Shown here one piece after another: positions 1-64,000 of a DNA stretch of 64,000 bases. The stretch is from Thermicanus aegyptius DSM 12793 (GTDB lineage: Bacteria > Bacillota > Bacilli > Thermicanales > Thermicanaceae), in NCBI RefSeq assembly GCF_000510645.1, contig NZ_KI783301.1:2363151-2427150 (forward strand), read 5' to 3'. A model generated the notes under the pieces. That model was given only the letters and a program-made list of their open reading frames with translations, did no database searches and had not been told where the DNA came from. The position numbers and the translations under genes were made by a program. The first letter of the stretch is position 1. Every line of letters begins with the position of its first letter.

Positions 1-1623
1 CAGCAATTGGGCCAACTGCCCTGTCCCGTTGTTTTCGACGACGAGAACCTCCTTTGCTCTTTCCAGATAGGGTTTTACCCGTACAGCCGGAAAGGGCTTC
101 ACGACTTTGAGGATCAAAAGTCCCGCTTTTCTCCCTTCCCGTAGGAGCCGATCAAGGGCCTCTTCCAGTTGAACCCTGGGAGAGCCGAAACAAACCAGGA
201 GAAGATCTCCTTCCCTCTCTCCGATCCATTCGATGGATTCAGGCCCGAAATCAAATCCCGCAAGCTTCCTCAACCTCTTGTCAAACATCCTCCTGCGGAG
301 ATCGGGGTCTTCAATTTCCACGTCTCCCTCATCATGCTCGTTGCTTAAGGCGACGTAACGACCGTTTCTCTGTCCTGGGATCGACCGGGGGGAAATTCCG
401 TTTTCCACGCCCAGGTTATATCTTTTATACTCCCCTTTTTCCAATCGGTCCAATTCCTCCTGTGTTACCATGGAATGCCGTTTCACCTGATAGTTGGATA
501 GGTCCAGGGAATCGGAGGATTTCTTGGACATCCCCAGATAGAGATCAGTCCCCACGATGACCGGGCACTGGTACTTCTCCGCCAGTTCAAAGGCGTGAAA
601 GGTAAAATGGAGGCTCTCCTCAATCGTCGACGGGATGAGGACAATCCGGGGAATCTCCCCGTGGGAGCCATAAAGCATCTCATTTAAGTCCGATTGCTCC
701 GTCTTCGTCGGCAGCCCCGTACCCGGCCCTCCCCGCTGTACATCGATAATCACCAAGGGGGTTTCTGTCATCCCCGCCAGACCGATCGCTTCCTGCATGA
801 GGGAAAAGCCGGGACCGGAGGTGGAGGTGGCCGCCCGCACCCCGGCATAATTGGCGCCGATGGCCATGATGCAGGCGGCAATCTCATCCTCCGCCTGTAC
901 CACCCTTCCGCCGTAATTGGGCAGGAATCGAAGCATCCAATACATGATCTCCGTCGCAGGGGTGATGGGGTACGCCGCCAGGAACCTGCAACCGCCGAGA
1001 AGGGCACCAAGTCCCGTCATTTCATTCCCGGAGACGAGGGCTAATTTCTTATTCCCTCGAGGAGGAAGAGGAAAGCGTTCCCTAAAATTTTCCCGATAAT
1101 ACTCAAATCCCTTTCTCAACGCTTGCCGGTTTAATTCCACCACCTTCTCCCCCTTTTTGGCGAACAATTCTTCAATCACCGGTTCAAAGGTGGTGAGGGA
1201 AAGATCCATGGCCGCCGCGGAGGCACCGCAAGCAACCATATTTTTTACAATTTCATTCCCCAGTTCTTTCGCCATATGGGTGAGAGGGATGGGAGCCAAG
1301 GCGAGCCTCTTATCCTCTTTCGGGGTAATTCCCTTTTTGCTGTCGTCGTAAATGATCAGGCTTCCATCATGAAGCTCGGACCAATTCATTTCAATCGTAA
1401 GTTGATCAAAGGCAAGCAGGATATCTAATTGATCCCCGTGGTAATGAACGGGGCGGTCACGGATCCGAATCTTGTAGTAGGTATGACCTCCCTTGATGAG
1501 GGACATAAAACTTCGGTACGCAAAAATGTAATGGCCGGTTCGGTTTAATACTTTTGCCAAAATTTCCCCTGTGGAATCGATCCCTTCTCCTTGTTCACCG
1601 CCTACTTTCCAAGTTCTCTCCAC
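1..1623 (-). CDS. korA: 2-oxoacid:ferredoxin oxidoreductase, alpha subunit with fused gamma domain (partial, runs off left edge)
   Basis: I translated this stretch directly. The frame is open from GTG at 1623 to the window edge, so the C-terminus is missing. The N-terminal gamma domain begins ERTWKVGGEQGEGIDSTGEI. The alpha (pyrimidine-binding) domain follows with AAYPITPATEIMYW, QAEDEIAACIMAIGANYAG and ATSTSGPGFSLMQEAIG, a gamma-alpha arrangement typical of KorA/PorA-type subunits. Such enzymes oxidise 2-oxoglutarate or related 2-oxoacids to acyl-CoA and reduce ferredoxin. The GTG at 1623 is preceded by AGGTGG at 5 nt; a GTG at 1632 is the alternative. The beta subunit (TPP and FeS) would be expected just beyond position 1; that is inference. 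The substrate cannot be read from this subunit. Confidence 0.88.
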   Translation of the reverse strand, partial: MERTWKVGGEQGEGIDSTGEILAKVLNRTGHYIFAYRSFMSLIKGGHTYYKIRIRDRPVHYHGDQLDILLAFDQLTIEMNWSELHDGSLIIYDDSKKGITPKEDKRLALAPIPLTHMAKELGNEIVKNMVACGASAAAMDLSLTTFEPVIEELFAKKGEKVVELNRQALRKGFEYYRENFRERFPLPPRGNKKLALVSGNEMTGLGALLGGCRFLAAYPITPATEIMYWMLRFLPNYGGRVVQAEDEIAACIMAIGANYAGVRAATSTSGPGFSLMQEAIGLAGMTETPLVIIDVQRGGPGTGLPTKTEQSDLNEMLYGSHGEIPRIVLIPSTIEESLHFTFHAFELAEKYQCPVIVGTDLYLGMSKKSSDSLDLSNYQVKRHSMVTQEELDRLEKGEYKRYNLGVENGISPRSIPGQRNGRYVALSNEHDEGDVEIEDPDLRRRMFDKRLRKLAGFDFGPESIEWIGEREGDLLLVCFGSPRVQLEEALDRLLREGRKAGLLILKVVKPFPAVRVKPYLERAKEVLVVENNGTGQLAQLL

Positions 1624-1685
1624 ATGATCCACCTCGCTATGCTAATCTCCCTATATAGCATAACCAAGGCGGGAATATTCATGAG

Positions 1686-2648
1686 CTATCTTACCATTTG
1701 TTTAAGGCGGGCAAATACCTCCTCCGCCTCTTTCTCCATGCGTTCAAAGAGCTCTGCCACGGTGGGAATGTCTTCGATTAAACCGGCCACCTGGCCGGCC
1801 CAGCCGAATCCCTCCTCCCATTTTCCTTGATGAATCAATTTTCGATTCGTCTCTCCGCTAATCCAATCTTTTAATCCCTCATACCCTACACCTTTTCCTT
1901 CCAATTCAAGAATTTTCTCCGTTACGGGATTCTTGAGCGCCCTGGCCGGCGTCCCCAGACTTCTTTTAATCACCACCGTATCGGTCTCCTTCGCCTTTAA
2001 AATCGCCTCTTTATAGACCGGATGGGCATGGACACACTCCTGCGTCGCAATAAAACGGGTTCCCATCTCAATTCCTTCCGCTCCCAAGGCGAGCGCGGCC
2101 ACGAGCCCTCGTCCGTTATAAAACCCGCCGCTGGCAACTACAGGAATCTTAACCGCCTCAACCACCCGGGGGATCAGAACCACTGTTCCCAGGTCATCTC
2201 TGCCCAGATGGCCTCCCCCCTCTTGCCCCACGACCATAACCGCATCCGCCCCCAATTCCTCCGCCTTCCGGGCCTGTCTCACCCCGGCCACGAGAACCAA
2301 CTTCTTGATCGAGGTGCCCGATAGAAAGTCAAAAAAAGGTTTTGGATTTCCCCCCGTCACCGAAACGATCCCGACCCCTTCTTCGACCACCACACTTAAC
2401 ATCTCTTCAAAGGGACGCCCGTGCTGTCCGATTGCAAAGTTCACCGAAAACGGATGCTTTGTGAGTTCCCTTACCTTGCGGATTTCCTGCCGCAGAGCCT
2501 CCGGGGAAGGGAGGGTCATGGCCGTAATTTGGCCCAATCCCCCCGCATTGGAGACGGCCGCCGCCAAATCGGCATAAGCTAAATAAGCTAATCCCCCCTG
2601 AATGATGGGGAGTCGAATCCCCAACAATCGGGTTAACCTCGTATCCAT
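1686..2648 (-). CDS. Nitronate monooxygenase / FabK-like FMN enzyme
   Basis: A protein of about 320 residues in the nitronate monooxygenase / enoyl-ACP reductase II TIM-barrel family. Recognisable blocks are GIRLPIIQGGLAYLAYADLA at the N-terminus, AVSNAGGLGQITAM, the central GADAVMVVGQEGGGHLG (phosphate/FMN loop), VVASGGFYNGRGLVAALALG and GTRFIATQECVHAHPVYK. Members oxidise alkyl nitronates or act as FMN reductases in lipid metabolism; specificity is not readable here. I start at ATG 2648 because GGAGGA sits 10 nt upstream; the in-frame ATG at 2666 has no such site. It lies 63 bp upstream of the korA-like gene on the same strand and may be co-transcribed. Since FabI is encoded at 13160-13936, a FabK role is less likely. 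Confidence 0.85.
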   Translation of the reverse strand: MDTRLTRLLGIRLPIIQGGLAYLAYADLAAAVSNAGGLGQITAMTLPSPEALRQEIRKVRELTKHPFSVNFAIGQHGRPFEEMLSVVVEEGVGIVSVTGGNPKPFFDFLSGTSIKKLVLVAGVRQARKAEELGADAVMVVGQEGGGHLGRDDLGTVVLIPRVVEAVKIPVVASGGFYNGRGLVAALALGAEGIEMGTRFIATQECVHAHPVYKEAILKAKETDTVVIKRSLGTPARALKNPVTEKILELEGKGVGYEGLKDWISGETNRKLIHQGKWEEGFGWAGQVAGLIEDIPTVAELFERMEKEAEEVFARLKQMVR

Positions 2649-2780
2649 TTTTCCTAAATCCTCCATTTCGTCGGAAAGTAAGATTTAAAACAGGGCTATA
2701 TCCTCATTCGCTCTCTTTCTCTTTTTTCCTCCTAAAAATATTCTTCTCCCCTCATTCTCTCAAAAGTTCATCTTGGTTTA

Positions 2781-2808
2781 TTGCTTTTTTCGCTGTTTTT
2801 GATATACT
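2781..2808 (+). promoter_or_regulatory. Possible sigma-A promoter for the amino-acid decarboxylase
   Basis: TTGCTT (2781-2786), 16-nt spacer, TATACT (2803-2808), inside a T-rich stretch 40 nt before the gene. The -10 is good and the -35 is weak, so this is tentative. Confidence 0.4.
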
Positions 2809-2848
2809 TTTTGATGTTTTAATTTTTTAGAGACAGGGGGGAGCAAAA

Positions 2849-4327
2849 ATGGATCTCTCTCGCCAGCAGGAGACCCCGCTCTTTACAGGACTCATCAATC
2901 ACCGTAATCGAAATCCCATCCAGTTTCATATCCCCGGCCATAAGAAGGGGAAAGGAATGGATGAAGAGTTCCGCCAATTTATCGGTGAAAATGCCCTAAG
3001 CATAGATCTCATCAATATCAGCCCCCTTGACGACTTGCATGCACCCCATGGCATCATCATGGAAGCTCAGAAATTGGCGGCAGAGGCTTTTGGCGCCGAT
3101 CATACCTTCTTCTCCGTTCAAGGGACGAGTGGAGCCATCATGGCCATGGTTTTATCCGTCGTAAAACCGGGGGAAAAGATCATCGTACCCCGAAATGTCC
3201 ATAAGTCGGTCCTTTCTGCCATCATCTTTGCCGGTGCGATCCCCATTTTCATTCACCCCGTGATGGATCAAACCTTAGGTATCGCCCATGGAATTACCAC
3301 CTCTGCAGTAAAAAAGGCATTAGCCCAACATCCTGATGCCAAGGCGATTCTCATGATTAATCCCACCTATTTCGGAATCGCGGCCAACCTGAGGGAAATT
3401 GTGCAATTGGCCCATCAACATGGGATTCCCGTCCTCGTCGACGAAGCCCATGGCGTCCATATTCACTTTCATCCGGATCTTCCCGACTCCGCGATGCAGG
3501 CAGGAGCGGACATGTCCGCCACCAGCGTCCATAAACTGGGGGGATCCCTGACCCAAAGCTCCATCCTTAATGTGAAAGAGGGGATTGTGAAGGGGGAGCA
3601 GGTTCAACCGATCTTAAGTATGCTCACCACCACCTCCACCTCGTACCTTCTCCTCGCTTCCTTAGACACAGCCCGAAGACAGCTCGCCCTCCACGGCAAA
3701 GAATTGCTGGATCGAACCATCGCCTTGGCGGAGAAAACCCGTAAAGCGATCAATAAGATTCCAGGTCTTTACTGCATGGGGGATGAAATATTGGGTGAAG
3801 AGGCCACCTTTGCTCTAGACCCCACAAAGCTGACAATTCACGTGAGCGAATTAGGACTGAGCGGATACCAGGTGGAAAAGTGGCTCAGGGAACATTATTC
3901 CATCGAAGTGGAATTGAGCGACCTGTATAATATCCTCTGCATCTTTACCCCGGGAGATCGGGAAGAAGATGCCGAGATCCTCGTTAGAGCTTTGCACGAT
4001 CTATCCAAGACCTTCTATACCGAAGGAAAAAGGGCGCATATCGAAATTCATCTTCCAAAGATTCCCGTTCTCGCCCTAAGCCCCAGAGAAGCCTTCTACG
4101 CAGAGACAGAGAGAGTCCCCCTGCACCAGGCCGCAGGGAAGATTATGGCGGAGTTTATCATGGTTTACCCGCCGGGAATCCCCATCCTCATGCCCGGGGA
4201 GATTATCACGGAAGAGAATATCCGCTACATCGATGAGAATATCGAATCGGGACTTCCCGTGCAGGGCCCTGAAGATCCCACCCTGAAATACGTGAAAGTG
4301 ATCCGGGAGTTTACCGCCGTAAAGTAG
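2849..4327 (+). CDS. Orn/Lys/Arg decarboxylase (PLP, group III fold)
   Basis: This 492-residue protein has the Orn/Lys/Arg decarboxylase major domain (about 10-300) and C-terminal domain (about 310-480). Key signatures: FHIPGHKKGKGMD near residue 27, the PLP-stacking VDEAHGVHIHF (about 197), and the PLP-binding lysine K229 in SATSVHKLGGSLTQSS. It most resembles the short form found in Bacillus (SpeA/YaaO type, about 490 residues), without the response-regulator-like N-terminus of the E. coli inducible enzymes. The product is a polyamine or related amine (agmatine, cadaverine or putrescine); the substrate cannot be told from sequence. GGGGGGAG lies 6 nt before the ATG. It is monocistronic, and the next gene converges on it. 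Confidence 0.9.
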   Translation: MDLSRQQETPLFTGLINHRNRNPIQFHIPGHKKGKGMDEEFRQFIGENALSIDLINISPLDDLHAPHGIIMEAQKLAAEAFGADHTFFSVQGTSGAIMAMVLSVVKPGEKIIVPRNVHKSVLSAIIFAGAIPIFIHPVMDQTLGIAHGITTSAVKKALAQHPDAKAILMINPTYFGIAANLREIVQLAHQHGIPVLVDEAHGVHIHFHPDLPDSAMQAGADMSATSVHKLGGSLTQSSILNVKEGIVKGEQVQPILSMLTTTSTSYLLLASLDTARRQLALHGKELLDRTIALAEKTRKAINKIPGLYCMGDEILGEEATFALDPTKLTIHVSELGLSGYQVEKWLREHYSIEVELSDLYNILCIFTPGDREEDAEILVRALHDLSKTFYTEGKRAHIEIHLPKIPVLALSPREAFYAETERVPLHQAAGKIMAEFIMVYPPGIPILMPGEIITEENIRYIDENIESGLPVQGPEDPTLKYVKVIREFTAVK

Positions 4328-4365
4328 GATTGGTTCTTCCCTAGCCATTTTATAATCGAGTAAGA

Positions 4366-4382
4366 GGCGGGGGGGCCCCGCC
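4366..4382. terminator. GC-rich hairpin between convergent genes
   Basis: GGCGGGG and CCCCGCC form a perfect stem between the stop codons of the decarboxylase (+) and the PfkB kinase (-). The U-tract is poor on both strands, so terminator strength is uncertain. Confidence 0.5.
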
Positions 4383-4401
4383 GTTTCCGTGCGATTCTTA
4401 T

Positions 4402-5310
4402 TCATAAATTGACAAACCCATCAAACGTGCCGCCGGTCTTTTGGACGACGGTGGCCGAAACCTCATTGGCCAGTTCACATGCGGCTTCCACCCCAAGTCC
4501 ACTTGCGATTCCACTAATGAAAGCACCCGTATGAGAATCACCGGCACCAATGGTGTCGACAACATCCACACGCTTGGCTGGAACAACACCCAAATTTCCA
4601 TCCTCCAGGTAATAACAACCTTTTTCACCCAACGTGACGACTACTACCTCCCCGGTGATTTTCTGAAGGGTTTTCATAGCTTCTTCCAGAGGCTTATTGG
4701 GAATCAATACCTCGAGCTCATCTTGATTGCAATGAACGATCGTTCCAGATTGGAGCAAATCATTCAAGATAGTTTCTTTTATGAAGGAGACCCTTGGACC
4801 CGGATCAAAAACCACTTTTGCATCAGGAGACTTTTTCCGTATCACTTGCTCGATCAATACTTCCCCTGCTGCTTCCAGTTCATAACCTGAAAGATAAATA
4901 AAATCATAGTCTCTTACATCGATCTTTTCAAACCAATCCTTTTTCCAATTCGTCTCAATTCCTGGAATCGATAAAAACGTTCGTTCCCCGCCCTTTTCGA
5001 CAAAGGAAATATTCCAGCCATTATCCTCTGTATCGTCCTCTACGACAATAGGGATATTCCTTTTCCTCAATTCATCACGAATGATATCCGAATATGGGCC
5101 TACTCCAATTGGGACAAACATGGTATGCTGCAGGCCGAAATGTTGAATGACCTGCTGTACATTATAGGCACAGCCCCCGACAATCATCTGTTCAAGCCGA
5201 CCATAAATATCTTCACCCGTTTTCGGCAATTTATCTACGTGAACGACAATATCGATTACTGCAGCACCAATTACGAGAATCCGTTTATCTGACATTGGCA
5301 CTGATTTCAT
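4402..5310 (-). CDS. PfkB-family sugar/nucleoside kinase
   Basis: About 302 residues of ribokinase/PfkB fold. The first signature is GRLEQMIVGGCAYNVQQVI, and the catalytic C-terminal signature is DVVDTIGAGDSHTGAFISG, where the aspartate of GAGD is the base. I start at ATG 5310 (MKSVPMSDKRILVIGAAV) with AGGAGG 9 nt upstream; the long N-terminal extension of the open frame is not credible as protein. The start overlaps the end of the permease gene by 26 bp, implying translational coupling. Last gene of a GntR / ADP-ribosylglycohydrolase / permease / kinase operon, so it probably phosphorylates the sugar or nucleoside imported by the permease. The substrate is unknown. Confidence 0.88.
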   Translation of the reverse strand: MKSVPMSDKRILVIGAAVIDIVVHVDKLPKTGEDIYGRLEQMIVGGCAYNVQQVIQHFGLQHTMFVPIGVGPYSDIIRDELRKRNIPIVVEDDTEDNGWNISFVEKGGERTFLSIPGIETNWKKDWFEKIDVRDYDFIYLSGYELEAAGEVLIEQVIRKKSPDAKVVFDPGPRVSFIKETILNDLLQSGTIVHCNQDELEVLIPNKPLEEAMKTLQKITGEVVVVTLGEKGCYYLEDGNLGVVPAKRVDVVDTIGAGDSHTGAFISGIASGLGVEAACELANEVSATVVQKTGGTFDGFVNL

Positions 5311-6673
5311 CTTTACTTCCCTCCTCTTTGAGGAAGAATCGAAGTACGGCAAAACTGATCCAGCTGAAAATAAAGGCAAGCAATAAGCCCAAACTATTAT
5401 CTCTGAAAATGCCAACCGCAAACGGGCCACTGAAAAAGTCGGTATTCGTAAATAGAAAACCGATGACTGTCCCGATTGCCCAACTGATGACCCCATTTTT
5501 ATTCATCTTGTTTTTTCCGGAAGAATCAAGCAATTCAAGTGCATACCCATTTTTCCGATTAAAATAGTAGTCGGCAACGAAGACGGCAGCCCAGGCAGCG
5601 ATTCCGATTCCAAGCAGTCCAAGGAATAATTGAAAATTATACAAGAAATCTCGTGATATAAAAAGTACATAGATCGGTATTAATAACATGATCACTCCGT
5701 GAATCGCTAAAGAAGTCCGGTCGGAAACGTTAATATTCAATGTTTCCAAGTTAACCCGTGCCGATTTCAGACTAATAATGCATTGGGGTACCAGTCCACC
5801 AACTGCGGTGATAAAATATATAACGGTAATCCAAGATGGAAGAGCAGCACCGATGACATCAATCGGATTGGCGGATGTTGCAATATCAGGTAATGACGTG
5901 CTTAATAAAATACCGACAAACATAATAACAAATAGTGGAATAACGGCACCGAAGACAACACTCATAAAAACGGCAGAATTTTTATTACTTGGATTCTGAT
6001 AGGCACTGTAATCGGCACCAGCTATCGCCCAGCTGATCCCGGTTCCAGCCATAATGATCGAAACTGCCGGAAGGAAACCGCTCAACCAGCTGCCATTAGG
6101 CATATCGATCAGCTGTTGCCAATTGGTCTCCGGTAGTAAAATGAGCAATATGACCAGGGTCAGTCCTCCAAAAACGAATGTGAAAAACGTTTGCAATTTA
6201 GCCAATTTGTTTTGATCGAGTAAGCCGGATAATAAGATGAGGGCTGTGAAGATGACTAAGCTGATAACTGTCGTTGTATTACTACTTCCGATTTGCAACA
6301 CATTGGCAAGCGAAAGAAGAATCAATGTACCGGTCACAACGTTAACCGAAAGCCAGCCGACGAGGTTGAGCCAACCAAGAAAATTGGGAATCCAATTCCC
6401 TTTCGTCCCGAAAGCGGCCCTTGACAGCATAAATGTGGTAATCCCATTTTTCTTCCCGGCAATACTGATATAGCCAACCAACACAAAGGAAAATGCAGCC
6501 ACCAATGCAGCAAGTGTCGACTGGATAAAGCTTAACTGAAAACCGACAATCATTGCCCCGTAAACGACACCGAGGATACCAATATTGGCAGCAAACCAAA
6601 TAAAGAATAAATCTTTCGGTTTACCAACCCGTTCTTCCCGTGGCACAGTGATTTGCTCTTCAATTTTTCGCAT
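5285..6673 (-). CDS. NCS1-family cytosine/purine permease
   Basis: A 462-residue membrane protein with about 12 hydrophobic segments and the NCS1 (CodB/PurC) pattern: N-terminal KPKDLFFIWFAANIGILGVV, then LSRAAFGTKGNWIPNFLGWL, and GISWAIAGADYSAYQ in the middle. NCS1 carriers import nucleobases and related compounds such as cytosine, hydantoin and thiamine precursors. The start is ATG 6673 with GGAGGT 7 nt upstream; that ribosome binding site overlaps the stop codon of the preceding gene (TGG AGG TAG). It sits between an ADP-ribosylglycohydrolase homologue and a PfkB kinase, suggesting uptake of a nucleoside-like substrate. The region appears more AT-rich than its flanks. Confidence 0.88.
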   Translation of the reverse strand: MRKIEEQITVPREERVGKPKDLFFIWFAANIGILGVVYGAMIVGFQLSFIQSTLAALVAAFSFVLVGYISIAGKKNGITTFMLSRAAFGTKGNWIPNFLGWLNLVGWLSVNVVTGTLILLSLANVLQIGSSNTTTVISLVIFTALILLSGLLDQNKLAKLQTFFTFVFGGLTLVILLILLPETNWQQLIDMPNGSWLSGFLPAVSIIMAGTGISWAIAGADYSAYQNPSNKNSAVFMSVVFGAVIPLFVIMFVGILLSTSLPDIATSANPIDVIGAALPSWITVIYFITAVGGLVPQCIISLKSARVNLETLNINVSDRTSLAIHGVIMLLIPIYVLFISRDFLYNFQLFLGLLGIGIAAWAAVFVADYYFNRKNGYALELLDSSGKNKMNKNGVISWAIGTVIGFLFTNTDFFSGPFAVGIFRDNSLGLLLAFIFSWISFAVLRFFLKEEGSKDEISANVR

Positions 6674-6678
6674 GTTCG

Positions 6679-7704
6679 CTACCTCCATTTTAATGTATTT
6701 TGATAAGTGACAATTTGATCGGCATATTTCCCCATGTTTACCGAATTGCTTTGATCAATTTGGCGAATCCATGCTGGATCGATATTTGTTGCACCTTGCT
6801 TCGCCCCGCATATCGCTGTTGCCATCGCACCAATCGTATCGGTGTCTCCGCCAATATTGGCGCATAGTAACGCACAGCGCTCCACTGTTTTTGCATAATA
6901 GGCAATGCTCAGTGCGGCAGGGACAGATTCACTCGTTGCAACACCAGTACCGATCACATCGTAAATCTGTTTCGTAAAAGCTTCTTCATCATGAGCAAAC
7001 TCCTCCACGTACGTAAGTCCGAGTTTCAAACGAGCCTTTAAAGAAGGGCTGAATGTTTCGGCACCATACAAAATGGCCGTATCATATACATTCATTGTAT
7101 AATCGATGATCTCATCCCAATTTCTTCCTTCACAGGCAGCACTCACTGCTATGGCAATCATCGAGGCTCCCGCAATCGCAACATCAGACGTATGTGTGAC
7201 CTTGCTTACTTTCCACACATAATCTACGAGATCTTTTTCATCTTCAGGGGTGAATAGACAGCCGATTGGCGCAATTCGCATCGCTGCTCCATTGGTTACC
7301 GCTCGAGCAGTGACATCGCTTGCATCTTCACCTTTTTTTACCGCGAGTAAAGCAGCTTTCGAACTCGGTCCCAATATATCATTTTCAAATGCATTCGTTT
7401 TATCGGCCCAAGCAATTAATTTATTCGCAATTATTCGGTCATCAGGACGAAATTGATTTTCGATTAAAGCATCCAATATTAATAGCGCTTGTGTTGTATC
7501 ATCGGTGTACTGGCCTTTGGTAAAATTTCGAGCCACTTCATTGGATTCGGGGCCATCCAAAAAAGTATCGATCTTACCGAAATATGCCTTTACTTTTTTT
7601 CTGCTCCATAATTCCGATGGCATCCCCATCGCATCGCCAATGGCCATCCCGTAAAGTGTACCCAAAATTTTATCTTTCCTATTGTTCATCGCGTGATCGC
7701 TCAT
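6679..7704 (-). CDS. ADP-ribosylglycohydrolase-family protein
   Basis: A 341-residue protein with the ARH/DraG all-alpha fold motifs that bind two Mg2+ ions: GDAMGMPSE (about 23-31), GQYTDDTTQALL (about 64) and GGDTDTIGAMATAI near the C-terminus. DraG-type enzymes remove ADP-ribose from proteins, but homologues clustered with PfkB kinases and nucleoside carriers (for example E. coli YegU) are thought to cleave N-glycosidic bonds of small nucleosides; that assignment is inference from context. ATG 7704 has GGAGGG 5 nt upstream. It precedes the permease by only 5 bp. Confidence 0.88.
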   Translation of the reverse strand: MSDHAMNNRKDKILGTLYGMAIGDAMGMPSELWSRKKVKAYFGKIDTFLDGPESNEVARNFTKGQYTDDTTQALLILDALIENQFRPDDRIIANKLIAWADKTNAFENDILGPSSKAALLAVKKGEDASDVTARAVTNGAAMRIAPIGCLFTPEDEKDLVDYVWKVSKVTHTSDVAIAGASMIAIAVSAACEGRNWDEIIDYTMNVYDTAILYGAETFSPSLKARLKLGLTYVEEFAHDEEAFTKQIYDVIGTGVATSESVPAALSIAYYAKTVERCALLCANIGGDTDTIGAMATAICGAKQGATNIDPAWIRQIDQSNSVNMGKYADQIVTYQNTLKWR

Positions 7705-7754
7705 GCTATCCCTCCATGATCCAATCTTCGAAACCCGAGATTACATGTTAATAA

Positions 7755-8459
7755 CTACATGTTAATAACAAAGTTGAAATTGGCATCCTGGCTATAAACA
7801 ACATCAACCTGTTCCATGACGTTGCCTTTAGTATCAAAAACTTCACCTAGCACATTCAGTAAAGGTTGCGGAGATGATAAACCAAAATAATCCATCAATT
7901 CATCCGTTGCTAAAATTGCTTTTACACTTAGCTGGGCATTGTCCGGTTTGGTATCATATTCCGTTTTCAATGTTTCGTAAAGCGACCTTGTAGAAAAATC
8001 AATTCTATCGAGGCCGGGAAAGGCTTTCAACGACAAAACTGAAGTATCTAACGTGATCCATTGAACGTTATCCTTCCTTTTAAATCCGCGTAAACGCACA
8101 AGTTTCAAATACCTTTCATTTTGTTTAAAAAAAGTTTCGTGTGTAATCACTTTTGTAACAGGTGTTTCATTTACCTGTTTCGCATAATCGGAAAAACCGC
8201 TGAAATTCCATATATTCTTGCGCACGGAACGTAATTTGACAAACGTGCCTTTTCCATGAACCCGTTCAATAATGCCATCGTTCACCAGAATGTTCAACGC
8301 TCGTTGAATCGTCGTTCTTGTCACCCCGTATTTTTTGGTCAACTCACTTTCCGAAGGTAACAAATCCCCTTCCACGTATTTCCCCGCTAAGATCTGTTTT
8401 TTTAAATCATCTGCGATCTGTAAATAGATTGGCATAAAATTTTCCCGATTTAGAGTCAT
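7755..8459 (-). CDS. GntR/HutC-family transcriptional regulator (UTRA effector domain)
   Basis: This 234-residue protein has an N-terminal GntR winged helix (about 8-72: PIYLQIADDLKKQILAGKY, LLPSESELTKKYGVTRTTIQ) and a C-terminal UTRA ligand-binding domain (about 90-232). It is the first gene of the cassette and the obvious candidate for its ligand-responsive repressor. AAAGGAGG lies 6 nt before ATG 8459. An inverted repeat sits in its own promoter region, which suggests autoregulation. The effector is unknown; for HutC regulators it is typically a phosphorylated sugar or pathway intermediate. Confidence 0.9.
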   Translation of the reverse strand: MTLNRENFMPIYLQIADDLKKQILAGKYVEGDLLPSESELTKKYGVTRTTIQRALNILVNDGIIERVHGKGTFVKLRSVRKNIWNFSGFSDYAKQVNETPVTKVITHETFFKQNERYLKLVRLRGFKRKDNVQWITLDTSVLSLKAFPGLDRIDFSTRSLYETLKTEYDTKPDNAQLSVKAILATDELMDYFGLSSPQPLLNVLGEVFDTKGNVMEQVDVVYSQDANFNFVINM

Positions 8460-8473
8460 TTGTTGCCTCCTTT

Positions 8474-8551
8474 AACTTGTATACTCGAATAGACAAGTTG
8501 GTGTGTCAACGCTCTCATATCTAAGATATAACCTGATCAAAAAAATGTCAA
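8474..8551 (-). promoter_or_regulatory. Promoter and putative GntR operator of the kinase/permease cassette
   Basis: On the minus strand TTGACA (8551-8546), a 17-nt spacer and TATCTT (8528-8523) form a sigma-A promoter. Between it and the gntR start lies an inverted repeat AACTTGT (8474-8480) / ACAAGTT (8493-8499) with a 12-nt spacer. Its ACTTGTATA and TAGACAAGT halves look like HutC-type operator halves. A second TTGACA is at 8509-8504. Autoregulation is inferred. Confidence 0.6.
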
Positions 8552-8614
8552 GTAATAAAACGGCTGTTAGAGTAAAATAAACCCTATAGACAGCGCCCAT
8601 GCCGGGCACACTAT

Positions 8615-8647
8615 AAAAAAGGCTTTCCCGCATGGGAAGCCTTTTTG
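8615..8647 (-). terminator. Rho-independent terminator after the SR1P-like gene
   Basis: AAAAAGGCTT(T)CCC, loop GCAT, GGGAAGCCTTTTT, with one bulged base. It could work in both directions. It lies about 80 nt downstream of the SR1P-like stop and before the gntR promoter, insulating the two units. Confidence 0.7.
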
Positions 8648-8728
8648 ATGTGAACGTCCCGCACAACCGGGTTGCGACTCAGAGGCCATGGACGTTTGCG
8701 CTTTTCAGGATCAGTTCTTTCCTTTTCC

Positions 8729-8857
8729 TTAATCCTCGTCGTTCTCCCGTTCTTGATCACAGCGATGATCTTCTGAAACCGCATACAAAATCGTTACTTT
8801 TTCATCCCGCACATAATCTAACACTTGGTTGCATTTCTGACATACTATAATGCCCAT
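8729..8857 (-). CDS. SR1P-like small protein (GapA-binding peptide family)
   Basis: A 42-residue protein beginning MGIIVCQKCNQVLDYVRDEK and continuing VTILYAVSEDHRC. The pattern MGxIVCQxCN...DxxxxEKVTxLY matches the SR1P family as I remember it. In Bacillus subtilis SR1P is the 39-residue peptide encoded inside the dual-function regulatory RNA SR1; it binds glyceraldehyde-3-phosphate dehydrogenase GapA and promotes its interaction with RNase J1. GGGGGAG lies 9 nt upstream of ATG 8857. The gene has its own promoter (8924-8952) and terminator (8615-8647), giving a transcript of about 300 nt, similar in design to SR1. Whether the RNA also acts by base pairing cannot be judged here. Confidence 0.78.
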   Translation of the reverse strand: MGIIVCQKCNQVLDYVRDEKVTILYAVSEDHRCDQERENDED

Positions 8858-8923
8858 AAAGATTCACTCCCCCTCTTTTTTGATTATATATTATGAAATA
8901 TCATTAATTGTTGCGTCATATTT

Positions 8924-8952
8924 AGTTTATTAAGTTATTCTATTTATGTCAA
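8924..8952 (-). promoter_or_regulatory. Sigma-A promoter of the SR1P-like gene
   Basis: TTGACA (8952-8947), 17-nt spacer, TAAACT (8929-8924) on the minus strand, with AT-rich flanks, 67 nt before the ATG. In B. subtilis SR1 is repressed by CcpN and CcpA; I did not identify their sites here. Confidence 0.65.
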
Positions 8953-8981
8953 CCCCTTGATTTATTCGTCACATAAAAGCC

Positions 8982-9011
8982 AAAAAAATCCCTTCCACCA
9001 GGAAGGGATTT
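8982..9011 (-). terminator. Terminator of the DUF3055 gene
   Basis: AAATCCCTTCC, loop TGGT, GGAAGGGATTTTTTT read on the minus strand: an 11-bp stem followed by a T-run, 40 nt after the stop. Confidence 0.85.
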
Positions 9012-9050
9012 AGGAATATGGAAGGGAAAACGGTTCTCTTTAAGTGATCC

Positions 9051-9347
9051 TTAATACTGAGGCTCATACGGGAGAGAAGGAATATACTCCTCAAAGAAAT
9101 GAACCATCCGCTCCACATCATCTTCATGGTGAATCTGGAAGGTCTTTTTGAGCCATTCCTTATTGCTCAGTTCAAAGGGACTGACCAAGACTGCCTTTCC
9201 CGTCAGCATGTCGATCACAATCGGCTTCCCGAAAAAGCGGTTGGTATAAAGGATGCCGAAGTCATATCGGGCGTGTTCTGAATGAAAACCGACAAACCGG
9301 ATCTGCGTCAGCTCAGAATGATCGTACAAACCTTCAAATGCGTGCAC
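9051..9347 (-). CDS. DUF3055 family protein
   Basis: About 98 residues. The core (LYDHSELTQIRFVGFHSEHA, RYDFGILYTNRFFGKPIV, then LVSPFEL and a helical C-terminus with DVERMVHFFEEYIP) matches the DUF3055 family, a small conserved Bacilli protein of unknown function. I start at GTG 9347 because AGGAGG is 9 nt upstream; the ATG at 9368 would place this site inside the coding sequence and add residues absent from the family. Monocistronic and divergent from the next gene. Confidence 0.78.
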   Translation of the reverse strand: MHAFEGLYDHSELTQIRFVGFHSEHARYDFGILYTNRFFGKPIVIDMLTGKAVLVSPFELSNKEWLKKTFQIHHEDDVERMVHFFEEYIPSLPYEPQY

Positions 9348-9461
9348 CGTGAAACGCCTCCTTTTCATTCAGATGATGGCCATAAGCCTGCTTTACATCC
9401 ATGCATAGGGGTATGGGGAAACACCTTTTGCGGTAAAGTAATAGGAGGAGGTGATTCTCTG

Positions 9462-9692
9462 TTGAAGAAAAAGGGTAAGGAAAGTGAGGCTAACAAGTTC
9501 TTGGTCAATTGGGGCGAAAAGATTCCTCCGGAGGAGATGGCAGGAGATTCGATCACCGATGATCTCCTACCCTACAATGATGCCGAGGAAAATCTGGAAT
9601 ACCGCTCTCAGCTCCCATTAGGCTACCCCTTTATGCACCCTATGCACGACGCAACCTTAGATACGTACGGCGAAGAGGGAAAATCCAAATAA
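9462..9692 (+). CDS. Small hypothetical protein
   Basis: A 76-residue acidic protein of unknown function (LLKKKGKESEANKF start, GYPFMHPMHDATLDTY near the end). I did not recognise the family. The start is the TTG at 9462 with AGGAGGTGAT ending 6 nt upstream, an excellent site; the open frame extends further upstream only by overlapping the divergent DUF3055 gene. A hairpin follows the stop. No signal peptide or membrane segment is visible; it is probably cytoplasmic and possibly Bacilli-specific. Confidence 0.6.
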   Translation: MKKKGKESEANKFLVNWGEKIPPEEMAGDSITDDLLPYNDAEENLEYRSQLPLGYPFMHPMHDATLDTYGEEGKSK

Positions 9693-9704
9693 TTCTCGGC
9701 AGTG

Positions 9705-9735
9705 AGGGCTCTCCGAGGAGGAGAACCCTTTTCTA
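9705..9735 (+). terminator. Probable terminator after the small hypothetical gene
   Basis: GGGCTCTCC, loop GAGGA, GGAGAACCC with one mismatch, followed by TTTTCT. Confidence 0.5.
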
Positions 9736-9815
9736 TTGTTTACTATTATAGCAATTCATTCATGGGAAGTCAAGATGTTGTCTGAAAAGTCAATTTTTGT
9801 TCGTTTTTTAGCCTT

Positions 9816-10400
9816 TCATGGTGCCGTTCCTACCCCTTCTTGGGGTTCTCCCTTTCTTTCGGTCCTTTTATCTTCTTCCCTCGACCACTCTTCGAGGGAA
9901 AGAAAGGGATTGTCACTCCGTTTAAGCCAGGAGAGTTTCTCCTCCCCTTGAACTTCAACGGCAATGAAATCGAGGAGCTCCTTAAAGAGGGCAAGGACGG
10001 CATGACTGTACCGGTTCTCCATCGACTTAAGGGCTTTAGCCAATTGGAAGGAATGAAGATTTTGTTGATAATATTGGAGGACCAATTCCCGTCCTTCGTC
10101 GGTGATAAACACATTGACGACCCGACCATCCTGTTCACTCTTCTCAATGGTAACCAATCCCTTTTCCATCAATTTCCTAACATGAATCACAATCGATGAA
10201 GTATGCCAGAAGGTCCACTCTGCTATGGTGGTGATGCGAACCCCCCCATTACAGTAAAGGATGAAGAGAATGTTTAGCTGAATAGAAGAATCCAGGCCAA
10301 GGCGGGTGGCAGCACTTTCAAGGTCTTGTTTATTCGCCGCCGAAATCGCCCGAAATGCGTTTAAAACCAATTGCAAATCCAACCCATGATTTCGCTCCAT
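9816..10400 (-). CDS. MarR-family transcriptional regulator
   Basis: About 194 residues with a MarR winged helix-turn-helix: TTIAEWTFWHTSSIVIHVRK is the recognition region and LMEKGLVTIEKSEQDGRVVN the wing. The charged C-terminal extension (SREEDKRTERKGEPQ) is longer than usual for MarR. The helix layout recalls the Hpr/ScoC branch, but identity is not established. ATG 10400 is preferred over the upstream TTG 10409 because AAGGGG is then 10 nt away. Target genes are unknown; it stands alone between two oppositely oriented genes. Confidence 0.82.
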   Translation of the reverse strand: MERNHGLDLQLVLNAFRAISAANKQDLESAATRLGLDSSIQLNILFILYCNGGVRITTIAEWTFWHTSSIVIHVRKLMEKGLVTIEKSEQDGRVVNVFITDEGRELVLQYYQQNLHSFQLAKALKSMENRYSHAVLALFKELLDFIAVEVQGEEKLSWLKRSDNPFLSLEEWSREEDKRTERKGEPQEGVGTAP

Positions 10401-10543
10401 AATCCCCAATCCCCTTCTTTTTTCCGTAGAATTTTTTATTTCTAAATCTTTATTTAAAATATATTTTATAATAAAGTGAAACGCTTGCCAATACTATTTT
10501 AATTATTACGAATTATTTTTTCTGAGATCCTGCCTCTTCTTTC

Positions 10544-10573
10544 TTGTTCTTCATCTTCCCGTTCTGGTATGAT
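10544..10573 (+). promoter_or_regulatory. Extended -10 promoter for the DUF1885 gene
   Basis: TTGTTC (10544-10549), 18-nt spacer, TGG-TATGAT (-10 at 10568-10573), 42 nt before the ATG. Confidence 0.55.
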
Positions 10574-10615
10574 GAAAGAAAGCGAGCGATTTGAATCAGA
10601 TGGGAGTGATAAAAA

Positions 10616-11020
10616 ATGCCACAGAGCGCTTATATTAAGATCCTTGAACTTTCAAAGAAAGAACGTCTTACCCTGGAGGAATTAAAAGGAGCCATCGAGC
10701 ATTATATTGAAATGACAACAAAAACGGGGGAACAATTGGATTGGGGCTATGAGAAGGCTGCCTTCCCTTACACGCTGGAAATGAAGGGGGAAGGGGAGAA
10801 ACATTGGTTTTACCTAAAAGGGAAGAATCCCAATTTATATCGAGTCATTCTGGTCGGGTTAGGAGAGACGGAGGATGGCAAGGATGTGATCCAGATTACG
10901 CTTCCCGATCCTTCCACCCACGGAGACAAAGGCAAAGCAAACGAGTTATCCCGCTATCTGGCTAAACATTTTAAAGCAGAGCTTACACTATTTAATGGTC
11001 GGATTCAGTCTTTTCTGTGA
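10616..11020 (+). CDS. DUF1885 family protein
   Basis: A 134-residue protein matching DUF1885, a conserved Bacilli family of unknown function: MPQSAYIKILELSKKERL at the start, EMTTKTGEQLDWGYEKAAFP in the middle, and LPDPSTHGDKGKANELSRYL near the end. GGGAGTGAT precedes ATG 10616. It is flanked by its own promoter and a strong terminator, so it is monocistronic. No membrane segment or signal is visible. Confidence 0.78.
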   Translation: MPQSAYIKILELSKKERLTLEELKGAIEHYIEMTTKTGEQLDWGYEKAAFPYTLEMKGEGEKHWFYLKGKNPNLYRVILVGLGETEDGKDVIQITLPDPSTHGDKGKANELSRYLAKHFKAELTLFNGRIQSFL

Positions 11021-11048
11021 AAATCCCTTTCATGCCGGAATGGTGTTG

Positions 11049-11078
11049 AAAAGGCCGGTTCATCAAACCGGCCTTTTT
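11049..11078. terminator. Bidirectional terminator
   Basis: AAAAGGCCGGTT, loop CATCA, AACCGGCCTTTTT between the convergent DUF1885 and PAP2 genes. T-runs are present on both strands. Confidence 0.85.
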
Positions 11079-11107
11079 CCTTTAGATGATGATAAAACAA
11101 AAGTTCT

Positions 11108-11635
11108 TCAAACAAAATAGAGATGGCTTAAATAAGCACTTAACGTTCCTATCGTTGCTCCTACGATCACATCACTGGGATAATGAAACCCGAGATAAAC
11201 CCGGGAAAAGCCAACCAGCAACGCGATGGCGAGAAAAAAAGGAGAGAAGAGCGGGAGATATAAAGCCAGAACGACCATCACCGAGAAAATGGCTGTCGTA
11301 TGGCCCGAGGGGAAGGAATAATCCTTCATCGGCTTTAAAGTAAAACGGGCATTCTCTAATGCCATATAAGGACGCTGCCTTGAAAAAAGAGACTTAATCC
11401 CCTGGGCCAATAAATGGCTTCCCACCAAGGAAAAAAGAGCTTCATAGCCCATCGTGCGGATCCAGCCATGAAAGGGGAGGATCATAAGAAGAACCAACAA
11501 GACGGTAAAACCGGTTCCTCCCAGATGGGTAATCCGAGGGAGCCAACGGTCCAGCCATTCCTTTTGCATCCGCTGGTTGAAGAAGCAAAAAAGGGTCTCA
11601 TCCTTATCTAAAATCCAGACAAACAAGCGATTCAT
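11108..11635 (-). CDS. PAP2-family membrane phosphatase
   Basis: About 175 residues with 5-6 hydrophobic segments and the three-part acid phosphatase signature: KSLFSRQRP (KxxxxxxRP), SFPSGHTTA (PSGH) and SRVYLGFHYPSDV (SRxxxxxHxxxD). Proteins of this size in Bacilli dephosphorylate undecaprenyl pyrophosphate (BcrC type) or phosphatidylglycerol phosphate; which one applies cannot be told. The start is ATG 11635 preceded by AAGGGGAAGGG; an upstream GTG 11656 has no site. It stands alone. Confidence 0.87.
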   Translation of the reverse strand: MNRLFVWILDKDETLFCFFNQRMQKEWLDRWLPRITHLGGTGFTVLLVLLMILPFHGWIRTMGYEALFSLVGSHLLAQGIKSLFSRQRPYMALENARFTLKPMKDYSFPSGHTTAIFSVMVVLALYLPLFSPFFLAIALLVGFSRVYLGFHYPSDVIVGATIGTLSAYLSHLYFV

Positions 11636-11730
11636 CTTTTTCCCTTCCCCTTTCACCCTATAACAGTACTATTATACTTTAGTTCCAGGAGAAAGAAATA
11701 AAGAAGAGATAAAAAAATTGTAAAGAAACA

Positions 11731-12369
11731 TTAACGAGACTCTATTTTCTTCTCTGCAATCGTGTAAAACGTCTCTCCCAACGATGGAATTTTCATCTGC
11801 AGGCGAAATTTATAGGAGCCGGCTTGATTAAAACGAGCGTTGCTTACTTGGAAGCTAATCCAGGCATCCTCCCCGCTGTTCTTCACCACACCGGGGGTTA
11901 CCTTAAACTCATCCTTGCCCGCACTGCCCGGCGTATCGACGTCAAGTCTTAATTCCACGTCTTCATCGGGCAGGTTCTCAACCTCCGTATAGACGTAAAA
12001 GGAATCGAGGAATTCCCCCTTCTTCACCTTGCTGAAGGGGCCGGCGATGACGAATCGATCTTCCTTCTTTCCCACCGTCGTGGCGGTTACCATCTGCACA
12101 TCCGGTTTGATCAAAGAGATGGTACGGTGGGAAGAATCCCATATCAGAACGGCATGGAGGGCATCGGCCATTTTCTTAAAGAAGGCTTGGATGCGATCCA
12201 GTTCACGGGTGAGGATAAATTGAAGGGGAGCCTTATACTCGTAAATCACCTCGTTATTCATCTTTAATTGATCCATATCAAAGGTGGGATCGGAGAATCC
12301 CCGGGCCTGAGCCAGTCCGGCAAAGAGAAAAGAAAAGAGGAGAAAGAGCAGAAAACTCTTACGCCACAC
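11731..12369 (-). CDS. Secreted protein with a short copper-amine-oxidase-N-like segment
   Basis: This 212-residue protein begins with a clear signal peptide (WRKSFLLFLLFSFLFAGLAQA, cleavage likely after AQA). A segment AVLIWDSSHRTISLIKPDVQ resembles the repeat of copper amine oxidase N-terminal-like domains. The C-terminal half (about 100-212) looks like a beta-sandwich; DVELRLDVDTPG and SYKFRLQMKIP alternate as strands. The function is unknown and an extracytoplasmic location is expected. The start is GTG 12369 with AGAAGGTG 7 nt upstream. Divergent from the GNAT gene. Confidence 0.65.
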   Translation of the reverse strand: MWRKSFLLFLLFSFLFAGLAQARGFSDPTFDMDQLKMNNEVIYEYKAPLQFILTRELDRIQAFFKKMADALHAVLIWDSSHRTISLIKPDVQMVTATTVGKKEDRFVIAGPFSKVKKGEFLDSFYVYTEVENLPDEDVELRLDVDTPGSAGKDEFKVTPGVVKNSGEDAWISFQVSNARFNQAGSYKFRLQMKIPSLGETFYTIAEKKIESR

Positions 12370-12454
12370 GTCTGGACACCTTCTTTTTCATTTTCGGTCT
12401 CATCTGTTTATACGCATTTTTGGGAGAGAAGTTGTGGTTTGAGGGTAGGATGGC

Positions 12455-12484
12455 TGTACACGCTTCCGCATCGGAGGATATAAT
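12455..12484 (+). promoter_or_regulatory. Possible promoter for the GNAT gene
   Basis: TGTACA (12455-12460), 18-nt spacer, TATAAT (12479-12484), 86 nt before the ATG. The -10 is perfect and the -35 moderate. Confidence 0.45.
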
Positions 12485-12570
12485 AGGGGAGATAATGAGA
12501 AAGGCCGCCCCAAAAGAATATACCCATAACAGGGGGAGCGAAAGAGGAAATAGGAGGAGAAGAAGGCAGG

Positions 12571-13023
12571 ATGGAAAATATGGAAATCCGAAAAGTTGTA
12601 ACCGATGCAGATTGGGATGCCGTCATGGGGATACGATATCAAGTCTTCGTAGAAGAACAACAGGTTCCCCTCTCCATCGAGGTTGATTCATGGGACAGAC
12701 ATCCACTCACCCAATTCCTCCTCGCAGTGAACGAGCGAGGAGAGGGGATCGGATGTTTGCGACTTCGCCCCTATGATGAAACAAGTAATGTGGGGAAAGT
12801 GGAGAGGGTGGCCGTAGTAAAAAAAATGCGTGGAAAGAAGATCGGAGCCAAGCTGATGGAGGAGGCGGAAAGGTTAGCCTTAAAGACCGGTTTTATGAAG
12901 CTTAAGCTAAATGCCCAGCTTCATGCCCATTCCTTCTATGAAAAGCTGGGCTATGTAAGCGTAGGCGAAGTTTTTGAGGAAGCGGGGATTCCGCACATCG
13001 CCATGGAAAAAGAGATCGGTTAA
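12571..13023 (+). CDS. GNAT-family N-acetyltransferase (YjcF-like)
   Basis: A 150-residue GNAT protein: IRYQVFVEEQQVPLSIEVD at the N-terminus is typical of the ElaA/YjcF branch. VERVAVVKKMRGKKIGAKLM carries the acetyl-CoA pyrophosphate loop (R-x-x-G/K-x-G/A), and LNAQLHAHSFYEKLGY and EAGIPHIAMEK complete the family pattern. The acceptor substrate is unknown. An AGGAGG lies 13 nt upstream and AGAAGG 4 nt upstream of ATG 12571; ATG 12580 is an alternative start. Confidence 0.85.
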   Translation: MENMEIRKVVTDADWDAVMGIRYQVFVEEQQVPLSIEVDSWDRHPLTQFLLAVNERGEGIGCLRLRPYDETSNVGKVERVAVVKKMRGKKIGAKLMEEAERLALKTGFMKLKLNAQLHAHSFYEKLGYVSVGEVFEEAGIPHIAMEKEIG

Positions 13024-13075
13024 GTTCGGACGTCCGGCATCTCATTCCGCTTCCTTAAGAAAAAGCCTACCTCCT

Positions 13076-13112
13076 TAAAAACCGCCGTCGTCTTTGTTTG
13101 ACGTGCGGCGGA
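13076..13112 (-). terminator. Terminator of fabI
   Basis: On the minus strand CCGCCGCACGTC pairs with GACGACGGCGG around a TTTGTTT-type loop, followed by TTTTTAAGG; 48 nt after the fabI stop. Confidence 0.65.
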
Positions 13113-13159
13113 CAGGAAATTTTCTTATGAACATGAAATCTTTGATTTGAATGTTCCCC

Positions 13160-13936
13160 TTAATAGCCAAGAATGTGATACCCACTATCGACATGAATGA
13201 TTTCCCCTGTAACGGCCCTGGAGAAGTCGCTTAAAAGGAAGTAAGCCACATCACCGATCTCTTCCTGGGTCACATTCCTTCGCAGGGGGGCCTTCTCTTC
13301 GATCGTATGGAGAATATCGTTAAATCCGCTTACCCCTTTCGCCGAAACCGTGCGAATCGGTCCCGCAGAAATGGCATTTACACGGATGCCCGCCTTTCCT
13401 AAGTCATTGGCGAGGTATCGAACGGAAGCATCCAGAGAAGCCTTGGCCACGCCCATGATATTATAATTCTGAACCACGCGCTCACCCCCCAAATAGGTAA
13501 GGGTAACAATGCTTCCTCCTTCCTTCATAAGGGGTTTTAGCGTGCGAGCCACCGCGATCAGAGAATAGACGCTCACATCGTGAGCGATATGAAATCCTTC
13601 CCTGGAGGTGTTGATAAACTCTCCTTCCAGCTCTTCCTTTTTAGCGAAGGCGATACAATGGGCGATCCCATGAAGTGTGCCGATATCTTCGGACAATGAT
13701 CGATACAAAGCCTCAATCTCCTCATCTTTCGTGACATCACATGGATAAAGGAGGGAACCTTTCTGTTCCAACGTGGCGACCAGCTCTTCTACGTTCTCCT
13801 TCACTCGATCGCCTTGGTATGTAAAGACGAGGCGAGCCCCTTCCCGATCCAACGCTTGGGCAATCCCCCAGGCAATGCTCCTTTTATTGGCCACTCCCAT
13901 GACTACATATGTTTTCCCCTCTAACGATTTACTCAT
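13160..13936 (-). CDS. fabI: Enoyl-[acyl-carrier-protein] reductase (NADH), FabI
   Basis: A 258-residue short-chain dehydrogenase of the FabI class that reduces trans-2-enoyl-ACP in the last step of fatty-acid elongation. MGVANKRSIAWGIAQ is the divergent FabI nucleotide-binding loop. The catalytic set is Y148 (TYLGGERVVQNYN), Y158 and K165 (NYNIMGVAKASLDASVRYLA), with the FabI-specific spacing Y-x6-K. NAISAGPIRTVSAKGVSGF is the substrate-binding loop. I start at ATG 13936 with GGGAGG 6 nt upstream; ATG 13942 is too close to that site. Monocistronic with its own terminator. The triclosan-target family is well established. Confidence 0.95.
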   Translation of the reverse strand: MSKSLEGKTYVVMGVANKRSIAWGIAQALDREGARLVFTYQGDRVKENVEELVATLEQKGSLLYPCDVTKDEEIEALYRSLSEDIGTLHGIAHCIAFAKKEELEGEFINTSREGFHIAHDVSVYSLIAVARTLKPLMKEGGSIVTLTYLGGERVVQNYNIMGVAKASLDASVRYLANDLGKAGIRVNAISAGPIRTVSAKGVSGFNDILHTIEEKAPLRRNVTQEEIGDVAYFLLSDFSRAVTGEIIHVDSGYHILGY

Positions 13937-14044
13937 CTTCATCCTCCCTTTTCAAAAGAAATACCCCTTCATAATCAAAGAGAGTATATCATATGTGGTA
14001 CTCCTTTTCCATGGGGAGTCGGGGGTCGCATCGGTATTGTAGCC

Positions 14045-14070
14045 AAGAAAAAACACCTGTTTCCAGGTGG
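14045..14070 (-). terminator. Terminator of the ytfI-ytfJ operon
   Basis: CACCTG, loop GAAA, CAGGTG, then TTTTTTCTT on the minus strand, immediately after the ytfJ stop codon. Confidence 0.85.
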
Positions 14071-14541
14071 TTAAATGGGGGGCTCTTCTTTATCTGCTCT
14101 GTCCGTTCCTTGATTCCCCTCTTTATTCCCAAATTGCTTCACCATCTCCTGCAATTTATCCACAACTTGGGGGGCGAGATCAAGGAGACGATCAAAAAGA
14201 TGCGTAGAGGATTCCAGGGGAACTAACTTTACACCGGCCGTCCCTACGACGAGAAATCCGATGGGTGTGATAGAGATCCCCCCACCGCTTCCGCCCCCGA
14301 AAGGCAAACCTTTTCCCGAATCTTCCCCGCCTCTTCCACCTTCTCGATTTTTCCCGCCATCAGGGTTCCATTCAAATTCCGTACCTCCTGCCACAAAGCC
14401 GAATCCAACCTTCGATATGGGGAGGATCACTTCGCCTCCAGGGGTTTCCACAGGGTCACCAATGATCGTAGAAACATCGACCATGTTTTTTATGTTCTCC
14501 ATCGCGGTGCTCATCAAGCCCTGAATAGGATGCTCTTCCAT
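14071..14541 (-). CDS. ytfJ: GerW/YtfJ-family sporulation protein
   Basis: A 156-residue protein of the GerW (YtfJ) family: HPIQGLMSTAMENIKNMVDV, then DVSTIIGDPVETPGGEVILP, GFGFVAGGTEF, a glycine-rich central linker and the conserved SITPIGFLVVGTAGVKLVPL. Family members are forespore proteins needed for efficient germination in B. subtilis. It overlaps the end of the upstream DUF2953 gene by 28 bp, reproducing the ytfI-ytfJ pair of Bacillus. An upstream sigma-F or sigma-G promoter was not identified. Confidence 0.9.
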   Translation of the reverse strand: MEEHPIQGLMSTAMENIKNMVDVSTIIGDPVETPGGEVILPISKVGFGFVAGGTEFEWNPDGGKNREGGRGGEDSGKGLPFGGGSGGGISITPIGFLVVGTAGVKLVPLESSTHLFDRLLDLAPQVVDKLQEMVKQFGNKEGNQGTDRADKEEPPI

Positions 14542-15167
14542 GATTTTTCACGTCCCTTTCTTAAATTCCAGATCAGAAGGATTGCCGTTTTGATCGCCTG
14601 ACCTAATGAAAAACGTAAGGTGAGATCGAGATAGGTACGAAATCTTTCTCCTGCGTAATGGGGGATCACCCGGATCTCCGGTGACTCAGTAAGGATCATA
14701 AAATGCCCTAAGCCCATGAGGGTAACGCCCTTAAGATTCCAGAGGAGACCCACCAAGATGGCCGTTAAAGCCGCATCTTCCGTTCCCAACTCGGTGTGCC
14801 ATGAAAAGCGCTTCACTTTTATTTTGGCCAAAAAACCCTGAATGATACAATAAAAATCCCGGATTCGATCGATCCATTCCTTCATTCCCCTACGTATTTT
14901 TTGGATCTCCTGATAAGAGATACGGTCCGTCTTCCGGTTTCCTTCCGCAAAGGGGGAATCTGTTTCATGCCGTAGGGTGATCCCCTTTCCCCCGAGTTTT
15001 AAGAGGGGAATTTCTTTCCGGATTGGGATGAGGAAAAGAAGGCGAACAAAGATGTTTAAAGAATCGTTCTCCCCGTTCTTTTGTAATGACATATGAATAT
15101 GTACCGGCGATAACCAAAAAAATATTCCTATCCCGATGATGATAAAAAGAACCAGTATAGTTCCGAT
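14514..15167 (-). CDS. ytfI: DUF2953 family membrane-anchored protein (YtfI-like), non-standard start
   Basis: The frame encodes a DUF2953 protein partnered with ytfJ. The first ATG in frame (15092) would remove the N-terminal membrane helix expected in this family. The 25 in-frame codons upstream encode exactly such a helix (GTILVLFIIIGIGIFFWLSP, then VHIH), but contain no ATG, GTG or TTG before a TGA at 15174-15176. A strong GGAGG (15177-15181) sits 9 nt before an ATC at 15167. A GTG at 15177 starts a different frame. Either a rare start codon (ATC, ATA or CTG) is used, or a one-base error or real frameshift is present. The coordinates here assume the ATC. Confidence 0.7.
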   Translation of the reverse strand: MGTILVLFIIIGIGIFFWLSPVHIHMSLQKNGENDSLNIFVRLLFLIPIRKEIPLLKLGGKGITLRHETDSPFAEGNRKTDRISYQEIQKIRRGMKEWIDRIRDFYCIIQGFLAKIKVKRFSWHTELGTEDAALTAILVGLLWNLKGVTLMGLGHFMILTESPEIRVIPHYAGERFRTYLDLTLRFSLGQAIKTAILLIWNLRKGREKSWKSILFRA

Positions 15168-15231
15168 CCCTGTTCACCTCCAGGTTAAAGCTCCCTCTTC
15201 CTTAGATTACCCACAATATTCCATCCCATCC

Positions 15232-15265
15232 AAAAAAGAACCTGCTACAATTTCTTGTAGCAGGC
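15232..15265 (-). terminator. Terminator of the SLH-3D gene
   Basis: CCTGCTACAA, loop GAAA, TTGTAGCAGG, then TTCTTTTTTGG on the minus strand; about 95 nt after the stop. Confidence 0.85.
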
Positions 15266-15360
15266 TAAGCGAAAGGGAGAAACTTGAAAATGGTGGTTTC
15301 AAATGACATTATACGCCATTAGGTATTTTTTTTAAAGTGCAATCATTACAAAGGACAAAC

Positions 15361-16362
15361 TTATTTCACCTTCACCGTAACCGGATCGAGAATATAAACC
15401 GTCAACTCCTTTTTAACTCCGAACTTTAGCGCTTCCTCCAAGGAATTCATATAGAGGTCCACCTTAAGTTCCCTGATCTCGTCGCCCCGATCTGCCGCGA
15501 CGGCAAAACCATAGCCGGGAATATAAAGCTGTGTTCCATACGGGATCACGGTAGGATCGACGGAGACGATTCCCTGCCGCACATCCCAGCCTAAAGCCGT
15601 GCGGTTCGAAATTTCCTTCTCTTTGTTGGAGTAGGCGGTCGCCTTAACCTTCACCTTCTGGAAATAGAGAACGGGGATATCGCTAACCTCTTCCTTCTTA
15701 ATCTCCGGGAGGGATAGGCGTTGATACAAGGTTTTATAAATCAGTTGTACGGCCTCTGCCCTCGTGGCATCCTTCCGGGGATCCAGCTTCAAGTCCCTGG
15801 AACCGCTGATGTACCCTTTGGCAACCGCATAGGCGAGGAGGGAACGGAAAGGCGGATCCACCGTTTTTTCATCGGAAAATTTATCTAAAACTTTTAGGTT
15901 GGAAAACTTCTGGGCAACCACGCCCTCTCCCAGGCTTCTAAGCAGAAGATCGATCATGTTCTCCCGGGAGAGGGGAGAATCGGGATAGAAATATTCTCCT
16001 TTTCCATCGATCCACCCCATTTGGTAGGCGGTCTCAACATAAGGGCGATACCAGGCATCGGAAGGCAGATCTTTGTAAGAAAGTTGACGGGCACCAGTTG
16101 GGGTAATCCCCTTCACCGTAAGCAATATGTAAATATACTCAGCCCGGGTAATTGCTTTTTCAGGCGAAAAAACGGTTTCGTCTTTGAAGGGGAGGGCTCC
16201 CATATTGTAGAGGGCTTCCGCCGCCTCTTTTGCCCAGTGCTGCTGAAGATCCTCAAAAATGACGGCTGTGGTTTGTATTTCTTCGCCGTCTGCGGCAAAA
16301 ACCGGATTGAAGGACAATAGGATAAAGAGGAGCGCTGTGATCATCATCCATCTCTTTTTCAT
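15361..16362 (-). CDS. SLH-domain protein with C-terminal 3D (RpfB/YocH-type) domain
   Basis: A 333-residue secreted protein with a signal peptide (WMMITALLFILLSFNPVFAA), three SLH repeats at about 35-225 (markers ITRAEYIYILL, LSRENMIDLLL, ATRAEAVQLIY) and a C-terminal 3D domain at about 245-333. The 3D core is KATAYSNKEKE, VSVDPTVIPYGTQLYIPGYG and AADRGDEIRELKVDLYM, carrying the three conserved aspartates. 3D domains are found in lytic transglycosylases and resuscitation-type factors that remodel peptidoglycan; SLH repeats bind pyruvylated wall polymer. ATG 16362 has GGGGG 7 nt upstream. A ydaO-type riboswitch precedes the gene, as for many cell-wall hydrolases. Confidence 0.9.
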   Translation of the reverse strand: MKKRWMMITALLFILLSFNPVFAADGEEIQTTAVIFEDLQQHWAKEAAEALYNMGALPFKDETVFSPEKAITRAEYIYILLTVKGITPTGARQLSYKDLPSDAWYRPYVETAYQMGWIDGKGEYFYPDSPLSRENMIDLLLRSLGEGVVAQKFSNLKVLDKFSDEKTVDPPFRSLLAYAVAKGYISGSRDLKLDPRKDATRAEAVQLIYKTLYQRLSLPEIKKEEVSDIPVLYFQKVKVKATAYSNKEKEISNRTALGWDVRQGIVSVDPTVIPYGTQLYIPGYGFAVAADRGDEIRELKVDLYMNSLEEALKFGVKKELTVYILDPVTVKVK

Positions 16363-16383
16363 TCTCAATCCCCCTATTGGATG

Positions 16384-16431
16384 AAAATAAAAGAAGCCTA
16401 CAGAAAGAGAAGAAACTCTTCCCGTGGCTTC
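16384..16431 (-). terminator. Expression-platform terminator of the c-di-AMP riboswitch
   Basis: On the minus strand GAAGCC...GGCTTC closes a long stem (inner AGAG/CTCT pairs), followed by TTTTATTTT, directly ahead of the ribosome binding site of the SLH-3D gene. Confidence 0.75.
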
Positions 16432-16477
16432 TTATCAAAAAACAAACAAGCGCATCATTTTACCTACCACGACAATC

Positions 16478-16605
16478 GTATCCTCTCCAGGACGCTTACG
16501 AGGTTAGCTGACGGGTTAGGACGTAAGAGTGGCCCTTCTCTAAATGAGATTCACCCCGAAATTGGATCCCCCGCTCCCAACGTATTGGGATTCAGCGATC
16601 TGACA
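16478..16605 (-). promoter_or_regulatory. Cyclic di-AMP (ydaO/yuaA) riboswitch
   Basis: The minus-strand RNA contains the ydaO consensus blocks in order: CGCTGAATCC, GGGAGCGGGGGATCCAA, TTCGGGGTGAATCTC, AGGGCCAC, and CCTAACCCGTCAGCTAACC with CTCGTAAGCGTC. This class binds cyclic di-AMP and usually turns genes off at high ligand; typical targets are peptidoglycan hydrolases and K+ or osmolyte transporters. Here it precedes an SLH-3D wall protein and is followed by a terminator, consistent with transcriptional control. Exact boundaries are approximate. Confidence 0.92.
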
Positions 16606-16634
16606 CGAAAGAAACCTTTCTTCGATTTTCATTT

Positions 16635-16663
16635 ATTATAGCCGATTTCTCGACCTATGTAAA
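16635..16663 (-). promoter_or_regulatory. Sigma-A promoter of the riboswitch/SLH-3D transcript
   Basis: TTTACA (16663-16658), 17-nt spacer, TATAAT (16640-16635) on the minus strand, about 30 nt before the riboswitch. Confidence 0.75.
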
Positions 16664-16667
16664 TGGG

Positions 16668-16695
16668 AAAATGGCGGTTCACAAACCGCCATTTT
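16668..16695 (-). terminator. Terminator of the first SASP gene
   Basis: AAAATGGCGGTT, loop TGTG, AACCGCCATTTT; a 12-bp stem 18 nt after the stop. Confidence 0.8.
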
Positions 16696-16712
16696 GGAAG
16701 CAAGGTATGAAA

Positions 16713-16925
16713 TTAGAAGCTTTTCCCAGCCATCTGTTGTTGGGCGTAGCTTACAAGACGTTTCGTGATCTCTCCCCCGACAGAACCGTTTGCCCGGGAA
16801 GTGGTATCGGCGCCTAGCTGAACCCCAAATTCGGAAGCAATCTCATATTTCATCTGATCGAGGACTTGAGATGCTTGAGGAACCAGCAACTGGTTGGTGT
16901 TACGGGAGCGGGTGTTTTCAGCCAA
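16713..16925 (-). CDS. Alpha/beta-type small acid-soluble spore protein
   Basis: A 70-residue [24 protein letters not shown], the GPR protease site region [20 protein letters not shown] and [16 protein letters not shown] are the family signatures. These proteins coat spore DNA and protect it from UV and heat, and are degraded at germination by Gpr. The start is TTG 16925 with AAGGAGGTG upstream. A sigma-G-type promoter lies at 16958-16986. It is a near-duplicate of the gene at 17053-17271. Confidence 0.96.
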
Positions 16926-16957
16926 AATGGTTCACCTCCTTATTGATGGTGTACTAT

Positions 16958-16986
16958 TAGAATGATCTCTTTTTCTTCTTTCATGC
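16958..16986 (-). promoter_or_regulatory. Sigma-G-type promoter of the first SASP gene
   Basis: GCATG (-35), 17-nt spacer, CATTCTA (-10) on the minus strand, fitting the gnATR/CATnnTA forespore consensus. Confidence 0.7.
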
Positions 16987-17052
16987 TAGAAATTTATACT
17001 AACTCCAGGAGGGGAGGAACTCATAAGATCGGACGAACTGCCTGAGGGTTCG

Positions 17053-17271
17053 TTACTGGGTGATGACGGACCCTGCCATGTGTTGTTGGGCATAGCTGAC
17101 CAAACGCTTGGTGATCTCTCCCCCGACGGAACCATTGGCCCGGGAAGTGGTATCGGCTCCTAACTGAACCCCAAATTCTGAGGCGATTTCGTACTTCATT
17201 TGGTCCAAAGCCTGTGCCGCTTGTGAAACCAACAATTGATTCGTATTATTGGAACGATTCTCTTGAGCCAT
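17053..17271 (-). CDS. Alpha/beta-type small acid-soluble spore protein (paralogue)
   Basis: A 72-residue SASP, nearly identical to the one at 16713-16925 through [25 protein letters not shown] and [14 protein letters not shown], but differing at both ends (SVITQ C-terminus). ATG 17271 has AGGAGGTGATAACG immediately upstream; the GTG at 17280 lies within that site. It has its own sigma-G-like promoter, so the pair are tandem single genes rather than an operon. Forespore DNA protection, as for all family members. Confidence 0.95.
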
Positions 17272-17301
17272 CGTTATCACCTCCTCTACTTGGTGTATTC
17301 A

Positions 17302-17330
17302 TAGGATGCCCTCTATTTACAGGTTGATAC
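17302..17330 (-). promoter_or_regulatory. Sigma-G-type promoter of the second SASP gene
   Basis: GTATC (-35), 17-nt spacer, CATCCTA (-10) on the minus strand. Confidence 0.65.
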
Positions 17331-17348
17331 TATGGAAAGATTGGAGCT

Positions 17349-18458
17349 TTAGGAAAATGAAAGAATCATCTCCTCCCATTCCTTGGGGGCTCCGGTAAAC
17401 GTTTCGGCCCCCTGTGCAGTTACGATCACATCATCCTCAATGCGGACTCCTCCAAAGTCCGGAATGTAAATGCCCGGTTCTACCGTAAAAACATTCCCCA
17501 CTTCCACAATCTCCCCATTATGACCATGGACCGAAGGGAATTCATGCACGTCTAGCCCCAGTCCATGACCCAAGCGATGGATAAAGTAAGAACCGTAACC
17601 CTCCGCCTCAATCACGCGACGGGCCTCTTCATCCAAAGATCGATACAGGATACCGGGTTTAACCATGGAGATGGCGCTTTGCTGAGCTTTAAGGACCGTT
17701 TTATAGACCATTTCATGTCTTTTTGTAGGCTTGCCTAAAAAAAAGGTGCGGGTTATGTCGGAATGATACCCTTGATAGGGAATTCCCAAATCGAAGAGAA
17801 GATACTCGCCCTCAAGAATCGGACGATCCTCCGGGATCCCATGGGGAAGGGCTGACTTCGGCCCGCTTAATACCATCGTATCAAAGGACATTCTCTGAAC
17901 TCCTCGCTCCTTAGCCAGTCCCTCCAATAGGGTAACCATTTGTCTCTCCGTCATCCCCTTTTTTAATGAGCGTATCCCTTCCATCAAAATTTCATCCAGC
18001 ATTTTGCCCGCTCGGCGGAGAAGATCCTGTTCTTCCCGGCTTTTTACCCCCCTCAGCTTTGCCAGAAAAGGATGAAGAGAGCGGAAAATGAGGGATGGGC
18101 TGATCTCCTTAAGCCATTCCACCCGCTCCAGGGTAATCACCTCTTTTTCCACCCCGAATACACCTTCCGTTAGATCGGTCATGATCTTTCGAATCAGAGG
18201 CAAAGGACCTTCATCATCGGTATAACTTACCACTTCTTTTAGATAGGCGTTTGCCCTTTCCCGTTCCAACTGAGGAACCAAAAATACCTCCTCAGACGAT
18301 CGGAAAAGAAAAAGACCCATAAACCGCTCGTGGGGATCGGCCAAGTAACCGGTTAAATAATAAATGTTTGTGGGGTGAAGGACCAAAGCGCCCTCCATCC
18401 CCTCCTCTTCCATCCTCTTTCTTACCTGCTCCCGCCTTTTTTCAAATATTCCTTGCAT
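17349..18458 (-). CDS. Xaa-Pro peptidase, M24 family
   Basis: About 369 residues. The N-terminal creatinase-like domain (about 1-125, HPTNIYYLTGY) is followed by the M24 pita-bread catalytic domain. Metal ligands are visible in LLFDLGIPYQGYHSDITRTF (two aspartates), FIHRLGHGLGLDVHEFPSVH (histidine) and NVFTVEPGIYIPDFGGVRIEDDV (two glutamates). Such enzymes cleave N-terminal Xaa-Pro bonds of peptides in the cytoplasm. ATG 18458 has GGAGG 7 nt upstream; the frame's earlier start at 18473 covers this site. The YkoP-like gene lies 72 bp upstream on the same strand. Confidence 0.92.
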   Translation of the reverse strand: MQGIFEKRREQVRKRMEEEGMEGALVLHPTNIYYLTGYLADPHERFMGLFLFRSSEEVFLVPQLERERANAYLKEVVSYTDDEGPLPLIRKIMTDLTEGVFGVEKEVITLERVEWLKEISPSLIFRSLHPFLAKLRGVKSREEQDLLRRAGKMLDEILMEGIRSLKKGMTERQMVTLLEGLAKERGVQRMSFDTMVLSGPKSALPHGIPEDRPILEGEYLLFDLGIPYQGYHSDITRTFFLGKPTKRHEMVYKTVLKAQQSAISMVKPGILYRSLDEEARRVIEAEGYGSYFIHRLGHGLGLDVHEFPSVHGHNGEIVEVGNVFTVEPGIYIPDFGGVRIEDDVIVTAQGAETFTGAPKEWEEMILSFS

Positions 18459-18530
18459 TTTTTCTCCTCCCATGGCATCATTTTCATAGATAAATTCGCC
18501 GTGGCCCCCCGGATTCCCTCCATGATTCCG

Positions 18531-19088
18531 TTAAGCATAGTATCGGTACAGTTCCGCTTTTGACATGAAGACACGTCGGACCATGAGGGGTTCCGCTTGT
18601 CGATCCAGCCGATCTTTCCCTTGGGGGTGGACCATGCGCATCATCCACCGGAGATACCAATTTTTTATCCTCACTTTGAGCGTTAGAGGGGGAGAGTAGA
18701 CGGTAAATCCCAAATTCTCCGCCCCCCGGTAAAGAAACGTGGTTCCCACAATCCCTTTGATTTGCTCGCGATTGGGGTGGTGATCAATAAAGCGGACGAG
18801 CCCCGGCAACGATCGGCGAATCTCCCTTAAAAGAATAAGTCCTAAAGCATGCGCCCCTTTTCGTTCAAATAAGATTCTGGCCAATTTATAGTTATGGATA
18901 TGAAGCTTTACCACCAAATCTCCTTTTCTGATCATCGTTCCACCTCGGGTGTACAGGGGGGTTCGATCCCAGTAAGGCATTAAGACGACGCGGAAAAGAT
19001 TTTCCCCTTTTTCCACATACTGAAGTCGGCTTGAATAGTAATAAATCCGGTCCCATAATCCCCAAACGCGCAATAAATAGGAATTCAT
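18531..19088 (-). CDS. YkoP-like domain protein
   Basis: A 185-residue protein, MNSYLLRVWGLWDRIYYYSS, with MIRKGDLVVKLHIHNYKLAR, KGIVGTTFLYRGAENLGFTV and a basic C-terminus. It matches from memory the YkoP family of Bacillus, sometimes fused to polysaccharide deacetylase domains; function unknown. ATG 19088 has AGGGGG 7 nt upstream. No signal peptide or clear transmembrane segment. Divergent from the carbonic-anhydrase-like gene. Confidence 0.65.
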   Translation of the reverse strand: MNSYLLRVWGLWDRIYYYSSRLQYVEKGENLFRVVLMPYWDRTPLYTRGGTMIRKGDLVVKLHIHNYKLARILFERKGAHALGLILLREIRRSLPGLVRFIDHHPNREQIKGIVGTTFLYRGAENLGFTVYSPPLTLKVRIKNWYLRWMMRMVHPQGKDRLDRQAEPLMVRRVFMSKAELYRYYA

Positions 19089-19153
19089 CGCTTTGCCCCC
19101 TAGCCTAAACCAAGTTTAAGACGGAGAATGAACCCTGGAGAGGTGATATCCCT

Positions 19154-19681
19154 ATGCTGATCTTACCTTTTGCAGAAAAGAATCCATTGATTCATCCGAC
19201 AGCCTTTATCGCCAAAGGGGCGGTCGTGAGCGGAGATGTAGAGATTGGGGAATATACGAATATTTGGTATAATGCGGTGATTCGTGGGGATATTGCTCCC
19301 ACACGCATCGGCAAGAAGGTAAGCATCCAGGATAATTCCACGTTGCACCAGAGCCCCCATCTCCCCCTGATCATCGAAGATGAAGCGATCATCGGCCATA
19401 ATGCCATCTTGCATAGCGCCATTATTCGTCGGGGCGCCCTGATTGGTATGGGAGCCATCGTTTTGGACGGTGCGGAGATCGGAGAGCGTGCGATGGTGGC
19501 GGCCGGTGCCCTCGTCCCCCCGGGGAAGAAAATTCCTCCCCATACACTATGTGTCGGTTCCCCCGCCAAAGTGATTCGGGAACTTACGGAAAAAGAAGAC
19601 CTGGAATGGAGGAGGATTGTTTCTTCTTATACAGAAAAAGGACAAATTTATAAAGAGTTGGAGAAAAAAATTCAGGAATGA
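19154..19681 (+). CDS. Gamma-carbonic-anhydrase-like hexapeptide-repeat protein
   Basis: A 175-residue left-handed beta-helix protein (GDVEIGEYTNIWYNAVIRGD, IGKKVSIQDNSTLHQS, EDEAIIGHNAILHSAII, RRGALIGMGAIVLDGAEIGE). The three zinc-ligand histidines of gamma-carbonic anhydrases are present: H65, H82 and H87. Bacillus YtoA and E. coli YrdA are of this type; many lack measurable anhydrase activity, so the reaction is not certain. It precedes the universal stress gene, which has its own promoter overlapping this gene's 3' end. Confidence 0.9.
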   Translation: MLILPFAEKNPLIHPTAFIAKGAVVSGDVEIGEYTNIWYNAVIRGDIAPTRIGKKVSIQDNSTLHQSPHLPLIIEDEAIIGHNAILHSAIIRRGALIGMGAIVLDGAEIGERAMVAAGALVPPGKKIPPHTLCVGSPAKVIRELTEKEDLEWRRIVSSYTEKGQIYKELEKKIQE

Positions 19682-19699
19682 AGATAAATCTGGTATAAT
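19671..19699 (+). promoter_or_regulatory. Extended -10 promoter of the universal stress protein gene
   Basis: TTCAGG, 17-nt spacer, TGG-TATAAT (-10 at 19694-19699). The perfect extended -10 compensates for a weak -35 that lies within the preceding gene. Confidence 0.65.
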
Positions 19700-19741
19700 G
19701 AGAGTGTAAAAAGGATTTTGAAAATGGGGAGGGTGAGGGAA

Positions 19742-20185
19742 TTGTTTAAGAAGATTTTGGTCGCCTATGATGGTTCCGGTCCTTCAAAGAAAGCGCTTGA
19801 TGTTGCCTTAGGCTTGGTTAAAGAGGAACCCGGCACAGAACTTTATCTCGTCCATATCGTGAAATATGAACCGGTCCCAGCCAATGTATACGGGGAATTG
19901 GCCGTAGCCATCTCCCAAACCAATTTTCAAGAGGCGGCACGGAAACATGGGGAAGAAATATTACAGGAGGCGATTGATATCGCAAGCAAGGAAGGGCTGC
20001 ATGGACATTCAGCCCTAATCGAAGGGGATCCTGCCTCTTCCATCATCGAATATGCCAATGAGAAAAAGGTAGATCTCATCGTGATGGGGAATCGGGGCCT
20101 TTCTCCCTTCCGGGAATTCTTCCTGGGGAGTGTAAGCCATCGGGTCACTCAGATGGCCGAGACGTCTGTGTTAATCGTAAAATAA
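19742..20185 (+). CDS. Universal stress protein (UspA family)
   Basis: About 147 residues, LFKKILVAYDGSGPSKKALD at the start, with an ATP-binding type C-terminus: DLIVMGNRGLSPFREFFLGS followed by VSHRVTQMAETSVLIVK (G-x2-G-x9-G-S pattern). UspA proteins bind ATP and accumulate under stress; the precise role is unknown. The start is TTG 19742, preceded by AGGG at 8 nt, which gives the canonical KKILVAYDGS N-terminus; in-frame ATGs at 19718 and 19724 would add non-family residues. Monocistronic with its own promoter and terminator. Confidence 0.9.
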   Translation: MFKKILVAYDGSGPSKKALDVALGLVKEEPGTELYLVHIVKYEPVPANVYGELAVAISQTNFQEAARKHGEEILQEAIDIASKEGLHGHSALIEGDPASSIIEYANEKKVDLIVMGNRGLSPFREFFLGSVSHRVTQMAETSVLIVK

Positions 20186-20206
20186 TGGTAAATCCCGGAA
20201 TTTAGG

Positions 20207-20236
20207 ACGGGTTCCCGTGTTGAGGAACCCGTTTTT
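20207..20236 (+). terminator. Terminator of the universal stress protein gene
   Basis: ACGGGTTCC, loop CGTGTTGA, GGAACCCGTTTTT. Confidence 0.85.
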
Positions 20237-20245
20237 AAATCCTTG

Positions 20246-21454
20246 CTAGAACCACTCGGCCGATTTCTCATCCTCCTTTTTCTCCACATCAATTTCTAAG
20301 GTCTCCATTCCACGAATGGCGTCCCGGATCAGACGCTCCATGTCCATCCCGGATTTTTCCTCCACACGCTCCACCACTTTCGCTTTCGGCTTCGTCCTGG
20401 GGCTTTTTGGGGTAAAGATGGTGCAACAATCTTCATAAGGGAGAATGGAGGTTTCATAGGTGCCTATCCGCCTAGCCTGGTCGATGATCTCCGTTTTATC
20501 CATCGCGATCAGTGGACGCAGGATGGGCAGATGGGCGACTTGATTAATCGTGTACAGGCTGTCCAGAGTCTGGCTGGCCACCTGACCCAGGCTCTCCCCT
20601 GTGGCCAATGCCTTCGCCCCCATTTCGTCCGCCACCCGTTCAGCAATTCGCATCATATAGCGCCGCATGATGGTAATCAAGAGGTCATCAGGGCAGGTGC
20701 GGCGAATCTCGGTTTGTATCTCCGTAAACGGGACGATATGAAGGCGCATTTTCCCTCCCCATACGGAAAGGATGCGCACCAGGGAAATCACCTTCTCCTT
20801 CGCTTGCTCACTGGTGAAAGGGAAGCTATGAAAATGGATCGCCTCCACCGTTACACCTCTTTTTAGCATATACCATCCTGCCACCGGACTATCGATCCCG
20901 CCGGATAAAAGGAGCAAAACCTTTCCGTTGATTCCAACGGGGTACCCCCCCGCGCCGGGAATCACCTCTCCCAATACATAAGTTCCCTCTTTCCTTACTT
21001 CAATCTTAATTTCCAAATCAGGATGGTGAACATCTACCCATTTTTCACTCGTATGGGCCAAAAGATATCCTCCAACATGTTGGGGGATTTCCATCGAGTT
21101 CAAGGGAAAACTTCGGTCGGTTCTCCGAGCCGATACCTTAAAGCTTTTTGCCTGGGGGGTCCTCTCCAAGATGGAAAGGGCCGCTTCTTTTATTTGGCTT
21201 AATTCATTTTCCACCCGTATGCTTGGGCTAAAGGAGATGATCCCAAACACCTTTTTTAAACGGGAGGTCACTTCTTCGACAGGAGTTCCATGTAATTCCA
21301 CATAGAGGCGGCCAAAGGTGCTCTTTAAGGAGACATCGGGTAAATCATGCAAAGACTTGCGAATGTTCCGCCGCAATTGTTCTTCAAAAAGCCGCCTGTT
21401 TTTCCCCTTTAACGCCAACTCCCCCAAGCGAATCAGGATCGTATCGATCTTCAT
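20246..21454 (-). CDS. thiI: tRNA 4-thiouridine synthetase ThiI
   Basis: A 402-residue ThiI lacking the C-terminal rhodanese domain, as in Bacillus. Order: N-terminal ferredoxin-like domain, THUMP domain (about 60-165, KSFKVSARRTDRSFPLNSME), then the PP-loop ATPase (LLLLSGGIDSPVAGW) and the ATGESLGQVASQTLDSL motif. It transfers sulfur from a cysteine desulfurase to U8 of tRNA; in some bacteria it also serves thiamine synthesis. The start overlaps the upstream cysteine desulfurase stop by 4 bp, the usual NifS/NifZ-ThiI pairing. CCTIF near residue 345 holds conserved-looking cysteines. Confidence 0.95.
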   Translation of the reverse strand: MKIDTILIRLGELALKGKNRRLFEEQLRRNIRKSLHDLPDVSLKSTFGRLYVELHGTPVEEVTSRLKKVFGIISFSPSIRVENELSQIKEAALSILERTPQAKSFKVSARRTDRSFPLNSMEIPQHVGGYLLAHTSEKWVDVHHPDLEIKIEVRKEGTYVLGEVIPGAGGYPVGINGKVLLLLSGGIDSPVAGWYMLKRGVTVEAIHFHSFPFTSEQAKEKVISLVRILSVWGGKMRLHIVPFTEIQTEIRRTCPDDLLITIMRRYMMRIAERVADEMGAKALATGESLGQVASQTLDSLYTINQVAHLPILRPLIAMDKTEIIDQARRIGTYETSILPYEDCCTIFTPKSPRTKPKAKVVERVEEKSGMDMERLIRDAIRGMETLEIDVEKKEDEKSAEWF

Positions 21455-22602
21455 CTCTTCCCTCCCAGCATCTTCACCATAAAAGGAAGTTTCCTCTTTA
21501 AGATCTCTATCGCCTTCTCGATCTCTTCATCTCGATTCATCAAAGAAAGGCTGAGGCGGATGCTGGCCAACCCCCTCTCCTTCGTCAATCCCATCGCCTT
21601 CAGCACATGGCTCATCTCTTCCTGCCTGCTGGAACAGGCAGACCGTGTAGAGACATACATTCCTTCCTCTTCTAAAGCATGGAGGAGGGTCTCCCCCTTC
21701 AACGGCGGGAGACTGAAGTTTAAAATATGGGGGGCTCCGTTCGCAGGACTATTGATCATAAGCCCGGGAATGGTTAAAAGGGCCTCACACAAACGTTTCT
21801 TCCATTCCTCCGCCTTTTGAACAAAACCGGCCTTCTTTTCTAAACTTAACCGCATGGCTTTTACCAATGCGATGATGCCGGGCACATTTACCGTTCCGGG
21901 GCGAAGCCCCATCTCTTGGCCGCCCCCTAAAAGAACGGGAGAAAGACGAACCTTTTTATTTTTATACAAAAGGCCTGTCCCCTTGGGGCCGTGAAATTTA
22001 TGACCGGATAGTGAAAGGAGATCAATTCCCCATCCCTTGATGTCTAACGGGAGCTTTCCAAAGGCTTGGACCGCATCCACATGAAAGAGGACTTTCGGAT
22101 ATGGTTTAAGAAGCTCTCCGATTTTCGCAACAGGTTGGATGCTCCCCACCTCATTATTGACATACATCATGCTGAGTAAGATGGTTCCATCGGTGAGGGA
22201 TCTTTTTACATCTTCCAGGGAGACTTCCCCTTTTTCCGAGACGGGTAAATAAGTAACCTGAAAGCCCTCCTTCTCAAGCTGCTTAAAGACCCGGAGAACA
22301 GATGGATGCTCAATCGAGGTGGTTACCACGTGTCTCCCTCGCTCCCTGTTTGCATGGGCGGAGCCATAGATGGCTAAATTATTGCTCTCCGTACCCCCGG
22401 AGGTAAAGACGATCTCTTCGGGAAGGACAGAAAGAAGGCTTGAAGCCGTCTCCCTCGCCTTCTCCAGCATCTTCCCCGCTCGTATTCCGAGGGGATGGAG
22501 GGATTCCGAATTGGCATAAAACTCCTCCATCGCCCTGGCATAGGTTTCAATCACCTCAGGGTAAGGACGTGTCGTAGCGCTATTATCCAAGTAAATCTCC
22601 AT
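21451..22602 (-). CDS. Cysteine desulfurase (NifS/NifZ type)
   Basis: A 383-residue PLP enzyme: MEIYLDNSATTRPYPEVIET, EEIVFTSGGTESNNLAIYG, the PLP lysine in DLLSLSGHKFHGPKGTGLLY (about K206) and the sulfur-carrying cysteine in STRSACSSRQEE (about C331). It mobilises sulfur from cysteine as persulfide. Its 4-bp overlap with thiI indicates a dedicated role in tRNA s4U thiolation, as for B. subtilis NifZ. Start ATG 22602 with GGGAGCGGTGA upstream. Confidence 0.94.
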   Translation of the reverse strand: MEIYLDNSATTRPYPEVIETYARAMEEFYANSESLHPLGIRAGKMLEKARETASSLLSVLPEEIVFTSGGTESNNLAIYGSAHANRERGRHVVTTSIEHPSVLRVFKQLEKEGFQVTYLPVSEKGEVSLEDVKRSLTDGTILLSMMYVNNEVGSIQPVAKIGELLKPYPKVLFHVDAVQAFGKLPLDIKGWGIDLLSLSGHKFHGPKGTGLLYKNKKVRLSPVLLGGGQEMGLRPGTVNVPGIIALVKAMRLSLEKKAGFVQKAEEWKKRLCEALLTIPGLMINSPANGAPHILNFSLPPLKGETLLHALEEEGMYVSTRSACSSRQEEMSHVLKAMGLTKERGLASIRLSLSLMNRDEEIEKAIEILKRKLPFMVKMLGGKR

Positions 22603-22640
22603 ATCGAATCACCGCTCCCATCATACCACAGAGACCGCCT

Positions 22641-22690
22641 ATAAAAAAACCCTGTACGGGCCTTCCATGCGAAAGATTCCCGTACAGGGG
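22641..22690 (-). terminator. Terminator of the DUF1540/DUF4190-like unit
   Basis: CCCTGTACGGG pairs with CCCGTACAGGG around an 18-nt loop; the minus-strand end is TTTTTTTATAGG. Confidence 0.8.
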
Positions 22691-22694
22691 GTAT

Positions 22695-23186
22695 CTAGGT
22701 GAAGAACGGAACAATAAAAAGGGCGATGATGATGGAGAGGGCGCCAATTCCCATAGCCCACATTCCCAGGCCTACACTTCCCCGCCTGTAGGCAAAAAAA
22801 CCGGTGATGATTCCCGCCGCTCCGAGAACAACGGGCCAGAAAAGGAGAGAGAGAAGGGAAAGAACCAAAGCCGTAATCCCTAATCCGACTCCTCCCCTTT
22901 CTTCTTCCTCATCTCGCTCGATCCCAACCGGCCTTGAAGGAGCGAGACGCTCCGTTGAACCGGGAGGAGCAAGCTCCGCGCCTACCTCCGCATCGTTTGT
23001 CCCAAACTCTCTTTCCCGCTCATCCCTTTCCTCCCGGGAAGCCCTCACATTGACCGGATTGGGGGTAAAAGCAGGGTTGGGGTTGGTCACCGTATAGGAA
23101 GGCGCAGGCACATCCTCTTCGTCGCGATCTACCCCTGCATCATCTGCTCCATGAAGAGCCTCCGTCTTTTTCCTCTCTTCCTCCAA
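22695..23186 (-). CDS. DUF4190-like two-helix membrane protein
   Basis: A 163-residue protein with an acidic, low-complexity N-terminal half (about 1-98, rich in D, E and P) and two C-terminal hydrophobic helices: GLGITALVLSLLSLLFWPVV and GLGMWAMGIGALSIIIALFI. The helix pair with FFAYRRGSVG between them resembles DUF4190 membrane proteins. Function unknown. The start is TTG 23186 with GAGGG 6 nt upstream; it follows the DUF1540 gene by 9 bp, so the two form an operon. Confidence 0.65.
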   Translation of the reverse strand: MEEERKKTEALHGADDAGVDRDEEDVPAPSYTVTNPNPAFTPNPVNVRASREERDEREREFGTNDAEVGAELAPPGSTERLAPSRPVGIERDEEEERGGVGLGITALVLSLLSLLFWPVVLGAAGIITGFFAYRRGSVGLGMWAMGIGALSIIIALFIVPFFT

Positions 23187-23195
23187 CCTGATCCC

Positions 23196-23423
23196 TCACT
23201 TTCCTAGATTTACAGCGGATTTTGGTTTAAAGGTATGGCAACACGTATCGGAAGACGTCCGGCATAGGTCGTGATGTTGCGAATCATACCCAATGTCCCC
23301 GATTTCAGCATCAAATTTCTTTTTAGCATGTCGGTCAATCTCCACCATGATGATGTCCGCAGTGCAGTTGTTCCCTGCCGACCAGTAGGTGCAATTGGAG
23401 ACACTACATTTGACGTCAGGCAT
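23196..23423 (-). CDS. DUF1540 cysteine-rich protein
   Basis: A 75-residue protein with the DUF1540 cysteine pattern: VKCSVSNCTYWSAGNNCTA followed by C-terminal DLCRTSSDTCCHTF. The spacing suggests metal binding; function unknown, common in Clostridia and Bacilli. ATG 23423 has AGGAGG 7 nt upstream and is preferred over ATG 23429. Confidence 0.85.
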   Translation of the reverse strand: MPDVKCSVSNCTYWSAGNNCTADIIMVEIDRHAKKKFDAEIGDIGYDSQHHDLCRTSSDTCCHTFKPKSAVNLGK

Positions 23424-23534
23424 TTCCATCCCTCCTTATTCTTAAGATGAGTTAATCTTCTCCACCTATCCCTGTTAAATTCTGAGAAATCCTCCATCCG
23501 GTAAGGGGTGAGTTTTAAACCGGAGAAAGGTGAG

Positions 23535-23578
23535 AAAAAGAAAAAGATGGTTCTGACCTATTCGGTCAGCCCATCTTC
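23535..23578 (-). terminator. Terminator of the fixABCX operon
   Basis: AGATGGGCTGACC, loop, GGTCAGAACCATCT on the minus strand, followed by TTTTCTTTTTC, 40 nt after the fixX stop. Confidence 0.8.
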
Positions 23579-23616
23579 TAGAATAGCTCCAAACAGCAAA
23601 CTTTACTCCTGGTACT

Positions 23617-23907
23617 TCACGCTAGACGAAAGACGATCCCATACCCGCCTTCAGGGTATTCCCATTTAATGTTCTGATAAGGGCAACCAATCCGGCAACT
23701 TCCGCACTCATGACATCCTTCATACCCGACGTGCATCCGTGTCCCTTCCCATTTATATACTTCAGCCGGACAGAAAATGGTGCAAAGTTTATCCGGACAT
23801 TTGGTCGCGCAGATCTCCGGATCGAGGACGGTAAGGTGGCTCTTGTCCGACGCCTTAAAGCGGGTCAGATATTGCTTTTCCTCCAAGGTGGTATCCAGCT
23901 TGCTCAT
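23617..23907 (-). CDS. fixX: FixX ferredoxin-like protein
   Basis: A 96-residue polyferredoxin-like subunit with two cysteine groups: EICATKCPDKLCTIFCPAEV and GCHECGSCRIGCPYQNIKW. In Fix/ETF complexes it carries the iron-sulfur centre that passes electrons to the quinone or ferredoxin side through FixC. ATG 23907 overlaps the fixC stop by 4 bp and has GGAGG 8 nt upstream. Last gene of fixABCX. Confidence 0.93.
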   Translation of the reverse strand: MSKLDTTLEEKQYLTRFKASDKSHLTVLDPEICATKCPDKLCTIFCPAEVYKWEGTRMHVGYEGCHECGSCRIGCPYQNIKWEYPEGGYGIVFRLA

Positions 23908-25199
23908 TTCATCACCCTCCAAGCCCTATACAAATCGCTAGCCGCAGCAAGCATGCTCTTTTTCCCCAAGACCGCAGAGATCATCTTCTTCTGTTTTTCC
24001 CGTTTCGGAACGCCATCCACGGTAAAGAACTGGCTCATGGCTTTATTAATTCCCGGGAGATATTCCTTAAAGTATTGGGGATACTTCTCAAAGGTATGGG
24101 CAGCATCTTTATATTTCTTTAAGTCTTGGCCGATGAAGCTCTCCATTACTTTCTTCCGGTAGGTGTCCAGCATATTCTCGGAGAAGTCTCCCGCCTGTTT
24201 CGCCAGGATCACGGTTTCGGCGGCCAGACGTCCCGAGGTCATCGCCATATTGGAACCTTCCCTATGAATTCCATTTACAAATTGGGCGGCATCCCCTACA
24301 ACTAGCACCCCATTGCCTACAATCTTTGGAATCGAATGATATCCCCCCTCCGGGATCAGGTGAGCCAGATATTCCTGCGGTTCTCCATCTTTGATGAGAG
24401 GGCGAATCATGGGATGTTTTTTCAGACGGTCAAGAAGGTCGTAAGGACGAAGCTTCTCCCGAATAAGTCCGGACAGAAGCGTCCCTACCCCCAGACTAAC
24501 ACTCTCTTTATTGGTGTAGAGAAAGGCGGTTCCCAGAATGCCGTGGGTAGCATCGCCAAAGATTTCGTAGGTTACCCCTTGGTTCTTTTCCACGTTAAAA
24601 CGTTCCTCTATCTTCTCCGCAGGGAGGTTGATCACCTCCATCACGGCAAGGGCTACCTCATCGGGGCGAAACTCTTTATGAAAACCAAGCTGTTTGGCGA
24701 GGAGAGAATTGACCCCGTCGGCCAGAATCACCACGTCGGCATAAACCTCTCCCTCCGGGCGATCCGTCCTTACCCCTATGACCCGGTTATCCTCAACGAG
24801 AACTTCCGTGACCACGGTTTCCGTAATGAGAAGAGCTCCCTGTTCCACCGCTTTATTGGCATACCATTGATCAAACTTCGCCCGGAAGACGGAGAAGCAG
24901 TTATACGGCTCCTGGGCAAATTCCAACCCTTTATATCCCACGGTGACGGCCGATTCCTTATCCATGATCATGAAACGTTGCTCCACGATGGGCCGCTCCA
25001 GGGGAGCTTCCTTCCAAAATTCAGGGATGATCTCTTCCATCTGTTTCCGATAGAGGATGCCTCCCATCACGTTCTTCGCCCCGGGGTATTCGCCTCTCTC
25101 AATCAAAATGACGTTTAATCCCGCTTTTGCCATCTCATACGCCGCCGAGGTTCCAGCCGGCCCCGCACCGACCACAATCGCATCAAATTTTTCAGGCAT
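23904..25199 (-). CDS. fixC: FixC, ETF-quinone-oxidoreductase-like flavoprotein
   Basis: A 431-residue FAD protein of the geranylgeranyl reductase/ETF-QO fold: KFDAIVVGAGPAGTSAAYEM is the dinucleotide-binding loop and VVGDAAQFVNGIHREGSNMA the second FAD motif. FixC accepts electrons from the FixAB ETF and with FixX reduces quinone and, by bifurcation, low-potential ferredoxin or flavodoxin. ATG 25199 overlaps the fixB stop by 8 bp; the upstream in-frame ATG 25238 lies inside fixB and has no ribosome binding site. Confidence 0.94.
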   Translation of the reverse strand: MPEKFDAIVVGAGPAGTSAAYEMAKAGLNVILIERGEYPGAKNVMGGILYRKQMEEIIPEFWKEAPLERPIVEQRFMIMDKESAVTVGYKGLEFAQEPYNCFSVFRAKFDQWYANKAVEQGALLITETVVTEVLVEDNRVIGVRTDRPEGEVYADVVILADGVNSLLAKQLGFHKEFRPDEVALAVMEVINLPAEKIEERFNVEKNQGVTYEIFGDATHGILGTAFLYTNKESVSLGVGTLLSGLIREKLRPYDLLDRLKKHPMIRPLIKDGEPQEYLAHLIPEGGYHSIPKIVGNGVLVVGDAAQFVNGIHREGSNMAMTSGRLAAETVILAKQAGDFSENMLDTYRKKVMESFIGQDLKKYKDAAHTFEKYPQYFKEYLPGINKAMSQFFTVDGVPKREKQKKMISAVLGKKSMLAAASDLYRAWRVMK

Positions 25200-26271
25200 G
25201 TTGAACCACCCCGTATAATCTAGTTTTAAGTTCCTCAATCAGTTTCGGGACGATTTCGAAAGCATCTCCCACGATTCCATAGGTGGCCACATCAAAGATC
25301 GGCGCGTTGGGATCTTTATTAATTGCAATAATCATTCCCGAGTTTTGCATCCCCACGATATGTTGAACCGCACCGGAGATGCCGATGGCGATATAAATTT
25401 TAGGGGTTACCGTAATCCCCGTCTGTCCAATTTGATGGGGATGGGATATCCAACCTGCTTCCACCACATCCCGCGTGGCCCCCACACCGGCTCCCAGAAC
25501 TTCCGCGAGTTGGTGCACCAATTGGAACCCTTTTTCATCACCCAATCCTTTTCCTCCGGCCACGATGATATCCGCTTCTTCCAGATTCGCCTTCTTATTC
25601 GATTCAAGGATGATATCGATGATCTTGGTATGAATCTCCTCTTCTTTCACATCCACCTCTTCCCGAATGATCCGTCCCTGGCGGGAATAATCGGGCTCTA
25701 ACGCCTTCATCACTTTCGGACGAACGGTTGCCATCTGGGGACGGTTTGTCTTGCACAGAATCGTGGCCATGATGTTTCCGCCAAACGCCGGACGGCTTGC
25801 TTCCAAAAGGCGCTCCTCCACATTGATATCGAGGATGGTGGTGTCGGCGGTAAGACCGGTCTTAAGATCGGTGGCCACTGCACTGGCGAGGTCCTTGCCA
25901 TTCGTGGTAGCTCCAAAGAGGACAATTTCCGGTTTATATTTCTCCGCCACATGGAGAAACGCTTTCATAAAAGGTTCTGTCCTGTAATGATGATAGATCG
26001 GCGCGTCTACCACATAGACGAGATCTGCCCCATAGGCAAATAGGGTAGGGGCGAGTCCCTCCACTTGATCTCCAATCAGTATACCGGCTAATTCCACTCC
26101 CAGCTTATCGGCTAAAGTTCGTCCTGCCCCGAGAAGCTCCAGGGAGACGGGCTCTACCTTACTCCCCTTCGCCTCTATGAAAACCCAGACCCCCCGATAC
26201 TGTGCCAACAACTCTTGTATTCTCTGTTTCTCTAATTCCCGCTGGCGTTTCTTCTCTTCCATCGCATCCAT
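25192..26271 (-). CDS. fixB: FixB, electron-transfer flavoprotein alpha subunit
   Basis: A 359-residue ETF-alpha with an unusual charged N-terminal extension (EEKKRQRELEKQRIQELLAQ) before the ETF fold. The C-terminal FAD-binding domain shows GVGATRDVVEAGWISHPHQI, TVTPKIYIAIGISGAVQHIV and AINKDPNAPIF, the classical ETF-alpha motif. It pairs with FixA to form the NADH-oxidising, bifurcating ETF. Start ATG 26271 with GGAGG 8 nt upstream. Confidence 0.95.
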   Translation of the reverse strand: MDAMEEKKRQRELEKQRIQELLAQYRGVWVFIEAKGSKVEPVSLELLGAGRTLADKLGVELAGILIGDQVEGLAPTLFAYGADLVYVVDAPIYHHYRTEPFMKAFLHVAEKYKPEIVLFGATTNGKDLASAVATDLKTGLTADTTILDINVEERLLEASRPAFGGNIMATILCKTNRPQMATVRPKVMKALEPDYSRQGRIIREEVDVKEEEIHTKIIDIILESNKKANLEEADIIVAGGKGLGDEKGFQLVHQLAEVLGAGVGATRDVVEAGWISHPHQIGQTGITVTPKIYIAIGISGAVQHIVGMQNSGMIIAINKDPNAPIFDVATYGIVGDAFEIVPKLIEELKTRLYGVVQHA

Positions 26272-26289
26272 TTCTTCTCCCTCCCTCTC

Positions 26290-27111
26290 CTAGGCCCGTT
26301 TTTTAATCCATTCGGGACGTTGCAATAGAATCTCCGTTAATTCTTTCACTTGATTCTCCACAGGTCCTTCCAGTTTCTTTCCACCGGTTGGCTTAGGCGG
26401 CGGAAAGATTCTTCCCACGACCGTGGGGGAACCTTTAAGTCCAAGCTGATTACGATCAATTCCCTCCAGGTCGTTAACGGACCAGATGACCGGCTGATAC
26501 CGAGCCGCCCTAATCATGTTGGGTAAAGAAGCCCGTGACACCTTGTTAATCGATTTATCGACGGTGATAAGCGCAGGTAGGGTGGATTCTAAAATCTCAT
26601 ATCCTCCTTCTATTTTACGATGAACACGAATCTTTTTCTTCTCCACATCGATTTCTTCCACTTTCAGGATGCCTGTAAGCGGCGGAATATCAAGCCTGCG
26701 GGCAATCCCCGGTCCGACTTGTCCTGTGTCGCCGTCGATGGTCATCTTCCCTGTAATCACCAGATCGATGGGTTCATATTCCCTGGCGATCTTCTCGATC
26801 GCTTGGGATAAGGCGTAGGAAGTAGCCAGCGTATCGGCGCCGGCAAAGGCTCTGTCCGAAATCATAAATCCCCGATCGGCCCCCAATTGGACACAATGGC
26901 GCATGGTAGCAACCGCCTGAGGGGGACCCATCGTTAAAACGCTTACCGTCCCCCCATACCTCTTCTTCAGGCGCACGGCTTCCTCCACCGCATGGGTGTC
27001 ATCCGGGTTGGTAATCGCAGTGGTGCTGCGACGGTCCAATGTATGCGTTACCGGGTCAAGCTTCGCATTTTTTGTATCCGGTACCTGCTTGACACAGACC
27101 AGAATGTGCAT
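26290..27111 (-). CDS. fixA: FixA, electron-transfer flavoprotein beta subunit
   Basis: A 273-residue ETF-beta: MHILVCVKQVPDTKNAKLDP at the start, AVEEAVRLKKRYGGTVSVLT, LVITGKMTIDGDTGQVGPGI (bifurcating-ETF type) and LPALITVDKSINKVSRASLP. First gene of fixABCX, whose genes are tightly packed. The system oxidises NADH and splits electrons between quinone and ferredoxin, supplying low-potential electrons; a ferredoxin-dependent 2-oxoacid oxidoreductase is encoded at the left edge of the window. GGGGAG is 7 nt before ATG 27111. Confidence 0.95.
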   Translation of the reverse strand: MHILVCVKQVPDTKNAKLDPVTHTLDRRSTTAITNPDDTHAVEEAVRLKKRYGGTVSVLTMGPPQAVATMRHCVQLGADRGFMISDRAFAGADTLATSYALSQAIEKIAREYEPIDLVITGKMTIDGDTGQVGPGIARRLDIPPLTGILKVEEIDVEKKKIRVHRKIEGGYEILESTLPALITVDKSINKVSRASLPNMIRAARYQPVIWSVNDLEGIDRNQLGLKGSPTVVGRIFPPPKPTGGKKLEGPVENQVKELTEILLQRPEWIKKRA

Positions 27112-27156
27112 GTTTCCACTCCCCTTTCTCTTTACACTATTTCCACGTTTGAAATG

Positions 27157-27175
27157 ATATTATTCTTAATAATAT
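27157..27175. promoter_or_regulatory. Perfect palindrome upstream of fixA
   Basis: ATATTATT, CTT, AATAATAT, centred about 55 nt before the fixA ATG. It could be an operator overlapping the promoter, or an AT-rich -10 region. The rest of 27112-27418 shows only the pduL terminator. Confidence 0.35.
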
Positions 27176-27291
27176 TGGGAAAAATCTCTCTTACTTCATT
27201 ATACCAGCTAACAGGAAGAATTTCACCCCCATTTGCGATAAATTTCACAAAGAAAATTTTCCATCGCTCCCATCGATTATGAATGCCCATA

Positions 27292-27322
27292 ATAAAAAGC
27301 GCCGGAGAAAGACCCCCGGTGC
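27292..27322 (-). terminator. Terminator of the pduL-like gene
   Basis: GCACCGGGGG and CTCCGGCGC with TTTTTATT on the minus strand, about 100 nt after the stop. Confidence 0.65.
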
Positions 27323-27418
27323 AAGATATCTTGACGATCCAATCTTCGATTCGTTCACTTCAAACCAAGTCCGGTACCATGGAGATCTCCCCATGATCGT
27401 ACCCTACATTTAGGGTGA

Positions 27419-27991
27419 TTACTCTCTTACGAGCTCTACAACGTCTCCGTTTTTCAACCCCGCCGCGTTTGCCTCGTCTATATCTACATGGAAATCAAGC
27501 GCATACGAAGGAGAGACCCTGGCAATCACTTCGTCAAAGATGAGGCTGCGCTCTCCGGTGGTGCGAAGGCGGATCTTTTCCTTATCTTTCACTCCAAATC
27601 TTTCCGCGTCCTGGGGGGAGAAGTGGACATGCCGTTTTGCCACGATCACCCCTTTTTCCAGCTGCAATTCCCCTTTCGGTCCGATCACCGTAATACCGGG
27701 AGTCCCCTCTATATCTCCCGACATGCGAATGACAGCCGGGACTCCCAGAATGAATGAATCGGTGATGGAGATCTCCACTTGGCTTGCTCCCCGGACGGGA
27801 CCCAAGATGCGCATCTTTTGTTCTCCTTTTGGTCCACGAACGATCACCGTTTCATTGGCGGCAAATTGTCCCGGCTGCGACAACGCCTTCATCACCGTGA
27901 GCTGAAAACCTTCCCCAAAGAGATAGGCCAGGTGCTCAGGGGATAAGTGGATATGACGGTTCGATACTCCAACCGGTATTTTTAGTTCCAT
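27419..27991 (-). CDS. pduL: PduL-type phosphate propanoyltransferase (phosphotransacylase)
   Basis: About 190 residues made of the two PduL domains: VGVSNRHIHLSPEHLAYLFG near the N-terminus and VIVAKRHVHFSPQDAERFGV in the second half; the paired histidine motifs bind the zinc ions. The enzyme interconverts acyl-CoA and acyl phosphate (acetyl or propionyl). No microcompartment shell genes and no encapsulation peptide are seen, so it is probably a general phosphotransacetylase. The start is ambiguous: ATG 27991 (GGAGGG at 7 nt) or ATG 28021 (AGGAG at 7 nt), which adds ten residues; I chose the shorter form. Confidence 0.9.
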   Translation of the reverse strand: MELKIPVGVSNRHIHLSPEHLAYLFGEGFQLTVMKALSQPGQFAANETVIVRGPKGEQKMRILGPVRGASQVEISITDSFILGVPAVIRMSGDIEGTPGITVIGPKGELQLEKGVIVAKRHVHFSPQDAERFGVKDKEKIRLRTTGERSLIFDEVIARVSPSYALDFHVDIDEANAAGLKNGDVVELVRE

Positions 27992-28337
27992 GTATGTTCC
28001 CTCCACGTTCTTTTTCCCCATTATTTTACTCCTCCGAATGGAATCCGACAACCCATCCTGTGATCTTACATTGGGAAGAGGGATGAACTTCTCTCTTCTT
28101 CCGGTTCGTATGGAGGAGGGACATTCACCTTTTCCCCGGCCTTGAATAGGATAGAATGTAGACCAATCTTTGTTCACCCATCTACCCGGAACCGTAGACT
28201 TCCGATTTTTTCTCCCCATGGGGGAGATTTTTTTTAGACTCGTGTCCGCCTAAAAAGACTTGTCGGCGGGATACTCCTATCTTTTCCCACATAAAATATG
28301 GTAAACTAGACAGTAGACATAGATAGGAGGAGAGAGC
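27992..28337. other. Intergenic region between divergent pduL and HAD genes
   Basis: I see no convincing gene. The frame upstream of pduL stays open to 28219 but lacks a family match. The region holds a plus-strand hairpin with a T-run (28211-28236) and, near 28290-28310, AT-rich sequence (TGGTAAACT) that may be the HAD promoter. Confidence 0.5.
28211..28236 (+). terminator. Orphan plus-strand terminator
   Basis: TCTCCCC, AT, GGGGGAGA followed by eight Ts. No plus-strand gene lies upstream within reach (the nearest, pduL, is on the minus strand), so the transcript it ends is unknown. Confidence 0.55.
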
Positions 28338-29165
28338 TTGTCCCAAGGCTATAAGATGGTTCTCATCGATTTAGACGGAACAACCCTGACGGATGACAAA
28401 AGAATCACCGCCAGGACTCAGAAGATCTTGGAACACTTGGACGCGCATGGAATACCGGTGGTGATCGCCACCGGCAGGGCGATATACTCCATCCGGGATC
28501 TCTTCCGACACATTTCCCTCCGGTCGCCGGTCATCGCGTTAAACGGATCGATCATCTATAAAGGAGTCCGCGGCAACGTTTGGGAGTATGAGGAATTTGG
28601 AAACGAGCTGTTAACCGAAATCCTTGATACGTTGAAGAAGCGTACTGAGATTGAGAACATTCTCCTCGAAGGAATTGGAGAATATTATGTAAAAAAATAT
28701 GATCAAGAAATCGAGGAAACCTTCGTCCATTACCGCCACACCCTCCCCATCGAGTTCCATTCGGAAAAAGTGCCGGAATCGGTAACCAATCTCCTCATCC
28801 TCCCCAGAGAAAAGAAGGATGAGATCCATGATTGGTTGAATGAGAGGTTAGCGGGGAAAATCAAGATGATTAAAACCTCCTGGCACTGGTTGGAGGGGAT
28901 GCGGGAATATGTGAATAAGGGAAGTGCCATGAAAAAAGTGGCCGATCTCTACAGGATCCCTCTCCATCAGGTGGTTGCGTTCGGGGATGAGTGGAATGAT
29001 CTGGAGATGCTGGAAGAGGCGGGTCTGTCCATCGCCATGGAAAACGGCAGCGAGGAAGCAAAGGCAAGAGCGGATCTGATCGCCCCCTCCAACGACCGGG
29101 AAGGCGTCGCCGTGATGCTGGAGGAGATTTTTGCCGATCTGCTCGTGGAGACAAAATACGCTTAA
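28338..29165 (+). CDS. Cof-type HAD-IIB phosphatase
   Basis: A 275-residue HAD phosphatase of the Cof/YidA group. Motif I is MVLIDLDGTTLTDDKRIT, motif II VVIATGRAIYSI, and motifs III/IV NKGSAMKKVADLYRI and VAFGDEWNDLEMLEEAGLSI. The C2B cap lies at about 85-190. These enzymes dephosphorylate sugar phosphates or flavin precursors with broad specificity. The start is TTG 28338 with AGGAGG 7 nt upstream. It ends 9 bp from the convergent ZorB-like gene with no room for a terminator. Confidence 0.9.
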   Translation: MSQGYKMVLIDLDGTTLTDDKRITARTQKILEHLDAHGIPVVIATGRAIYSIRDLFRHISLRSPVIALNGSIIYKGVRGNVWEYEEFGNELLTEILDTLKKRTEIENILLEGIGEYYVKKYDQEIEETFVHYRHTLPIEFHSEKVPESVTNLLILPREKKDEIHDWLNERLAGKIKMIKTSWHWLEGMREYVNKGSAMKKVADLYRIPLHQVVAFGDEWNDLEMLEEAGLSIAMENGSEEAKARADLIAPSNDREGVAVMLEEIFADLLVETKYA

Positions 29166-29174
29166 GAATCCTTT

Positions 29175-29858
29175 CTATTTTTTCAATAAGAGATCCAAAT
29201 CCCCTTTCCAGACCTTCTCATCCAAGATGATTTGGAAAGAGATGCGACGATTCTTCCGCAAGTCCTCCGGGGAATCCCCTTCCACCACAGGGTGAAACTC
29301 CGAATATCCTGTGGCCGCCAGATACTTGGCGAACTGAGACCTTCCCAAAGTGGGATTGGAAGAGAGCATCTCTTTCACCACCGCCACCGCCCGTTCGGTG
29401 GATAGGCTCCAGTTATCATAAGGAATCTTATCGGTATGCCCCTCTATCAAGATCATATAGATATATCGGCGATACTCCTCCTTTTCCAGCACCTTCTGCA
29501 AGGCAACCGAGATCTTATGAGCCACCCTCTTCCCCGATTCGCTCAATTCAGCGCTGGCAGATGGAAAGAGAATATTCCCTTCTATGGCGATGCTGTTGTT
29601 CGGTCCTCGGCTTACCTGATCTTTCCCTACCATCTTCTCCAATTCCAGTTGAAGGAGGTCGGTGATCTCCTCTTTTACTTGGCTCACCTTCCCAATCTCT
29701 TTTGTGATTCTCAAATTCTCATAGGCATCATAGATGCTTTGGATGAAGGCGATCACCGTCAAAAAGAGCATCACCAAAAAAAAGGCGGTCATCATGTCGG
29801 TGAAGGAAGGCCAGTAGCCGGTCTCCTCCGTTGCGAAATTCCCTCGCATTCTCCTCAT
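29175..29858 (-). CDS. MotB/OmpA-type stator protein resembling ZorB
   Basis: A 227-residue protein with a short cytoplasmic N-terminus, one transmembrane helix (about 17-42, PSFTDMMTAFFLVMLFLTVI) and a C-terminal OmpA-like peptidoglycan-binding domain (about 95-215: NILFPSASAELSESGKR, ILIEGHTDKIPYDNW, LSTERAVAVVKEML, DLRKNRRISF). D21 in SFTDMMT matches the proton-carrying aspartate of MotB (SYADLMT) and of ZorB. It follows a ZorA-like channel gene by 20 bp. No flagellar genes are nearby. Its job is probably to anchor an ion-driven motor to the wall; whether it is defensive is unknown. No zorC, zorD or zorE homologue is in the window. Confidence 0.85.
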   Translation of the reverse strand: MRRMRGNFATEETGYWPSFTDMMTAFFLVMLFLTVIAFIQSIYDAYENLRITKEIGKVSQVKEEITDLLQLELEKMVGKDQVSRGPNNSIAIEGNILFPSASAELSESGKRVAHKISVALQKVLEKEEYRRYIYMILIEGHTDKIPYDNWSLSTERAVAVVKEMLSSNPTLGRSQFAKYLAATGYSEFHPVVEGDSPEDLRKNRRISFQIILDEKVWKGDLDLLLKK

Positions 29859-29878
29859 CTGCTCTCTCCCTCATCCCT

Positions 29879-31591
29879 CTATCTTTCCTCATAAAACTCC
29901 CGCTCGCCCCGGACAGGCATTCCCCTGCCTTCGATCACCCGCGTCTCCGACCTGCGCAGGGTGTTGCGTCCCGTCTCATAGATGGCCTCCACCAATTGTC
30001 GTATTTCATGGGCAAAGCGATGGGACTGGTAAAACTCCCTTTCCAGAAGGACCCGTACCGACTCCATCTCCCGGGTCATCTCCCGCACACCCTTCAGGTC
30101 GTCCCGCACGGCCGACTCCCTCTCCCTGAAATGTTCCCGGGTGAGAGTGGTCATCGCCTCTCGGCGGAATCGTTCCAAGAAGTCTTGGAAGCTGCGGTCC
30201 AGATTTTCTATGCTGCGGGTAAACTCCTCCGCAGTTCTGGGCAGGGCAGGGAGGCGTTCGATGAGATAACGGTGGCTCTCCAGATTCTTCTGTCCCACCT
30301 CCTGCTGTTGCCTTAAAATGCGACCCAGTTCACCGAAGATCTGCTCCATTCCCTGGACCAACCCTCGCATCTCTTGCTGGGCCGCCTGTCTCTGTTTTTC
30401 AAAGACCTGATCGACCTGCCGGATGATTCCTTCATGGATTCCCTGCAGACGCCGCCGATCCTCTTCCCGGATGGCTTGAAACTCCCTTTTTAATCCATCC
30501 CATTCCTCCTGTTTTTTTTCCCCATCCTTCATCATGATTTGAATCCAGTTTTCCAACGAAGAGTAGCTCTCCCTGTTCTTCTCTCCCACTTCTCCGATGG
30601 CGCGGCGCAAGGCTTCTACTACTTGGGAGATACGGTTCATCTGTGAGGAGAGGTCCAGGTGATTGGTGACCAGAGCCTGAACCGTCCTCTCCATCTCTTC
30701 ACCGAAACGAAGAAGTCCCTCCGCCCCATTTTCAAAGGAGGATATGATTTTCCCTTCTTGGGCGATCAATCGGTTAACCTCTTCCACATTTTCAGCCACT
30801 TTGCCGGTCATCTCGATAATGCTCTCTCCAAAGCGGGAAATCGACTGGGAGAAACTCTCCTTTATCCGGTCGACGAAGCGGTCCATCAACCCTTCGAAGC
30901 TTCCCTTTGGCTTTAGGCTGTCTACATAGGAGCGGTAATGATTATCGAGAAAATTCTCGCACTCGCTGAGAAATTGATCCCGAAGAGCTTGTGGGTTCGG
31001 AGCGATCCCTCCGCCCAGCCAGCCGGAGCTTAAACCGGTTAAGAGGAAGGAGGAGCCGAGGCCCACGATACTGGTGAGAAAGGCGAAACTCATTCCTTCA
31101 AAGGGATGGCTAATGGAAGTGATGATTTGAGAGACGAGGGGCGTCCCGCTCTGAGAGGTGAAATTGGATAAGATGGTTTGCATGCTGTAAATGGAAGAGG
31201 TGAGCCCGATAAAGGTTCCCAATAATCCCAACATCACCATCCCCCCGTTAAGGAAGGAAAAGAAACGTTCCCATCCCCCTGCGAAAACGGGAAAAATTCC
31301 CAACACTCGAATGGCTAAGCGGTGGTAGTGCCGTTCCACCAGCGCCTGGGTATTGATCTCTTCCACCCCTTTAAGACGCTGTTGTTTATACTCCCCCATC
31401 ACCTCCAAAAGGAGAGGATGAGTAGATCCATAGGGCCGGCTCTCCCACTCCTTCTCTCTTCCCTCCAAATTTCGCAAGGAGGAGAGCAACTCCTGCAGAT
31501 GGCCGCTTAACTGCCAATTCCCGACTAACCCCATCAGAAAGAGGAAGAACGTCCCTCCTGCAAAGGAAAAAAATAGAGGACTCATCCACAT
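29879..31591 (-). CDS. MotA/TolQ/ExbB-type channel with long coiled-coil tail, resembling ZorA
   Basis: About 570 residues. Hydrophobic segments lie at about 5-26, 112-137 (GGMVMLGLLGTFIGLTSSIY) and 160-190 (EGMSFAFLTSIVGLGSSFLL), and the last two match the TolQ/ExbB/MotA core. The remaining 360 residues are a charged, heptad-rich cytoplasmic tail (FVDRIKESFSQSISRFGESI, LKREFQAIREEDRRRLQGIH). A MotA-like core with a long helical tail next to a MotB-like partner is the hallmark of ZorAB of Zorya systems. ATG 31591 follows AAGGAGGG. A terminator separates it from the upstream MFS gene, so the pair is an independent unit. Confidence 0.82.
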   Translation of the reverse strand: MWMSPLFFSFAGGTFFLFLMGLVGNWQLSGHLQELLSSLRNLEGREKEWESRPYGSTHPLLLEVMGEYKQQRLKGVEEINTQALVERHYHRLAIRVLGIFPVFAGGWERFFSFLNGGMVMLGLLGTFIGLTSSIYSMQTILSNFTSQSGTPLVSQIITSISHPFEGMSFAFLTSIVGLGSSFLLTGLSSGWLGGGIAPNPQALRDQFLSECENFLDNHYRSYVDSLKPKGSFEGLMDRFVDRIKESFSQSISRFGESIIEMTGKVAENVEEVNRLIAQEGKIISSFENGAEGLLRFGEEMERTVQALVTNHLDLSSQMNRISQVVEALRRAIGEVGEKNRESYSSLENWIQIMMKDGEKKQEEWDGLKREFQAIREEDRRRLQGIHEGIIRQVDQVFEKQRQAAQQEMRGLVQGMEQIFGELGRILRQQQEVGQKNLESHRYLIERLPALPRTAEEFTRSIENLDRSFQDFLERFRREAMTTLTREHFRERESAVRDDLKGVREMTREMESVRVLLEREFYQSHRFAHEIRQLVEAIYETGRNTLRRSETRVIEGRGMPVRGEREFYEER

Positions 31592-31659
31592 CTTGATCGA
31601 TCCCTCCTTCAGCCTCCTAATACATATGTGGGAGGAAGACAAAATATGGATTGTCCTGC

Positions 31660-31683
31660 GAAAAAGAGAAGCATCCGCCTCTC
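31660..31683 (-). terminator. Terminator of the MFS gene
   Basis: GAGAGGC, loop GGAT, GCTTCTC followed by TTTTTC on the minus strand (one G-U pair), in the 120-bp gap before the ZorA-like gene. Confidence 0.6.
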
Positions 31684-31711
31684 ATGATGATCATCGGTTA
31701 AATCGTTTCGA

Positions 31712-32947
31712 TCAAATAGATGTAGAGGGTTCTACGCAAGCATTCTTTCTTTCGGATACCCTCATCATGATGAGACCTGCCCATAAGATCGATATCCCGG
31801 AGACGATGAAAAGGGAGGGAAAACCGGTTCGATCAACAACCCAACCAAACAGCGGAGGCGAGAGGATCGCTGCGAGGGAGGAAAAGAAATAATAGAACCC
31901 GGTGTAGGTTCCCACCTGCCTCTCGTTCGTGAAGCTAACCACCATGGGATAGGAATTGATGGTAAAAAGGGCGTTTAGAATCCCCGCCACGGGGAGGAGG
32001 ATTTGGATCAACGTAAAATTATGTACAGAGGAAAAGAGAAGGATGAGAAGCCCCAGGAGAAGTGCTCCGGTTGTCATCGTCTTCCGTTTGCCGATGCGCG
32101 CACCGATCCAACCTGCGGGAAGGGAAAAGATCAAAAAAGAGAGGGCATAAAATCCCAAGGTAAAAGAGGATGTCCCTTCAGGAATGCCTAAAACAAGCTT
32201 GGCATAACGGGTAAAGAAGGTTTCTACGGCGCCAAAACCTGCGATCATGAAGAAAATGGCCAGCAGGGTGAAGAGGGGGACTTTCTCTTTCGCCGACACT
32301 AACCTGCCCAGAGAGCGAAATAGAGGCTCTCCCCTCCGGGTCTCCTTCTCTTTCCTATAGGCGGCCACAGGCTCCCGGATGGTGAAGAAGAGAAGGAAAG
32401 GAATGAGGAGAGAGAGAATCCCGACTAAGAGGAAAGGAGAAGAGGGTTCCATGTTGTAGAGCTGGGATCCGAGAAAAAACATAATAAGCGCCCCCAAACC
32501 ACCCATAAAGTTAATAATCCCGTTCGCTTCGCTTCTCCTCGCTTCCGGCACGATATCCGGCATGAGGGCGACAACGGGGGAACGGTAGAGGGCGACGATG
32601 ATGGTAAAAACCAAATCCATGGCCAATAGCCCAAAAATGGTAGGCAGCGTCGCCATATGAGGGAGAAGGATGTAGAGGAGCCCTGCGAGTGGCATCCCAA
32701 TCACGATATAAGGCATCCGCCTTCCCAACCGGGTATACGTACGATCGCTCAAAGCCCCGATGATGGGGAGAAAAATAAGGTTAGCTGCATTATCCCACAC
32801 CATCACAAACCCGATAAAAGTGTTACTGTCGGTATATCGCCCTAAGAAGATCGGCATATACGAGTTATAGGCGGCCCAGACCATTGAAATGACCATGAAG
32901 CCGGTCCCCAGTATAAAGATTTTCCCAAATTGAAGCCGCTCTCTCAT
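31712..32947 (-). CDS. MFS transporter, SLC45/GPH-like
   Basis: A 411-residue carrier with 12 predicted helices. GALSDRTYTRLGRRMPYIVI is the motif-A loop of the SLC45/glycoside-pentoside-hexuronide-like branch, and ALMPDIVPEARRSEANGIIN a second family signature. Substrates in this branch are mostly sugars; the identity here is unknown. ATG 32947 has GAGGAG 8 nt upstream. It lies between an SLH gene and the ZorAB-like pair but is separated from both by terminators. Confidence 0.85.
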   Translation of the reverse strand: MRERLQFGKIFILGTGFMVISMVWAAYNSYMPIFLGRYTDSNTFIGFVMVWDNAANLIFLPIIGALSDRTYTRLGRRMPYIVIGMPLAGLLYILLPHMATLPTIFGLLAMDLVFTIIVALYRSPVVALMPDIVPEARRSEANGIINFMGGLGALIMFFLGSQLYNMEPSSPFLLVGILSLLIPFLLFFTIREPVAAYRKEKETRRGEPLFRSLGRLVSAKEKVPLFTLLAIFFMIAGFGAVETFFTRYAKLVLGIPEGTSSFTLGFYALSFLIFSLPAGWIGARIGKRKTMTTGALLLGLLILLFSSVHNFTLIQILLPVAGILNALFTINSYPMVVSFTNERQVGTYTGFYYFFSSLAAILSPPLFGWVVDRTGFPSLFIVSGISILWAGLIMMRVSERKNACVEPSTSI

Positions 32948-33096
32948 CGCTTTTTCTCCTCGTTAATCAGGATAATAAAAGAAAGACATAAAAAAACATA
33001 CTTTCTGTTTTATTGTATCATTCTAATATGAATAAATCGTAAGTTTTTGATCTCTTTTTTGTAAAAAAATCGGGGAATTCATTAATAAATGTGCAG

Positions 33097-33128
33097 CAAA
33101 AAAGGCCAAGCTCATCTCCGCTTGGCCC
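33097..33128 (-). terminator. Terminator of the large SLH gene
   Basis: GGGCCAAGC, loop GGAGATGA, GCTTGGCC, then TTTTTTGC on the minus strand, 26 nt after the stop. Confidence 0.85.
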
Positions 33129-33153
33129 AAATCGTGATCCAAAAGGGATCGGA

Positions 33154-34833
33154 CTATCCTACAATCTTCACCACCACACCACCCTCCACATAGAGGGTCA
33201 CTTCTTCTCCAATCCGCAGGTCTCCAATTCCTTTCACCGCTCCATTGATGCGAACCTCCGCCTTGGGATCCAGTTTTAAAACCAGATTTTGACCGTTCTC
33301 CAGTCGGAGTGTCAAGCTCCCCGTCCCATTCGTCCCCACCAGGATCATGCTCTGAATCTCACCCTTATACACGATCTGCGGGTGAGAGAGAAGATCGATC
33401 CTCTTAACCAAACCGTCAAAGGTGGTGATCTCCACCGTATCCCCTTCTTTCACATCGGTAAAGCTTTTCTCCTTTCCTCCTTCAAAAACGGAAAACTGGT
33501 GAGCCAGGCCATAGGCTTTGTACACCTCTTGACCTACGCTTAAACGGATCGAGCCGCTTTGGGAGGAATCAGGTGCTTTCGTCTGTGCGACAATCCCTTT
33601 TTGTTTGGCCACGACCCCATATACCTTAATTTCCGTCACCAGCTGATCCTTTACCTTAATCTCCGCCCTCTGGTTAAGCTTAAGATCGGTCAGATGAAGG
33701 GCAAGGCCATCTGTCTTTACCACCGTCTCCCTCGTCAGGGTGAAGGTCTTATTGACGGCTCCCAAGTCAAGTTTTAATACCCCGTCTGCGGTCGCGGTCG
33801 GCAGAGTTAATTCATCGATGCTTCCCTTAACATCGACCTCTCCCCCCGTCTCATCGGAAGAGCCGTTCGAACGAAGATCGACTAAGAGGACGGAGCCGTC
33901 CTTATCGTAAATGACGGTGACCCAGTATCCTGCTTTGAGCTCGCCGTTGGTAATCAAATGCCCGTCCAGATAAAGATAAGCATCTTCATCCAGATTCACC
34001 GTGACGAGATCGCCATTCGCCTTCTTTACCACGAAGGAGTTGGCATCGGGAGCCACCAAGTAAACATTCCCCTGCACGCCAGAGATCACCCCTTCGTCGA
34101 GCCAGTCCATCCGGTCCAAAAGTGTGGCCATCTCCGCCCGGGTAACGGGTTTGTTGGGTTGAAAGGTTCCATTGGGGAAACCGGTTACGAGCCCCTTTTC
34201 TAGCGCAACCGCCACATAGCCCACCGCTCCGGCTGAAATCTTATGGGCATCCTTAAAGGGGAGGGAAGTATTCATCTTGGCGAGGGCTTCATCTTCATAG
34301 CCTAATGCTCGGACCAACAGGGTCGCCACCCATTCCCGGGCCGCCGGTTTTTCAGGCTGGAACTGATCCAAGTTGGCATCGAAAAGCCCCGACTCCAAGG
34401 CAACGGCTATGTAGCCTTCCGCCCAGCCATATTTCTGGTCGATCAAACGGGCGTCCCGGAACTGGAGGATCACATCCCCTTTGCTCTTTGCCTCCTCTTC
34501 TTTACCCATCAAACGGACGGCGGCCACAACCGCCTCTGCCCGGGTTATCGATCGGTTCGGCATGAAGTAACCTTGCCCATTGCCGATGAAAATCCCTTGC
34601 CCAGCCAACTTAATGATGGACTTGATCGCCCACTCCGCTTCCATCTCATCCTTAAAGAAGAATTTCTTCCCCGTAAGTTTACCCCCCTGCTTTAGGGAAA
34701 AGCCAACCTTTCCTTTCACATCTTTCTCCCCATGATCCTCATCCTTATTCGAATCTGCGAAAACGGGTTGAGCCAACAAGCCCACCGCTAAAGAAACAGT
34801 GAGCACTGTGGTTCCTACTCTTTTCCAAACCAT
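33154..34833 (-). CDS. SLH-domain surface protein
   Basis: A 559-residue secreted protein: signal peptide (VGTTVLTVSLAVGLLAQPVF, cleavage near FADS), three SLH repeats at about 55-245 (SITRAEAVVAAVRLM, AAREWVATLLVRALG, VTRAEMATLLDRMD), then about 300 residues of beta-rich modules (VQGNVYLVAPDANSFVVKKA, VKGSIDELTLPTATADG, EGDTVEITTFDGLVKRIDLL). The repeated short beta modules resemble the non-SLH part of S-layer-associated proteins; no catalytic domain is visible. ATG 34833 has GGGAG 8 nt upstream and is preferred over ATG 34854. Probably a wall-bound S-layer or adhesion protein. Confidence 0.85.
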   Translation of the reverse strand: MVWKRVGTTVLTVSLAVGLLAQPVFADSNKDEDHGEKDVKGKVGFSLKQGGKLTGKKFFFKDEMEAEWAIKSIIKLAGQGIFIGNGQGYFMPNRSITRAEAVVAAVRLMGKEEEAKSKGDVILQFRDARLIDQKYGWAEGYIAVALESGLFDANLDQFQPEKPAAREWVATLLVRALGYEDEALAKMNTSLPFKDAHKISAGAVGYVAVALEKGLVTGFPNGTFQPNKPVTRAEMATLLDRMDWLDEGVISGVQGNVYLVAPDANSFVVKKANGDLVTVNLDEDAYLYLDGHLITNGELKAGYWVTVIYDKDGSVLLVDLRSNGSSDETGGEVDVKGSIDELTLPTATADGVLKLDLGAVNKTFTLTRETVVKTDGLALHLTDLKLNQRAEIKVKDQLVTEIKVYGVVAKQKGIVAQTKAPDSSQSGSIRLSVGQEVYKAYGLAHQFSVFEGGKEKSFTDVKEGDTVEITTFDGLVKRIDLLSHPQIVYKGEIQSMILVGTNGTGSLTLRLENGQNLVLKLDPKAEVRINGAVKGIGDLRIGEEVTLYVEGGVVVKIVG

Positions 34834-34963
34834 CTTCTCATCTCCCTTATCCATGAATTTATGGCTCCATCATTGAATACGGATGGAGGAGAGATTTGGG
34901 GGGGGAATTGAGATCTTAAACGTGATAGAATAGAGGGGAGAAAGAAAAAAGGATCGGAAAGAG

Positions 34964-35920
34964 ATGAACGGAAGTAGGGACAACAAAAAGGTAACAGTAG
35001 CCATCATCGGAGGAGGACCTGCGGGAATCTCCTCCGCCATTTGGTGTAAACGGTTAGGAATGGTGCCCCTCCTCTTCGAAGAAAAGGAGAGAATCGGAGG
35101 AGCCCTCCATCAAATCCATGGCCCCCTCATCGATTATCCGGGCCGATGGGGAAAAAACGGGGAGGAGTTCCTCCATCATTTGGAGGAACATCTTCACCTG
35201 CTGCAAATTCCCGTTCATAACGAGGAGAAAGTGACCTCCCTGGAAATGAGAGATAAAGGGGGAAGCATCACAACCGAGATGGGCCTATACGAAGCGGACT
35301 ATGTGATTCTTGCCACCGGCACCCGGCCGCGCCGCCTGCATATTCCCGGAGAAGAAGAGATGTTTGCCAGGGGAGAGATCTACTCCACCCATCGGAATCG
35401 GGAAGCGCTCCGGGGAAAACGAGTTCTCATCGTGGGCGGAGGAGACCGGGCCGTAGAAACCGCTTTAAACCTCCTTCCCTATGCGGAAGCGATTCATCTC
35501 GTTCATCGAAGAGAGCACTTTCGGGCCCGTTCGGAATGGATGGGGAAATTGAGGGAGTCAAAGGTTTTAATCCATACGAATACGCGGCTTAAGGCGATTT
35601 TAGGAGAGGGAAAGGTAGAGGGAGCCCTTCTCAGTACTTCTCCTGCCCATGAACAACTCCTCCCCGTAGATGCCGTTCTGATCCGCATTGGGAATGAACC
35701 GGTTGTGGAGTTAATCCCTCCTTCATTGCGGAAGGGGAACGGGGCGCCACACGTGGATGAAAACGGGGCAACCCGCCATCCCCGCCTCTTTGCCGTCGGG
35801 GATCTGGTTACCCCGCCGCCCTTCTGCAGCATCGCGGTCGCAGTGGGACAGGGAATGCGCGCAGCAAAACAAATTCTGGAACAGGAGAAGGAGATCGAGC
35901 AAAGGGAAAGACCGACGTAG
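34964..35920 (+). CDS. TrxR-like FAD/NAD(P) oxidoreductase, probably ferredoxin-NADP+ reductase type
   Basis: A 318-residue two-dinucleotide-domain flavoprotein. VTVAIIGGGPAGISSAIWCK binds FAD, GKRVLIVGGGDRAVETALNL binds NAD(P), and LFAVGDLVTPPPFCSIAVAV is the C-terminal FAD motif. The redox-active CxxC of thioredoxin reductase is absent (IYSTHRNREALRG occupies the site), and HLVHRREHFRARSEW resembles TrxR-type ferredoxin-NADP+ reductases such as B. subtilis YumC. It may connect NADPH to ferredoxin, fitting the ferredoxin-based metabolism seen elsewhere in the window. Start ATG 34964, with a weak AAGGA upstream. Confidence 0.8.
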   Translation: MNGSRDNKKVTVAIIGGGPAGISSAIWCKRLGMVPLLFEEKERIGGALHQIHGPLIDYPGRWGKNGEEFLHHLEEHLHLLQIPVHNEEKVTSLEMRDKGGSITTEMGLYEADYVILATGTRPRRLHIPGEEEMFARGEIYSTHRNREALRGKRVLIVGGGDRAVETALNLLPYAEAIHLVHRREHFRARSEWMGKLRESKVLIHTNTRLKAILGEGKVEGALLSTSPAHEQLLPVDAVLIRIGNEPVVELIPPSLRKGNGAPHVDENGATRHPRLFAVGDLVTPPPFCSIAVAVGQGMRAAKQILEQEKEIEQRERPT

Positions 35921-35935
35921 ATTGGAGTCGTAGCG

Positions 35936-36082
35936 TATGTAGAAGTTGCAGCCGGCAAATGGACGGGAATGTTCAACCTGCCATAAGGTTGATTGGTTTT
36001 ATATGTAAGTTTAGATTTCAGCCGGCAAGTTCACAGGAATCTCCAACCTTCGATAGGGCCGGTTCGGTTCGTTACGTAGGTG
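35936..36082. repeat. Degenerate tandem repeat, period about 67 bp
   Basis: Two adjacent units align through TATGTA, CAGCCGGCAA, GGAAT, CAACCT, ATAGG and GGTTCGGTT-like blocks, with the start of a third (TACGTAGG). On the minus strand the units could encode related peptides (RLNIPVHLPAA and RLEIPVNLPAE) but are interrupted by stops. Possibly a decayed duplicated gene fragment. Confidence 0.5.
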
Positions 36083-36142
36083 GGACTTAAACCGGAAAAT
36101 GTCCGAGCAAAAAAGAAACCAAAAGAGAAAGGATAGAATGGA

Positions 36143-36649
36143 ATGGAACGGTATGAAGACCTTCAAGGTTCTCCCCTCTTCCTCACCTTCACCCCTTCCG
36201 AATTCAGAAAACCGGGGCATGTCCTCATCCTCCCCTATTATAAAGGAAATCTCCTTTTTATCCGTCATCGGATAAGGGGCATCGAATTTCCCGGAGGAAA
36301 GATCGAACAGGGGGAGACCCCCATGGCCGCGGCAGTCCGGGAAGTGTATGAAGAAGCAGGGGCATCCCTCCGTGAAATTCATCTGATCGGACAGTACATC
36401 CTTCCGGCATACCGACCGGAACTGATCAAATCGATCTATGTGGCGACGGTAGAGCAGCTTCTTCCTCTCCCAGGGATGACGGACTCCCTGGGACCGATTC
36501 AGTTCGATCCCCTTCCCCTCGATGTGAAAGAAGACCCGCGCTTCAGCCCATACATGAAAGATGCGGTCTACCCTCGTCTCCTCCAAGTTTTGGGGATCAC
36601 CGCACCCACACCGACGGAAATCTCTTGCCTGGAAGAAGGAGATGCCTAG
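36143..36649 (+). CDS. ytkD: Nudix hydrolase, YtkD-like (8-oxo-dGTP/nucleoside triphosphatase)
   Basis: A 168-residue Nudix protein with a perfect box GGKIEQGETPMAAAVREVYE followed by EAG. The flanking IRGIEFPGGK, ESIYVATVEQLL-like strand (KSIYVATVEQLL) and FSPYMKDAVYPRL match B. subtilis YtkD, which hydrolyses 8-oxo-dGTP and other nucleoside triphosphates and is expressed in sporulation and stress. ATG 36143 has AAAGGA 9 nt upstream. It overlaps the convergent flavoprotein gene by 4 bp at the 3' end. The final residues (TAPTPTEISCLEEGDA) extend slightly beyond YtkD. Confidence 0.85.
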   Translation: MERYEDLQGSPLFLTFTPSEFRKPGHVLILPYYKGNLLFIRHRIRGIEFPGGKIEQGETPMAAAVREVYEEAGASLREIHLIGQYILPAYRPELIKSIYVATVEQLLPLPGMTDSLGPIQFDPLPLDVKEDPRFSPYMKDAVYPRLLQVLGITAPTPTEISCLEEGDA

Positions 36650-37929
36650 TTTTCTTCCGAGAAAGTCTTTTCCAAAGCATAGGAAGCGGCCGCCCGACCG
36701 GCCAGGTACCCACTGGAGAAAGCAACGGTGATATTATATCCCCCTGTGTGGCCGTGCACATCCATGATCTCACCGGCAAAGTATAACCCCCGAACCAGCT
36801 TGGAAGAAAAGGTTTTCGGATCAATCTCTTTGACGCTTACCCCTCCTCCGGTGACAAACGACTCCTCCAGAGAGAGAGTTCCGGTGATGCGGACGGGCCA
36901 ACCCTTAAGAAAGGAAAGAAGGGTATCCACCTCTTTCCTGGAAAGTTGGGCTCCGACCTTCTCCCCTTCAATCTCTGCATACTGAAGAAAGAGGGGAATC
37001 ATCCGTTCCGGTAAAAACCCTTTTAATGAATTCTTCACCGTCTTTTTCCCATCATCTTTCACCCTTTTCCATATTTCCCGGGAAAGAATCTCCCCCGTTG
37101 ACCGGGGAAAAAGATCAATGCGGGCGAGGAGCCTCTCGGAAGGATCCTTCATCAAAGCGCGGGAAACATAGTGGCCCAGCCGGAGGGCGGCAGGGCCGGA
37201 GAGTCCAAAATGGGTGAAAAGGAGATCCCCCTCCTGGGTCGTTATCCTCTTCCCATTGTGAACATATAAGGAGATCTCAATCTCCCGGAGGGAGAGTCCT
37301 TGGAGCATGCCTTTCCTGATCCACTCCTCATCGGATCGCAAAGGCACCTCGGTGGGATAGAGAGGAGTAATCGTATGTCCAAGCTCTCGGGCCCACTCAT
37401 ATCCGTCACCGGTAGAGCCTGTACGGGGAACCGATTTCCCACCGGTCGCCACGATGACCGCTCTTCCCGGGATGACTTCCCCATCGCGGAGCCGCACTCC
37501 CTGAATCGCTCCCTCTTTCGCCAGCACCTGCCCCACCGGCGCTTTGGTGCGCAAGGTGACTCCCCTCTCCCGGATGAAGGCGATGAGACTCTTCGCCACG
37601 GTCAAGGCACTGTCCGTCACCGGAAACATCCGCCCATGATCCTCCTCCTTCAAAAGAACCCCTAATCCTTCAAAAAAACGGATAATTTCCCGGTTGCCGA
37701 AGGTAGAAAAGGCGGAATACATAAAACGTCCATTCCCTGGGATATTGGCGATAAGGGCGTCGATCTCCTTTGCGTTGGTCACGTTGCATCGCCCGCCCCC
37801 AGAGATGATCAACTTCCTTCCCAATTTTTCCCCTTTCTCCAAGAGGAGAACTTTGGCACCCTGTGTAACCGCCCCAACGGCTGCCATCAAGCCGGCGCTC
37901 CCTCCCCCCACCACGATCACATCATACAA
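36646..37929 (-). CDS. HI0933/YtfP-family flavoprotein (BaiN-like)
   Basis: About 427 residues: YDVIVVGGGSAGLMAAVGAV binds FAD, KLIISGGGRCNVTNAKEIDA is the family signature, and FAGEIMDVHGHTGGYNITVA the C-terminal FAD motif. The HI0933 family is widely conserved; some members act as reductases of steroids or other enones, but the general role is unknown. The start is TTG 37929 after GGAAGGGATTCCGG; the longer frame to 37965 lacks a ribosome binding site and would precede the FAD fold with basic residues. It follows the FemAB gene by 51 bp on the same strand. Confidence 0.87.
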   Translation of the reverse strand: MYDVIVVGGGSAGLMAAVGAVTQGAKVLLLEKGEKLGRKLIISGGGRCNVTNAKEIDALIANIPGNGRFMYSAFSTFGNREIIRFFEGLGVLLKEEDHGRMFPVTDSALTVAKSLIAFIRERGVTLRTKAPVGQVLAKEGAIQGVRLRDGEVIPGRAVIVATGGKSVPRTGSTGDGYEWARELGHTITPLYPTEVPLRSDEEWIRKGMLQGLSLREIEISLYVHNGKRITTQEGDLLFTHFGLSGPAALRLGHYVSRALMKDPSERLLARIDLFPRSTGEILSREIWKRVKDDGKKTVKNSLKGFLPERMIPLFLQYAEIEGEKVGAQLSRKEVDTLLSFLKGWPVRITGTLSLEESFVTGGGVSVKEIDPKTFSSKLVRGLYFAGEIMDVHGHTGGYNITVAFSSGYLAGRAAASYALEKTFSEEN

Positions 37930-37980
37930 CCGGAATCCCTTCCTTTGCCCTTTCCGTCTGCCCAACCTCCGTTCCGCACA

Positions 37981-39288
37981 TTACGTTCTTTTTAAGAGTT
38001 TCCTGAGGCTTCTTCTCGCTTTGCGGAAACGGGGGAGCAGAACCTCCCATGCATAATAGAGAGGTTTGTGGATGATCAGATCAAATTCACCGAGGAACTC
38101 GGTAAATTCTCCTCCAAACCCTTTCTTAAACCGGTATAATCCGTACAAAGGATTCTCCGGGGACAGATCTCCCGAAATCCCTCGGAAATCATAAAGCTTG
38201 GCTCCGTTTCTCTTCGACCAGCGAATCATTTCCCATTGAATGAGGGCATTCGGCATCAAATTCCGATAGATGTTATCGCTCGCCCCGTACAAATACCAAG
38301 CCTTATCCCCAAAAATGAGGAGGATGGCCCCGGAGACGATGATGCCTTCCGGATGTGCGTTCCGTTCCTGGAGGAGGTTTCTTTTTTTCTCTTCCAACTC
38401 CTTTAACTTCTCCTCCAAAGAAAGGAGCTGGGACGAAATCTCTCTCTCACCTTCCCCCTCGTCGAGTCGCTCTTTTTTCTTTTCCAATCTCCCTCTATCC
38501 TTCAACAGGCGCTCTCTCTCCTCCTCCATCTCCGTCAACGCCTGATCCGAATTATAGCGGGCAAGGAAGAGTTTCATCATCCCCCCCGGGACAAGGGTGT
38601 CATACATCTCCTGAAAATAACGGAGGGGGCGGGTGATAAACCCATCCCGTTCGCCGGTCACCTTCATGATCTCCGTGAAGCGAACCAGATCTTCCCGTTT
38701 TCCTTCGATGATCTCAATCCCTTTTCTCTCCGCCAGCCGGATGTTATACCGGGTTTTCGGATGAAAGTGCTTAAAGATCTCCTCTTCCGGAGGGGTGATA
38801 TCCAACCGAAAACAGAAGCGGGGCTGGATTCCGTCGAAATCAAGGGCGAAACCTTTGTGACGGTACCCCAATTCCCCCATCGTCCCAATCAAGTCTTCAT
38901 GATTCTCCCCGCCGGGAATGGCGTTCCCCTCCGGATCCCGATCCATCCGCTTAACGTCGGGATCGATTTTCACGAAAACGGCCCCCATCTTCTTCGCCAT
39001 CTTTTTGATCTCACGGGTAAAGGCTTCCAGCAAAGGGCGATCGTAAAAATCGATCACAAACCCCCGCGGGGCATAGAGGATCGGCTTTTTTACCAAAGGA
39101 AGGCTGCGGCTTAAAAGCAAGGCACACGCCTTTAATTCCCCCTTCTCCTCAAGGCCCACCCTGTGCATCTTCCATTCATGGAGGCTCTTAAATTCCCCCC
39201 ATTCGCTGGATTGCAGGACATGCCCTTTCGGATGGGATGCTACAAATTGATTAAACCTGGACTTTTCCACGTTCTCGATAAAGTTCAT
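37981..39288 (-). CDS. FemAB-family peptidoglycan bridge aminoacyltransferase
   Basis: A 435-residue Fem transferase: two GNAT-like domains (HPKGHVLQSSEWGEFKSLHE at the start; FHPKTRYNIRLAERKGIEII; AWYLYGASDNIYRNLMPNAL; LYDFRGISGDLSPENPLYGL; RFKKGFGGEFTEFLGEFDL). A coiled-coil arm at about 255-335 (EERERLLKDRGRLEKKKERL) resembles the helical arm of FemA and FemX. These enzymes add amino acids from aminoacyl-tRNA to the lipid II stem peptide. ATG 39288 has AGAGG 7 nt upstream and overlaps the end of the alanine racemase gene by 38 bp, indicating coupling. The added amino acid is unknown. Confidence 0.9.
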   Translation of the reverse strand: MNFIENVEKSRFNQFVASHPKGHVLQSSEWGEFKSLHEWKMHRVGLEEKGELKACALLLSRSLPLVKKPILYAPRGFVIDFYDRPLLEAFTREIKKMAKKMGAVFVKIDPDVKRMDRDPEGNAIPGGENHEDLIGTMGELGYRHKGFALDFDGIQPRFCFRLDITPPEEEIFKHFHPKTRYNIRLAERKGIEIIEGKREDLVRFTEIMKVTGERDGFITRPLRYFQEMYDTLVPGGMMKLFLARYNSDQALTEMEEERERLLKDRGRLEKKKERLDEGEGEREISSQLLSLEEKLKELEEKKRNLLQERNAHPEGIIVSGAILLIFGDKAWYLYGASDNIYRNLMPNALIQWEMIRWSKRNGAKLYDFRGISGDLSPENPLYGLYRFKKGFGGEFTEFLGEFDLIIHKPLYYAWEVLLPRFRKARRSLRKLLKRT

Positions 39289-40414
39289 TCTCTTCCTCTT
39301 TCCTCTTCCCAATGTAGTATCGCTCGACTTGTTCACTTACCGTTAAGATGGAGGAAGGCTTGATGAGGAGGATGCTCCCCCTCTTCACCTCCTCTTCCCG
39401 GGTCACATCAACCAAAACAAAGTTCATGAAGGGCTTTCCCACAACCTTTAAGGGGCGTCCCTGATAAAAGAAAGTGGGGGGTGGAAAAAAGGCATGGTAG
39501 AAGAGACGAAGGAATCCTTTCACTTTTTCCCTCCAATTCCCTTCGACTCTGCTTCGAATCCATCCATACCCATCCTTCGTCCCATAGGGTAATACGGCAA
39601 GGCGCATCCTTTGGTTCGCCCTGAAGGAAGCGCCATATCCCACATATTCTCCCTTTGGAACCTGGATGATCTCCAAGACCCTCCCCTTTAACTGATATAC
39701 CCTGGCGAGTCCAATTCTTTTTTTGGTCGCCACCGGTCCGTAGAGGGCATTACCGATTCGCACCATATTGAAGCGGGCTTCCGGATAGTCGATGGCCATC
39801 TCGCTATTGGCCATATGTACGAGGGGGATCTCGAGTCCCTCCTTCTTAAAAGTGGAGAGGGATTCTTGAAAGATCTTTAACTGATGTGCTGCAAAACTCG
39901 CATTTTGTGCTAAGGTTACGGCAAAATGAGAATAAACCCCTTCCAGGGTGAGCTCCCTTTTCTCCCGGATAAGGGGAATCCAAGAGGGAATCTCCTGCAG
40001 GCGGATGCCGAAGCGGTTCATTCCCGTATTGATCTTCAAATGATAAGAAATACCTCTCCCCAGCAGGACCGCCGTCCCATGGAGGGAGAGGAGATCCTCT
40101 TTCTTATCGACGGTAGGGGTGAGGTTATATTGAATGACGGAAAAGGGATCAAAATAGGGGCTTAAGATAAGAATGGGAGCCCGGATCCCCTCTTTCCGGA
40201 GCATGATGCCCTCCTCCATAGAGCTCACTCCCAGATAGAACACCTGATGCTCCAGGAAACGGGCCAACTCAACCATCCCTAGCCCATACCCGTTCGCCTT
40301 CACCACCGCCATAATCTTCTGCCCAGGCATCTCCGCTTTGATGCGAGATAGGTTCTTAGCGACGGCATTTAGATCGACCTCAAGCCATAACGTTAATTTT
40401 TCCGTTTCTTCCAC
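39251..40414 (-). CDS. alr: Alanine racemase
   Basis: A 387-residue fold-III PLP enzyme: KIMAVVKANGYGLGMVELA with PLP lysine K39, LKINTGMNRFGIRLQE, VHMANSEMAIDYPEARFNMV, RIGNALYGPVA, and the second catalytic tyrosine in EYVGYGASF. It makes D-alanine for peptidoglycan. An insertion at about 295-330 (REKVKGFLRLFYHAFFPPPT) is hydrophobic and not typical of Alr. Paired with a FemAB gene by overlap, it may be a second, specialised racemase; that is inference. The start is GTG 40414 with GGCGGG 8 nt upstream. Confidence 0.88.
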   Translation of the reverse strand: MEETEKLTLWLEVDLNAVAKNLSRIKAEMPGQKIMAVVKANGYGLGMVELARFLEHQVFYLGVSSMEEGIMLRKEGIRAPILILSPYFDPFSVIQYNLTPTVDKKEDLLSLHGTAVLLGRGISYHLKINTGMNRFGIRLQEIPSWIPLIREKRELTLEGVYSHFAVTLAQNASFAAHQLKIFQESLSTFKKEGLEIPLVHMANSEMAIDYPEARFNMVRIGNALYGPVATKKRIGLARVYQLKGRVLEIIQVPKGEYVGYGASFRANQRMRLAVLPYGTKDGYGWIRSRVEGNWREKVKGFLRLFYHAFFPPPTFFYQGRPLKVVGKPFMNFVLVDVTREEEVKRGSILLIKPSSILTVSEQVERYYIGKRKEEENELYRERGKVQV

Positions 40415-40463
40415 GCGAATGACCCGCCTCTTTGATGGATAAAATTAGTCTAACCATTGTTTG

Positions 40464-40492
40464 AGTATAACAAACCCAATACCCTTTGGAAA
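40464..40492 (-). promoter_or_regulatory. Extended -10 promoter of the alr-femAB unit
   Basis: TTTCCA, 17-nt spacer ending TGT, TATACT (40469-40464) on the minus strand, 50 nt before the GTG start. Confidence 0.5.
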
Positions 40493-40585
40493 CCAAATGG
40501 CAAAATCTGCTTCGATATCTTTTTTCATTTTTCACCACGTGTTGATGATCCCCGCTTCTTATACCGTCGATCCGTCCACCGACCA

Positions 40586-42868
40586 TCATGGCTCGTTCCG
40601 AATGGGCTCCCTGCCCCTTTTCTTTTGATCCATTCGTTGATGCAATAGCTCCTTCGCCTTCCTCGCATGCTCCACCGCTTCCGTGAAGTTATTGTCCCGA
40701 TAACTGTTCTCCGCCATCATCAGAAGCTGCCCGATCTGCGGATCCTGATACCTGTAAATATTTAAGTTCCGGATGATCTCTTCCGTCTCTTTCGCATGCT
40801 CAATGGTGGTGAGAATCATCTTTTCGGAGGCGGCCACCATCTCCTTCGTCTCCTCCAGTCGATGGGCAATCTTATGGAGATGGATGGGGAGCTGGTCGAA
40901 TAAAACCTCCGTTCCCAAAATCATCTCTTGGCCTTCTTGAATAAGCCGATATAGTTCTTCTTGTTTTCCCGGCAAAAGGGAGCGATCCAGTTGCTGCCTA
41001 AGGAGCAATAGTCGACTTCGCAACCGTTTAATCTCTTGGGAATATACCTCTTCCTCCAGGGAAAGGTGGGAAACGCGCTGATGATAGGCGAAGAGCTGCT
41101 CCTCTACCCTCTTAACCTCATTGTATAGGGATTTCGCTCGTTCATAGGCTTCCGCATACTCTTCCCTCTCCATGCAGGATAGAATCTCCTGATATTCCCT
41201 TTGCAGAAGATCCAATTCTTTTCGGAGATTTTCCTTTTCGTCGAGGATCGGATCCCCTTCCAATTGATATTTTCGCCGCAATTTTTCTAAGAGATGGAGA
41301 TCTTCTTGAAAACCTTCCTCCATCTTATTCGTCCTCTCTTCGAATTTCCGGAGAAGAAAGACGATTTGAGAGCGTGCCTCCTGTTCCAAGGTGATGATTT
41401 TCTCTCCCTCGTTGAGGAGCATTTTCACTTGCCGGATCCTTTCTTCCAGGGTGGCCAAATCTCCTTCATCCCAGAGGGAGATGAGGGAATTCCAAATCTC
41501 TTTTGATTCTTTCAAGATGGCCACCAGTTGTTCATGGTGCCCCACGCTGCCCTGGGAATGTAGTTCTTTTAATTCCTGCTCCAACGCCTTGATCCGGTTG
41601 GGCAAAAGTTCCTCCATTTCTTCCACCCAGGCTTCGCTCTTTTCGATGCGCTCGATTAGTTCTCTCATCTCGGTCACACAACGTTCCATCTCCCCTTTTG
41701 GAAAGTTTTCCTCTTCTCTTTTCAACCTTTCCTTAAAGGATTTCAGTTTCAACTCCAAGGAGGCAATCAATTCTTTCAGAGAAGAGAGATTGACCCCGAA
41801 CCGGGAAGAAAGATCGTTTACCGACTTTTTTAGTGAAGAGAGGAGGCGTTCCCCTTCCATGATCGTCAGCGGAATCTCCTTCTCTTTTCTCACCAAACCC
41901 TCCTGTGCTTGCTGAAACTGATCCAAGACTTCTCCCATATCCTGTAAAGAATGATCCACATAGTGGAGGATCTCCCCGATGGAGAAAAGGCGATATCGGG
42001 AAAGCCTTGCTTCCGCCTCTTTCAGCTCCTCTTCCACCGAAGGAATGAGACGTTCTTTATAATCCTCATAGATTTTTTGCATACTGTTCTTCCGAAGATG
42101 GGATCCCTCGTCATGGGTTCGGATGGGGTGGGTTAATTTTAGTTCTTGAAGCCTTTTCTTCAAGGCCTCTTTCCGCTCAATGAGAACCCGGTACCTCGCA
42201 ATAAGTCTCTTTCGCCACTGTAAATAAACATAGATGAAAAGAGCGATGACGGCGAGGAGGAAAAGCATGAAGGAGAGAGTCCCCCACTGAATCGAAGAGG
42301 TTGCTTTCCCTTCCTCCTTACTGCCGGGAGTAGTCGAGGCCGCTTCGGCAGGCGAGTCGAGGGGCGGAACCTTTATGTCATTCTTTATCTCCCTGAGAAA
42401 AAAGATAATCCCAGAAATCTTTTCCCCTTGTTTTGCCTGTGGGAGGTAATATCCGTCAATCTTTTCCTTGATCTTTTCCGGGGTAAGCCCCCCTTTTTCC
42501 AGGGCGGGACCTGGAGTGACCGAGATTCCCGTTCCTTCAGAGGAAGCAAGGATGAGCATCTCATTTTCTTTTAAACCGTTCGTAGAAAAAACGGTTTTTC
42601 CCATTTGGACAAGATCTGCATCCGCCTTGGCGGCCGTGATTAAAACTTTGACCGGAACCGGGAAAGACTTGATCTCCTCCCGCAACCGATCCAGTTCCGC
42701 AGGGGAGGTAAGCCCGGTCTCATCCTGAACGGAATCTCCTTTCCACCCTTCTATCCCTTTCGCTTGCCCCTGGGAAGGAGAGAGAAACAGCCCAAGGGCG
42801 ATCAGGTAAGATAGGATGAGAAAGAAGAAGAAATGTTCTGTTTTCCGGTTTATGCATTGGAGCTTCAC
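40586..42868 (-). CDS. TPM-domain protein fused to a long EzrA-like coiled-coil region
   Basis: A 760-residue protein: signal/anchor helix (about 12-36), extracytoplasmic TPM-like domain (about 45-165: GLTSPAELDRLREEIKSF, KVLITAAKADADLVQMGK, ILASSEGTGISVTPGPALEK), transmembrane helix (about 197-218, LSFMLFLLAVIALFIYVYLQ), then about 540 residues of cytoplasmic coiled coil that resemble the spectrin-like repeats of EzrA (RYRLFSIGEILHYVDHSLQD, ERAKSLYNEVKRVEEQLFAY, TEEIIRNLNIYRYQDPQIGQ). EzrA regulates FtsZ ring assembly in Bacilli. A membrane protein joining an outside sensor-like TPM module to an EzrA-like tail could link wall state to division; inferred. The start is GTG 42868 with GGAGGGG 9 nt upstream. 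Confidence 0.8.
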   Translation of the reverse strand: MKLQCINRKTEHFFFFLILSYLIALGLFLSPSQGQAKGIEGWKGDSVQDETGLTSPAELDRLREEIKSFPVPVKVLITAAKADADLVQMGKTVFSTNGLKENEMLILASSEGTGISVTPGPALEKGGLTPEKIKEKIDGYYLPQAKQGEKISGIIFFLREIKNDIKVPPLDSPAEAASTTPGSKEEGKATSSIQWGTLSFMLFLLAVIALFIYVYLQWRKRLIARYRVLIERKEALKKRLQELKLTHPIRTHDEGSHLRKNSMQKIYEDYKERLIPSVEEELKEAEARLSRYRLFSIGEILHYVDHSLQDMGEVLDQFQQAQEGLVRKEKEIPLTIMEGERLLSSLKKSVNDLSSRFGVNLSSLKELIASLELKLKSFKERLKREEENFPKGEMERCVTEMRELIERIEKSEAWVEEMEELLPNRIKALEQELKELHSQGSVGHHEQLVAILKESKEIWNSLISLWDEGDLATLEERIRQVKMLLNEGEKIITLEQEARSQIVFLLRKFEERTNKMEEGFQEDLHLLEKLRRKYQLEGDPILDEKENLRKELDLLQREYQEILSCMEREEYAEAYERAKSLYNEVKRVEEQLFAYHQRVSHLSLEEEVYSQEIKRLRSRLLLLRQQLDRSLLPGKQEELYRLIQEGQEMILGTEVLFDQLPIHLHKIAHRLEETKEMVAASEKMILTTIEHAKETEEIIRNLNIYRYQDPQIGQLLMMAENSYRDNNFTEAVEHARKAKELLHQRMDQKKRGREPIRNEP

Positions 42869-42953
42869 AGGCTTTTACCCCTCCCGCCTATTCAGGTACG
42901 TCAGTCTCTTTCTATCTCTCCCTATTATAGCAGAATGATAGACAATTTAGCAC

Positions 42954-42986
42954 GAAAAAAGAGGGAAAACGACAGAAAACCCTCTT
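42954..42986 (-). terminator. Terminator after the small ORF/lipoprotein unit
   Basis: AAGAGGG, 14-nt loop, CCCTCTTTTTTC on the minus strand. Confidence 0.65.
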
Positions 42987-42993
42987 GATTCCG

Positions 42994-43122
42994 TTAGATC
43001 TCTCTTTTTCCTCGACCGGATTGCCGAACCTCTTCCCGATAAAAAGGATCATGATCTGGACGCATCATGATCCAATCGATATGACCCGATGAGACGGTCT
43101 TGACCGATTTCTTTCCTGCCAT
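42994..43122 (-). CDS. Possible 42-residue small protein
   Basis: ATG 43122 opens a frame encoding AGKKSVKTVSSGHIDW and IMMRPDHDPFYREEVRQ, ending at TAA just 8 nt before a terminator hairpin. The residue pattern looks protein-like but there is no good ribosome binding site, and I do not recognise the family. It lies 78 bp downstream of the lipoprotein gene on the same strand. Confidence 0.35.
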   Translation of the reverse strand: MAGKKSVKTVSSGHIDWIMMRPDHDPFYREEVRQSGRGKREI

Positions 43123-43199
43123 TGGTTCATCATTAAGACGGGATATCTCCCTTCAATTTCAATGTCTCGGAACGTCGTTAGGTGTAGCCTCTCTTCAAC

Positions 43200-44123
43200 C
43201 TATTCTTTCCTGCCGCTGCCTTTGATCCCGATCCGATCCGGAATCTCTTCATCGGTGCCAAAATCCCGGAGAACCATGTCCAACTCGGAGGTTTCATAAT
43301 TGGGTTCCCCTTGATCCGTATAATTGATCTGCTGACGGTAAACCAGGCGGGTAGGAAGCCCCGTCTTATTGTTATAGGAAAGAATATACTTTCCGTCGAT
43401 GTTGAGGGTATTTTCAATCTGCTGAAGACCTTTGCTTGCCTCTTCCTTAAGAGACTGCAACTCACGGGCAACGCCGTCATCGCCGGCATTGCCGGTGGAG
43501 AGGCGTTCTAAGCGGGAAGTGCCGCCCCTTTGATCTTTCGACGCAAGGCGGTTTCGCACATTATCGAGAAAATCTTGTTCCAACAGTCGTGAATCCAACT
43601 CAACCACCAGGGTGGATAGATCCCCGGGCCCTTTTCGGTCATAGTAGATGCGGTGAGCCAGCCTCTTCATCCGATCAAAATGGGCGAGGGGATTCCAATG
43701 GTCGATCTCTTCATCGACAAAGGGGGTGCGGTTCGCCACCGGTTTCCATTCCACCTCATCGGCAAAGCGCATGTAAAGGTTCCGCCCGGAGGTGAAGAGA
43801 TCATAATCCTCCATCGCCCCATTCGCCTCAGGTGCCGTGGCGATATTCATGTAAAGATCCCGGTTCTTCTGTACCAGTCCCGTTACCATCGCAATATTGT
43901 CCGCATAAAACTTCTCTTTTCTCAGTGAAGCGGAGCCGTCAAAAGCGAAACTGTTCTCCAGCACCTTCCGGTGCAGTCGGTCTAATTCTACCGCGGCATC
44001 CCCGGCATTCTCCCCCTGAACCCTTGGCGCACAACCGCCAAGCACGATCATGACGCAAAGGAGAAAAGAGAGGCTTTTTACCGACCTGATTCCATTTGGC
44101 ACATAGCGACATGTTACCCTCAT
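43200..44123 (-). CDS. Lipoprotein of unknown function
   Basis: About 307 residues with a lipoprotein signal: basic N-terminus, hydrophobic core and lipobox VLGGC, cysteine at about residue 31. The mature part (VLENSFAFDGSASLRKEKFY, DLYMNIATAPEANGAMEDYD, LYMRFADEVEWKPVANRTPF) alternates strands as in LppX/LolA-like or DUF6612-like lipid-binding lipoproteins; this is a structural guess. ATG 44123 has GGGAGG 8 nt upstream, whereas the GTG at 44144 lies before that site. The last gene before CRISPR array 1. Confidence 0.75.
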   Translation of the reverse strand: MRVTCRYVPNGIRSVKSLSFLLCVMIVLGGCAPRVQGENAGDAAVELDRLHRKVLENSFAFDGSASLRKEKFYADNIAMVTGLVQKNRDLYMNIATAPEANGAMEDYDLFTSGRNLYMRFADEVEWKPVANRTPFVDEEIDHWNPLAHFDRMKRLAHRIYYDRKGPGDLSTLVVELDSRLLEQDFLDNVRNRLASKDQRGGTSRLERLSTGNAGDDGVARELQSLKEEASKGLQQIENTLNIDGKYILSYNNKTGLPTRLVYRQQINYTDQGEPNYETSELDMVLRDFGTDEEIPDRIGIKGSGRKE

Positions 44124-44237
44124 TGCAACATCCTCCCTGGTCACATCTCTTCTTAGTTAGGTTGACCAGCGGAGGAAAAAATATGCGATCGGGTTGTACA
44201 TAATGTTGATTTTTCTTTTGCCGCCACTTATTTTAAT

Positions 44238-46311
44238 GTTTCAATCCCCTTGATCGGGTCTTGGTGTTTGGAACAGGATTATCCTAAGAAACACTGGATC
44301 GACGCCGCCTGCGTGTTTCAATCCCCTTGATCGGGTCTTGGTGTTTGGAACTAATGGTTCATGGATGGATTACACGGGTCCTGGAGGTTTCAATCCCCTT
44401 GACCGGGTCTTGGTGTTTGGAACTACCCTAATGCAGTTTATTGGATGAGAGATATTAACAGGTTTCAATCCCCTTGATCGGGTCTTGGTGCTTGGAACCC
44501 CTCCGGATCCCTCCCGGTTCCCCCGTATTGGGAGAGGTTTCAATCCCCTTGATCGGGTCTTGGTGTTTGGAACTCGAAGGCGGGAGGGATGATTGCGTTT
44601 GATAAGAAGTTTCAATCCCCTTGATCGGGTCTGGTGTTTGGAACTTTAATTTTTTTACCTTTTCTTCGTGGGTTAAATTGTTTCAATCCCCTTGATCGGG
44701 TCTTGGTGCTTGGAACTATAAGCTGAAACAGCAGTATCACCGTAATGCGAGAGTTTCAATCCCCTTGATCGGGTCTTGGTGCTTGGAACTATAAGCTGAA
44801 ACAGCAGTATCACCGTAATGCGAGAGTTTCAATCCCCTTGATCGGGTCTTGGTGCTTGGAACGTTCCTGCCAATATCAAGCAGGGGGTGAATATTTTGTT
44901 TCAATCCCCTTGATCGGGTCTTGGTGCTTGGAACTCACATTCCCTCGGAGATAGCCCAGGTACTGCTCCGGTTTCAATCCCCTTGATCGGGTCTTGGTGC
45001 TTGGAACGTCCGGATCTCGCGGTACGAATGATGCGCGGAAGTGGTTTCAATCCCCTTGATCGGGTCTTGGTGCTTGGAACTTCCAAACCACGGCGCCATC
45101 TGCCGGCCGGTGATGGTTTCAATCCCCTTGATCGGGTCTTGGTGCTTGGAACGGATGAAATCATCCATGTAAAAGCCATGACGCTGGAGTTTCAATCCCC
45201 TTGATCGGGTCTTGGTGCTTGGAACCGTGGTGGGGCGACGAGGTAACACCAAAGCAATTTTGTTTCAATCCCCTTGATCGGGTCTTGGTGCTTGGAACGG
45301 TCGGCGTACACAACCGCCAGCGCGGCTTCGGCAAGTTTCAATCCCCTTGATCGGGTCTTGGTGCTTGGAACGCTACCGTATCCAGGCTTCCAAAGTCGAT
45401 CTTTTTAGTTTCAATCCCCTTGATCGGGTCTTGGTGCTTGGAACGGAATAAAAGGGGTAGACAGCGGGAAGGATTGGTACGTTTCAATCCCCTTGATCGG
45501 GTCTTGGTGCTTGGAACTACTTCACTGTTTATTGTGCCTCCTTCATGTTATAGTTTCAATCCCCTTGATCGGGTCTTGGTGCTTGGAACGTTCTGCGCCT
45601 GAAGTGCGTCGTTCATGATATCCTGTTTCAATCCCCTTGATCGGGTCTTGGTGCTTGGAACTGTTTGTAGCCGCTCAGAATGAGCCGCCTCATTGGGTTT
45701 CAATCCCCTTGATCGGGTCTTGGTGCTTGGAACCAGCCCCGCGGCAGCAGCATTGTAAAATTCAGTGGTTTCAATCCCCTTGATCGGGTCTTGGTGCTTG
45801 GAACCGTGATTTTTGGGATTGCTGAAGGTTTTATAGCGTTGTTTCAATCCCCTTGATCGGGTCTTGGTGCTTGGAACTTCGTCATACAGTTCTCTGTTTC
45901 GACGACTTAAACCAGTTTCAATCCCCTTGATCGGGTCTTGGTGCTTGGAACCAAATGTGTAGGATCACTTTACCGTTGTTTTCGACTGTTTCAATCCCCT
46001 TGATCGGGTCTTGGTGCTTGGAACGTGTTGAAATCACCTTCGATAATTGGTAAAATTAGTTTCAATCCCCTTGATCGGGTCTTGGTGCTTGGAACGCGAC
46101 TGACTCCCGGCGAATACCTAGAGATGGTTGAGTTTCAATCCCCTTGATCGGGTCTTGGTGCTTGGAACTAATACAACTGAGGTGATAAACATGTTTCTTC
46201 CATGTTTCAATCCCCTTGATCGGGTCTTGGTGCTTGGAACGGAATATGGTTCCAGCAGATCAAGCCGGGGAAGGGTTTCAATCCCCTTGATCGGGTCTTG
46301 GTGCTTGGAAC
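44238..46311 (-). CRISPR. CRISPR array 1: 29 repeats of 37 bp, 28 spacers
   Basis: Direct repeats at 72-77 bp intervals, spacers 34-40 nt. In crRNA orientation (minus strand) the repeat starts GTTCCAAGCACC, has ACCAAGACCCGATCAAGG in the middle and ends GGGGATTGAAAC, giving the 8-nt handle ATTGAAAC typical of type I. Repeats 7-29 appear invariant. The left end is degenerate: repeats 1, 2, 3, 5 and 6 read CCAAACACC, repeat 3 has a further change, and repeat 6 (44609-44644) lacks one base. The left end is therefore the old (trailer) end, and the leader is on the right at 46312-46525. The spacers after repeats 7 and 8 are identical. Confidence 0.98.
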
Positions 46312-46525
46312 CGCGTTTCTTTTTCACTTAAAATATGAGTATTCGTGCCGGTTCCAGAACACTCACATGTAGACACTCAGCCGTTTTTTTTCGAAGATCG
46401 ATGTTTTGCTCAAATTGGCAAGTCAGCCACGAAAACATTTTGATTATACCATCTCTTTCCTGGAACTTGTCAAGATTTCCTCTTTCAATTCGTACATCCA
46501 GGCCTTTTAGAGTAGAATCATGCTT
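46312..46525 (-). promoter_or_regulatory. Leader and promoter of CRISPR array 1
   Basis: Contains, from the first repeat outward, TCGAAGATCG (46391-46400), GTCAGCCACGAA (46422-46433) and, on the minus strand, an extended -10 TGG-TATAAT (46448-46443) with TTGACA 19 nt upstream (46473-46468). The same three blocks occur at identical spacing in the leader of array 2. Transcription should start near 46436 and run through the array. Confidence 0.85.
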
Positions 46526-47176
46526 TCACCGGTTTCCAAATATTTCTTCGATCCACACTCTCTCCCTTTCTTTCTGCTCCACCCGGCTTGGGATATCTAA
46601 ATCATTACAATAACGGCGAAGCTCACAGGTCCAACATCTCTTCACAGATCGCGGATTTGGAAATATTTCCCCTTCCGCAATTCGACGGATCATCCGAATC
46701 GCCTTTCGCACATACTCTTTTGATTTGGGGGTAATCTCAATAAGGACCGCCTTTTCCTCAGGAATCAGATAAATAAATCCCTTTTCCACATGAGTTCCCG
46801 TCATCTCTTCCAAAGCCAAGGCATACCCAACCAGCTGATACTTTATGTTATTTCTAACACCTCGTAAGGTGTCTTTTACTTCGACCGGATAAAAGCGTTG
46901 CCCTTCTTCCGCATGGGTGTCGATCAGAATATCGATTTTACCACGGAGATTGAGGCTTTCTGCGAACACCGAATATCCGTAGAAACGTTCCCCCTCCACG
47001 AGCCGATACCTTCGTAATCCTCTCCGCCTCTCCTTTTTTACATTCTCCAGATGAGTTTCACGGGCATCTTCCATTTTAAAGGTGGGTACTTTTTTGACGG
47101 GTTGAACATATGTAAAATAAATGTAACGTGGACAGAAAATAAACTGTTTTAAATCGGTCATATTTACCTCAAACAC
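46526..47176 (-). CDS. cas4: CRISPR-associated exonuclease Cas4
   Basis: A 216-residue Cas4 with the N-terminal cysteine (LKQFIFCPRYIYFTYVQPVK), RecB-nuclease motifs (LNLRGKIDILIDTH, FYPVEVKDTLRG) and three C-terminal cysteines (KRCWTCELRRYC) that complete the FeS cluster. Cas4 trims and PAM-selects prespacers with Cas1-Cas2. The GTG start at 47176 overlaps the cas2 stop (TAGTG) and has GGAGG 10 nt upstream; ATG 47161 is an alternative. Placement after cas2, at the end of the operon, differs from the usual cas4-cas1-cas2 order of I-B loci. Confidence 0.93.
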   Translation of the reverse strand: MFEVNMTDLKQFIFCPRYIYFTYVQPVKKVPTFKMEDARETHLENVKKERRRGLRRYRLVEGERFYGYSVFAESLNLRGKIDILIDTHAEEGQRFYPVEVKDTLRGVRNNIKYQLVGYALALEEMTGTHVEKGFIYLIPEEKAVLIEITPKSKEYVRKAIRMIRRIAEGEIFPNPRSVKRCWTCELRRYCNDLDIPSRVEQKERERVWIEEIFGNR

Positions 47177-47454
47177 TAAAACGTCTCCTCCAGCTCCTTA
47201 ACTTCATAGAAACTCTCCATCTTAATGGTCTTCTTCACATCATCATCACTTAAAGTAAAAATAATGACGCTCCATCGTTCTCTGTCCTTCAATAACCTTT
47301 TCAACTTTTTCTGCAGCTCTTCCAGATGATTCCTGTTTAAATCGCCGAAAAAAGCGCTATACTGTACCCTCACCAACCCGTAATCTTTACAGATGCTTGC
47401 GACTTTGGTGCGTATCCGATCTTCGCTAATATCATAAATCAAGAGTCGATTCAA
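47176..47454 (-). CDS. cas2: CRISPR-associated endoribonuclease-fold protein Cas2
   Basis: A 92-residue ferredoxin-fold protein: RLLIYDISEDRIRTKVASIC at the start (conserved YDI aspartate), GLVRVQYSAFFGDLNRNHLE and SVIIFTLSDDDV. Cas2 forms the spacer-integration complex with Cas1. The start is TTG 47454 with GGGAGG 7 nt upstream; the end overlaps cas4. It lies 98 bp downstream of cas1. Confidence 0.93.
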   Translation of the reverse strand: MNRLLIYDISEDRIRTKVASICKDYGLVRVQYSAFFGDLNRNHLEELQKKLKRLLKDRERWSVIIFTLSDDDVKKTIKMESFYEVKELEETF

Positions 47455-47552
47455 AAGATTTCCTCCCCTTCAAAACATTTAGCCTCATAAACCTACCTAA
47501 GTCATGCTTTCACAGGGTTATTTTTTTCTCCTCTTCACTCAAACATACGATA

Positions 47553-48575
47553 TTACCACTTGGCGATAAACGCTTTATACGTTTTTCCCTCACGAAAATA
47601 GGAAGCAAGGCTGCGGGCTTGCAATTGAATGATTGTTTTAAGCAGATAATCCTTTCCCTTATATTTCTCCCTCGCATCGAATCTCTTAAATAGCTTTTCT
47701 TTAAAATGTTTTCGGGTTTCCATCACAAGTCCCTTTCCATCCCCCCACTCTTCCACTTCAGGTTTAAATCCCTTGGATAGCAAACTTATGACAACCCGGT
47801 CCACGATAGGTGCGCGAAATTCTTCGACAAGATCAAACCGCAGGGAGGGTTTCCCGGATCGATCTGCATGAATAAACCCTGCATAAGGCTCCAGCCCTGC
47901 CCGTACAATGGCACCAAGAACTTTTGCTCCCAATACTCCATATCCATAGTTTAGCATCATATTGACCGGGTCCTGAGCATCCCATTTCTCCCTGCCCTTA
48001 AAAGAAGGAATTTTATCCTGAATCAGCCGTTCTACCCCCCGCCAATAGTGGTGGGCCGCATGAGCCTCCAGGCTTAAAATGGTTTGCCTTACCTCCTCCA
48101 ACTTTCTCTCTTCGATGCGCTTCAATTCTTTTAAATACCTCTCCATTCCTGCGATTTCAGACTCGATTTCTTCCCGTTCCATTCCTCCCCTGCTGCGAAG
48201 GAAATACTTGAGGTTGTTAATCTGGTTTTGCACCTTTCCGACGGCAAACTGCTTCGCGATATAAACGCCCCGCCCATCTGAGAGACTGGCAAACTGCTCT
48301 CTCCTCGTCTTTACGGTTCCATGGAGATAAGGGGAGTACAGCATTGCATAAGGTTCTTCCCGGTAGTCGGTGAAGTAGATTTGTATTCCATTTTCCAGCA
48401 ACAACTGCAATACATCGGAGGAGATCGTCACCCCCTTTGTCATGACAATCACATCTTCCATATCCAGAATGGAATACTCTCCCAGCACTTCACCCCTTTT
48501 CTTTAATACAATCCGTTCACTCGTCTTTCCGATGGAGACGCCAAACTGGTCAACTACCAATTCCTGGAGCAACAA
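47553..48575 (-). CDS. cas1: CRISPR-associated integrase Cas1
   Basis: A 340-residue Cas1 (Cas1b type, usual length 320-340). Metal ligands: E170 in SLEAHAAHHYWRGV, H236 in GFIHADRSGKPSLRFDLVEE and the acidic group at D248/E251. The C-terminal helical domain includes FRAPIVDRVV. It integrates new spacers at the leader end of the arrays. The start is TTG 48575, with AGGAGG 9 nt upstream. It follows cas3 by 61 bp. Confidence 0.95.
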   Translation of the reverse strand: MLLQELVVDQFGVSIGKTSERIVLKKRGEVLGEYSILDMEDVIVMTKGVTISSDVLQLLLENGIQIYFTDYREEPYAMLYSPYLHGTVKTRREQFASLSDGRGVYIAKQFAVGKVQNQINNLKYFLRSRGGMEREEIESEIAGMERYLKELKRIEERKLEEVRQTILSLEAHAAHHYWRGVERLIQDKIPSFKGREKWDAQDPVNMMLNYGYGVLGAKVLGAIVRAGLEPYAGFIHADRSGKPSLRFDLVEEFRAPIVDRVVISLLSKGFKPEVEEWGDGKGLVMETRKHFKEKLFKRFDAREKYKGKDYLLKTIIQLQARSLASYFREGKTYKAFIAKW

Positions 48576-48636
48576 AGAGATTCCCCTCCTATAAACCTTC
48601 CTTCATAACCTCCATCCTTCCCAAAAAGAAGGTGAA

Positions 48637-50994
48637 TTAGTCTCCTTCGTCTTCATTCTTCACATCCAGACCCAATCCATTCACATAATAAACATTGACA
48701 ACATGAACATCCTCCAGCCCAACCGGTTTCTCCTCGGACTTATATTTATTATAAAAATATCTCGAAACAGGAACGAGCAATTGGTCCGCTTCCAGGTAAG
48801 AGCGGTTGGCAAGCGTGATATACTCCTCCATAAGATTGACGGCCAGGACAGGGATGCTGTCGAATTGTTCAAAGAACTCATCAGAAAACTCTTTATCGGC
48901 GGAATACGGGGCGAGCGAATCCAGGATTGCCCGCTTAAACCTTTCCGCCTCAAAACGATACCGTGTCAGCCAATCGTCACGCAAATCTCCGGAATAGATC
49001 CAATCAAGCCACTCATTTACCCTGCCTTCATCCAGAATGAAGCTTTCGCCGTTTTTTCGAAGAATTTCTAAGGATCGAAGGACCTCTTCCTCCCTGTATA
49101 TCCCTTGAAAACGGGTAGGTGAGGTACAGATATAAAAATCACAAATCTTTTCGGGTGGAAATGGTTTCCGATTCACTCTTCCCAACCGTTGGAGCATCGC
49201 TTCTAAGGGAGCCGGATCGCTAAACCCGACCTCAAAGCTAACATCCAGGCTAACTTCAACCGCTTGGGTCGCTACCAAAACGGTAGGTATCTTTTGGGAG
49301 GAAGGCTTGTTCATTCGTTCCAGGATTTCTTTCTCCACCTGTAAACGATCCCTTCCATGCAATTTCCCATGAAGGAGCAGCAAAGTAATTTTTATTTTGC
49401 CCGCTTTTAATCGCCTGTACATCTTCATCGCCCTAGATATTGTGTTGCAGACGATCAGCACTCTCTCTCCTTTTTCTATACGGCTTTCGATGATCCGGAT
49501 CGACTCATCGTCGAGCAGATCGCGGTGAATGAAATGAATATGATGCCTCCGCACTTTCTGATAAAACTCGGATGCCGGTTTAATCAATGCCTGAAAGCGA
49601 AGCTCTTCTTGCAAAACCTGCTGAAGAAGTTGTGGAAAAGTAGCTGTCATGAAGAGGAACTCAACCCCCCATTCCCTCTGCAAATACCCAAAAGCTTTTA
49701 TCAACATGGCGGTCCGAACCACGTCATAAACATGAATCTCATCGACCACGATGCGATTATTGGATAGCCGGACGATTTCCGCTTCATACCCTTTGGTCCG
49801 AAAAAATACTTTCAGGATCTGATAAGGTGAAGAAACGCGAATGGGGAAGAGATGTAGGTTTACAACGTTCCGTATTTTCCTCGCTTCTTTTTCCGCGCTC
49901 TCAGTCCCGATCTCCATTTCCATCAGCCGATAATAATAAAATTGCAAATCCCTCCCATGCTTTAGAGAGACAGCCCCAGGGAAGATGGAATGAAGGCGCA
50001 AATACATGGCATTCATGCTGGCCTGATAGGGGAGAAGATAGATGAAATGTGAAAAGGATGAAGCAAAAGCCCAAAGTAAGGCCGCTTCTGTTTTCCCGCT
50101 TCCTGTGGGGGCGATGAGAAGAGCGGATCCCTTTACCTTCATCACTTGCCGTTGATGGGGATAGAGGTGATCCTCATCCAGATGAAACCGTTCCATGATC
50201 TCTCGTTGGGAAGAGACCTTTAGGGGTTGTATCTCAATCCTTCCTGCCGAAGCACGATGATCACTTGCCAGTAGGGCCCCTCGTAGGAGTATCCCGATCT
50301 TGGCTTCCGCTTTATCCAGTTTCCGCATTCCAAACTTTTGATGGATCTCACGGTCAGTTTGGTGAATTGCGGTCATAATGACATGGACTGCACGGGGGAC
50401 GAAGTCTTGGAATCTGGGTGCGCGATTCCTCTTATCCCTCCATATCTCTCCCCAAAGGATCTCACCAAATCCCAATTCACGTTTCCAGACCGGCACCACC
50501 TCACGGATGAAATCCCATAGATCAGGAAAGAGATGACCGGGAAGTTCCCTCACCTGCTCCTCTATATGTTTCTCACTTACGGAAGAATAGGGAGGATAAC
50601 GTTCGATCAGTTTTTCCCATTCTTTGTGATGGGTAAGAACTGCAGTAATCACATGTTTCCGCAAGATCTCTTCCGAAGGAGGGATGACCCAGTCAAGGAA
50701 AGAGAGGGAGAGGACTTCATGTCTCTCTCCCCAAGGTTCGTCAGTGGTTAACTGCCTCTGGAACCCATTAGCCATCTTGCCAAAATCATGGAGTAGTGCC
50801 GCCCAAAAAAGCTCTTCTTTAAATTCCCAGACATGCGGATGGCGATCAAGCAAATATTTTAACGCTAGGATCACGTTAAATGTATGATCCAGAAGAGATT
50901 CGGATCCTTCCGACCTTCTTTCCGACTTGGCAAGAATGGATTCCAGGTGAAGTACGGAGGGATGCGTGCGCCAATTATTGAGGGAAAAACTCAT
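48637..50994 (-). CDS. cas3: CRISPR-associated helicase/nuclease Cas3
   Basis: This 785-residue Cas3 has an N-terminal HD nuclease (H37 in SLLDHTFN, H69-D70 in ALLHDFGKMANGF) followed by an SF2 helicase: Walker A ALLIAPTGSGKTEAALL (about 297), DEIH box RIVVDEIHVYD, motif III LFMTATFPQ and motif VI MLQRLGRVNRKP. It is recruited by Cascade to degrade target DNA. Its ATG overlaps the end of cas5 by 20 bp, with GGGGGG upstream inside cas5. All catalytic motifs appear intact. Confidence 0.96.
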   Translation of the reverse strand: MSFSLNNWRTHPSVLHLESILAKSERRSEGSESLLDHTFNVILALKYLLDRHPHVWEFKEELFWAALLHDFGKMANGFQRQLTTDEPWGERHEVLSLSFLDWVIPPSEEILRKHVITAVLTHHKEWEKLIERYPPYSSVSEKHIEEQVRELPGHLFPDLWDFIREVVPVWKRELGFGEILWGEIWRDKRNRAPRFQDFVPRAVHVIMTAIHQTDREIHQKFGMRKLDKAEAKIGILLRGALLASDHRASAGRIEIQPLKVSSQREIMERFHLDEDHLYPHQRQVMKVKGSALLIAPTGSGKTEAALLWAFASSFSHFIYLLPYQASMNAMYLRLHSIFPGAVSLKHGRDLQFYYYRLMEMEIGTESAEKEARKIRNVVNLHLFPIRVSSPYQILKVFFRTKGYEAEIVRLSNNRIVVDEIHVYDVVRTAMLIKAFGYLQREWGVEFLFMTATFPQLLQQVLQEELRFQALIKPASEFYQKVRRHHIHFIHRDLLDDESIRIIESRIEKGERVLIVCNTISRAMKMYRRLKAGKIKITLLLLHGKLHGRDRLQVEKEILERMNKPSSQKIPTVLVATQAVEVSLDVSFEVGFSDPAPLEAMLQRLGRVNRKPFPPEKICDFYICTSPTRFQGIYREEEVLRSLEILRKNGESFILDEGRVNEWLDWIYSGDLRDDWLTRYRFEAERFKRAILDSLAPYSADKEFSDEFFEQFDSIPVLAVNLMEEYITLANRSYLEADQLLVPVSRYFYNKYKSEEKPVGLEDVHVVNVYYVNGLGLDVKNEDEGD

Positions 50995-51730
50995 GAAAGA
51001 TTACCCCCCGCCCATACCCTTTCTCTTCATCCATTTCAGGATCAAACCAAAATTTCCGATGTTGATGACCGATCTGCATCATCACATGCTTATTCGACAG
51101 ACTCCTCTCCTCATTTTGAAGGGAATAAAGCCTTTGCTGGAGGATGATAAATCGGGCAAATGTCACTTGACGTTCATTGGCAGTGTCGATAAATTGAGGC
51201 ATCATGACCGTTATGCCCATTCTCGTCAAGGGCCTCCATTCCCAGGGGAGAAGCGTATGTTCAAAATATACCTTATCCGACTCCTGCAGCTTTAGGATCT
51301 TGGCCGATAGAAGGGTAATCAGATCCTGGGAGCGGCCAAGGACGAGGGGGTAACGCGGCTCAAGGAATGGTTCCCTGAAATCCAGACGATCCAAGTAAAG
51401 GGTTAATTTCGGGTGATAAAGAAACTCCCTTTGAATCGGATTGATGTTTCCATCAAGATTCTTCGGTACCTTCTGTCCTTGGTAGGGAAAACTGCCACCG
51501 GAAGCGGAAACGGCATGGACATGTTCCAAATCTTCACTTTTGCTTTCATATTGAAACTGATAGGCAAACTTCATGGTGTGGGGATCCACCCAGTTCCCGA
51601 TGGCCGCACTAATGAGCCCATAAATGGTGGATGGTGGCGGCATGAAATAGGTAGGTTGCCTACCCCATGTGTAATGGGGGTAGCGAAAAGAAGCCGTCAT
51701 CCCTTCAAACTCAAGTTTAAGGACTTCCAT
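50975..51730 (-). CDS. cas5: Cascade subunit Cas5 (Tneap-like)
   Basis: A 251-residue RAMP protein: VLKLEFEGMTASFRYPHYTW and QPTYFMPPPSTIYGLISAAI are the Cas5 signature, with a C-terminal RAMP domain. It caps the 5' handle of the crRNA in Cascade. It sits between cas7 and cas3; the intervals to them are 11 bp and an overlap. Start ATG 51730 after AGGAGAGAAGAAG. Confidence 0.9.
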   Translation of the reverse strand: MEVLKLEFEGMTASFRYPHYTWGRQPTYFMPPPSTIYGLISAAIGNWVDPHTMKFAYQFQYESKSEDLEHVHAVSASGGSFPYQGQKVPKNLDGNINPIQREFLYHPKLTLYLDRLDFREPFLEPRYPLVLGRSQDLITLLSAKILKLQESDKVYFEHTLLPWEWRPLTRMGITVMMPQFIDTANERQVTFARFIILQQRLYSLQNEERSLSNKHVMMQIGHQHRKFWFDPEMDEEKGYGRGVIFHEFFPQ

Positions 51731-51741
51731 CTTCTTCTCTC

Positions 51742-52821
51742 CTAATCAAGCCATTTGTAATGACTCTCATCGTTAAACGATGCGGCAAGTTGCAAAACCA
51801 CTTCCCGGGGATGGCCGATTACATAATCTTCGAGGATATGGTTCTCCCGCAATTCATTCAGCAGGGAGACGACCTCTTCCCTTTGTCCATCCATATATCC
51901 ACGCGGCCAACCCACATACAACGGAGAGAGGATCTGATCATGATAAACCCGTAATACTTCTCGCAGGGCTTCCGTATGGATAATGGGGTCTCCATCGCGA
52001 TTCGCTTGTACCACATAGTTAAAAGGATGATTTCCTCCTTTGGTCACGGCAAAGAGGACAAAGCTGGGGGTTACATCGGTATAATGAAGGGATTGTTTCG
52101 CCCCGCCTTCCAAAGCCGCAATTCCTTGTAAAAGAGAAGCGATCCGCGCTCCTCTTTGGCGATCGGAAAGGCGGTATGCCTCCATGGAATCTACCGTCAC
52201 CTTTTCAAGCCCGCTTTCCTGCGCCTCTTTGATGCGGACTTCATCCAAATTCTTAAAGCCCGTCTTTGAGACCGTCCAAAACGTCCCGGCGGATCGAAGG
52301 TCGAGGGATAATAGTCCTTTGAGGGTAGACCGGTAAAATTGATGTTCATGGGGAACAGGATCGCCTTCGTGACGGGCCATCACGCCGAAATCGTCCACCA
52401 CGCGGGTCGGAGCTATAGCGACTAATGTGCTGACCCGAAAGGGAGAGACGCGGGTTAAGGTCGCGGTCGTTGGGGTTTCCTCCCTTTCTTCTTCCTTTTT
52501 CGCACCTTTTTTCTTCGATTCTGCGCGCATATATCCGAAGAGATCATCATCCCAATAGCGAATCGGATTGGAGTCCGTGTAAGCGATCTTCGCTTCACGG
52601 AAAATGGGGGCGTTGTGCCATTCAATCTCTCCGGAGGTTTCCAGGGTGGTGCGGAGCCAGTAACGGAATGCCTGGGCGGAAACATAGGGATAACTTTTGC
52701 TGCCAACGAAGATTTGCTTTACGCCCACCTTGTTGTCTGTCCTTTCCCCCGTTAGCGTTCCGAGATTATTTAACGCGGATGCCGATGCATCGATTAACAA
52801 TAAACCTGTTAAATGGGACAT
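51742..52821 (-). CDS. cas7: Cascade backbone protein Cas7 (Cst2/DevR-like)
   Basis: A 359-residue Cas7: LTGLLLIDASASALNNLGTL, YPYVSAQAFRYWLRTTLE, TLTRVSPFRVSTLVAI and VVDDFGVMARHEGD match the Cst2/DevR branch of type I-B. It polymerises along the crRNA spacer. A charged loop (AESKKKGAKKEEEREET) at about 103-119 is probably exposed. ATG 52821 abuts the cas8b stop; AAGGAGG lies within the cas8b end. Confidence 0.92.
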   Translation of the reverse strand: MSHLTGLLLIDASASALNNLGTLTGERTDNKVGVKQIFVGSKSYPYVSAQAFRYWLRTTLETSGEIEWHNAPIFREAKIAYTDSNPIRYWDDDLFGYMRAESKKKGAKKEEEREETPTTATLTRVSPFRVSTLVAIAPTRVVDDFGVMARHEGDPVPHEHQFYRSTLKGLLSLDLRSAGTFWTVSKTGFKNLDEVRIKEAQESGLEKVTVDSMEAYRLSDRQRGARIASLLQGIAALEGGAKQSLHYTDVTPSFVLFAVTKGGNHPFNYVVQANRDGDPIIHTEALREVLRVYHDQILSPLYVGWPRGYMDGQREEVVSLLNELRENHILEDYVIGHPREVVLQLAASFNDESHYKWLD

Positions 52822-54264
52822 TTACGCTTCCTCCTTTTCCAATTGATTTTCATCCTCTTCCGGCTCACTCTCCTTGAGGATTTCCCGATGACGGGTAAAC
52901 CACTTCTTCTCATACAATTGTTCCATCATCCGTATGAGAATGAGGTCTCTTCCCACCTGCCAGTTTCCTTCATAGGGATCCTCCCATTGTTCAAAGACGT
53001 TGATAAATTGATCAAAAGTGATGGGAAGTTCCCACGATTGATCGAGATTTGCTCCATGACGGATGGCATGATTGTTGGCCTTAATAAAGAGATTTCGCAA
53101 TTCTTCATATTCCACATATTTGTTCCTATTCCGTAAATGATAAAACCTCTGAAAAAAATGGTGATCGTCCGTCTTTAACAGATATTCTACCAGCCGATCG
53201 GCCATCTGTTTTATTTCTTCGATTTTCTCCTCTCTCACCTGCACCACCTCCTTCATCAAATGTTTCCCTATTTCCCAATAATGAAGAATATCCTTTTCTT
53301 TCCCGTTTAAAAGCGACTTGTATCGCCGAATTGCCCCTTCCACGAGATGTGTGCGAATAAATGAAGCATATCCGGCCGGAAGATCGAAGAGATCTTCATA
53401 CAGGCGGTTGGGAAGATTGAAGGATTGAGTTCCTTTTTCTCCTTTCTTTCCCTTCTTCGATGGAACTCCCCAGGCATCATGTGCCATTTGCTGCCAAGTT
53501 TGATAGAAGGCAGCACTTTTCATGTCATACACAAAGGAGAGAATCTGCACCGGTAGATGATACATGGAAATATCCGCGTTTGTCCCATAATTTGTAAGAT
53601 GGTAGATAGTCACAGAACCTTCCGGCTCTTCGTATTTCAAAAAACGATCCACCTCTAGGAATTGTCGAATAAACTGGGTTTTCGGATATTTCATATCAGG
53701 AGATGCCTTGGCCTCCTTAAGCAAAGCATTCTGTTCGTTCATTAGTTTAAACCGGTGGGCGAGCTCAATCGTGACATTAAAATCATCGGCATGAACAAAG
53801 AAGGCTTGACCGGAGATTTTAAGGGAACCCAGGGGGAAGGCTTGAACCGCCAACAAACAATAAGGACATATTTCCAATCCTGTTCGACGGCTCGGGAAAA
53901 AATTGATTAACCCCTCACCGGTAAGGAGTGGAACGTGTTGGCGAAATGCGCGAAAGTGGGAAGGTTGCCCGCAAAAGGAGCAGGTTCCATTAGATCCTTC
54001 TTCATCTTTTAGAAAACCATACAGAACCTCATCTAATGCTTCCCGTTTCCGCTCTTCCTTCATCGTCGGATTGACATAAGCGGAATTAGGAAAGAGAACG
54101 GAGAGAAACGAGTGAAAGTATGGCGAGGAGTAGGTTTTCTCGAGATATTGGGCAAACTCCTTTAATTGTTCTTTCGTGACGTCGGCAGGATCATCAAGAT
54201 CGAAATGGCTTACAATCACCGCAATCCCTACATCAATCATCGGATGATTCGTTAGCATAAGCAA
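52822..54264 (-). CDS. cas8b: Cascade large subunit Cas8b (Cst1, CxxC-CxxC type)
   Basis: A 480-residue protein with the paired zinc motif NGTCSFCGQPSHFRAF and GLEICPYCLLAVQAFPLGSL that names the Cst1 family of the Tneap I-B subtype. The remainder is helical and poorly conserved, as usual for Cas8. It recognises PAM and holds the crRNA 5' end. First gene of the main cas operon. The start is TTG 54264 with GGAGG 10 nt upstream; ATG 54258 is a weaker alternative. Confidence 0.9.
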   Translation of the reverse strand: MLMLTNHPMIDVGIAVIVSHFDLDDPADVTKEQLKEFAQYLEKTYSSPYFHSFLSVLFPNSAYVNPTMKEERKREALDEVLYGFLKDEEGSNGTCSFCGQPSHFRAFRQHVPLLTGEGLINFFPSRRTGLEICPYCLLAVQAFPLGSLKISGQAFFVHADDFNVTIELAHRFKLMNEQNALLKEAKASPDMKYPKTQFIRQFLEVDRFLKYEEPEGSVTIYHLTNYGTNADISMYHLPVQILSFVYDMKSAAFYQTWQQMAHDAWGVPSKKGKKGEKGTQSFNLPNRLYEDLFDLPAGYASFIRTHLVEGAIRRYKSLLNGKEKDILHYWEIGKHLMKEVVQVREEKIEEIKQMADRLVEYLLKTDDHHFFQRFYHLRNRNKYVEYEELRNLFIKANNHAIRHGANLDQSWELPITFDQFINVFEQWEDPYEGNWQVGRDLILIRMMEQLYEKKWFTRHREILKESEPEEDENQLEKEEA

Positions 54265-54555
54265 GCTTCATGCACCTCCTTCCATCCGTAGATTTCAGCA
54301 TCGATGATGACGTACTTTTCTCGTTTTCTCGTCTATAAGATTCTCTTCTCTTTTACTTTTTCCCTCCTTTTCCCTGAAATTTTTTACCTATCGCTTTCGT
54401 TTTCCGTTTCCCTCCCATCCCTAACTACTACTTAGTATTTAGGCCTCCATGACGCTAATGCGGCACCATTAGAAAAAGGAAATGATGGATCACAATTTCC
54501 GCATTTATTGATAGGTCCCTAGGATCATGGTAGGAAGGTTTTTTATTAAGTTTCC

Positions 54556-54609
54556 TATTTATTCATAGCACATGGTTTTGACAACATATTGTCATGGAAC
54601 CTATGTTCC
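54556..54609 (-). promoter_or_regulatory. Promoter and twin palindromes upstream of the cas operon
   Basis: TTGTCA (54584-54579), 17-nt spacer, TAAATA (54561-54556) form a promoter directed at cas8b. The -35 is one arm of TGACAACATATTGTCA (54579-54594), and a second inverted repeat GGAAC-CTAT-GTTCC follows at 54596-54609. This arrangement suggests a repressor or activator site controlling cas expression; the regulator is unknown. Confidence 0.5.
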
Positions 54610-54772
54610 CTAATGTTAATTTTGCATATTTTCCTTGTGATCCTGTTTAAAACCTACTTCGTTTATTTCATATCATTCCATAAACATCATCTTTATATTT
54701 TGTATCTATTGCCCTACCCTTTCACAATTCATCAAACTCGATGCATCCTTTAGCATCTATCAAGTTTTCGTG

Positions 54773-54804
54773 AAAAAAAACGCCCCCGAAATTCGAGAGC
54801 GTTT
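54773..54804 (-). terminator. Terminator of the array 2 transcript
   Basis: AAACGC...GCGTTT with internal CGAA/TTCG pairs, then a run of eight Ts on the minus strand, about 75 nt beyond the trailer end of array 2. It separates pre-crRNA from the cas operon. Confidence 0.75.
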
Positions 54805-54879
54805 GAAAACTTTTTAAATTTATTCATAAACTTTTTCACCTTGATCCTAAATTGTGACGCTGAAGGCTGTTATCCTAAT

Positions 54880-57339
54880 TTTTTTATTCCCTTGATCGGG
54901 TCTTGGTGTCTGCAACTGAGATGGTAAACGAATATCCGGAGATAGTACCGGGTTTCAATCTCCTCAATCGGGTCTTGGTGTCTGCAACAAGGGTATTAAC
55001 TGTAAAAGGTAGCGATAGTTCTGTAGCGTTTCAATCCCCTCAATCGGGTCTTGGTATCTGCAACGTTACGGAGTTATTCACTTCGATCCGAGAGACATAC
55101 CGTTTCAATCCCCTCAATCGGGTCTTGGTGTCTGCAACTAGATGCCGTTTTGTGAAGGGATTTGAACGCTTTAAGGAGTTTCAATCCCCTCAATCGGGTC
55201 TTGGTGTCTGCAACAGAAAGGAGGATGCAAAATGCGTGTTCTTTATGAAAGTTTCAATCCCCTCAATCGGGTCTTGGTGTCTGCAACAGGATACGACACC
55301 TTCATCCGGTCTGTCGGCATTGGTTTCAATCCCCTCAATCGGGTCTTGGTGTCTGCAACGAACTGATAAGGCACATAACCAAAGGGCTCAAAGATAAGTT
55401 TCAATCCCCTCAATCGGGTCTTGGTGTCTGCAACGGAGACGGCAGAAATCATCCTGAACTGCGAACAGGGTTTCAATCCCCTCAATCGGGTCTTGGTGTC
55501 TGCAACTCAAACGCGACGACAACGATAATATCCGGCCAATCAAGTTTCAATCCCCTCAATCGGGTCTTGGTGTCTGCAACGGAGTGTGACCAAATATTAC
55601 AATTCTATCATCTATAATGTTTCAATCCCCTCAATCGGGTCTTGGTGTCTGCAACTAAGCAAGGTTCCGGAAGAGAAGCACATTGATATTCTTCGGTTTC
55701 AATCCCCTCAATCGGGTCTTGGTGTCTGCAACCCTCGGAGCTTTAGGTATCGGTTTCGGTTCGTTTAAGTTTCAATCCCCTCAATCGGGTCTTGGTGTCT
55801 GCAACTAAGCGAACCATCTGGAGATCGTTTACCGGGAGTGTTGTTTCAATCCCCTCAATCGGGTCTTGGTGTCTGCAACCGGCAAGCCGTGCATGAGCGA
55901 CAGGCGGCCATTCAGCGTTTCAATCCCCTCAATCGGGTCTTGGTGTCTGCAACTGAGCGAACGATCTTTCGTCGAAGTGGAGCTGGGTGTTTCAATCCCC
56001 TCAATCGGGTCTTGGTGTCTGCAACCGACAATGTCGTACTCCTCGCCGGCCGCCGGTTGCGTTTCAATCCCCTCAATCGGGTCTTGGTGTCTGCAACATC
56101 CAGGAGCGAACGTCACTGGTCCAGCTTTAACTTTGTTTCAATCCCCTCAATCGGGTCTTGATGTCTGCAACGTAGACCTGGGCATCGCGAACGCCGGGGA
56201 CGGAAAGAGGTTTCAATCCCCTCAATCGGGTCTTGGTGTCTGCAACCGCTTTTGAAAAGGTGCCGGTATACCGGTGGTATAAGTTTCAATCCCCTCAATC
56301 GGGTCTTGGTGTCTGCAACGTGAGATCAAGTGAACCGATAGCACGACGATACAAGGTTTCAATCCCCTCAATCGGGTCTTGGTGTCTGCAACGTGTGCGG
56401 GTATTGGGATGAGGACGAGCTATTGGAGCGTTTCAATCCCCTCAATCGGGTCTTGGTGTCTGCAACCTTTTACGCCAGGATCGGTAGCGGCGAACCAAAG
56501 CGGTTTCAATCCCCTCAATCGGGTCTTGGTGTCTGCAACGCAACGACGAAAAAAGCATTTATGGGTGATAAATGGGTTTCAATCCCCTCAATCGGGTCTT
56601 GGTGTCTGCAACACGAGATTGGCAGATTAAGGGAAAAGAGCGTAAGGAAGTTTCAATCCCCTCAATCGGGTCTTGGTGTCTGCAACGTATAGGTCGTCGC
56701 CGGAAGACGAAGACCGGCACCGTTTCAATCCCCTCAATCGGGTCTTGGTGTCTGCAACGCTACGGTTACCTGGTGGACCGCGGGGAAGTTCAGGGTTTCA
56801 ATCCCCTCAATCGGGTCTTGGTGTCTGCAACTGAAGGCTTAACGACAAACGATATAGAGCTTAAATGTTTCAATCCCCTCAATCGGGTCTTGGTGTCTGC
56901 AACAGTACCCTACTCTACACGTAGATCTTGAGTACTTTAGTTTCAATCCCCTCAATCGGGTCTTGGTGTCTGCAACGGACTAAGCAACGAAGAAAACGGC
57001 GGTCGTGGTGGGTTTCAATCCCCTCAATCGGGTCTTGGTGTCTGCAACGCAGAAGCGCCTCCGGGAGATCGAGGCCGAGATGTGTTTCAATCCCCTCAAT
57101 CGGGTCTTGGTGTCTGCAACGGGTCGTCGTGGGTCAAAGCAACAGCAGTTAATGCGGTTTCAATCCCCTCAATCGGGTCTTGGTGTCTGCAACAGCGAGT
57201 TGGGATACGCGGTCTAAGGGACCGGTGCGGTTTCAATCCCCTCAATCGGGTCTTGGTGTCTGCAACCCTCAATGTCTAGTATTAGTCTTGGGGTTGTTTT
57301 ATGTTTCAATCCCCTCAATCGGGTCTTGGTGTCTGCAAC
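54880..57339 (-). CRISPR. CRISPR array 2: 34 repeats of 37 bp, 33 spacers
   Basis: In crRNA orientation the repeat begins GTTGCAGACACC, has ACCAAGACCCGATTGAGG and ends GGGGATTGAAAC. It differs from the array 1 repeat at five positions (4, 7, 8, 23, 24). The leftmost repeat (54880-54916) is degenerate and carries the array 1 sequence CGATCAAGG at positions 23-24. Repeats 2 and 3 and repeat 18 (56135-56171) each have one change. The left end is the trailer; the leader is at 57340-57545. Spacers are 35-40 nt and I saw no duplicates. Confidence 0.98.
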
Positions 57340-57545
57340 CGAGTTTGATTTCAAGGAATTTTGTCAGCATTCATTGCGATTACTGGCGAGTGAATCACAG
57401 TCAGATCCCATTCAATTTTCGAAGATCGCCATATTGTGAAAAAAGATAGGTCAGCCACGAATTTTTCTTGATTATACCATTTCTTCATTAGGATTTACAA
57501 CAAGTTTGCCTCCCATTATTACAATTATCGCTAATCCACTCAAAG
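57340..57545 (-). promoter_or_regulatory. Leader and promoter of CRISPR array 2
   Basis: Blocks TTTTCGAAGATCG (57416-57428), GTCAGCCACGAA (57450-57461) and, on the minus strand, TGG-TATAAT (57476-57471) with TTGTAA 18 nt upstream (57500-57495). Distances to the first repeat equal those in leader 1. Confidence 0.85.
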
Positions 57546-57559
57546 GGATACCAGGGCAT

Positions 57560-58549
57560 TTATGGGATCACTTTTATCTTTCCCAACCCAAAAACGGTGG
57601 ATTTTCCGACATGAATCCACTCCCCTAATTTAAGAAACCGATAATAGGGATGCCAGGGCCCCGAATACGTTATCTTTCCCACCACCCCCCCTAACTTCAT
57701 GCGCTCCTTTTGCCGATTGGAGTATCGCTCCCAGTCAAACCAGCGGGTTTCATCGGCGATGGACACGATCCGGTCCGTCTGTTCGATAAAAGGACGGTAA
57801 TCGGGAATTTCAACATTCCCCTCTTGATGGATGAGGAGAAGGGAAACAGCCCGTCTGATGATTCCCCTCACCAGCGCCTTGAAATCAGGCCGTGTGAGAA
57901 GATGATCTTTGTCCTTCATGCGGAGGGGAGTTAAAAAATAGAGGTTCAGTTCTCCATCCGCCGGGGGCATAGAAGAAAGGGAGCCCGCTTCATAAACGGG
58001 ATACTCTTTGCACAATACTTTCTCCTCCCCATTATAAATTGGAAACAAATCTCCGGCGAGATCTTCATAAAAAACCTGGCGAAGCTCCGCTCTAAGCTTC
58101 TCCTTCCCAAGTCCCATCTCCCCAATTCGTTCCAACACCAGAATAAAAAAGGGGAGATAATCAATTCCCTTGCCGAATAATGTGAAAGATAATTGAAAAC
58201 GCTCTCCGGGAGCATAATACTCCTTCTCTTCTAAAGGAGGGAGAAGGAGAAAGGGGCGGACCGCCTCTTCATTCCCCTGCAGGTTGGGAAGATCCTTCGG
58301 CAATTTCGTCTCAAAGAGATATTGATAGATGCAATCCTCCAAATGTTCTCTCACAGGCTCTCCGGGACGCCGCGGGCAGGCGCATGTTAATTCCCGGAAG
58401 GCGTGCCCCATCGCACCGCGAAATAAAGAACCCTTATACCTGGGCATGAACAACCCCCGATTTCCCGCCTGAAACGTGGCGGTAAAGCGTGCGACTTTAA
58501 GCTGAGAGAGCATGGCCCACAATTCTTCTCCGGCGTCTAAATATTTCAT
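57560..58549 (-). CDS. cas6: CRISPR pre-crRNA endoribonuclease Cas6
   Basis: A 329-residue Cas6 of the large RAMP type. FRGAMGHAFRELTCACPRRP and CIYQYLFETKLP form an N-terminal cysteine-containing segment typical of the Cas6 group often seen with type III systems. The C-terminal LKLGEWIHVGKSTVFGLGKI is the glycine-rich RNA-binding loop. It should cut repeats 8 nt from the 3' end. Length exceeds the usual 220-250 of I-B Cas6. It has its own promoter and is separated from the other cas genes by array 2. ATG 58549 has AAGGAG 6 nt upstream. Confidence 0.88.
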   Translation of the reverse strand: MKYLDAGEELWAMLSQLKVARFTATFQAGNRGLFMPRYKGSLFRGAMGHAFRELTCACPRRPGEPVREHLEDCIYQYLFETKLPKDLPNLQGNEEAVRPFLLLPPLEEKEYYAPGERFQLSFTLFGKGIDYLPFFILVLERIGEMGLGKEKLRAELRQVFYEDLAGDLFPIYNGEEKVLCKEYPVYEAGSLSSMPPADGELNLYFLTPLRMKDKDHLLTRPDFKALVRGIIRRAVSLLLIHQEGNVEIPDYRPFIEQTDRIVSIADETRWFDWERYSNRQKERMKLGGVVGKITYSGPWHPYYRFLKLGEWIHVGKSTVFGLGKIKVIP

Positions 58550-58582
58550 GGTGATCTCCTTTATATCCTGTCGTTAGATGCG

Positions 58583-58610
58583 ATTATCCCATGTCCTGTA
58601 ATCCATTCAA
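58583..58610 (-). promoter_or_regulatory. Promoter of cas6
   Basis: TTGAAT (58610-58605), 16-nt spacer, GATAAT (58588-58583) on the minus strand, about 30 nt before ATG 58549. Confidence 0.6.
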
Positions 58611-58620
58611 AATTGACCTC

Positions 58621-59247
58621 TTACTTTAACATCTCATCCAAATAGTTCAACACCGTTTCTCGATCGACCAAAACGCGTCTTTCCCGTTCTTCGTCCTTTG
58701 CCTGCTTCTCCTTTGCCTTTTTAAGCACCTCACCTTCCATCTCCTGAGGGATCACCACAACTCCATCGGCATCTCCCACGATGAGATCCCCCGACCTCAC
58801 CGGAACTCCTCCACAGGAGATGGGTCCGCCTGTCTCTCCTTTGCCTCCTTTCTCTCCTGCCGCCACCGTCGTCCCCCGGCTAAAAACCGGGAAATTCAGT
58901 TTCCTTATTCCTGCGATGTCTCTAATCGCCCCGTCGACCACCATGCCGGCAAGCCCTGCCATTTGTGCCATACCGGCGACGAAGTCTCCGCAAACCGCGG
59001 TGTATAGGTATCCCTTTCCATCTATCACCAGCACATCCCCAGGGTTCGCCTCCCGGATCCCCTTTAACACCAGGGTGTTATCCCCCGCCTTGAGCCGCAC
59101 GGTATAGGCTCTCCCCACTACTCTTAAATGATCCGCCACGGGCTTGATTCCCGGATCCATGTTGGTCAGTCCTCCCAACGCATCGGAAATGCTCGTGGTG
59201 GAAAGGCTCTTCCACTCCGCCATTCTTTCATTCTTCGTCTCCGTCAT
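58621..59247 (-). CDS. RraA-family protein (aldolase/ribonuclease-regulator fold)
   Basis: A 208-residue RraA-like protein: TTSISDALGGLTNMDPGIKP, VVGRAYTVRLKAGDNTLVLK, GDVLVIDGKGYLYTAVCGDF, MVVDGAIRDIAGIRKLNFPV (catalytic R-D of HMG/CHA aldolases) and GGVPVRSGDLIVGDADGVVV. Members are 4-hydroxy-4-methyl-2-oxoglutarate/oxaloacetate-type aldolases or RNase E regulators; Bacilli lack RNase E, so an enzymatic role is more likely. ATG 59247 has AAGGGA 9 nt upstream, chosen over starts at 59256 and 59280. Stands alone upstream of cas6. Confidence 0.85.
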   Translation of the reverse strand: MTETKNERMAEWKSLSTTSISDALGGLTNMDPGIKPVADHLRVVGRAYTVRLKAGDNTLVLKGIREANPGDVLVIDGKGYLYTAVCGDFVAGMAQMAGLAGMVVDGAIRDIAGIRKLNFPVFSRGTTVAAGEKGGKGETGGPISCGGVPVRSGDLIVGDADGVVVIPQEMEGEVLKKAKEKQAKDEERERRVLVDRETVLNYLDEMLK

Positions 59248-59356
59248 TTTATCCATTCCCTTCACTTCACATCTTTCCACATAAATAATTCGCTCTTCCT
59301 CTCCTTTTTTCCTCCATCTCTCCCTTTGAACTTACCTCGTTTATTACCTGTGGGAA

Positions 59357-59389
59357 AAGAAAAACCCCCACCTGATTCGGTTGGGGGGA
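59357..59389 (-). terminator. Terminator of the DUF485-actP operon
   Basis: CCCCCAACC and GGTGGGGG pair around GAATCA, with TTTTTCTTTT on the minus strand, about 60 nt after the stop. Confidence 0.8.
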
Positions 59390-59450
59390 TAAATGTTACT
59401 CTTTTATGGAGCCGCAATTTCATGTCTTGTATGGGATTACAGCTTCTTTC

Positions 59451-60983
59451 CTACAGCTCTGCTCCGATTCCCGTATTGGCTTTTACATACAGTTCCTCAT
59501 ATTTCTCATCCGTTGTTTCCGGTTTGGTCATGAGGGTGACTAAAATGGAGGCGAGGAATCCGAGGGGGATGCTGATGATCCCCGGATTGGCCAGGTGGAT
59601 GAGGGCATTCTCCTTCATGACGCTGGGACCAAGGATCACGAGCCCGACCGAAGCGATCAGTCCCACCAGCATCCCGGTCACGGCACCGGCGGTGTTAAAG
59701 CGCTTCCAATAAACGGAGAAGAGAATGACCGGCAAGTTGGCGCTGGCGGCCACGGCGAAGGCCAATGCGACCAAATAAGCCACGTTTTGCCCTTTTCCCA
59801 GGATTCCGATCAGGATCGCAACGGCGCCGACAATGAATGCGGTGTAACGGGCCACCTTAAACTGCTGCAACTCCGTCGCTTTTCCCTTCTTGATGATGTT
59901 GGTGTAAATGTCATGGGCAAAGGCGCTGGATGCGGTGATGGTAAGACCTGCAACCACCGCCACAATCGTGGCGAAAGCTACCGCAGCAATCGTGGCCATA
60001 AAGAGTTCTCCTCCCACCGTGCCGGGCCCTCCTGCAAGATATTGGGCCAAAAGGGGCGCAGCCATGTTTCCTCCCTTATCCTGGGCTACGATGGTCTCTT
60101 TGCCGACGAAATAGGCTGCGCCAAATCCCAAGAAAGTGGTCATGATGTAGAAGGCGCCGATGATGATCATGGCCCAGACGACGGAGGTTCTTGCCTCTTG
60201 GGCGCTCGGCACCGTATAAAAGCGGATCAAGATATGGGGCATTCCGGCCGTCCCTAAGATGAGGGCAAGGCCTAAGGAGACGAGGTCGATGGGGTTCTTA
60301 TAAAGAAGGCCGGGCTGAAGCATCGCCTCTCCACTCTTCTCGGCTACCCCGGCGAAGAGAGAAGATAAGTTAAAGCCGAAGTATGCAAGCACGAGGATAC
60401 TAATTAAAATGGTCGCCGCCATGAGGAGGACGGCTTTGATGATCTGAACCCAGCTGGTGGCCAGCATCCCGCCGAAAACGACGTAGACGATCATCAGCAC
60501 ACCGATGATGAGTACGGAAACTTCATAGGGTATCCCTACTAAAAGATGGATAATGGCACCCGCTCCCACCATCTGTGCAATCATATAAAAGGTACTAATC
60601 ACGATCGTGTTGACCGCCGCCATCGTGCGGACCGGCACCGGCTTCAACCGATAGGCCAAAACGTCCGCAATGGTATATTTTCCCGAGTTCCTTAAAGGTT
60701 CCGCCACCACGTACAAGACGACCAGATAGCCGACAAGCCAACCGACGGAATACATGAATCCATCATAACCGTTTAATGCAATCAGTCCGGCAATCCCCAG
60801 AAAGGATGCCGCGCTCAAATAATCGCCGGAGATGGCGATGCCGTTTTGCCATCCCTTGAGGGAACGTCCCGCAGCATAGAAATCGCTGGTGCTCTTGTTC
60901 CGCTTTGCCGCCCAGTAGGTGATGTAAAGGGTTACACCAACGATGATAAGAAAGAGAATAATCCCGAATACCTGTGTATTCAT
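59451..60983 (-). CDS. actP: Sodium:solute (acetate/monocarboxylate) symporter, ActP-like
   Basis: A 510-residue SSS-family carrier with about 13 helices. Signatures: [20 protein letters not shown] and [20 protein letters not shown] in the N-terminal repeat, [20 protein letters not shown], and [20 protein letters not shown] with [12 protein letters not shown]. ActP and MctP transporters take up acetate or other short monocarboxylates. The upstream DUF485 gene is 16 bp away, the universal yjcH-actP pair. Start ATG 60983. Confidence 0.93.
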
Positions 60984-60999
60984 CCATCAACCATCCTTT

Positions 61000-61293
61000 C
61001 TACTTAAATTCATCGTGGAGTTTGTTAGCGCTTTCATCAAAGCGACGCGCACGCCCTACGTAGACGAAAGCCAAGATCCAGGCTACAAAAAACTGGGCGA
61101 CGGCATAAAGGTAGCCAAAGGTGACGGATCCGACCACATAGGTGTTCATCAGCGGCTTGGCGTACCCTGCGAGCAGAGGCAAAGAAAGATAGTAAAGGAT
61201 AAACAAGATGGTGATGGGCCAGACAAAGAGAGCCTTGGAACGTTCTAGTTCCTTAAATTCTTTGGATGAGGAAATTTTGCTCCAATTCCCCAT
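61000..61293 (-). CDS. yjcH: DUF485 membrane protein (YjcH-like)
   Basis: A 97-residue protein with two helices (FVWPITILFILYYLSLPLLA and TFGYLYAVAQFFVAWILAFV) and the N-terminal SSSKEFKELERSK of DUF485. It is almost always encoded just before ActP-type symporters and is presumed to be a small accessory subunit; the function is unproven. ATG 61293 has AGGAGG 7 nt upstream. First gene of the operon, behind a strong promoter. Confidence 0.92.
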   Translation of the reverse strand: MGNWSKISSSKEFKELERSKALFVWPITILFILYYLSLPLLAGYAKPLMNTYVVGSVTFGYLYAVAQFFVAWILAFVYVGRARRFDESANKLHDEFK

Positions 61294-61333
61294 AACCTTT
61301 CCTCCTTTCTTCATCAGATAAAAAGCTAGTTGT

Positions 61334-61362
61334 ATTATATATCACAACTTTAAATAATGCAA
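61334..61362 (-). promoter_or_regulatory. Sigma-A promoter of the yjcH-actP operon
   Basis: TTGCAT (61362-61357), 17-nt spacer, TATAAT (61339-61334) on the minus strand, 40 nt before the ATG. Confidence 0.7.
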
Positions 61363-61403
61363 GTATTCTAAACAGATACAATTGATATTTCATTGGAAAT
61401 CTA

Positions 61404-61432
61404 TTGATAAAGGAAATATTTTGTCTTATGAT
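61404..61432 (+). promoter_or_regulatory. Sigma-A promoter of the dnaQ-like/DUF294 operon
   Basis: TTGATA (61404-61409), 17-nt spacer, TATGAT (61427-61432), divergent from the actP promoter with only about 40 bp between the two -35 elements. Confidence 0.7.
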
Positions 61433-61512
61433 AGCCGTAGAGCTGAACGCGGCCGAACATCCCGGATCCAAGTGATGAATTGATCCCATTTTTCTTAAGG
61501 AGAGGCGTTGCG

Positions 61513-62211
61513 ATGATCCCCTTTCTCCCTTTCCTCCAGTCTCATTTCGTGGAAGCGGTGAATTCACCATCCCATACAAAATGGCCCTCGCCCGAGATGA
61601 ACCTCCTCGATCTTCCCTATGTGGTGATCGACACGGAAACCACAGGGTATCACCCGCAGAAGGGGGACCGGATTATCTCCATCGGTGCGGTGAAGTGGGA
61701 CCCACAGAATAAAAAGGAGGTTGATTCTTTCTATCAGTTGGTTAATCCCATGCGGCCCATCCCGGAGATGATACAATCACTGACCGGGATTACAGGAGAA
61801 ATGGTGGAAAAACGCCCTCCAATCGGGGAAGTTTTGCCTTCTTTCCTGGAGTGGATCGGGGAGGCGGTGGTGATCGGCCACGCCATCCGCTTTGACCTTC
61901 GTTTCATGGAACCGGCCCTTCGCAGAGAACATAAGGGGAAATTTCCTTTCCCCTTCGCCGATACGAAACAGCTTGCCCACCTTCTCTACCCCTCTCTCCC
62001 TTCCTATTCTTTGGAAGCCCTTGCAAATCGTTTCTCTCTCCCCGTCGTAAACCGGCATCATGCCCTCGAGGATGCTCGCCTCACCGGAAAAGTCCTTGGG
62101 ATTCTCCTCGACCTTCTCAGGGAACAGGGCTTTCACACGTGGGGCGATCTCCTCCAATTTTTAAAGGTACGGGAACATCCCCTCATGAAGGGAAAGGGGG
62201 AGAACCATTGA
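61513..62211 (+). CDS. DnaQ-like 3'-5' exonuclease (DEDDh)
   Basis: A 232-residue DEDDh exonuclease: motif I YVVIDTETTGYHPQKGDRII, motif II VVIGHAIRFDLRFMEPALR and motif III VVNRHHALEDARLTGKVLGI, so all catalytic residues are present. Stand-alone Pol III epsilon-like proteins encoded next to cNMP/CBS/DUF294 proteins and ActP are a recurrent bacterial neighbourhood whose purpose is unknown. ATG 61513 has AAGGAG 10 nt upstream. The TGA stop overlaps the TTG start of the next gene. Confidence 0.9.
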   Translation: MIPFLPFLQSHFVEAVNSPSHTKWPSPEMNLLDLPYVVIDTETTGYHPQKGDRIISIGAVKWDPQNKKEVDSFYQLVNPMRPIPEMIQSLTGITGEMVEKRPPIGEVLPSFLEWIGEAVVIGHAIRFDLRFMEPALRREHKGKFPFPFADTKQLAHLLYPSLPSYSLEALANRFSLPVVNRHHALEDARLTGKVLGILLDLLREQGFHTWGDLLQFLKVREHPLMKGKGENH

Positions 62212-64000
62212 ATCTTCCTTCTTACTTATCCGGCATTCCGCCCTTTCTCCACCTAACCCCCTCCGAATTGGATCAACTCCTGGCCGAATCGGAGATCAAG
62301 CGCTATCCTGCCCATCTCTATCTCTTCCAGCAAGGAGAATCGCCCCATTCCTCTCTCTATCTGCTCCTCTCAGGGATGGTGGAGATTACGATCCGGACCG
62401 ATGGAGGAAAAGAAAAAGTTGCGGGAACCCGCAAGAAAGGGGATCTCTTCGGGGAAACCGGAGTTCTCGCCAATAAACCCTATGCCGCCTCGGTGAAGAC
62501 GACGACGGAGGTAATTTGTCTGCTCATTAAAAAAGATACCCTCACCGCTCTCCTCTCCCAAAACGCCTCCTTTGCCGGCGCTTTAAGTTTAACCATCATG
62601 GAACATCTCCGGGAACTATTCGAGGAGATCACCCATGATGACAAAGGAGGGCGTCACATGGGGGAGGAAATGGGGCGGCGCAGGGCGAGTGAAATCATGA
62701 GCCGTCCGGTTATTACGTGCGGCGAAGAAGAAACTGTGGAGGATATGATCCGAAAAATGTCGGAGAAGAGGATCAGCGCCTTGGTGATGGTTAATGGGGA
62801 GGGGGAGATGAAAGGTCTCATCACGGAAAAGGATCTCCTTCACAAGAAGCTTTTCGCAACGGATGCAAATCGTAATGCAACGGGAAACGGTCCAATCGCG
62901 AAGGCCCTCGCCGATCCGGATCCGGTGACGGTAAAACCGGAGAGCTATTATTACCAGATTCTCCTGTCCATGATTAAAAAGCAGGCAAAACACGCCGTCG
63001 TCGTGATGGGCAAGGAGCCCATCGGCATGATCACCTATAGGGATCTTTTAAGAATGCGAAACCTAGATTTCCTCCAAATTACCGAAAGGATCGGAGAAGC
63101 CCAAAGGCTGGAAGATCTTCTCCCCCTCCCGGAACTGGTGGATCGCCAACTCCTCCAGTGGAGTTTGGAGAAGGCCCCGATCCCACAGATTCTTGATTTG
63201 GTGACGGAGTTTTACGATCAATTGACAGCTAAGTTAATCCAACTCTCCCTCAAAGAAATGGAGCCCGATTGGGGACTACCGCCTCTTTCCTTTTGTTGGC
63301 TCACCATGGGGTCAAGCGGACGAAGGGAGCAGTATATGCGCACCGACCAAGATAACGGTCTCCTGTACGAAAAGACGGAGGATTCCGAAATCAAAAAAAG
63401 GGCGGAGGAATTTTTCGCCCATCTTTCCCATCTCGTGGTCGAGGGGCTGGTCCGCTTGGGATTCGCCCGTTGCCCCGGAAATGTGATGGCCACCAATCCC
63501 GTCTGGAGGGGGGATTGGAAGGATTTCCGCGAAAAAGCGGCCGACTGGATCCATTTCCCCGCAGGGGAGCATCTCCGAAATCTCACCATTTTCCTTGATT
63601 TCCGGCCCCTCTATGGTGATGATCATCTCGCCGCCACCTTGCGGCAGGAGATTCATCGTCTCCTTTCCCAAGAACCGATCAGTTTCCGCTTTTTAGGAGA
63701 AGATGCGGTAAAAGGAAGGGTTCCGGTAGGACTGTTCGGAAAACCGGTAGGGGAAAAGAGCGGGCCCCACCGGGACGAACTGGACCTGAAAGGCTCGGCC
63801 ACCGTCTATCTCACCGATTCGGTCCGTCTTCTCGCCCTCGAGGCAGGGATGGAAACGACCAATACCCTGGAGCGAATCGAACAATTAGCAGAGAAGGGAA
63901 TCCTCCCTGCCGATTTTTCCCAGGAACTGAAGGAATCTTTCGAGACCCTGCTCCGCTATCGCATTGAGCTTGGATTGAGGGAAACGGAAAAAGGGAGGAA
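62208..64000 (+). CDS. cNMP-binding/CBS/DUF294 nucleotidyltransferase-like protein (partial, runs off right edge)
   Basis: I translated this frame directly; it is open to the window end, about 597 residues visible. Domains: cyclic-nucleotide-binding beta barrel (about 15-125, LFQQGESPHSSLYLLLSGMV), a CBS pair (about 155-280, MSRPVITCGEEETVEDMI; GLITEKDLL; VVVMGKEPIGMITYRDLL), then the DUF294 nucleotidyltransferase domain with MGSSGRREQYMRTDQDNGLL, followed by the start of the DUF294 C-terminal domain. Such proteins resemble GlnD-like sensors and pair with ActP and a DnaQ-like exonuclease. The start is TTG 62208, with GGGGGAG 5 nt upstream, overlapping the previous stop. Confidence 0.9.
   Translation, partial: MNLPSYLSGIPPFLHLTPSELDQLLAESEIKRYPAHLYLFQQGESPHSSLYLLLSGMVEITIRTDGGKEKVAGTRKKGDLFGETGVLANKPYAASVKTTTEVICLLIKKDTLTALLSQNASFAGALSLTIMEHLRELFEEITHDDKGGRHMGEEMGRRRASEIMSRPVITCGEEETVEDMIRKMSEKRISALVMVNGEGEMKGLITEKDLLHKKLFATDANRNATGNGPIAKALADPDPVTVKPESYYYQILLSMIKKQAKHAVVVMGKEPIGMITYRDLLRMRNLDFLQITERIGEAQRLEDLLPLPELVDRQLLQWSLEKAPIPQILDLVTEFYDQLTAKLIQLSLKEMEPDWGLPPLSFCWLTMGSSGRREQYMRTDQDNGLLYEKTEDSEIKKRAEEFFAHLSHLVVEGLVRLGFARCPGNVMATNPVWRGDWKDFREKAADWIHFPAGEHLRNLTIFLDFRPLYGDDHLAATLRQEIHRLLSQEPISFRFLGEDAVKGRVPVGLFGKPVGEKSGPHRDELDLKGSATVYLTDSVRLLALEAGMETTNTLERIEQLAEKGILPADFSQELKESFETLLRYRIELGLRETEKGR

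Follow-up and report, generated by a model that had tools for sequence, protein, structure and literature searches.

A 48-bp dyad co-inherited with Cas1 in CRISPR leaders, probably a landing mark for spacer integration

Analysis of the two CRISPR leaders in the window (the whole stretch of 64,000 nucleotides) revealed that their two array-side blocks belong together as the arms of one 48-bp dyad, TTTTCG-N36-CGAAAA. The dyad follows Cas1, and not the effector type, in its inheritance and is almost exclusive to CRISPR leaders. Its fixed distance from the array and its link to Cas1 suggest that it is probably a landing mark telling the Cas1 integrase where new spacers go.

The dyad in the two leaders of the window

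The window contains a type I-B (Cst) locus on the minus strand, in the order cas6, array 2, cas8b1, cas7, cas5, cas3, cas1, cas2, cas4 and array 1. The type I-B (Cst/TNEAP) gene set is complete (Cas8b1/Cst1, Cas7/Cst2, Cas5, Cas3, Cas4, Cas1, Cas2 and Cas6, with cas6 under the curated cut-off). The repeats of both arrays are 37 bp long and related in sequence, and a genome-wide check found no further array with the same repeat. The genes and arrays are:

44238..46311, minus strand: CRISPR array 1, with 29 copies of a 37-bp repeat that reads GTTCCAAGCACCAAGACCCGATCAAGGGGATTGAAAC on the transcribed strand
46526..47176, minus strand: cas4 (TIGR00372, E=7.3e-32)
47176..47454, minus strand: cas2 (TIGR01573, E=1e-15)
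47553..48575, minus strand: cas1 (TIGR00287, E=5.9e-73)
48637..50994, minus strand: cas3 (TIGR01587)
50975..51730, minus strand: cas5 (I-B, Cas5t; TIGR01895)
51742..52821, minus strand: cas7 (Cst2/DevR, I-B; TIGR02585)
52822..54264, minus strand: cas8b1 (Cst1; TIGR01908)
54880..57339, minus strand: CRISPR array 2, with 34 copies of the 37-bp repeat GTTGCAGACACCAAGACCCGATTGAGGGGATTGAAAC
57560..58549, minus strand: cas6, on the leader side of array 2 (TIGR01877, E=3e-5; its 24.6 bits fall short of the curated cut-off, 58.65)

With the array ends used as zero point (46311 for array 1 and 57339 for array 2), CGAAGATCG is found at +81 in both leaders (starts 46392 and 57420), GTCAGCCACGAA at +111 (46422 and 57450) and ATTATACCA at +132 (46443 and 57471), and the offset from leader 1 to leader 2 is 11028 for each of them. 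The original prediction of three blocks at these distances, free of indels, in both leaders is exact by coordinates. Ungapped identity between the leaders is 13/13 over +77..+89, 12/12 over +111..+122 and 53/74 over +77..+150, compared with 35/76 over +1..+76 and 24/70 past +150. The longest identical runs are 13, 13 and 12 (shuffle maximum 11, mean 3.5), and 88 identities were observed where shuffles gave at most 62 (20,000 shuffles in both cases), so the likeness of the two leaders is far above chance. Among the genome-wide matches, GTCAGCCACGAA is exact at these two leader sites alone.

The block at +81 and the block at +111 form an inverted pair, TTTTCG...CGAAAA, with exactly 36 bp between the CG dinucleotides in both leaders, and in the window lineage the dyad stands 80 bp ahead of the first repeat. 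Its parts are listed below, with matches to the covariance model R1 described in the next section:

46388..46435, minus strand: leader-1 dyad, 48 bp, TTTTCG-N36-CGAAAA (R1 match, E=5.9e-9)
46388..46400, minus strand: repeat-proximal arm, leader 1 (CGAAGATCG block), 13/13 identical to leader 2
46404..46409, minus strand: central GCAAAA box of the leader-1 dyad (GCARAA register in relatives)
46422..46435, minus strand: repeat-distal arm, leader 1 (GTCAGCCACGAA block; TTTTCGTGGCTGAC on the transcribed strand), 12/12 common to leader 2
57416..57463, minus strand: leader-2 dyad, 48 bp, geometry as in leader 1, the distal flank reading AATTCG when transcribed-strand sequence is taken (R1 match, E=7.3e-6)
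57416..57428, minus strand: repeat-proximal arm, leader 2, defined by identity with leader 1
57450..57461, minus strand: repeat-distal arm, leader 2, defined by identity with leader 1

One block had been singled out as semi-palindromic. The palindromic partner of this CGATCTTCGAA block proved to be the GTCAGCCACGAA block, and it was the dyad pair and the central box that had been overlooked. The approximate dyad consensus on the transcribed strand is TTTTCG(C/A)(A/G)(A/G)AT, a TTT run, a GCARAAA box and AT(C/T)(C/T)(T/G)CGAAAA. The repeat-proximal arm of leader 1 corresponds to ATCYTCGAAAA in relatives, and the TTTCGTGGC distal arm of leader 1 recurs in three leaders of G028, the genome with the nearest Cas1 (57% identity). 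The central box is degenerate in leader 2 (ACAATA).

Conservation of the dyad and its link to Cas1

An exact-pattern search of 151 genomes matched the window genome alone, because the arms diverge. In Bacilli leaders with a related Cas1 (38-57% identity) the pattern is TTTCGAGGAT-N26-ATCCTCGAAA. A Cas1-guided scan of GTDB contigs yielded 80 loci, which together with the earlier loci provided 52 leaders long enough for the test; the arms were anchored on CG, as a general inverted-repeat scan without this anchor was noisy. At a score of at least 9, a CG-to-CG spacing of N36 was found in 25/52 leaders and N35 in 10/52, with 0-4 at each other spacing, while a score of 10 at any spacing was reached by 9/520 shuffled leaders. 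The dyad pair at 35-36 spacing was absent from all trailer ends tested. At a looser threshold with spacing 35-37, 45/52 leaders were called (a few of them low-scoring and perhaps due to chance), and in 7/52 leaders adjoining related Cas1 genes the dyad was not found. GCARAA, which lies inside the dyad together with the TTT run, is in register in 29 of the 45 leaders (1.1 expected).

The distance from dyad to repeat falls into three classes (78-81, 127-131 and 56-58 bp), which hold 38 of the 45 called leaders. Among 40 non-redundant leaders, all read at the 80-bp standoff although a few truly have shorter ones, pairwise identity is 61% in the dyad vs 35% in the 80-bp interval leading up to the repeat. 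Within this interval there are only minor conserved spots (AA.CC at ~38-42 bp, TTT at ~21-23 bp and GTCG immediately before the repeat), and on the upstream side of the dyad conservation in the same 40 leaders ends within 3 bp. The constant distance over variable sequence fits a complex that would have to span the interval between the dyad and the junction of leader and repeat. The original prediction had read the fixed spacing as functional constraint, a reading borne out by relatives that keep both the blocks, as dyad arms, and the spacing; related arrays had been named as the place where either might be lacking, and the relatives retain both. An apparent tie between dyad spacing and spacer length (mean 36.1 for N35 and 37.1 for N36, p=0.0003) was discounted, N35 being in essence a single Chloroflexota clade.

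To survey the dyad as a leader marker, R1 was trained on 21 dyads and run on 399 Bacilli genomes, seven of which had supplied part of the training leaders. The matches are bimodal, with 49 at E<=2.4e-4 (47 fetched and the window's own two; E-values are rough, from a short calibration), and 49/49 of these adjoin CRISPR repeats or repeat remnants. The model end lies 73-75 bp from the repeat in about 36 of the 47 fetched matches (counted by eye); the others include three at 62-63 bp, two at 71-72, one with a leader deletion and a few where the repeat is degenerate or present only once. Thirteen weaker matches were read, one of which is a leader (G028, 8e-4) and the remainder of which have no repeat. 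The dyad can serve as a signature to find and orient arrays, even those with differing effectors or a single remaining repeat.

Representative effector genes were typed by PADLOC and NCBIfam, and BLAST clusters served to extend these types to other loci. On this basis, loci with the 80-bp geometry have I-A, I-B, I-D or III-C effectors, those with the 128-bp geometry I-A or I-B, and those with the 56-bp geometry I-A or III-C. Counted over the same 27 loci on a Cas1 tree, distance class requires 2 changes (the minimum for three states) vs 8 for effector type. The dyad is present in at least eight bacterial phyla according to record titles, which mostly belong to metagenome bins and may be wrong in single assignments. 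The window genome holds two more Cas1 genes, both distant from the Cas1 of the locus, and the arrays beside both of them lack the dyad. Cas1, Cas2 and Cas4 move as a set across loci, so that any of the three might be the one that reads the dyad.

On these comparisons, we consider it fairly likely that the adaptation complex (Cas1-Cas2, likely with Cas4) uses the dyad as a docking site that is independent of IHF. The blocks had earlier been proposed as docking sites for adaptation proteins; docking stands as the best reading, and separate sites do not, since the two blocks are arms of one dyad. In such a mechanism a protein of the adaptation module would recognise the dyad, which would dock Cas1-Cas2, probably with Cas4, and position the two-fold-symmetric integrase to cut at the leader-repeat junction. 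The DNA between dyad and repeat would be bent or looped to join them, new spacers would enter at the leader end only, with no need for IHF, and the efficiency or fidelity of acquisition would be increased. A more specific version is tentative: the dyad might be an undescribed, sequence-specific, IHF-independent landing site whose arms are read directly by symmetric Cas1-Cas2, with N35-N37 approximating the length of the inserted spacer, common to I-A, I-B, I-D and III systems across phyla.

Alternatively, it might be a conserved DNA-bending protein of the host (HU or similar) rather than a Cas protein that folds the leader for Cas1-Cas2 through the dyad, a part played by IHF in I-E and I-F; for I-D, too, a host factor is suggested (PMC10212523). 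We regard this as improbable, because the dyad is a 48-bp sequence-specific site in step with Cas1 over eight phyla, other arrays of the same cell lack it, and the exact IHF consensus WATCAANNNNTTR was found in 0/52 leaders.

Promoters, transcription and genomes without Cas1

In both window leaders a strong putative promoter with a TGGTATAAT -10 lies outside the dyad:

46443..46473, minus strand: putative array-1 promoter, TTGACA-N19-TATAAT, the -10 preceded by TGG (extended -10, 46448-46443; best-scoring site, 17.4)
57471..57500, minus strand: putative array-2 promoter, TTGTAA-N18-TATAAT with TGG before the -10 (score 14.6)

In G028, 3/3 leaders carry a strong extended -10, TGGTAAAAT, with TTGGCA or TTGGTA 18 bp upstream, and this putative promoter lies between the array and the dyad. 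The dyad itself keeps to 71-74 bp before the repeat, measured from the model end. A sigma-70-type scan of leaders beyond the window and G028 was ambiguous. The -10 had been predicted to belong to the unit and to set the transcription start relative to the first repeat, and its shifted position in the nearest Cas1 relative speaks against this. We exclude the -10 from the conserved unit, since the putative promoter can stand on either side of the dyad. That the -10 has moved relative to dyad and repeat argues against both a fixed transcription start and an RNA function of the dyad.

The dyad could instead be the operator of a regulator of pre-crRNA transcription, its spacing being inherited along with the leader. 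The distal arm in the window starts ~7-10 bp from the -10, within reach of a repressor or activator, and some genomes without Cas1 keep intact dyads. We nevertheless judge an operator unlikely, because the putative promoter lies on different sides of the dyad in the window and G028 while the dyad-repeat distance is kept, and because the dyad tracks Cas1 across eight phyla. In addition, the dyad at loci L089 and L118 begins right after the apparent 3' end of cas4, and protein clusters of the loci gave no regulator gene common to all.

Covariation links the two arms (84.8% of cells are paired, with 20 double changes vs 10.7 expected), which would fit either an RNA stem or a site for a symmetric protein. 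In the transcribed leader the arms might pair as a hairpin that controls crRNA processing or stability; in the window, transcription would run through the dyad, and a leader-repeat hairpin is reported for type VI systems (PMC13187072). This reading seems very improbable to us, as the predicted start site in G028 is downstream of the dyad, the window clade retains identical arm mismatches in both leaders (distal CGTGGC vs proximal CGAAGA), and a plain stem-loop would need neither the 35-37 bp spacing nor the conserved loop box. We favour a role in DNA over one in RNA, as suggested by the fixed spacing, the loop box, the retained mismatches and the promoter shift.

Four genomes (G149, G160, G127 and G038) have leaders with intact dyads but no Cas1 of any kind by Pfam HMM, although plasmids may be missing from the assemblies concerned. 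G149 and G160 have 11 and 9 R1 matches, respectively, including a few second-strand matches. G138 has dyad leaders with a Cas1 stub only, and G195 and G094 have dyad leaders with distant Cas1s only. Close to some of their arrays, the genomes without Cas1 or with a stub retain an effector or cas6 gene. The distal arm in G038 has decayed (CGAGTC, CGAGGC), and several arrays elsewhere are reduced to one repeat, which would fit loss of adaptation followed by drift. In G149 and G160 the arms are intact despite undetected Cas1, and the dyad may therefore have an additional role in expression; if the loss of Cas1 is old, another factor must maintain the dyad.

Comparison with known leader motifs

With its fixed arm spacing and standoff, the 48-bp dyad lends itself to a direct in vitro test of how IHF-less, Cas4-containing adaptation complexes, as in most type I and III systems, recognise the leader end. 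Leader motifs that raise acquisition are of a known kind, to which the dyad probably belongs. Surveys of leader motifs were reportedly made by Alkhnbashi in 2016 and Santiago-Frangos in 2021, and that of Buyukyoruk in 2025 is said to comprise 87 motifs. The dyad is one element over four effector types and eight phyla. Leader motifs are specific to taxonomy and subtype, and some are phased (PMC12814883); leaders and repeats coevolve with adaptation proteins (PMC8092290).

In the type I-D leader of Synechocystis pSYSA, motifs I-III are reported to enhance spacer uptake (Kieper et al. 2019, as reviewed in PMC10212523). Like these motifs, the dyad belongs to a long leader and stands well away from its junction with the repeat, and the I-D system is likewise IHF-less and Cas4-containing; unlike it, the window system is I-B. 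Homology of the dyad to this leader was not established. The pSYSA leader has no CG-N36-CG dyad and only a weak TTTGGCA-N33-TGCCAAA pair. In I-F leaders, inverted-repeat motifs are contacted by Cas2 (PMC12259127). The dyad resembles I-E and I-F leaders, with their IHF site and integrase anchoring motif, in having phased elements, and in I-F an inverted-repeat motif meets a two-fold-symmetric Cas1-2/3. It differs from both in the lack of an exact IHF consensus, in the 36 bp between its CGs and in its 80-bp standoff.

Array 1 of the type I-B locus

In array 1, the neighbouring spacers at 44717-44752 and 44790-44825 are identical in sequence (both TATAAGCTGAAACAGCAGTATCACCGTAATGCGAGA), which is a repeat-spacer duplication. 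Among the repeats far from the leader (44238-44650), most carry GTGTTTGG in place of GTGCTTGG, one has GATCGGG changed to GACCGGG, and one is short of a T (GGGTCTGGTG).

Further Cas1 loci of the same genome

Two more Cas1 genes with arrays were located in the genome of the window (G000):

G000:C1:293162-294130 and 294709-300665, Cas1 and array of the second CRISPR system (L119, L120)
G000:C1:387332-388309 and 388873-390783, third Cas1 and array (L121)
G000:C1, at 386730, Cas4 accompanying the third Cas1 (L121)

Cas1 of the second system lies within a 552-aa frame also matching Cas4, an I-G-like fusion, and the adjoining array has at least 82 copies of ATATTAGCAGTGACGCCGAAAGGCGT. The L121 array has the repeat GTTGCACCCAGCCAACAGGCTGGGTG..GGATTGAAAC. 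The dyad (TTTTCG-N36-CGAAAA) was absent from the flanks of the second system and from the leader of the L121 array.

Dyad leaders and Cas1 in other genomes

Three Bacilli genomes (G149, G160 and G138; L154-L195) each contain several arrays with dyad leaders, and their Cas1 search returned nothing or a 92-aa match only. At several of these loci a single repeat stands behind an intact leader.

Two Bacilli genomes have JetC genes (Wadjet-type, TIGR02680) close to Cas1 and to CRISPR arrays, with no type I or III effector in the surroundings:

L035:7550-11740, JetC
L036:4405-8550, JetC

Comparison with a cyanobacterial leader

The I-D leader of Synechocystis pSYSA (L123:16098-16309) contains an inverted pair, TTTGGCA-N33-TGCCAAA, whose span is like that of the dyad and whose score is inside the chance range; it is possibly a distant analogue.
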